Virus record (IMG/VR): IMGVR_UViG_3300027963_000404
Coordinates: 1 to 20,341 of that record
Strand: one strand, 5' to 3'
Source: a virus
Length of the DNA: 20,341 bases
Shown here: one piece after another, positions 1 through 20,341 of the stretch
Layout: each line of letters opens with the position of its first letter
Numbering within the stretch: the first letter of the stretch is position 1
Translations under genes and position numbers: made by a program
Notes under the pieces: model-generated
What the model was told of the DNA's origin: nothing
Seen by the model: only the letters and a program-made list of their open reading frames with translations
Database searches by the model: none

Positions 1-440
1 CCGAACAGCGTATCTCCAAGTTGTCTCCAGCCGTTTTGAAAATTGTAGTCCACCACCTCGCAGCGCATACGTCTGGCCTGATCTGTGATCTGTCCCATCA
101 CACGGCCCGCCAGTGCGGCCACAATGGCACGCGGTGATTCCATTAGCGTGTTGAGCCGCGCCTCGTGGTTGCCGAGAAAATAGAGCTGCGGTGCAAGCTG
201 GTGCAAAAACGCCAGCCCGTCTTGCAGGTCGCCCTCGGGGTCCACGGCCGAGTCCGAGCTATCCCCTACGCCCCCGCGAAGACACGCGAGGTCCACAGCA
301 TCACCTAAATGAATCGTGGTATGCGGTTTCCAGCGCGCCTTAAACGCCAGCACTTTTTTTAGCAGCGCCTGATCCGCGTGGTGCCCGTGGCTGCACCCGA
401 CGGCCAAGAATCTCTTCCAGCTCCGGGTGATGTTTGCCAT
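1..440 (-). CDS. Calcineurin-like metallophosphoesterase, C-terminus beyond window
   Basis: Reading from the ATG at 440 to the window edge gives 146 uninterrupted codons. Three motifs of the calcineurin-like phosphoesterase fold are in order: GCSHGHH (residues 15-21), HLGD followed by AVD (44-50) and GNHE (90-93). Such enzymes use two metal ions to hydrolyse phosphomonoesters or phosphodiesters; the substrate here is unknown. The first motif is normally D-x-H, but this protein has C-S-H, so the usual first metal-binding Asp is replaced by Cys16. The start lies 4 bases after the stop of the 77-aa gene, so it is probably cotranscribed with the lysis-like and tail genes. There is no Shine-Dalgarno sequence. 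The missing C-terminus should carry the remaining metal-binding histidines. The family call is firm; the role in the phage cycle is not known. Confidence 0.85.
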   Translation of the reverse strand, partial: MANITRSWKRFLAVGCSHGHHADQALLKKVLAFKARWKPHTTIHLGDAVDLACLRGGVGDSSDSAVDPEGDLQDGLAFLHQLAPQLYFLGNHEARLNTLMESPRAIVAALAGRVMGQITDQARRMRCEVVDYNFQNGWRQLGDTLF

Positions 441-444
441 AGGC

Positions 445-678
445 TTACACGCGAGCCAGAAACGTAGTGCCAGCACCCGGCACGCGCGGAAGTCGTCCCT
501 GCGCGTCGTAGATGCCGCTGTACGGACTGATCTTGTCAGGTGGTAGGCCGACGCCGTCCACACTAGCTGGCGGCAGATTGCGCTTAATCTCTGCAAGAAT
601 TTGCAGCCCAGCGGGCGGCGTTGCGCCGAGGTAACGGGCCTGCATCGCCGGGATCACCGGCACGGGTAAAACGGTCAT
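445..678 (-). CDS. Hypothetical 77-aa proline-rich protein
   Basis: This short protein is not recognised. It is rich in Pro, Gly and Ala, with a segment near residues 45-60 (LPPDKISPYSGIYD) that looks globular rather than repetitive, and it has no transmembrane helix, signal peptide or cysteine motif. The case for a real gene is positional: its ATG overlaps the TGA of the preceding 60-aa gene (ATGA) and its stop is 4 bases before the metallophosphoesterase start. It sits between small membrane proteins and a phosphoesterase, a zone where phages keep lysis and accessory functions, but nothing in its sequence ties it to either. Confidence 0.6.
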   Translation of the reverse strand: MTVLPVPVIPAMQARYLGATPPAGLQILAEIKRNLPPASVDGVGLPPDKISPYSGIYDAQGRLPRVPGAGTTFLARV

Positions 679-857
679 AGAAGTGGCTTCTGGCCGCGTT
701 CGTTACGGATCACGTCAATCACGCCAAAAATGCCAAGGATGGCATCCATGGTCGTGTCGCCCACGCCAGTCGAGTAGAGTCCTAGGGCTGCACCAAGCTT
801 TGCGAGCCCCAGCCAGGTCGATGGCTGCCTAATGTAGTTTTTGATTGTCGTTTTCAT
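675..857 (-). CDS. Small one-helix membrane protein, holin candidate
   Basis: The product is 60 aa: a basic N-terminus, a mildly hydrophobic stretch near residues 16-30 (WLGLAKLGAALGLYS), a second apolar patch near 37-47 (MDAILGIFGVI) and a charged tail (DVIRNERGQKP). Small proteins of this kind after the tail-fibre genes are often holins or pinholins, which open the inner membrane at lysis. Here this is inferred from size, hydropathy and position only. The gene overlaps the previous small membrane protein by 29 bases in another frame and ends in an ATGA overlap with the 77-aa gene, so the three are probably translationally coupled. The ATG has no recognisable Shine-Dalgarno sequence. A small virion protein is an alternative. 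Confidence 0.6.
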   Translation of the reverse strand: MKTTIKNYIRQPSTWLGLAKLGAALGLYSTGVGDTTMDAILGIFGVIDVIRNERGQKPLL

Positions 858-1014
858 TTTCGGTGTGTTGGAAGAGTCGTTCCCAGAGCGCCTTGCGGTC
901 TGCTTCGCATTCGCGGATCTTGCCGTTTAAGTGCCAAACTGCTACCAGCGTAAGAGCCATTGAAAGCCCTTGCGCGGCTGCCTGTTGTGCAATGAGGTCG
1001 AGCAGTTGAGTCAT
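829..1014 (-). CDS. Small membrane protein with charged C-terminal tail, holin-like candidate
   Basis: The product is 61 aa: an amphipathic N-terminus, one hydrophobic segment near residues 15-28 (QGLSMALTLVAVWH) and a strongly charged, probably helical tail (residues 30-61, with ECEADRKALWERL). One N-terminal helix plus a charged coiled tail resembles BhlA/UviB-type holin-like proteins, but no residue is diagnostic. An in-frame TTG at 1026 would overlap the upstream gene. I chose the ATG at 1014 because it follows the stop of the 627-aa fibre-like gene by one base (TAA-T-ATG), the usual spacing in this operon. It forms a pair with the 60-aa membrane protein downstream. No endolysin follows in view, so a lysis role is unproven. 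Confidence 0.6.
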   Translation of the reverse strand: MTQLLDLIAQQAAAQGLSMALTLVAVWHLNGKIRECEADRKALWERLFQHTENENDNQKLH

Positions 1015-1015
1015 A

Positions 1016-2899
1016 TTACACGGCAATCAGTGCGGTTTTCTTCCACGTATTGTTTGCCGTGCAGATGTACAAAAAGCTGGCGTCAAACGCCATCTGCCCC
1101 GGACGACCCACTGCTGTCGCAGTGGCAGGCACTGCACCAGTTCCCCCGGCAGCGCCGTTGATAAACGTCCCCACAATGCAGCGTGTCTGTCCTGTGATCG
1201 TTGTGGACGCTACCGTTTGCGCCGCAGAAACCGTGTAAGTGCCAGTGCCACCTGTGCCTGTGCCAAGTCCGGTGATGGTGGTCCCAGCAGTGACGCCTGT
1301 GCCCCCGATTAGCATGCCCACCTGAATCACGCCAGTTGGAGTACCTGTCACTGTTAGCACAGTCGTGGCAATTGAGCCAGCAAATGTGGCTCCTGTAGTT
1401 ACATACTCATTTGTGCCATCCCATTCAACATAATGCGCAATTGGCACAGTCATTAAACTGCCTGCCTGAAACTGAAATGGTGCATTAGTTGCTGAGTTTC
1501 CAAGAAAAGTTTGCCGTCCTGTAAATGTGTTTGATACAGTGGTTGCAGCTTGAAATCTGTAGCTAACTCGATTCACAGAAATAAGACTGGTTCCAATAAC
1601 AATGTCTGCATTGGAAGTGGTGTTGTAAAATGCCATTACATAACCAGATTGGGACGCCCCAAACCGAGTCATATACATGCCATTTCGCACCGTGCCTGTA
1701 AACCAAGCTGGGCGAGTAAAAACAGCATTAACACCTACCGCTCCAAGGGTTGTCGCCTCCCAAAATCCATTTTGTTTTGTGTCAGCTTGAAGTGTAAATG
1801 CAATAATGTCGCCCAAAACTGGAGTGTAACCGTCAGTTGTAAACACTCCTACTGATCCAACAGTAAACACGTTGCCAACCATGTTACCGGTAATGCTTCC
1901 GTTAGTTTGCGCCTCAACCATCCGCATTCCGATGCCTAAATTTGAAATGGCAGCTTGAGCAGTTGATCGCCCAGTTCCCCCGTCAGCAATTGCCAACTGC
2001 GCCGAGGCGGTCACTGCCCCAGTGCCGTTGCCCTTGAGTACGCCGGTGAGCGCAGTGGCACCAGTTCCTCCCTGCGCGACCTGCACGGTTGCTAGTTTGC
2101 TGGATGCAATAGCAGCAGCCGCGTCCACGTCTGCGTCAACCAGCAGGCTTGCTGGCGATTGCAGCACGCCCGAGACATTTTTCCAAAGGCCAGTTCCGCC
2201 CACTAGCGGCAGGCTGGTGTGGACGTGCGAGGGAGTGCCGTCGCCAAAGTTAAGTGATGCTGTGTGCCCGTTCTGGCTGGCCTTGACCTCAATCGCAATG
2301 TAAATGCGCGTGGTCGATGTCACATCCGTCTGCGGGACCAAAGCTGACAGCGAAAACTGCGCAGAAACGTTGTTGATTATCTGCTCGCCAGAGGTCGAAA
2401 TCAGCGTTGGCGCGTCTGTGCCATTGTAAGTGTAAACCTTTGCGCGGATTACAGTATTGGCATTTGCGTTGGCCGTGCCGTAGGCCCACACATTAAAATC
2501 CCATAAGCCACCGGGGATGCTGGTAATATTGGGATCGAGCGGGAGGGACTCAGAAACGTAACCGCCTAAAAGCGTCCACACTCCATTTATAAGTGTCCCC
2601 GATGTAATAGTGCTCTGCGCCACAGCACCATTGCGCCCAAGCTGTTTGGGAGTGCCAGGAATGTTGGTCGTTGGCGCATCTGCGGCAACGTCTTGGCGCA
2701 AATAATACGTCAAGCCGTTTGCACCGCCTCCGCCGCCAGTGCTAGGAGTTGCTGGCGTCCATGCCGTGCCATCCCACACAAGCGTCTGCCCGTTGGTTGG
2801 CGCGGTTGCTGCCACCGCGTTTCCTTTGAGCTTGTCCACGCTCGTCGAGTGCAGCCCGCCGGACACGTCGCCGGTGATGATTGGAGAATTGAGTGGCAT
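1016..2899 (-). CDS. Tail-fibre-like / adsorption structural protein, 627 aa
   Basis: This is a long low-complexity virion protein. The N-terminus holds a GDVSG motif and a Q-T-L-V-W-D-G-T-A-W-T-P segment (about residues 10-50), common in tail-fibre stalks, then a GGGGG linker. A beta-rich section covers residues 75-240. Two stalk repeats (VAQGGTGATALTG and IADGGTGRSTAQA) lie near 275-315. A compositionally distinct section runs from about 313 to 505. A Gly/Thr-rich repeat (about 510-565, with GGTGTYTVS) is a type often seen in phage tail proteins. The C-terminal block (GQMAFDASFLYICTANNTW) is a frequent fibre end. The start is 3 bases after the stop of the 121-aa gene. It probably belongs to the host-binding apparatus; a capsid-surface fibre is the main alternative. 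Confidence 0.75.
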   Translation of the reverse strand: MPLNSPIITGDVSGGLHSTSVDKLKGNAVAATAPTNGQTLVWDGTAWTPATPSTGGGGGANGLTYYLRQDVAADAPTTNIPGTPKQLGRNGAVAQSTITSGTLINGVWTLLGGYVSESLPLDPNITSIPGGLWDFNVWAYGTANANANTVIRAKVYTYNGTDAPTLISTSGEQIINNVSAQFSLSALVPQTDVTSTTRIYIAIEVKASQNGHTASLNFGDGTPSHVHTSLPLVGGTGLWKNVSGVLQSPASLLVDADVDAAAAIASSKLATVQVAQGGTGATALTGVLKGNGTGAVTASAQLAIADGGTGRSTAQAAISNLGIGMRMVEAQTNGSITGNMVGNVFTVGSVGVFTTDGYTPVLGDIIAFTLQADTKQNGFWEATTLGAVGVNAVFTRPAWFTGTVRNGMYMTRFGASQSGYVMAFYNTTSNADIVIGTSLISVNRVSYRFQAATTVSNTFTGRQTFLGNSATNAPFQFQAGSLMTVPIAHYVEWDGTNEYVTTGATFAGSIATTVLTVTGTPTGVIQVGMLIGGTGVTAGTTITGLGTGTGGTGTYTVSAAQTVASTTITGQTRCIVGTFINGAAGGTGAVPATATAVGRPGQMAFDASFLYICTANNTWKKTALIAV

Positions 2900-2902
2900 A
2901 AA

Positions 2903-3268
2903 TTAGTTTAGCTCGAGCCAGGACAATGTCGTTTCATTCCATGTGTAATCCTTGCCATCTTGTGGCGCAGCAACGGGAGCTTGCCAGATCCAAGTTGGCG
3001 CGGAAATTGTCCACGAGGGAAACGGTTGAGGCGCGTAAAAAACGTCGTGCTCGTAATTGTAAATATAATCTACACCAGCGTAATTGGCGCGCAACGCCAC
3101 GCCGCCATCAGGTTGGCCGTCTGCCCCGTAATGCACACCTCCCCGAGTGTTGTAGGAGGTTTGCAGCCAAGTGCCGGGTGAAGAATCCACGAACGTGTTG
3201 AAAAACTCAGGCTCCGCAACAATCACGCAAACTATCTTTCCATCCAAAACCTTAGCAAAGTGTGCCAT
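2903..3268 (-). CDS. Conserved phage virion-associated protein, 121 aa, function unknown
   Basis: An upstream extension of this frame exists, but it is Trp/Arg-rich antisense-like sequence lying inside the glycine-rich fibre gene. The real start is the ATG at 3268, 2 bases after that gene's stop. The product begins MAHFAKVLDGKIVCVIV and contains a distinctive core at residues 33-58: TWLQTSYNTRGGVHY, then a D-G-Q-P-D-G-G-V turn and RANYAG. It ends in a Trp-rich half (PSWTISAPTWIWQAPV, WNETTLSWLEL). Proteins with this core are widespread in phages, including marine and cyanobacterial ones, among structural or fibre genes, and their function is unassigned. Its place between two fibre-like genes fits a fibre-associated or assembly role, which is inference. 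Confidence 0.8.
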   Translation of the reverse strand: MAHFAKVLDGKIVCVIVAEPEFFNTFVDSSPGTWLQTSYNTRGGVHYGADGQPDGGVALRANYAGVDYIYNYEHDVFYAPQPFPSWTISAPTWIWQAPVAAPQDGKDYTWNETTLSWLELN

Positions 3269-3270
3269 AA

Positions 3271-5139
3271 TTAAGCTGTGTAAGTTCCAGACGAGGTGAA
3301 TTTTATAATTGTGCTTGAACCCGACGTTGTAACCGTTGGAGATCCAGTTACTATGCCGGTGTAGCTTGCGGTTGCCAGTGACAAAATTACAACGCCAGAT
3401 CCTCCATTTCCGCCTGTGCCAGTGAGAGATGCTGCTCCACCGCCACCACCGCCAGTATTGGCCGTTCCGCTGCCACCAGTGCCACCAGTGCCGCCAACGG
3501 AAGTTCCGCCGCCACCAAGTCCGCCTGCGCCTTGCGTTCCAGATCCAACCGATCCTCCACCGCCCCCTGCGTAAGATACTATCGCTCCAGCAATTGAGGA
3601 GCTTATTCCCACTCCACCAGCCCCTCCGTTGCTGCTTGTTCCATTTGTGCCTGCGGCACCAGCACCTCCACCGCCGCCACAAGGAGTTCCACTCAGTCCC
3701 GGTGTTGATCCTCCATTATTTCCTTGTCCCGCGGTGCCAGATCCGCCAAGCGCAACTCCTCCTCCAGCAGCTAGGTTTGCGCCTCCTCCACCACCCGACC
3801 CTCCCGATCCACCAGTTCCTCCTGATGGAGTCCCAGTAATGCCGCTTCTTCCTCCGCCAATGGAAGTTATCGTCGATGTGTAACCAAGCGACGAGTCAGA
3901 ACCAGAATTAGCTGTGCCTAAAAAACCAGCCCCTGCACCTCCAGCGCCAACGGTCGCAGTGTAAACCTGCCCAGCAGTCAAATTTAAGCTAAAAGTTTGT
4001 GCCCCACCAGCTCCACCGCCTGCGCCAGTTGCGCCTCCGCCGCCAGCCACAACCAAAAATGACGCCGTAATTGATGTCACTGATGACAATGCAGTTACAC
4101 GACCTTTTGCGTCGATGCTAATAACCGGAATTTGTGTGATGCTGCCCACGTTGTTCTGCGCCGTGGTAATTGCTGCCAAAGCAGCAGATGCTGCTCCCGG
4201 ACCAGTGGCAATCACATCGCCAGTGAGAGATGTGATTGCGGAAGTGGTTGCGGATGAAATGGCAGCAGTCGAAAGCGATGTGACGCGGCCTTTTGTGTCA
4301 ATGCTAAGAACAGGCACCACGGTTGATGAGCCTATATTGCTTTGAGCCGTAGTAATTGCTGCCAGAGTTGGCCCAGGGTAATTGCCCGTGAGGTCACCAC
4401 TAGCGGATGCAGTTGCGCCTAATGCGCCAACGTCAGACGCGCTTGGCAATACGTGTTGGTGGTCTGCCCGTGCCGCAAAGGTGCTTAGGCCGACCACTGC
4501 GGACGTTGCCAGCGCAGCGGGTGCGGTTGTTGAGAGTCCCGCGATCTGGGTAGTCGTCAGCGCCGGGCATGCCACAGTCGTTAGCGCCGTCACGCGCCCC
4601 TGCGCATCGGTGCTGATCACAGGGATCACAAGCCCGCTGCCAACTGCCGTTTGTGGCGTGCCCACATTAGGCATTGATATTGTTCCCGAGTCAGTAATTG
4701 TGCCGCCATCAAGGCCAGTGCCTGCCGTAATGCTGGTTACGGTGCCCGATCCTCCTCCTCCACCAGAGCCTGCCACGATGGCGCGAATGCTGATTAGCTC
4801 CCCGGCTGTCGGGGCCTCGATAAACGTGATCGTGCCGCCTGCTGTGCTCGTCACAGCGTAGGTGCTAGGCGGCTGGTCAATGCCGCCGACGCTGACAATG
4901 TAACCACCGTCTGCTGTTCCGTTGTAGCCCGAAAAAGTAAATGCCACGGTGGTGCCGTCACCAGTCGCTTCGGTAACCGTAGTGCCTGCGGCCACGGGAC
5001 CGTTCAGCAAGGTCACGCCGCCATCCGCGCCTAGGAATAGCTCGCCTGTCTGCGTATTGACAGCAAGCTCTCCCAGGGTGAGCGAGGTTGGATTACCCGT
5101 TGCCCCGCTTCGTTTTTTCGGGATGATCGGAAACGCCAT
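3271..5139 (-). CDS. Tail-fibre-like protein with glycine-rich C-terminal domain, 622 aa
   Basis: I placed the start at the ATG at 5139, 4 bases after the previous stop and matching the MAFPIIP start of the upstream 313-aa protein; a start at 5190 would run into that gene. The N-terminal 50 residues contain GELAVNTQTGELF, a typical virion-attachment block. Stalk repeats follow at about residues 170-355, with PVISTDAQGRVTAL, PVLSIDTKGRVTSL and PVISIDAKGRVTAL as the repeating core. From about residue 358 the protein becomes a glycine-rich domain opening with FLVVAGGGG and closing with GGSGVVILS near residue 595, a layout seen in many phage fibre tips. The last 25 residues are beta-like and end SSGTYTA. 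A receptor-binding fibre is the best reading. Confidence 0.8.
   Translation of the reverse strand: MAFPIIPKKRSGATGNPTSLTLGELAVNTQTGELFLGADGGVTLLNGPVAAGTTVTEATGDGTTVAFTFSGYNGTADGGYIVSVGGIDQPPSTYAVTSTAGGTITFIEAPTAGELISIRAIVAGSGGGGGSGTVTSITAGTGLDGGTITDSGTISMPNVGTPQTAVGSGLVIPVISTDAQGRVTALTTVACPALTTTQIAGLSTTAPAALATSAVVGLSTFAARADHQHVLPSASDVGALGATASASGDLTGNYPGPTLAAITTAQSNIGSSTVVPVLSIDTKGRVTSLSTAAISSATTSAITSLTGDVIATGPGAASAALAAITTAQNNVGSITQIPVISIDAKGRVTALSSVTSITASFLVVAGGGGATGAGGGAGGAQTFSLNLTAGQVYTATVGAGGAGAGFLGTANSGSDSSLGYTSTITSIGGGRSGITGTPSGGTGGSGGSGGGGGANLAAGGGVALGGSGTAGQGNNGGSTPGLSGTPCGGGGGAGAAGTNGTSSNGGAGGVGISSSIAGAIVSYAGGGGGSVGSGTQGAGGLGGGGTSVGGTGGTGGSGTANTGGGGGGAASLTGTGGNGGSGVVILSLATASYTGIVTGSPTVTTSGSSTIIKFTSSGTYTA
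4075..4400 (-). repeat. Two adjacent stalk repeats inside the 622-aa fibre gene
   Basis: Two consecutive units of about 160 bases each encode a stretch ending T-A-Q-x-N-x-G-S, then a five-residue linker, then P-V-x-S-I-D-x-K-G-R-V-T-x-L-S. A third, more diverged copy (PVISTDAQGRVTAL) lies near 4575-4660, separated by about 170 bases of non-repeat sequence. The copies are similar but not identical in DNA, so they are old or selected repeats rather than a fresh duplication. They look like stalk units whose number could set fibre length. Confidence 0.65.
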
Positions 5140-5143
5140 AGAA

Positions 5144-6085
5144 TTAGTAAGTCCCCGCTGAAGCCACTGTAGCAACGCCGGTTCCATCAATTTCGATGGA
5201 TGCGGAAGATTTCACACCGCCCACCACCGTCGAGGTGCCGGGAATAATTTTTGCAGCACCTGCGCCGGAAATGTAAAGGCCGTTGCTGGCGGCAGAGTCA
5301 ATGCTCAGAACCCCAAGCTGCGCGGTGGTCGCAATCTGCAACTGCACGGTGGAAAGCTGCCCGGCACCATTAAGCTGAGGAACCTTGCCAGCTTCGGCCA
5401 GCGATGTGACTTGCGTCGTGCTCAGTGCGCCAATGTCTGCGGGAGTCAGCACCACGTTGCCCGCTGCGGTTGGTGCAACGGAATTTACGGAACGCACTTC
5501 GGATTTTGCGCCGTCAATAAAGTCCCAGCTTCCTGCGCCATTGTAGGCGATCATATCGCCCGCCTGCACATAGGTCTGGCCGTCAATGGCTGGATCAAGA
5601 GCCGCGCTGTTGGCCGCAATGTAGTAGTCGCCCTTGGCAGCAGTACCAGCGCCTACAACGCCGCCCGATGCAATCACCGGCGAGGTGTTGACCGTCCACG
5701 CACCTTTGTAGGTTAGCGCCCCAACAGAAACGGCTGGTAGCAATGCGCTAGGAATTTTTCCATCCACACCCAACTGCGGCACCAGTCCAGCAATTGCTGT
5801 GGTCGTCAGGAATGCAACCTGGCTGGTTGTCAGCGCGCTAATTTGGTAGCTGGAAATGAGCCCTGAGCCCGTGAGCTGCGGCACACCGTTAGGAGTCGCC
5901 AGCGTGGTGAGCTGGGATGTCTGGACTGCGCCTCCGCCAATTTCAACCACGCCGCTATTTGCCTTCATGAAAAGCTTGCCAGTGGCCGTATTGACGGCCA
6001 GTTCGGCAACCTGCATGGAGCCAGCGAGAGGTGCGACTTCAGATGTAGTTATTGCGTTGCGTAGAGGAATGATCGGGAATGCCAT
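5144..6085 (-). CDS. Tail-fibre-like structural protein, 313 aa
   Basis: The N-terminus (MAFPIIP, then AELAVNTATGKLFMKANSGVVEI by about residue 50) is paralogous to that of the next fibre gene and resembles the virion-attachment block of many phage fibres. Residues 55-110 are Thr/Ser/Ala-rich with V-P-Q-L repeats. Residues 120-195 carry K-G-A-W, K-G-D-Y-Y, Y-V-Q-A-G-D-M-I-A-Y-N and S-W-D-F-I-D-G elements, followed by VRSVN and G-N-V-V-L-T-P-A-D-I-G-A, a set found repeatedly in tail-fibre shafts. The end (VASAGTY) resembles those of the 93- and 622-aa proteins. The gene starts 9 bases after the collagen-like gene and ends 4 bases before the 622-aa gene. It is probably a fibre or fibre adaptor. 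Confidence 0.75.
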   Translation of the reverse strand: MAFPIIPLRNAITTSEVAPLAGSMQVAELAVNTATGKLFMKANSGVVEIGGGAVQTSQLTTLATPNGVPQLTGSGLISSYQISALTTSQVAFLTTTAIAGLVPQLGVDGKIPSALLPAVSVGALTYKGAWTVNTSPVIASGGVVGAGTAAKGDYYIAANSAALDPAIDGQTYVQAGDMIAYNGAGSWDFIDGAKSEVRSVNSVAPTAAGNVVLTPADIGALSTTQVTSLAEAGKVPQLNGAGQLSTVQLQIATTAQLGVLSIDSAASNGLYISGAGAAKIIPGTSTVVGGVKSSASIEIDGTGVATVASAGTY

Positions 6086-6094
6086 GGGATGAGT

Positions 6095-6376
6095 TTAGTA
6101 AGTGCCTGCTGTGTATGTTGATGGCACCCATGAGGTGCCGTTGAATTGAAAAACTTGGTTGGCCGTCGGGTCAGCGGCAGAAACTGGCTGGCCTTGGATG
6201 CCGATAACAGTCGCCACTGTCTCAGTCTCACCAGCAGCCAGTGAGAGGTCGCCCGTGATGCTGGTCAGTGAGCCAGGCGGGCCTTGCGGTCCTTGCGGGC
6301 CAGCCGGACCTTGAAGCCCAGGGACTCCTGTCAAAAGTGTTACGACCAAAGGTCCGCATGAAGATTCGCAGCTCAT
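6095..6376 (-). CDS. Collagen-like short virion protein, 93 aa
   Basis: The ATG overlaps the TGA of the preceding 106-aa gene (ATGA). After a short Cys-containing N-terminus (MSCESSCG), residues 17-35 form six Gly-X-Y triplets (GVPGLQGPAGPQGPQGPPG), a collagen-like segment expected to trimerise. Residues 40-85 hold a TGDLS motif, a long Ala/Thr stretch and Q-F-N-G-T-S-W-V-P-S-T, matching the layout of the N-terminal part of the 627-aa fibre-like protein. It ends TAGTY. Collagen-like stretches are common in phage fibres, where they make trimeric stalks. Its position at the head of the fibre gene array suggests a short fibre or trimeric connector; the exact role is inferred. Confidence 0.7.
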   Translation of the reverse strand: MSCESSCGPLVVTLLTGVPGLQGPAGPQGPQGPPGSLTSITGDLSLAAGETETVATVIGIQGQPVSAADPTANQVFQFNGTSWVPSTYTAGTY

Positions 6377-6693
6377 GAGATTGTTACGCGGGCTTCAATT
6401 AGCCGGATGTCCCAGCCGTCGGGCCGCTGGACGTTAATGGTTAGCAGCGCCCCGAACTGTGCGGAGAATGCCGCCGTCTGCGCGTTGGTTAGCCGCACTG
6501 CCACCGTCTCAGGCGTTGGCCGTACGATGCTCGGGGTCGTCAGCGATGCACCGGCAGCAGTCTTGAGTGTCACCGCGACGAACCACGCGGACAGGTCAGT
6601 GTATTGACTGCACGGGCCATCTTCCTGCAGGGAAAAGGAAAAGTCCCAGTCCGTCCCGCGCTGGATTGTGGATGATGTTTGGACGGCGACCAT
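6373..6693 (-). CDS. Putative tail-tip / fibre-attachment structural protein, 106 aa
   Basis: The frame extends back to 6792, but that extension is Arg-rich and overlaps the Cys-rich gene. The ATG at 6693, 20 bases after that gene's stop, gives a compact protein. Near its N-terminus is IQRGTDWDFSFSL, followed by D-L-S-A-W and alternating beta-like segments (FVAVTLKT, VAVRLTN, LLTINVQRPDGW) ending in RVTIS. An R-G-D-x-x-x-F-x-F start followed by beta strands recalls N-terminal domains of phage baseplate and fibre-anchoring proteins, though I cannot name a family. It is coupled to the collagen-like gene by an ATGA overlap, so the two may act together. Confidence 0.6.
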   Translation of the reverse strand: MVAVQTSSTIQRGTDWDFSFSLQEDGPCSQYTDLSAWFVAVTLKTAAGASLTTPSIVRPTPETVAVRLTNAQTAAFSAQFGALLTINVQRPDGWDIRLIEARVTIS

Positions 6694-6712
6694 GTCTACA
6701 AAGAAGGGGTTT

Positions 6713-6928
6713 TCACAAGTAATTCCGTGCAGAGTCGCAGCAACCGGACACTGGCTGCGCCCCCTCGGGCCACGCCTTGGCCGCGATCTCATTAGCTAGG
6801 CTTGACAACAGTTTCAGAGGACAAGCTGGAGCCTCAGACAGGATGGCGTATTTAGCCACGCAGCAAGCGTGCTGGTCACATGCTATGCAGATTTGTAGCC
6901 TTTTGTCCACTATCCAGCGCGGGATCAT
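6713..6928 (-). CDS. Cys-rich small protein, probable metal-binding, 71 aa
   Basis: The start is fixed by an ATGA overlap with the preceding 197-aa gene. Within 71 residues there are eight cysteines: C14-x-x-C17, C22-C23, C36 and a C-terminal pair at 63-64. The ICIACDQHACCVAKYAIL segment, followed by ACPLKLLSSL, looks like a small zinc-ribbon-like fold. The C-terminal half is helical and Ala/Glu-rich. Small Cys-rich proteins of this type occur among phage tail-tip genes, but I cannot assign a named family. A structural zinc protein or an assembly factor is more likely than an enzyme. Confidence 0.6.
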   Translation of the reverse strand: MIPRWIVDKRLQICIACDQHACCVAKYAILSEAPACPLKLLSSLANEIAAKAWPEGAQPVSGCCDSARNYL

Positions 6929-7518
6929 GTGAGGGTGTAATTGAGTGTGCCAGTGCCAACGGACGTTTCAAAATCATCTGGACGATAGTAGGTAATTTGT
7001 GCACCGGGCTCAATGCGGTCAAAATAGCCAACCGCCAACAAAGTGCCATCCTCTGCCAAAATTCGTACCAATCCCTTGGTGACATTTGTGGACTTCCGCC
7101 AAATGCCATCAGCACACACAAATGCCGGATCTTCTGGCTTCCACGGCTTAAACAGTCCACTGATGAAAATGGGAAATGAAGCAAATCCAGACTCAAAAAC
7201 GCCAGCATTACCTTGTGGAGTTTCATCTGCCGTAACGACAAGCGGATAAAACTCATTTGCTTGGATGAAGGTTTGAAGCAGAAACCGCGAATAGCTTATA
7301 TGTGACGCCCTGCGCGCATAAAAACTATCATACCCAACTCCGCACCGCATGCCTCTGCGCGTGTACGGCGGCCCTACATCTGGATAAGTTTGCGTGCCAG
7401 TAATTGCAACCGAGATGGGTGGTAACTCAGGATTGGGATTTGGCTCCTCATAAACAATGTCTGCCGTAATACTCATTCCGGTCAGACTAAAATTGTGAAG
7501 CCACTGGTAGCAGTTCAT
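6925..7518 (-). CDS. Tail-tip region structural protein, function unknown, 197 aa
   Basis: A TTG at 7527 is in frame, but the ATG at 7518 overlaps the upstream TGA as ATGA and is the better start. The protein begins MNCYQWLHNFSLTG, has a Pro-rich linker (EEPNPNPELPP, about residues 27-37) and then a Tyr/Arg-rich region (YTRRGMRCGVGYDSFYARR) and two beta-rich segments (SGFASFPIFISGLF; LVRILAEDGTLLAVGYFDRI). There is no signal peptide or catalytic motif. It lies three genes after the tape measure, where tail-tip hub and distal tail proteins are encoded, and is coupled to both neighbours by overlaps. I do not recognise the family. Confidence 0.65.
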   Translation of the reverse strand: MNCYQWLHNFSLTGMSITADIVYEEPNPNPELPPISVAITGTQTYPDVGPPYTRRGMRCGVGYDSFYARRASHISYSRFLLQTFIQANEFYPLVVTADETPQGNAGVFESGFASFPIFISGLFKPWKPEDPAFVCADGIWRKSTNVTKGLVRILAEDGTLLAVGYFDRIEPGAQITYYRPDDFETSVGTGTLNYTLT

Positions 7519-8069
7519 GCCGTCCAATCTAGCAAACAGGGATTTGGCACTGGCTCACTGCACACGTTTGTGATCGTGGTAATTGCCAACGGATCACCGC
7601 CAGTCTCTACAGTTGCCAGTAAGATATATTGCAACGTGTCAGTATTTTCCAGCAGATCAGAGCTTTGCAAAATCGTGATTGCGTCCGATTCTGAACCGAT
7701 CACTAAGTTTTCAATGTCCCAATAGATGCAAGCGTAGATGTAAGAGTTTCCGCTGATGTCTAGCTTAAATGGTGGAAAATCAATTCCCATGCCATCTGGG
7801 TAGCGGCCTGCAATTAGGTTTTGAGCAACTTCGACCTTGAGTCCGGTTTCGTCGCTTGCGTCGGTGACTTCAAAATATTGGCAAGCAATACCGCCACTGC
7901 TGCCAGCGCTAACTTGCCCTCTGTCAATAAGCAAAGATGTCCCACCATTTGTTTCACGCACATTATAGCCAACTCCTGGTCTAACTCTAATTTGCCTTAT
8001 AGCAGAATTTAATCTTTGAATATGGTCTGCCAAAATTGCCATACCACGTTGAACATCAGGAAGGTTCAT
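7515..8069 (-). CDS. Tail-tip region structural protein, function unknown, 184 aa
   Basis: The start overlaps the upstream stop in a TAATG junction. Residues 1-28 form a helix (MAILADHIQRLNSAIRQIR). A glycine-containing turn follows (RPGVGYNVRETNGGTSLLID), then a beta-rich body with a Tyr/Trp segment (GNSYIYACIYWDIENL) and a C-terminus with two cysteines (SEPVPNPCLLDW). A helix followed by R-P-G-x-G-Y-x-V-R-x-T-x-x-G-T is a pattern often seen in small phage tail proteins, but I cannot name the family. Position suggests the distal tail or tip complex. No enzymatic motif is visible. Confidence 0.65.
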   Translation of the reverse strand: MNLPDVQRGMAILADHIQRLNSAIRQIRVRPGVGYNVRETNGGTSLLIDRGQVSAGSSGGIACQYFEVTDASDETGLKVEVAQNLIAGRYPDGMGIDFPPFKLDISGNSYIYACIYWDIENLVIGSESDAITILQSSDLLENTDTLQYILLATVETGGDPLAITTITNVCSEPVPNPCLLDWTA

Positions 8070-8737
8070 TATTCAATGTTTCCGTAAATTAATTCATCCC
8101 AGAAATTTGATTTTGATGTCAGGTACTCTAATGTTACGCGATAATTTGAGCCTTCTTGCGTTATAGATGCTCCTGTAAACAAAAAGTTAATTGTGGTTCC
8201 AAATTGAAACGGACATCCATCAATTGTTCCAAAAGCTTTTCCAACCAAACTAAATGTTGGTGCAACACTGTACACCTTTTGATGTTTAATAATAATTCTT
8301 GGAGACAAATAATCTGTTTCCCCGCGATTAAATCGCTCAAGTAACTCTCCAATTTTTGGATTCTCTGCATTTTTTGGAAATCCTTCAGGATATGTGTTTG
8401 GCCCAAAAGCAGCACCAGACTTCCATTGCGTCCACCATCCCATTTCCTGTGCAGAGAGTCCGTATTTGAAATAATTATTTGACTCAATTGGATCAGAAAT
8501 TGTAGAGGCTTCCAAACTCCAAATATCTGGATATGTAGTCCCACCACCACCGCCGCCTGGATCTGGAACCTGCTCGGTGTAAGTTTCGGTCAGCGTAAAA
8601 ACTCCATCAGATTGCGTCAGCGTCCAGCTAGATGCCGCCGGGTCTGGCGTCATCGTTGTAAAGCTCTCGTAGACGTTGGTTTGAAACTTATTGCCCCGCT
8701 GATCGCGGCCCACCTCGGTGCGGACTAGAGTGCTCAT
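8069..8737 (-). CDS. Tail protein following the tape measure, mosaic composition, 222 aa
   Basis: The ATG overlaps the tape-measure TGA as ATGA. Residues 1-60 (VGRDQRGNKFQTNVYESF, then T-L-T-Q-S-D-G-V-F-T-L-T-E-T-Y) form an apparently beta-rich domain, closed by a run of six glycines (61-66). The rest (67-222) is different in character: aromatic-rich (NNYFKYGLSAQEMGWWTQW), with a conserved-looking YLSPRIIIKHQKVYSV section and a C-terminal VTLEYLTSKSNFWDELIYG. The DNA for the second part is markedly AT-rich compared with the first and with neighbours. The position immediately after the tape measure is typical of a distal-tail protein. I do not recognise either domain. Confidence 0.65.
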   Translation of the reverse strand: MSTLVRTEVGRDQRGNKFQTNVYESFTTMTPDPAASSWTLTQSDGVFTLTETYTEQVPDPGGGGGGTTYPDIWSLEASTISDPIESNNYFKYGLSAQEMGWWTQWKSGAAFGPNTYPEGFPKNAENPKIGELLERFNRGETDYLSPRIIIKHQKVYSVAPTFSLVGKAFGTIDGCPFQFGTTINFLFTGASITQEGSNYRVTLEYLTSKSNFWDELIYGNIE

Positions 8738-10536
8738 TGGTAAACAACTGCTGAAGATGCTGTTGGGCCAGAAGGCTTGTTCATTCTTTCAACAAGCTTT
8801 GCGGTGTTGTCTGCGGTTCGCTGCTGCGCTTGAAGTTGCTGCCGAGCGAGGTCTAGTGCGCTAGTTTGCGGGCCTCCAATGTCGCCTCCAATCTTGGCCA
8901 TGCTGGAGACGATCGCGCCAACTGGTTTAGCCTCTTCCATTTTAGGAACAAAGCCAGCGCCGGGCGGCGGCGGAAGTGGCGTTGGGTTTTTTTCCAGAGC
9001 TTCTTTTAAGGTTTTGTCCTTAAGCTCCTGCAAACGCTTCGCGCCTTTTTGAACATTTTCTTTGTCCTTTGTTGTATCAAATAAAGGCTTTGAAGTTTTG
9101 TAATCTAGCGCGTCAAGTTGCTTTCTCAGGTTGGTTTCATCAACCAAAACTTTCACTGGCTTTTCTGCAATTTGATCCCGCTCTTTTTGCAGTTTGCCAA
9201 TATCAACAACTGGTGGCTTTGCCCGTGCTTCCGCTTCTGCTTTTGCTGCCGCCGGTTCTGCATTGCCGCCAGTAAACAACGCCTTGGTATTTGCTGCCGC
9301 CTTGGCAAATGTCACCGAAAGCATTGTGGCCAAGTAGTTTATTGCATTGCCAAATGCAATTTTTAGCTCTGAATAAACTATTGGAATTGTTTTTGTGAAC
9401 AACTCGTTAAAGAAATTTACCCCGATTGCAAATGCCAATTTCAAAGGGACCGAGACTTTAGGCATTAAGTCTCCCCATGCGGCGCTTAAAAACGTGCCAG
9501 CAGATTGGAGTGCGTTTTTTAGTTTTTCGTAAATTACAAAAATAGAAGTGCCAAAATTGCCTTTGAAAAAAGAAACCGCAGATGCAAAAGAATCTTTGAT
9601 AAATGAGCCCAACTTAAAAATGTTGGTGGTCATTTGATCGTAATAAAAATTGGTCGCTGTTTTGAATGCCAGCGTTATGGAATCTAAAATAATTCCTCCA
9701 ACTTCGTCGAAATTTTGAAGTAACACAATCGCTGAAGCAATCGCGCTTCCAAACGCTTCGCCAATCCCACTGAGGTCGATCCCGTTAACTGCGTCCACTA
9801 CTCCCATTAATGGCGGCATGATCTCGGAAGCCATGCCAACAAAGAACCCTTGAATCTTGCTGCCAGCAGTGTTGAGAACATCAGTTGCACGATCAAAGAT
9901 GCCAGCATTCTGCACCATTAACTGCGCTTGGTTGCCGATATTGGTTTGTACATCCTCAAGGCCTCCGGCAGAGAAAACTGAAAGAAGCTTTGCGCCACTT
10001 TTGCCAAAAATCTCCATCGCCATTGCAGAGCGCTGCGCTGGATTTTCAATCTTTCCAATTGCATCTCCAACCGCAGTTAATTGCTCATCAGCAGAAAGTC
10101 CTTGAAGGCTTTGAATTGAAAGCCCCATCGTGCGAAACTTAGCTGCGGCATCGGCATTGCCAGTAGCCGCTTCTGCCACGCTTTTTTGAAGTTTGCCAAT
10201 CACAGGCTGCACATCACCTGCACTCATGCCGGCCTGCTCAAAAGCCAACTGAAGCACCATCAACTTATCTACTGCCAGTCCGGTTTGCGCGGACAAATCA
10301 ACCAGCGATCCACCCGCTTCCATTGCCGCATAAAATTTTTGCGCCGCAGCAGTGAGCGTTGCCATGATTCCAACGCCACCCAAAAGCTTGCCAAACGATC
10401 CAGTAAGCCCGTCAAACATGCCTGGAGATGTAGCCGCTTGGATATTCCGACTAAGCCCGCGCATGGAGTTTTCAGCGCGCCCCACGGCCTGCACAAATCC
10501 GCTGGTGTCCGCACTGATTTGAATGGTGTTAGCCAT
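8734..10536 (-). CDS. Tail length tape measure protein, 600 aa
   Basis: The N-terminus (IQISADTSGFVQAVGRAENSM, then RNIQAATSPGMF) and long Ala/Gly-rich helices are typical of tape measures, which span the tail lumen and set tail length. An apolar segment lies near residues 47-66 and more apolar helices occur at about 255-295 and 360-420. Residues about 430-560 are rich in Lys, Glu and Pro and look like flexible or coiled sequence (KLQKERDQIAEKPVKVLVDE; a PLPPPP run near 520). No peptidoglycan hydrolase motif is visible. At 600 aa it is short for the class and implies a modest tail. The start has the clearest Shine-Dalgarno of the operon (GGGAG, 7 bases before the ATG), within the end of the 250-aa gene. 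It follows the frameshifted chaperone with one gene between. Confidence 0.85.
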   Translation of the reverse strand: MANTIQISADTSGFVQAVGRAENSMRGLSRNIQAATSPGMFDGLTGSFGKLLGGVGIMATLTAAAQKFYAAMEAGGSLVDLSAQTGLAVDKLMVLQLAFEQAGMSAGDVQPVIGKLQKSVAEAATGNADAAAKFRTMGLSIQSLQGLSADEQLTAVGDAIGKIENPAQRSAMAMEIFGKSGAKLLSVFSAGGLEDVQTNIGNQAQLMVQNAGIFDRATDVLNTAGSKIQGFFVGMASEIMPPLMGVVDAVNGIDLSGIGEAFGSAIASAIVLLQNFDEVGGIILDSITLAFKTATNFYYDQMTTNIFKLGSFIKDSFASAVSFFKGNFGTSIFVIYEKLKNALQSAGTFLSAAWGDLMPKVSVPLKLAFAIGVNFFNELFTKTIPIVYSELKIAFGNAINYLATMLSVTFAKAAANTKALFTGGNAEPAAAKAEAEARAKPPVVDIGKLQKERDQIAEKPVKVLVDETNLRKQLDALDYKTSKPLFDTTKDKENVQKGAKRLQELKDKTLKEALEKNPTPLPPPPGAGFVPKMEEAKPVGAIVSSMAKIGGDIGGPQTSALDLARQQLQAQQRTADNTAKLVERMNKPSGPTASSAVVYQ

Positions 10537-10538
10537 GG

Positions 10539-11291
10539 TTATCTCCCGTAGATTTCGGAGCGGTTAAAAATGCCCGCCGCGATTGCGCTGTTGAGTTGCT
10601 CTCTCATGTTGTTCGCTTGGCGGCTAAAAGCTGAATCAAGCGTGCGTTGAATTCTGCCCGAGTCCGTGTGCCTGTTTGGGTTGCGTGCCTTAAATTCAAC
10701 AAGATTGCCACTCACTCGAAAAACAACAGCACCGGCATTCTTAGAACTCCACCGGCCAATCCAGTCAGGGAATACAACCCCAAGTGATTTGGCTGCCGCA
10801 CACCATCCGGCAGCAGTCACTCCAATGGTTTTCTCAAGCAACTCTTGAACCTGTTTGCGTTTGTCGACCGTTGTAAAATGCTTGGGCCCATCAGCCGGAT
10901 ATTTTTTGCTGGGACGCTGGTTTTCTTTTATGAATGCAACCAATTCATTAGGAGAGGCTTTGAGTTGATTCAAAATCTCTTGGTACTTTTCCCGCCTTGC
11001 TTGTGTGCGCGCACGCTCAAAGAGCCGAGTTGTGGAAGTTTCATTTCGGACAATCAACGCTTGTTTAAGGCTGGCCCGGATAGCTTTGCGAGAAGATGAA
11101 AAGCCTTTTGCAAATGATCTGCCAGCCATTGGAGGCGTGTAGGTAAATGCAAATTTAATGACGCTTTTAGCCTCGCGCCGGATCACTTGTTCAGCTGTTA
11201 GCCTGCTAATTGAGATCGTCCTCCGCAAATAACGGTTAAACCGATCCGCTTGCGCCCCCACGTTGGTTGTTACTCGGATTATGTCACTCAT
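10539..11291 (-). CDS. Basic 250-aa protein between tail chaperone and tape measure
   Basis: The ATG lies inside the end of the frameshift product (ATGAGTGA, 8-base overlap), so its translation is probably coupled to ribosomes that have shifted frame. The protein is strongly basic, with Arg/Lys helices at residues 15-40 (FNRYLRRTISISRLTAEQVIRR) and 85-110 (RLFERARTQARREKYQEIL), then a more globular half with AAGWCAAAKSLGVVFPDWIG and a beta segment AVVFRVSGNLVEF. I do not recognise the family. In lambda the gene after G/GT is the tape measure, so this is an insertion relative to that order. It could be a minor tail protein or tape-measure-associated factor. Confidence 0.65.
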   Translation of the reverse strand: MSDIIRVTTNVGAQADRFNRYLRRTISISRLTAEQVIRREAKSVIKFAFTYTPPMAGRSFAKGFSSSRKAIRASLKQALIVRNETSTTRLFERARTQARREKYQEILNQLKASPNELVAFIKENQRPSKKYPADGPKHFTTVDKRKQVQELLEKTIGVTAAGWCAAAKSLGVVFPDWIGRWSSKNAGAVVFRVSGNLVEFKARNPNRHTDSGRIQRTLDSAFSRQANNMREQLNSAIAAGIFNRSEIYGR

Positions 11292-11849
11292 CGTCCTCGT
11301 CCTCCACCATTTGCTGGGTCACAAACAAGGTTTCTAGGGCTTCCTTTTTCTTTCGCACCGTCCATGCCCCATTTCCCCACAAGGCCGCGTGGTAGATGCG
11401 CAAAAGCATTGCAAGCGGCGCTCTGCGAAAAATGTAGTCGAAGCTCCATCCGGTTTCTCGCGCCAGAACTAAGACGAAAGCTTCCGTCCAGTCTGGCGCT
11501 GTGAGTTTTTTGGCGCGTCCTCCCGAGTCGTGCCGGGCTGTGGTAAAATATCCACTTGTCCTGCTTCAACTTCTGCGGACTGTTGGCGGCACCATTCACC
11601 AATTGGTTTAGCAAGTGCCAACGGAAACCAGCGTGCAAAGGTTTTGATTGAATCAAGTGCAGTGTTGTCAGAAATCGCCTGTTCAACTTCTTCCGGGTCA
11701 CGACTTTGAATCCAAGCGCAAGCTGCAACCTGTTGCTGCTCGGTCATTTCAGCAATGCCAAGGGCAGCAATTGCTTTTTGCGTTGTCAGCGTCCATGGCC
11801 TTAATTCAAGCGGCCCAACTTGCGTATTTTTAAGAAAAAACGGGTTCAT
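11284..11849 (-). CDS. Tail assembly chaperone, -1 frameshift product (gpGT-like), 188 aa
   Basis: Residues 1-115 are read in the frame of the short chaperone. A -1 slip on A AAA AAC (11511-11505) then gives 73 further residues, reading L-T-A-P-D-W-T-E-A-F, continuing through TGWSFDYIFRRAPLAMLLRI and YHAALWGNGAWTVRKK, and ending VEDEDDE before the TGA at 11286-11284. The extension is not an independent gene: it has no suitable start, but it has coherent protein-like composition over 219 bases and its stop overlaps the next start. This matches the gpG/gpGT arrangement of lambda and many siphophages, where the longer form recruits tail tube subunits to the tape measure. The fixed gpG:gpGT ratio is set by slippage efficiency. 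The call rests on a direct reading of the sequence. Confidence 0.87.
11460..11511 (-). promoter_or_regulatory. Programmed -1 ribosomal frameshift signal (A AAA AAC plus hairpin)
   Basis: On the minus strand the zero-frame codons CCA AAA AAC contain the canonical heptamer A AAA AAC at 11511-11505. A 5-base spacer (TCACA) is followed by a perfect 8-bp stem, GCGCCAGA (11499-11492) pairing with TCTGGCGC (11467-11460). The 24-base loop holds a second, shorter stem (GGACG with CGTCT). Slippery site, spacer length and hairpin all fit the known -1 frameshifting mechanism. Confidence 0.88.
11469..11849 (-). CDS. Tail assembly chaperone, short form (gpG-like), 126 aa
   Basis: The ATG overlaps the upstream stop as ATGA. 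The product starts MNPFFLKNTQVGPLELRPWTL and continues with a helix-rich body (residues 24-95, with TEQQQVAACAWIQSRDPEEVEQAI and KTFARWFPLALAKPIGEW), a Gln/Glu-rich linker and a 12-residue zero-frame tail ending at TAG. In siphophages the short chaperone coats the tape measure during tail assembly and is absent from the finished tail. Its size, place two genes before the tape measure, and the frameshift signal at codons 113-115 all support this role. The zero-frame TAG falls in the loop of the stimulatory hairpin. Confidence 0.85.
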   Translation of the reverse strand: MNPFFLKNTQVGPLELRPWTLTTQKAIAALGIAEMTEQQQVAACAWIQSRDPEEVEQAISDNTALDSIKTFARWFPLALAKPIGEWCRQQSAEVEAGQVDILPQPGTTREDAPKNSQRQTGRKLSS

Positions 11850-12271
11850 ACAAAGCGCGCTTGAAACTCCTGTTTAAGCCAGTCAGGGGAGTCTGGGTAG
11901 CAAATACCAAATGAGCGTTCATCACCTCTGGAGATTCCCACAGAAGCTGAACGAGCAAAACGCTTTAGATCTCGCGCGTTGTCACGGTAAGCGCGCATCC
12001 ACGAAATGTCAGAGTCAGGACTGGATTTGCACCAGTCTAAGTCTTCAAATCGTTTGCGAAACTCATCAAAGTCGATGTCCTTGCCATCAACTTTTGCCAG
12101 CACATCAAGGTTTACAATCCATCGGACATGGGTCTTTCCAGCTTCATCCACAAAATGCTGGAACCCACCACGCTTGATGAGGGAACCGCCTGATGTTAGC
12201 CAGGCGGCGATGATGTCAGTGTTGAAGCTTTTTCCCGGAGCTTCATGGTCCTCAAGTAATCGGAGGCGCAT
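11846..12271 (-). CDS. Hypothetical tail-module protein, 141 aa
   Basis: The protein lies between the small tail-tube-like pair and the tail chaperone. It is soluble, charged and without repeats: an N-terminal segment (MRLRLLEDHEAPGKSFNTD), a middle with VRWIVNLDVLAKVDGKDID, an acidic-aromatic helix (DEFRKRFEDLDWCKSSPDSD) and a basic patch (RDNARDLKRFARSASVG). No known domain is recognised. The ATGA overlap with the chaperone start suggests translational coupling, and the gene order suggests a tail-assembly or minor tail role. The start is at an ATG with a C/A-rich leader and no Shine-Dalgarno sequence. Confidence 0.65.
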   Translation of the reverse strand: MRLRLLEDHEAPGKSFNTDIIAAWLTSGGSLIKRGGFQHFVDEAGKTHVRWIVNLDVLAKVDGKDIDFDEFRKRFEDLDWCKSSPDSDISWMRAYRDNARDLKRFARSASVGISRGDERSFGICYPDSPDWLKQEFQARFV

Positions 12272-12285
12272 ACTTGTTGTGTGTG

Positions 12286-12597
12286 TTAGGCGTGTGCGTA
12301 GCCAGTGCCAGATGCACTCCAGCCACGGAAGTCGTCGTTCTTGCTATCGAGTGAAATATTGGTCCAAATTCCCTTTCCGCTTACAAGCGCAGGAACACCG
12401 CCAGAACTGGCAATGTTGAACGGACAAGTGTCGCCTTTTCCTTTTGCCGAAAATGAAAAGGTGGTGTCATAAGTTTTTGCGCCACCGTTGGTTCCGTCGC
12501 TGTTTATAAGCTGCTTAAACTCAGCTTTTGTTTCAACGTCTGCAGATTCAACAATCACTCCAGACGCTCCAATGATAGATATGCCAAAGGAAGCCAT
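12286..12597 (-). CDS. Small tail-tube-like protein, second copy, 103 aa
   Basis: The reading frame is open further upstream to 12711, but that part is antisense-like and overlaps the previous gene. The ATG at 12597 lies 4 bases after the previous stop. The protein (MASFGISIIGASGVIVESAD) is beta-rich, with T-Y-D-T-T-F-S-F-S-A-K-G-K-G-D-T in the middle and N-D-D-F near the C-terminus. It aligns by eye with the 99-aa neighbour: similar length, an FG motif at residues 4-5, a central T-rich strand and the same NDDF. This suggests tandem paralogues. Small beta-barrel tail-tube or neck subunits would fit the position before the chaperone genes; which copy forms the tube is not decidable. Confidence 0.6.
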   Translation of the reverse strand: MASFGISIIGASGVIVESADVETKAEFKQLINSDGTNGGAKTYDTTFSFSAKGKGDTCPFNIASSGGVPALVSGKGIWTNISLDSKNDDFRGWSASGTGYAHA

Positions 12598-12601
12598 ATA
12601 A

Positions 12602-12901
12602 TTAAGCAAAGAGGGTGTAGGTGACTTCGGACATTGCGAAATCATCGTTTGTTTCAGAAACTTTTGAACCTGTAACAGTTGCACCATTAAAAGTGGATTC
12701 AGGAATGGCAATCAAATCTACTTCTCCTTTGGTTTTAACCGTAGTAGTTGTCGTGCTGCGTGGTTTTGCCTGCGCAATAACGGTTTGCCCGTCTGCGTCG
12801 CGAATTGTAGCAAGTTCTACAACTTGTTCCTTGCTGGACTCTTGAATATAGCCGCTAGGTGCGGTCACTCCAAATGCTGTGGCTCCAAATGTTACGGGCA
12901 T
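12602..12901 (-). CDS. Small tail-tube-like protein, first copy, 99 aa
   Basis: The start is the ATG at 12901, 6 bases after the stop of the tail-terminator-like gene, with an A/C-rich leader and no Shine-Dalgarno. The product has an FG motif at residues 5-6, a turn (TAPSGYIQESSKEQ), a Thr run (STTTTTVKTKGEVD, about 49-62) and a C-terminus with SETNDDFAMSEVTYTL. It is likely beta-rich throughout and resembles the next gene. Between the tail terminator and the chaperone, lambda encodes its tail tube protein gpV, so a tube role is reasonable, but at about 100 aa it is much shorter than typical tube proteins. The call is inferential. Confidence 0.6.
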   Translation of the reverse strand: MPVTFGATAFGVTAPSGYIQESSKEQVVELATIRDADGQTVIAQAKPRSTTTTTVKTKGEVDLIAIPESTFNGATVTGSKVSETNDDFAMSEVTYTLFA

Positions 12902-12907
12902 AATGTT

Positions 12908-13288
12908 TTATGGTGTTGGGCCAAAGCCCACGGTGTACGGCATGGAGGTTCGCCAGTGGCGCTCCTCGCGGAGGTTGTCGGTTGATTGTGCGACGACACC
13001 GTAAAGCTGCACGGCGTCGGAATCTAAAGTCAGAGAGCGCATTGCTGCGTCCACAGCGGTAGCAAAGGCTGTCTGGTCGGCTTTGGTAAAATCATCAGCC
13101 TGGCTTAATATGTTGAGCGTCAAAGTGCCGCGCTGAAGTGGACTACCGACAACGATATCGGACTGCAATTCCATCAAAACCGATTGAGACGGAATAGGTG
13201 CGTTGTCTTGCGGTTCGCCCACATAAACGCCTGGCAGCGCCAATGAAAGAGCAGCCTGTACGGCTTCGGAGAAAATGCCGTCAATCAT
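12908..13288 (-). CDS. Putative tail terminator (gpU-like), 126 aa
   Basis: An in-frame start at 13318 is possible, but the ATG at 13288 forms an ATGA overlap with the stopper-like gene and is preferred. The N-terminal helix (FSEAVQAALSLALPGVYVGE) is followed by strands (SVLMELQSDIVVG, RGTLTLNILSQ), a second helix (DQTAFATAVDAAMRSL) and a final strand before PYTVGFGP. This alternating layout and the position after a head-tail stopper fit the tail-terminator family, which caps the tail tube and joins it to the head. No single diagnostic motif is present, so the assignment rests on size, predicted fold order and synteny with lambda FII-Z-U-V. Confidence 0.6.
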   Translation of the reverse strand: MIDGIFSEAVQAALSLALPGVYVGEPQDNAPIPSQSVLMELQSDIVVGSPLQRGTLTLNILSQADDFTKADQTAFATAVDAAMRSLTLDSDAVQLYGVVAQSTDNLREERHWRTSMPYTVGFGPTP

Positions 13289-13587
13289 CGAGTCACATCC
13301 TCCAGATAGATTTTCCAACTAATCGGATCCTCATCCCAGCTCGTGATTCTGCGCTCTGTGCCGTTCACTTCAATTTTGCTGCCTTTTACTGGGTCAGGAA
13401 ATCCAGCCCGAGGAACGCGCACAAATCCAGCAAAGTGCTGCTCATACCCGCCCATCGCCAATAGGTCAGAAGTTTTCTCATTTGCCACGCAGTCAACAGT
13501 CACGCCTGCATATGTCACGCTGTCTGCCTGCATATAGGCCATGGCAGCGCTCATTGCACCGGCAGTGATGTCGAGGAAGTCAGACAT
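13285..13587 (-). CDS. Putative head-tail stopper / adaptor (FII-like), 100 aa
   Basis: The ATG overlaps the previous stop in a TAATG junction. After an N-terminal helix (ITAGAMSAAMAYMQ) the protein is beta-rich: SVTYAGVTVDCVANE, then FVRVPRAGFPDPVKGSKIEV, N-G-T-E-R-R-I-T-S-W-D-E-D and a last strand WKIYLEDV. A small beta-barrel with a G-x-x-I-x-V-N-G-T-E-x-x-I loop is characteristic of head-tail stopper proteins such as lambda gpFII, which close the neck after DNA packaging. The place between the capsid block and the tail-terminator-like gene supports this. It could also be another neck subunit. Confidence 0.65.
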   Translation of the reverse strand: MSDFLDITAGAMSAAMAYMQADSVTYAGVTVDCVANEKTSDLLAMGGYEQHFAGFVRVPRAGFPDPVKGSKIEVNGTERRITSWDEDPISWKIYLEDVTR

Positions 13588-13805
13588 TATAAAAGCGCTT
13601 CAGCTTTGCGGCGAGTGATTGGCTTTGGAGCATCAAGGATGCCCTTGTTGAGCTTTGACCCTTCTGGCGTAGGATTACACACCAAATAGATGCGCCCTGG
13701 GCTATTGTGCGCCTTGTAAAACCGGCGGGCCTCGTCGGGAGAGCCAGTGGAAAGGATTACCTGCGGGCCTGCACCGAGGTCTTCTAGAACGAGAGAGATT
13801 TTCAT
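13587..13805 (-). CDS. Hypothetical 72-aa protein after the capsid terminator
   Basis: A longer in-frame start at 13943 would overlap the end of the capsid gene and run through the terminator hairpin. The ATG at 13805 gives a clean product that begins after the hairpin. The protein (MKISLVLEDLG, then TGSPDEARRFYKAHNSP and RIYLVCNPTPEG, basic C-terminus TRRKAEALL) looks like a small alpha/beta domain. I do not recognise a family. It occupies the place where lambda has FI, but no similarity is visible. The start is 12 bases after the U-tract of the upstream hairpin, with no Shine-Dalgarno. Confidence 0.6.
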   Translation of the reverse strand: MKISLVLEDLGAGPQVILSTGSPDEARRFYKAHNSPGRIYLVCNPTPEGSKLNKGILDAPKPITRRKAEALL

Positions 13806-13817
13806 GGGATAATCGGT

Positions 13818-13856
13818 AAAAAGCCGGAGCCCCCCAGTTATAGGGAGCCCCGGCTC
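13818..13856 (-). terminator. Intrinsic terminator after major capsid gene
   Basis: On the minus strand AGCCGGGGCTCCC pairs over 13 positions (two G-U) with GGGGGCTCCGGCT across an 8-base loop, followed by TTTTT. It lies 14 bases after the capsid stop and 12 bases before the next ATG. The reverse orientation has only a weak CTTTG tract, so it points to minus-strand transcripts. Confidence 0.82.
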
Positions 13857-13870
13857 TTTGGAGGGGATCG

Positions 13871-14752
13871 TTAGGGAGTGACGATGCGGACGCCCATGCC
13901 GGTTCCTTTTGCAACGCCCCATATACAACCCACATGGATGCACGTCTGGCCTAATTCACGATTATAGTAGGCCCGAAAAGTTAGGGGAAGCCCAAGGTCA
14001 GGGACAACAACTTCGGCAATTTCAATGGAATCCTGCAACGCGGCTTCAGGATTTACACGGCGCGCAGCCATGATGAGCGCGGAGGAATGAAGTGCAAACC
14101 CGGCAAGTGCTTCGCCATTGGCATCGCAAAGGTCAGACTCATAGATATCAAAGCCCGAAACACGCGGAACAGTGCCATCAGCCTTAAAAGGCGTGATGCC
14201 AGGAATTTCCGCGCTGATAAACGTCTTGGAAATCGCGCCGTAATAAGCGGGATTCATGATGACCGAGCGGCCCATCTTGGGAGCCTTCAGCGTCTGCGTC
14301 AGCGTCACGCCAAGGTCAATCACGTCGCTGCGGTCAAAGTTGGCAGCGCTTGAGGAAAGAGGAGTCTGCGCAAAGTTCGCAGCGGTCACCAAATTCCAGA
14401 GCTGTCCAAACATGTCAGCGCCCAGCGCCTGGATCATCGGCGCCAGAAACAAGTTGCGGAAGTTGATCGAAGACTGAAGGACTTGAATATCTGTAAATCC
14501 AAGAGTCACGCCGCGATGCTGGTCAAGCGAGATCGTGCGGGCAGTCGTATCGCCAGCGACAGGAGCGTAACCTTCGGTCGTGATGTCGACAACGGAAGGC
14601 ACCGTTGCGAAACGAGTCGTCACCGAACTGCCAGCGGATGCAATGTCCGTGGAGAAGTCAGTGGTAATGCCACGCAAAGGAGCGAAAGCATTGGTGAGGA
14701 AGCTCAGTGAATTTTGAGCAATCTGTGCGAGGAAAACGCCATTAAGGGCCAT
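13871..14752 (-). CDS. Major capsid protein, 293 aa
   Basis: The protein has the look of an HK97-fold coat protein: N-terminal helix (GVFLAQIAQNSLSFLTNAFAPL), a segment rich in T and V (SSVTTRFATVPSVVDITTEG, about 42-61), a central strand-helix region (RTISLDQHRGVTLGFTDIQV), a long helix near 100-130 and a C-terminal beta segment (LPLTFRAYYNRELGQTCIHVG). The layout resembles P22-type coat proteins more than lambda gpE, though I could not compare them directly. It follows the putative scaffold, as expected, and is followed by a strong hairpin. The leader is A/C-rich with no Shine-Dalgarno, odd for what should be the most abundant protein. A major structural role is well supported; the subfamily is not. 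Confidence 0.85.
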   Translation of the reverse strand: MALNGVFLAQIAQNSLSFLTNAFAPLRGITTDFSTDIASAGSSVTTRFATVPSVVDITTEGYAPVAGDTTARTISLDQHRGVTLGFTDIQVLQSSINFRNLFLAPMIQALGADMFGQLWNLVTAANFAQTPLSSSAANFDRSDVIDLGVTLTQTLKAPKMGRSVIMNPAYYGAISKTFISAEIPGITPFKADGTVPRVSGFDIYESDLCDANGEALAGFALHSSALIMAARRVNPEAALQDSIEIAEVVVPDLGLPLTFRAYYNRELGQTCIHVGCIWGVAKGTGMGVRIVTP

Positions 14753-14773
14753 ATGATTTTAGATGTGTGAGGG

Positions 14774-15178
14774 TTAGAGCTGCATTGCTTTCTGGTTTGC
14801 GGCGAAAAACTCATTTCGCTCAACAAATCCCAGAGTTGCGTAGTGCGCCCAGAGCTGTTCTCTGGTTTTAGGCGCAGAAAGTTGTTCGGGCTGAATGGCA
14901 ACGGGAGCCACGCCCAGATTGGCGACAATGGCGTTGGCCTTTGCGGAAGCGTCAGCCTCGGATGCTTTCATCGCGTCGAGTGCTGCGGCCAGATCCAGAT
15001 TGTTTGCGTTGGCAAGTTCCAGTGCTGCGGACAATTCCACAGTGCGGGACTTGAGAGCGTCAAAAGTCGCCACCAGTGCGGTGTGCTCGGCACTGAGTGC
15101 GTTAAGCGCGGCCACGTCTGCCTGCGCGGCAGAGAGCGCGGCCAGCGCATCGGTGAGGGTGTTAGGCAGATGATCCAT
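14774..15178 (-). CDS. Putative scaffolding protein, coiled-coil, 134 aa
   Basis: Residues 1-90 are a nearly uninterrupted Ala/Leu-rich helix (with NTLTDALAALSAAQADVAAL and later LELANANNLDLAAALDAM), strongly suggesting a coiled coil. A Pro-containing linker (VAPVAIQPEQLSAP) leads to a short C-terminal helix-turn-helix-like segment (KTREQLWAHYATLGFVERNE). Scaffolds are typically helical proteins encoded directly upstream of the major capsid gene, with a C-terminal domain binding the coat; both fit here. In lambda the scaffold Nu3 is nested in the protease gene, whereas this is a separate gene after a terminator-like hairpin. The ATG has a weak AGG close upstream. A minor capsid role cannot be excluded. 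Confidence 0.65.
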   Translation of the reverse strand: MDHLPNTLTDALAALSAAQADVAALNALSAEHTALVATFDALKSRTVELSAALELANANNLDLAAALDAMKASEADASAKANAIVANLGVAPVAIQPEQLSAPKTREQLWAHYATLGFVERNEFFAANQKAMQL

Positions 15179-15201
15179 CTACCTAACTGGATTTCCACAA
15201 C

Positions 15202-15236
15202 AAAAAGCCCGCCGGAGAAACCAAACTCCGGCGGGC
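15202..15236 (-). terminator. Intrinsic terminator between protease and scaffold genes
   Basis: A perfect 11-bp stem, GCCCGCCGGAG with CTCCGGCGGGC (15207-15217 and 15226-15236), has an 8-base loop and is followed on the minus strand by TTTTT. It is 23 bases after the protease stop and 23 bases before the scaffold ATG. It is the strongest hairpin in the window. Confidence 0.9.
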
Positions 15237-15259
15237 AAGAGACAAATGAACCTAATCCA

Positions 15260-16075
15260 CTACATGCCCACCATACCAAGCAGGGCTTGATATGCAAGCT
15301 CTTCCGTGCCAATGTCGTCAATCAGGTTGCCTAGCTTTGCACGCGGCGCTAGGTAGGCGGCTCCGGTCATGTACTCGTCGGCCACGCGCCGGTTGCGGAG
15401 CACGTTGCTCTTGAACTGGTCAAAAGAATCGTCAACGAGCTGCTGCAAACTAGCGCGCTGGGCGGGACTGAGAGACGGCCCCATGCCAGCGCCTTTGAGC
15501 GGCCCGCTGGTGATGGGTTCCCAGCTTAGTCCCTGCGCTTCGTAGGCTGCGGACTGGTCCAGCCACGGTATGATTGTGCCAATGGAGCCCCAGGTTGATC
15601 CCACGGATCCGATGATCCTGTCGCAACTGACGGCGATATTGTACGCGGCAGAGCAGGCCGTGTCGTTGCTGTAGGCCACGATTGGAACCTTGAGCGCCTG
15701 GATGAGATCAACCACTTCGGAACAGCCAGTGCAGTTGCCCCCCGGGGAATTGATCTCCAACATGATCCCACGGACGTTGGCCTCTACAGCCTCCTCAATG
15801 TCCTCAGAGATCCATTCGTAATCCCAAGCGCCGCAGCACGCTTCCAGAGCGGAAATCCCCTTGGCAAGAGTGCCGTCAATACAGATGTGCGCGATCCCCT
15901 GCCCGTCGATCTCCATCTCCTCCCGCTTGTTCATCATGCCGGACAGCTTTTCGTAGTCGTCTCCGTTAGCGCGGACCAGTCGGCCCTCCACTAGTTGCCG
16001 GACTGCTGCGTAGCCGCCGGGAGTGATGAGCCACGGGCGGTAAAAAACTTGTTCAATAACGCGCTGGAATTTCAT
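15260..16075 (-). CDS. Head maturation protease, S49/SppA-type, 271 aa
   Basis: The catalytic core is clear: NSPGG at residues 109-113 (oxyanion region), the nucleophile Ser142 in DTACSAAYNIA, the G-S-V-G-S-T-W-G-S-I-G-T strand (156-167) and a probable catalytic Lys194 in GPLKGAG, matching the Ser-Lys dyad of S49 peptidases and the lambda gpC protease. It should process the prohead, cutting scaffold and other capsid components before DNA packaging. Unlike lambda gpC there is no fused scaffold domain; the scaffold candidate is a separate downstream gene. The ATG overlaps the portal TGA (ATGA), implying coupled translation. The enzyme class is firm. Confidence 0.9.
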   Translation of the reverse strand: MKFQRVIEQVFYRPWLITPGGYAAVRQLVEGRLVRANGDDYEKLSGMMNKREEMEIDGQGIAHICIDGTLAKGISALEACCGAWDYEWISEDIEEAVEANVRGIMLEINSPGGNCTGCSEVVDLIQALKVPIVAYSNDTACSAAYNIAVSCDRIIGSVGSTWGSIGTIIPWLDQSAAYEAQGLSWEPITSGPLKGAGMGPSLSPAQRASLQQLVDDSFDQFKSNVLRNRRVADEYMTGAAYLAPRAKLGNLIDDIGTEELAYQALLGMVGM

Positions 16076-17574
16076 TCTGTGGGGGCAGTTGTCGGCGGAT
16101 TGCCGTTGGGTGTCAAAAGTCCAAACACGTCACGCGAAAGCCCAGATCGTTCGACGCGCTTTTTGATTTCCAACTCTTCGCGTTCGACCTCGTCGAGGTG
16201 CTCTTCGAGCGTTTTGGACCCCGACGCCAAAATGTCGGTCATGCTGCGCATCCCGGCGCGGTAGGCCTCGATAGCGTCGCGGCTGGCGTACCCCGAGTCA
16301 GCGGTCAGCCTAGCGGGCTCCGTAAAACGGAACTGGTAAGCGCCACCGCGGGAGGCGTCTGCGCCTGTGTAGGGAGGCAGCATTCCCATCTCCACGAACT
16401 TGGCAATCGCGTACGCGCACCGGCGTTTGCAAAATGCGGCTAGGTAAGCATGCCGCTCGGAAGTAATGCGGTTGACCTGTTCCAGCACGATGCGGGCAGA
16501 GGCTCCCCCAAGCTTGCTCATGTCCCATCCGAACTCAGGCGGCCACTGAGCGGCCAGCAGTGCGTTGCGAATGAGTCGCTCTTGTAGGCGGTCCTGCGCC
16601 TCGGTCGGGATCTTGGCGTCAATTTGATTAATGGACTCGCCAGCGTTGGCCGTCAGATACTCGATGCGCCCGCCCTGCATTGGCGTGTACCGGAGTCCCG
16701 GCCCGCACTGCGGCATGTTTGTCTCTGTCAGTGCGTTGTAGGCGTCAGAGGCGTCGGCCATCCCTTGTTGGTTGGTTACCAGCAGCCCAATTTTAGCAGC
16801 CATTCTGGAAGCGGCTTGGATGTCGTCGCCAAGATCCTTGAGCGAAATTAGGTCGCGGATGGCGGGTGCAAACGCCGAGATCCCGCGCACCTGGTCCACC
16901 TCACGCGGGTCCATTGTCAGCATGCACGCCTGGGCGGGGATGTCGCGATCATCTGCGCCACTCTGGTCTTCGCCAAGAACACGGTAGGCCACTGCACGGT
17001 TGGCTTTGGAAAGAATGACGCCGTTGTAAATTCGCAGCCCGGCATAGCGTCCAGTAGTCAACGGCCCTTCGTCACCACGGCTTCCAATCTGGTGCCACGG
17101 CACCTGTTGCAATTGCGGATACCCACTTGCGGCGGTGGTAAGAATCGTCAGAAGATCGCCTTCACGATCAATGGCGGTGGACTCCAGCCGCAGCCCTTCC
17201 CACCAGCTTTTCCCATCGAGGTAGCAAATTTGGAACCAGTCCAGAAGCATGGCCTCAGCCTGTTTGCCCCACTCGCGGTCTGCGCCGGTAAAGATCGGAC
17301 GCATTGCCATCCCCACGGACAGCATGGATTTCTGGTCAATGGCGGCATTCACCATCCCGTTATTCCAATACAATTTCCTAGCTGCCGAATTGACTGTGCG
17401 CCATTCGCCAACGGTCAATTCCTTGGAGATGCTCTGAGTGTGGTTCCTCCACCAAGGTTCTCCCCAAACGCCGCCCTCCACTAGCCGTTGGCGACGATAT
17501 GCGCCGCTGTTGTTGGCTCCCACTTTGGGCGTGCCCACACCCATGAGGTTCTTAATTTTGTCTAGGAAACTCAT
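16072..17574 (-). CDS. Portal protein, lambda gpB type, 500 aa
   Basis: The start overlaps the gpW-like stop as ATGA. Features of lambda-type portals include the early W-R-T-V-N-S-A-A-R-K-L-Y-W-N-N segment (about 58-72), IDREGDLLTIL, V-P-W-H-Q-I near 158-163, GISAFAPAIRDLISLKDLGD, and the C-terminal wing with PPEFGWDMSKLGGASARIVL followed by a helix-rich arm. Twelve copies form the ring at one capsid vertex through which terminase pumps DNA. Length (about 500 aa) is usual for the family. The C-terminus is Pro/Thr-rich and ends APTE. Order gpW-portal-protease is exactly that of lambda. Confidence 0.9.
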   Translation of the reverse strand: MSFLDKIKNLMGVGTPKVGANNSGAYRRQRLVEGGVWGEPWWRNHTQSISKELTVGEWRTVNSAARKLYWNNGMVNAAIDQKSMLSVGMAMRPIFTGADREWGKQAEAMLLDWFQICYLDGKSWWEGLRLESTAIDREGDLLTILTTAASGYPQLQQVPWHQIGSRGDEGPLTTGRYAGLRIYNGVILSKANRAVAYRVLGEDQSGADDRDIPAQACMLTMDPREVDQVRGISAFAPAIRDLISLKDLGDDIQAASRMAAKIGLLVTNQQGMADASDAYNALTETNMPQCGPGLRYTPMQGGRIEYLTANAGESINQIDAKIPTEAQDRLQERLIRNALLAAQWPPEFGWDMSKLGGASARIVLEQVNRITSERHAYLAAFCKRRCAYAIAKFVEMGMLPPYTGADASRGGAYQFRFTEPARLTADSGYASRDAIEAYRAGMRSMTDILASGSKTLEEHLDEVEREELEIKKRVERSGLSRDVFGLLTPNGNPPTTAPTE

Positions 17575-17837
17575 ATAAAGTAAGCCTGAGTGCGGCGCAC
17601 TGGCCCATTAATGCCTGCGGCTTTGTAATTTAAGGCCTGCTGCGCCAGCATGACAACGTCCAGCGGGCTGAGTGTACCGCCCACGTTAAACTGGAACGCA
17701 GCACCGTCAATGGAGCTGGAAACCAGCGAACTCTTCCCAGCCAGCACCAAATCAAACTTGCTGGCGACGATGGCACGAAGCTCCGCCACGTCCCGCGTCA
17801 GGAACACTTGGAGCAGGAGTCTTGTATCGGGAGCCAT
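17571..17837 (-). CDS. gpW-like head-tail joining protein, 88 aa
   Basis: A small, partly helical protein lies between large terminase and portal, the position of W in lambda. The N-terminal half is helical (TRLLLQVFLTRDVAELRAIV), followed by a short strand region (SSSIDGAAFQFNVGG) and a helix (LDVVMLAQQALNYK), then a basic end. gpW-family proteins are about 60-90 aa, enter the head after packaging and are needed for head completion. The call is mainly by synteny, helped by size and helix-strand-helix layout. The start is 23 bases after the U-tract of a terminator-like hairpin. The ATG is preceded by an in-frame TAG, which fixes the start. Confidence 0.7.
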   Translation of the reverse strand: MAPDTRLLLQVFLTRDVAELRAIVASKFDLVLAGKSSLVSSSIDGAAFQFNVGGTLSPLDVVMLAQQALNYKAAGINGPVRRTQAYFI

Positions 17838-17860
17838 CTACATAAGGGCGCTTTCACAAG

Positions 17861-17892
17861 AAAACCCGGACACCGTCACACGACGGGCCGGG
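17861..17892 (-). terminator. Intrinsic terminator-like hairpin after large terminase
   Basis: On the minus strand CCCGG-C-CCGTC pairs with GACGG-TGT-CCGGG around a 4-base loop (GTGT), giving two 5-bp stems split by a small internal loop, followed by TTTTCTT. It lies 62 bases after the terminase stop and 23 bases before the gpW-like start. The internal loop makes it weaker than the other two. The rest of the 117-base gap between the two genes holds no reading frame of note. Confidence 0.7.
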
Positions 17893-17954
17893 CAATTTTC
17901 TGACAACTACCAGTCGCTTCCTGAGCTATCTCGGGTTGGTGTTGAGCTGGCACT

Positions 17955-19733
17955 CTACTCTGTCGGCGCTGGCTCGTCAACCTCTGGTGCGGTGCTTGCC
18001 ATATCCGGCAGAATGCCAAGGATCTGCGCTGTCAGCACGTTCATCGCTTCGGCATCCCACATGTGGTTGGCTCGCCCTGTTGCGGTCCAACGAAGTCGCG
18101 TTTTCTTTGTTCGTTTGTCTACAGTTGCCCGTTTACGCTCGCTGTTGAGGTGCCGCACGTATTCCGGGGGCGCGTCTTGTGGAAATTCCCACACTGGAGA
18201 ACCAGTATTTCGCAGATTTGCGAGAATGTCTTTAATTGGATCGGACGCCCAGTAAAAGAATGTGACAAACACTCGCTTGCCATGCTGGTCCTTGTAAGTT
18301 GGCGCAACTACGCGGTCGGGTGCCGAGTAATACCGCCGCACGGGCTTACCATCTGGCCCACGCACCGTGAATTGATCCTCTGCGCGCCCGATAAGCGCAG
18401 TCCACCCGTAACGTGCGCAGGTGTCATAAATCCGCCCGTGAAACGAATTGCCCGCATCCAACAGCGTCCGCTTTTCGGGCACCTTGAGCCTAGTCTGAAT
18501 CTCGCGGAGCTGGTCGACGGTCAGGATCTTGCCAGCCCATAAAAGCCGAGAGTGCCCATTCTTGAGCCACACCCGCACAATCCCCCAGTAGTGATCTTGC
18601 TGACAATCCACTGTAAACACTCTGGCGGCCTCGTCTGGCATTGAGCGCCCGTCCTGCCACTCATTTACAAAATATTCAGAGGCTTCAAGTTCAAGCGCGG
18701 GAAGCTCCTCCTCCTGTTTCCACGGTTCCGCGAGCCGTTGCATTCTGAAATCCTTGGTAGGTTGCAGCACCCCAAGATGCCGGGCGTCGGAAGCCTGGCA
18801 CCACTGGATGACAAGGTCAGCCCATCTGATCCAGTAAACAGACTGAGCCGATACACGCCGTGATCGGTAGCCTTCCACATGGTCATTCCCCTCGGTCCTC
18901 CACTCGCTGCGTTGAGTCAGTGCTCGCCTAGCTGCCGTCGTGTCTGGTGTCACATGCCCACAGTGCGGGCACTCATGCCGGACGGTCTTTACCAGCGCGC
19001 CCCAGTTCCATTCCCCGTTCTCATTCTTTGCCTCGTCGTACTTGATGTCCACCCAAGCGGGTTTGACCCATTCCTCACAACCGGGGCACCGATGGCACCA
19101 CTGAAACTCTTCGCCAGAGCGCCATTCCTCGGTGAGTTGGTGAGGCTCTTCAAAGCTCTGGGAAGTCAGGAGCGCGTAACCGTTCCAACGGTCGTGAAGC
19201 CTTTTTTTGAACTGAGTAATGAGATCCGAATACTGCCAGCACTCATCCAAAAAAAGCACCTGCACGGACTTTTCTTGCGCGTTGGAGGTGTTAGCGCCGC
19301 CGAGCATTAAGGGCATGTGCGCAAAATAGATGCCGTCCTTCTTGGTATGATGGCGGTTTGTCGGCATCAATCCCCGCAGCGGTTCGCAAGCGTTAAGCAC
19401 CGGCAGGAGCCTGGTCGCCATCCACTCGGCAGAGGTCGCGTCGGTCTGAGTAATTGACAGCATCGGCCCTGGTTGCTGCGCCACTGCCCAGCACACTAGC
19501 GCCTCCAGTGCCGTGCTCTTACCTGCGCCAGTGCATGCTTGGACAAAAGTCTGTCGGCAAGTTGGGTCCGCAAAGTCATGAAAAACCGCATTCCACCATG
19601 GTGCTGTATGCCTGTCAAAGTGCGTCGATCGGGAGCTGTGCGGAAAGCGGACGTTGGCTTCGAGCCAGTCCAACGGATCGCCGGTGTAGGCGAGGCGGAT
19701 GCCGATGCATGAGCCGTCAGCGATTGGGTTCAC
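17955..19733 (-). CDS. terL: Terminase large subunit, GpA type, 592 aa
   Basis: This is the packaging motor and nuclease. The ATPase domain has a classical Walker A (ACTGAGKST, residues 66-74) and Walker B (VLFLDE, 159-164), with an S-I-T-Q-T motif between. Two CxxC pairs, C216/C219 in HRCPGCEEW and C255/C258 in HECPHCGH, form a zinc ribbon as in many GpA-type terminases. The C-terminal nuclease half has acidic positions in FTVDCQQDHYW, LLDAGNSFHGRIYD and MWDAEAM. It starts with GTG inside a GTGA overlap with the small subunit; no earlier ATG is possible and the next Met lies beyond Walker A. The match to the lambda gpA family is by motif and gene order. Confidence 0.93.
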   Translation of the reverse strand: MNPIADGSCIGIRLAYTGDPLDWLEANVRFPHSSRSTHFDRHTAPWWNAVFHDFADPTCRQTFVQACTGAGKSTALEALVCWAVAQQPGPMLSITQTDATSAEWMATRLLPVLNACEPLRGLMPTNRHHTKKDGIYFAHMPLMLGGANTSNAQEKSVQVLFLDECWQYSDLITQFKKRLHDRWNGYALLTSQSFEEPHQLTEEWRSGEEFQWCHRCPGCEEWVKPAWVDIKYDEAKNENGEWNWGALVKTVRHECPHCGHVTPDTTAARRALTQRSEWRTEGNDHVEGYRSRRVSAQSVYWIRWADLVIQWCQASDARHLGVLQPTKDFRMQRLAEPWKQEEELPALELEASEYFVNEWQDGRSMPDEAARVFTVDCQQDHYWGIVRVWLKNGHSRLLWAGKILTVDQLREIQTRLKVPEKRTLLDAGNSFHGRIYDTCARYGWTALIGRAEDQFTVRGPDGKPVRRYYSAPDRVVAPTYKDQHGKRVFVTFFYWASDPIKDILANLRNTGSPVWEFPQDAPPEYVRHLNSERKRATVDKRTKKTRLRWTATGRANHMWDAEAMNVLTAQILGILPDMASTAPEVDEPAPTE

Positions 19734-20230
19734 AGGCTAGAGAAGCCCTCCCGTGCGTTAGCCTTCAGAAGCTCAATCCGGCTTCTGAGCTTTGGCTGAA
19801 TCTCAGCCTCGGTCAGCCCTGCCAACTGCCCCGGCAGGTCGCCTACCAGTGCATCCAGTTCCGAGCACCAAACAGAGACGACGCGGGTGGCGGTTTCGCG
19901 CATCTCGGCAGCGGGCACTAGTTCGCCTTTTTCCCGTCCAATGATAATGGAAAGTCGCTCGATCTCTTTTGCCAGCTTCTGCGTCCGAGCCTCTTTGTAG
20001 TCTAGCACTGGCTCGGCAGTCTTTGCCGGTTTTGGGCCGTCAGGTTTCGGCTTTGCCAGCGGCGGTTCTACAATTCTGTCGGCAGTGTAGGCTTTTCGCC
20101 ATGCTTGCTGGTCTTTTGTAGACCAGTTTCGATCAAAACCTTTTTTCTCCCAATACTGTACCGCAGAGACATTTACGCCAAAATGCTTGGCGACTTGGCT
20201 ATATGACGCGCGTTTATTTTGATTTGCCAC
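19730..20230 (-). CDS. terS: Terminase small subunit, Nu1-like, 166 aa
   Basis: The N-terminus contains a helix-turn-helix (SYSQVAKHFGVNVSAVQYWE, residues 9-28) similar to Nu1-type small terminases that bind the packaging site. A Pro/Lys-rich linker (residues 54-75) leads to a long charged helix (DYKEARTQKLAKEIERLSII) and a second helical region (AEMRETATRVVSVWCSELDA) suited to oligomerisation and contact with the large subunit. It starts with GTG; an in-frame TAG lies two codons upstream, so the start cannot be earlier. It is coupled to the large subunit by a GTGA overlap. Role and order fit the cos-packaging lambda type, though the packaging mode here is not proven. Confidence 0.82.
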   Translation of the reverse strand: MANQNKRASYSQVAKHFGVNVSAVQYWEKKGFDRNWSTKDQQAWRKAYTADRIVEPPLAKPKPDGPKPAKTAEPVLDYKEARTQKLAKEIERLSIIIGREKGELVPAAEMRETATRVVSVWCSELDALVGDLPGQLAGLTEAEIQPKLRSRIELLKANAREGFSSL

Positions 20231-20239
20231 GCCCTAGTA

Positions 20240-20287
20240 GTAGACTAGGCAATATCTACCGGTCAATACTCTACCGGCCAAGTCTAC
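20240..20287. promoter_or_regulatory. Inverted and direct repeats upstream of small terminase
   Basis: Arms GTAGACTAGG (20240-20249) and CCAAGTCTAC (20278-20287) form an inverted repeat with 9 of 10 bases paired. Between them lie two direct repeats, CAATATCTACCGG (20250-20262) and CAATACTCTACCGG (20264-20277), differing by one base inserted in the second copy. The site is 10 bases from the small-terminase start. Plausible roles are a terminase-binding (cos-like) site or an operator for the late operon. Confidence 0.55.
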
Positions 20288-20314
20288 AATAGCCACTTTT
20301 TGCCGATTGCACAA
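20286..20314 (-). promoter_or_regulatory. Weak candidate promoter for the late operon
   Basis: On the minus strand TTGTGC and TATTGT are separated by 17 bases, a poor sigma70-like match (3 and 4 of 6 positions). It sits directly before the repeat cluster and the first gene of the operon, which is the only reason to mention it. The rest of 20288-20341 holds no recognised feature. Confidence 0.2.
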
Positions 20315-20341
20315 AAAAGGAGCAGGCGTCCCTGAACTCAC

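Follow-up and report, generated by a model that had tools for sequence, protein, structure and literature searches.

The stretch of DNA analyzed here (the window) is an IMG/VR virus record of 20,341 bases, the minus strand of which carries a head module of the lambda type. The genes, together with two features at the right edge, are as follows:

20230-19730, minus strand: terS
19733-17955, minus strand: terL, GpA ATPase
17837-17571, minus strand: connector-like protein of 88 aa
17574-16072, minus strand: portal
16075-15260, minus strand: S49 head protease
15178-14774, minus strand: 134-aa protein in the scaffold position
14752-13871, minus strand: major capsid protein
13805-13587, minus strand: g7, after which the tail genes come
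20237..20266, minus strand: candidate terS promoter TTGACC-N18-TACTAC with a palindrome in its spacer, read from the sequence alone (relatives similar)
20327..20341, minus strand: probable cos, the left cohesive end of virion DNA, GTGAGTTCAGGGACG, of the 15-nt type seen at contig ends of relatives

The phage belongs to a large family of uncultured tailed phages, from which we gathered about 130 related loci, using the capsid and terL proteins as queries against viral contigs; these relatives are partial metagenomic contigs. A 15-base sequence of the type GTGAGGTCAAGGACG opens and/or closes related contigs, and since the right edge of the window is such a 15-base end, the window probably terminates at the left cos of the virion DNA. 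The closest phage records are only ~23% identical, the best of them being P8625 with a Puniceicoccales host, and a host search of 84,980 genomes with terL and an alignment of the portal recovered no relative. Scanning of the contigs revealed no tRNA genes; none of the genes read stood out as a phage RNA polymerase, and a host-type polymerase is assumed in what follows. The head genes form a tight operon, in which most joints are overlaps and the scaffold-capsid gap measures 21 nt. Its long gaps are the three joints that we term J1 (terL/connector), J2 (protease/scaffold) and J3 (after the major capsid gene), with medians of 111, 82 and 69 nt respectively among the relatives. Each of these contains a hairpin:

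17861..17893, minus strand: putative J1 leader terminator, hairpin and U-tract; -19.6 kcal/mol, bulged stem and TTTT, with the UGU bulge and the G[U/A]GU loop both conserved
15202..15236, minus strand: putative J2 leader terminator, hairpin and U-tract; 11-bp stem, -25.4 kcal/mol, TTTTT
13818..13857, minus strand: putative J3 terminator, hairpin and U-tract; -30.3 kcal/mol, TTTTT
13808..13816, minus strand: J3 leader CCGANTATC ahead of g7, conserved in relatives

All three match the sequence pattern of intrinsic (Rho-independent) terminators, namely a stop codon, then a GC-rich hairpin with a U-tract immediately after it. Defining a hairpin as a closed structure of at most 39 nt with five or more T among the next 8 bases, we found exactly three on the coding strand of the window at -16 kcal/mol or below, which are J1, J2 and J3, and a single one (-16.1) on the opposite strand; the chance level obtained from 30 dinucleotide shuffles was 0.5 at -16, 0.13 at -19 and 0 at -25. 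A generic promoter/terminator consensus scan proved too lax to be informative (24 terminator-like sites versus 23 expected), and Rfam covariance models gave no match in the window at E-values up to 1. A preliminary description of this DNA had placed hairpins after the large terminase, protease and capsid genes, with U-tracts 12-23 bases from the next start codon. They do lie there, as the only strong coding-strand sites of this kind, and the measured distances are 23, 23 and 12 nt at J1, J2 and J3. The comparison with relatives that it had proposed as a check likewise found the hairpins retained at these joints across roughly 70 distinct relatives, with stems that vary. A hairpin of -12 kcal/mol or lower is present in 68 of 72 distinct J1 sequences, 51 of 56 at J2 and all 56 at J3, and the exceptions at J1 and J2 all come from one distant clade, in which terL is ~41% identical and the two gaps shrink to 12-37 nt. 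The inner stem of J1 takes 13 different forms, every one of them complementary, i.e. the changes are compensatory, while its outer stem, G[U/A]GU loop and UGU bulge are conserved in 54/68; this type of hairpin occurs only at J1 within the 1.3 Mb searched. At J3 four of nine pairs co-vary (RNAalifold on a MAFFT alignment). The J2 loops differ in length between relatives, which defeats RNAalifold, and the hairpins were hence parsed individually. The U-tract is poor in many J3 relatives and in two J1/J2 relatives, and two loci (L065 and L132) retain the hairpins in the absence of both the U-tract and the 9-nt element described below. J1, J2 and J3 are thus confirmed as real hairpins at conserved joints, yet they are not alike.

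The difference lies in what surrounds them, as the ends of the genes preceding J1 and J2 harbor candidate promoters supported by relatives and by silent sites:

17952..17980, minus strand: P-J1, TTGACG-N17-TAGAGT, in the 3' end of terL, with the -10 overlapping the terL stop codon
15270..15297, minus strand: P-J2, TTGCAT-N16-TATGGT, in the 3' end of the protease gene

Of 68 distinct relatives, 67 carry the P-J1 pattern TTGAC-N17-TA[AG]NNT, the sixth base being T in 63, and the P-J2 pattern TTGCNT-N16-TATGNT is present in all 66 distinct relatives. Scanning seven types of gene end recovered such a promoter pair at J1 and J2 only, and none at J3 with either capsid type (see below) or at the scaffold-capsid, portal-protease, connector-portal and g8-g9 ends. 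For the silent sites we considered the third bases of alignment columns holding four- or six-fold degenerate amino acids. A single one of the 302 such columns of terL (72 distinct genes) has an invariant third base, and this is the T of TTGAC; the codon concerned is always GTT, though GTT makes up 20% of the valine codons. In the protease 2 of 131 columns are invariant, one matching the T in TTGC and the other the T in TATG; this second T is kept across glycine, alanine, arginine and serine codons. The -35/-10 spacers of both promoters are variable coding sequence. Furthermore, the distant clade that is devoid of the J1 and J2 hairpins is also devoid of both promoters. Where present, these hairpins begin 25-60 nt past the conserved promoter, and they are better described as leader terminators of P-J1 and P-J2 than as ends of the upstream unit. 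The preliminary description saw no room for promoters after the hairpins. None is found there, but candidate promoters precede two of the hairpins inside terL and the protease gene, bearing out the option of promoters within upstream genes that it had also offered. The dosage gradient it had envisaged, with capsid falling below portal, dissolves because P-J2 would serve both scaffold and capsid and J3 would close that unit; P-J2 is accordingly predicted to give the scaffold and capsid genes a dose of their own.

Beyond the U-tracts of J1 and J2, exactly 22 nt ahead of the ATG, lies a 9-nt element, which recurs at a third joint (J4):

17851..17859, minus strand: J1 copy, TTGTGAAAG, which begins 22 nt upstream of the ATG at 17837; it varies with the J2 copy and tracks a helix-turn-helix (HTH) protein (see below)
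15192..15200, minus strand: J2 copy, TTGTGGAAA, which begins 22 nt upstream of the ATG at 15178
6710..6718, minus strand: J4 copy, TTGTGAAAA, which begins 25 nt upstream of the ATG at 6693 and has no hairpin

The order of the J1 and J2 cassettes is hence a sigma70-like promoter, a leader of 25-60 nt, a terminator and the 9-nt element. Most relatives have an element of the type TTGTCCCGA, and others TTGTGAAA (the type of the window), TTATAAAA, TTGCTC or rarer forms. The J1 and J2 copies vary in concert, such that positions -20, -19 and -18 agree in 49 of 52 genomes, as opposed to 37, 37 and 22 upon shuffling. The type is independent of the hairpin, as the same J1 hairpin is found with different elements, again matched by the J2 copy. 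In the relatives the J4 copy is of the same or a similar type and stands 23-25 nt before the gene opening the tail-fibre region; this joint shows no recognised promoter and no hairpin, and in many genomes T[AG]TAAT is present at its start codon. An exact motif search in the full contigs examined located three sites per genome before long reading frames, with one possible extra in the contig G004. J3 has neither promoter nor 9-nt element and carries the different conserved leader CCGANTATC. Inspection by eye led us to drop three other readings of the element, namely a mini-ORF, a target of antisense pairing and the -35 box of a sigma70 promoter whose -10 would lie inside the gene; a tie of the element to a hairpin is ruled out by J4, which is without one.

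Genes from 23 contigs revealed that a protein of about 112 residues with a C-terminal HTH, whose gene immediately precedes the cos region and terS, changes with the type of the element. The HTH peptide GVS[RH]QA goes with TTGTCC, GVSHAA with TTGCTC, GCSQPA with TTATAA, GCTQQA with TTGTGA and GVTQQT with TTGTGT, and the TTGTCC genomes share the same HTH residues despite backgrounds that are only about half identical. The recognition-helix peptide agrees with the element type in all 26 distinct cases, in 25 at the strict position and in one with the element shifted by two bases, and not one of 20000 permutations, which ignore relatedness, does equally well. In a systematic search other variable genes also showed columns separating the element types, and a very variable tail gene, represented by two sequences for some types, was likewise flagged as tracking them; our preference for the HTH gene rests on its recognition helix, where one of the gene's three separating columns falls. 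The co-variation is strong but correlative, as related genomes are not independent and other genes have separating columns too. The HTH gene of the window's own phage lies outside the window, which ends at the probable cos, and the co-variation was read from relatives; no HTH homologue was found in the available part of L065, an incomplete contig. The protein finds no fit in Pfam, PHROG or NCBIfam, and its sequence could be matched neither to the Q family nor to that of another regulator. Its AlphaFold model is all-helical (pLDDT 84, pTM 0.59), and in structure the model comes closest, though weakly (Z 6.0), to the sigma region 4 domains by which the -35 element is recognised; NarL/FixJ and KorA domains follow at a short distance.

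Starting from what comparative sequence analysis provides, namely the hairpins, the promoters, the fixed spacing, the concerted variation of the elements and their co-variation with the recognition helix, we infer termination itself, binding and the direction of regulation as follows. In the explanation that we favor, with a probability of roughly 55%, the J1 and J2 hairpins are leader terminators of module promoters gated by a late regulator resembling a Q-type antiterminator in its action, and J3 is a plain terminator. Transcription would start at a host-type promoter within the 3'-terminal part of either terL or the protease gene, and 25-60 nt on the RNA would fold into an intrinsic terminator, beyond the U-tract of which, 22 bp ahead of the start codon of the next module, lies the 9-bp site. 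The small phage HTH protein, whose gene stands last in the early region, beside cos and terS, most likely binds this site. In its absence mainly short RNAs of ~85 and ~60 nt would be made; in its presence entry into the connector-protease and scaffold-capsid modules would be altered, most likely raised, by late antitermination or activation. J3 would be an ordinary terminator closing the scaffold-capsid unit, presumably leaky enough for the tail genes. The antiterminator that the preliminary description had listed among its options is thus live, in the form of a small phage protein co-varying with a site right after two terminators. We rank a positive late regulator first because of the position of its gene and the pairing of promoters with terminators. 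If so, a compact phage with no room to spare would set a separate dose for its portal, its capsid and its tail genes, by means of promoters in the last codons of the preceding gene, of terminators that serve as gates and of a single regulator shared by several modules, and the conserved cassette suggests a switch that times the capsid-building genes. With the five natural protein-site pairs, both DNA recognition and the control of late genes could readily be tested, and mapping of the promoters would reveal the promoter type read by the host.

These cassettes are reminiscent of the lambdoid pR'-tR' region with its Q proteins (lambda, 21 and 82) and of the AlpA system of Pseudomonas aeruginosa, where a promoter is likewise followed by an intrinsic terminator that keeps the operon off. 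As in those systems, a promoter with an intrinsic terminator shortly downstream is discernible by sequence at both J1 and J2, and the candidate regulator is a small protein with a C-terminal HTH whose gene stands at the end of the early region, as does the Q gene of lambda. 21Q, the HTH of which is sigma-region-4-like, recognises a direct repeat of six bases located between the -35 and the -10 and acts as a plug in the RNA exit channel, and AlpA acts likewise at a downstream intrinsic terminator; both carry C-terminal HTH domains and let the polymerase pass the leader terminator (PMC6606751, PMC9371919). In contrast to those binding sites between -35 and -10, the element that varies in concert here lies past the terminator, because of which we do not file J1 and J2 as a Q system; moreover, the cassette is repeated within the head genes and no sequence relation to Q was found. 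We know of no Q-, N- or put-type system that controls a leader terminator from such sites. As a tentative generalization, which we hold to be less likely than not, one small sigma-region-4-like phage protein may gate several late modules from sites between leader terminator and start codon, its specificity having been switched several times alongside all its sites. The ArpU/RinA/Ltr late regulators of Gram-positive phages are small proteins encoded just upstream of the terminase genes, as is the HTH gene here, but there is no detectable sequence similarity between them, and several internal sites are present here as against their one promoter. J3, with its hairpin and U-tract directly after the capsid gene, resembles the terminator Tphi that follows gene 10, the capsid gene, of T7, with the difference that a host-type polymerase is assumed here.

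A protein bound past a terminator could equally block the polymerase, and J4, where the site stands by itself, counts against the favored explanation; it is possible, if unlikely, that the HTH protein is a repressor that stops elongating polymerase at J1, J2 and J4 in the manner of stoperators, with the leader terminators reinforcing the block and the late modules being freed upon its loss. The position of the site past the terminator and the J4 site without a promoter would fit such a roadblock, as would short asymmetric sites in one orientation at gene borders, with genome-specific variants that follow the putative binding protein. These features are shared with the stoperators of L5 and other cluster A mycobacteriophages, which also have one orientation and motifs that correlate with repressor distances (PMC6550527). 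However, the exact motif search yielded three sites per genome rather than the 20-30 of a stoperator system, promoters and terminators accompany two of the three, and the exact spacing of 22 nt to the ATG at J1 and J2 would be unexpected for a roadblock. That same spacing speaks for a reading which we judge less likely again, wherein the hairpins are ordinary terminators or 3'-end stabilisers of separate units, transcripts from the promoters reach the next unit by reading through the terminator just downstream, and the 9-nt element is a signal for translation or within the mRNA leader. The J3 hairpin without promoter or element and the L065 and L132 hairpins without U-tract and element are consistent with it, but it leaves unexplained both why a strong terminator is kept 25-60 nt past a strictly conserved promoter and why the element varies in concert with a recognition helix. 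The TTG with which most element types start, the sigma-region-4-like fold and the T[AG]TAAT at the J4 start codon might alternatively suggest that the element is -35-like and that the phage protein is a sigma-like factor starting transcription at the module heads. This appears improbable, as the usual spacing would put the RNA start past the ATG, inside the coding sequence, and the -10-like bases stand at a spacing of only 13.

The preliminary description had also suggested that the hairpins, which coincide with module borders, could act as recombination joints. They do sit between functional blocks, and J1 leaders are near-identical in genomes that are just ~80% identical; the replacement of the capsid gene makes this explanation very improbable nonetheless. 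Sixteen loci possess a second capsid type, 49% identical to that of the window, and in these terL, portal, protease, scaffold, g8 and g9 stay close to their counterparts in the window, while g7 is no longer detectable and J3 is different. The second capsid type also has a strong J3 hairpin, the sequence of which is unrelated to that of the window. As the capsid gene, J3 and the next gene have been replaced together and the scaffold gene and g8/g9 have not, J3 lies inside the swapped block, which ends elsewhere.

The 15-nt sequence GTGAGGTCAAGGACG, or a variant of it, forms the shared start and/or end of independent contigs; it is followed by a conserved GTGCAATCGGCAAAAA, and the overhang sequence itself varies from phage to phage. 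These 15-nt sequences are probably, as judged from their placement at contig extremities, cohesive ends (cos) situated between the helix-turn-helix gene and the terminase gene terS.

Window 20327-20341; L138/L139 (contig G003), L140/L141 (G004), L154/L155 (G011), L156/L157 (G012): 15-nt end sequence, common contig ends
Window 20266-20237, minus strand: candidate terS promoter TTGACC-N18-TACTAC, also in relatives

The spacer of this candidate promoter encloses a palindrome, GGNANATATTGCC, likewise found in relatives, which looks like the operator of another regulator.

The joint between terL and the connector gene (J1) has a conserved 5' leader (GGCTCAACC..) upstream of its terminator. The local stems of this stretch vary, and it could represent a structured leader or else an ~85-nt small RNA. 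In the related locus L005, where the gap at this joint is 239 nt, a ~130-nt insertion with another hairpin truncates terL; the TTGACG-N17-TAGATT promoter is displaced yet intact, now in non-coding DNA. Two other relatives, L065 and L132, still have the J1 hairpin and its bulge, the outer stem being compensated, yet lack both the U-tract and the 9-nt element that follows it elsewhere; the hairpin may therefore have a function besides termination.

Window 17894-17945, minus strand: conserved J1 leader
L065 3815-3904; L132 3229-3325: bulged J1 hairpin without U-tract
Window 13808-13816, minus strand: leader CCGANTATC, conserved before g7, the gene following the capsid gene

The g7 leader persists even where capsid and g7 are swapped for another type. 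In the scaffold gene silent-site variation is lowest in the first codons (window about 15140-15178, minus strand), just past the protease/scaffold joint J2, suggesting that the J2 signal may extend into the gene.
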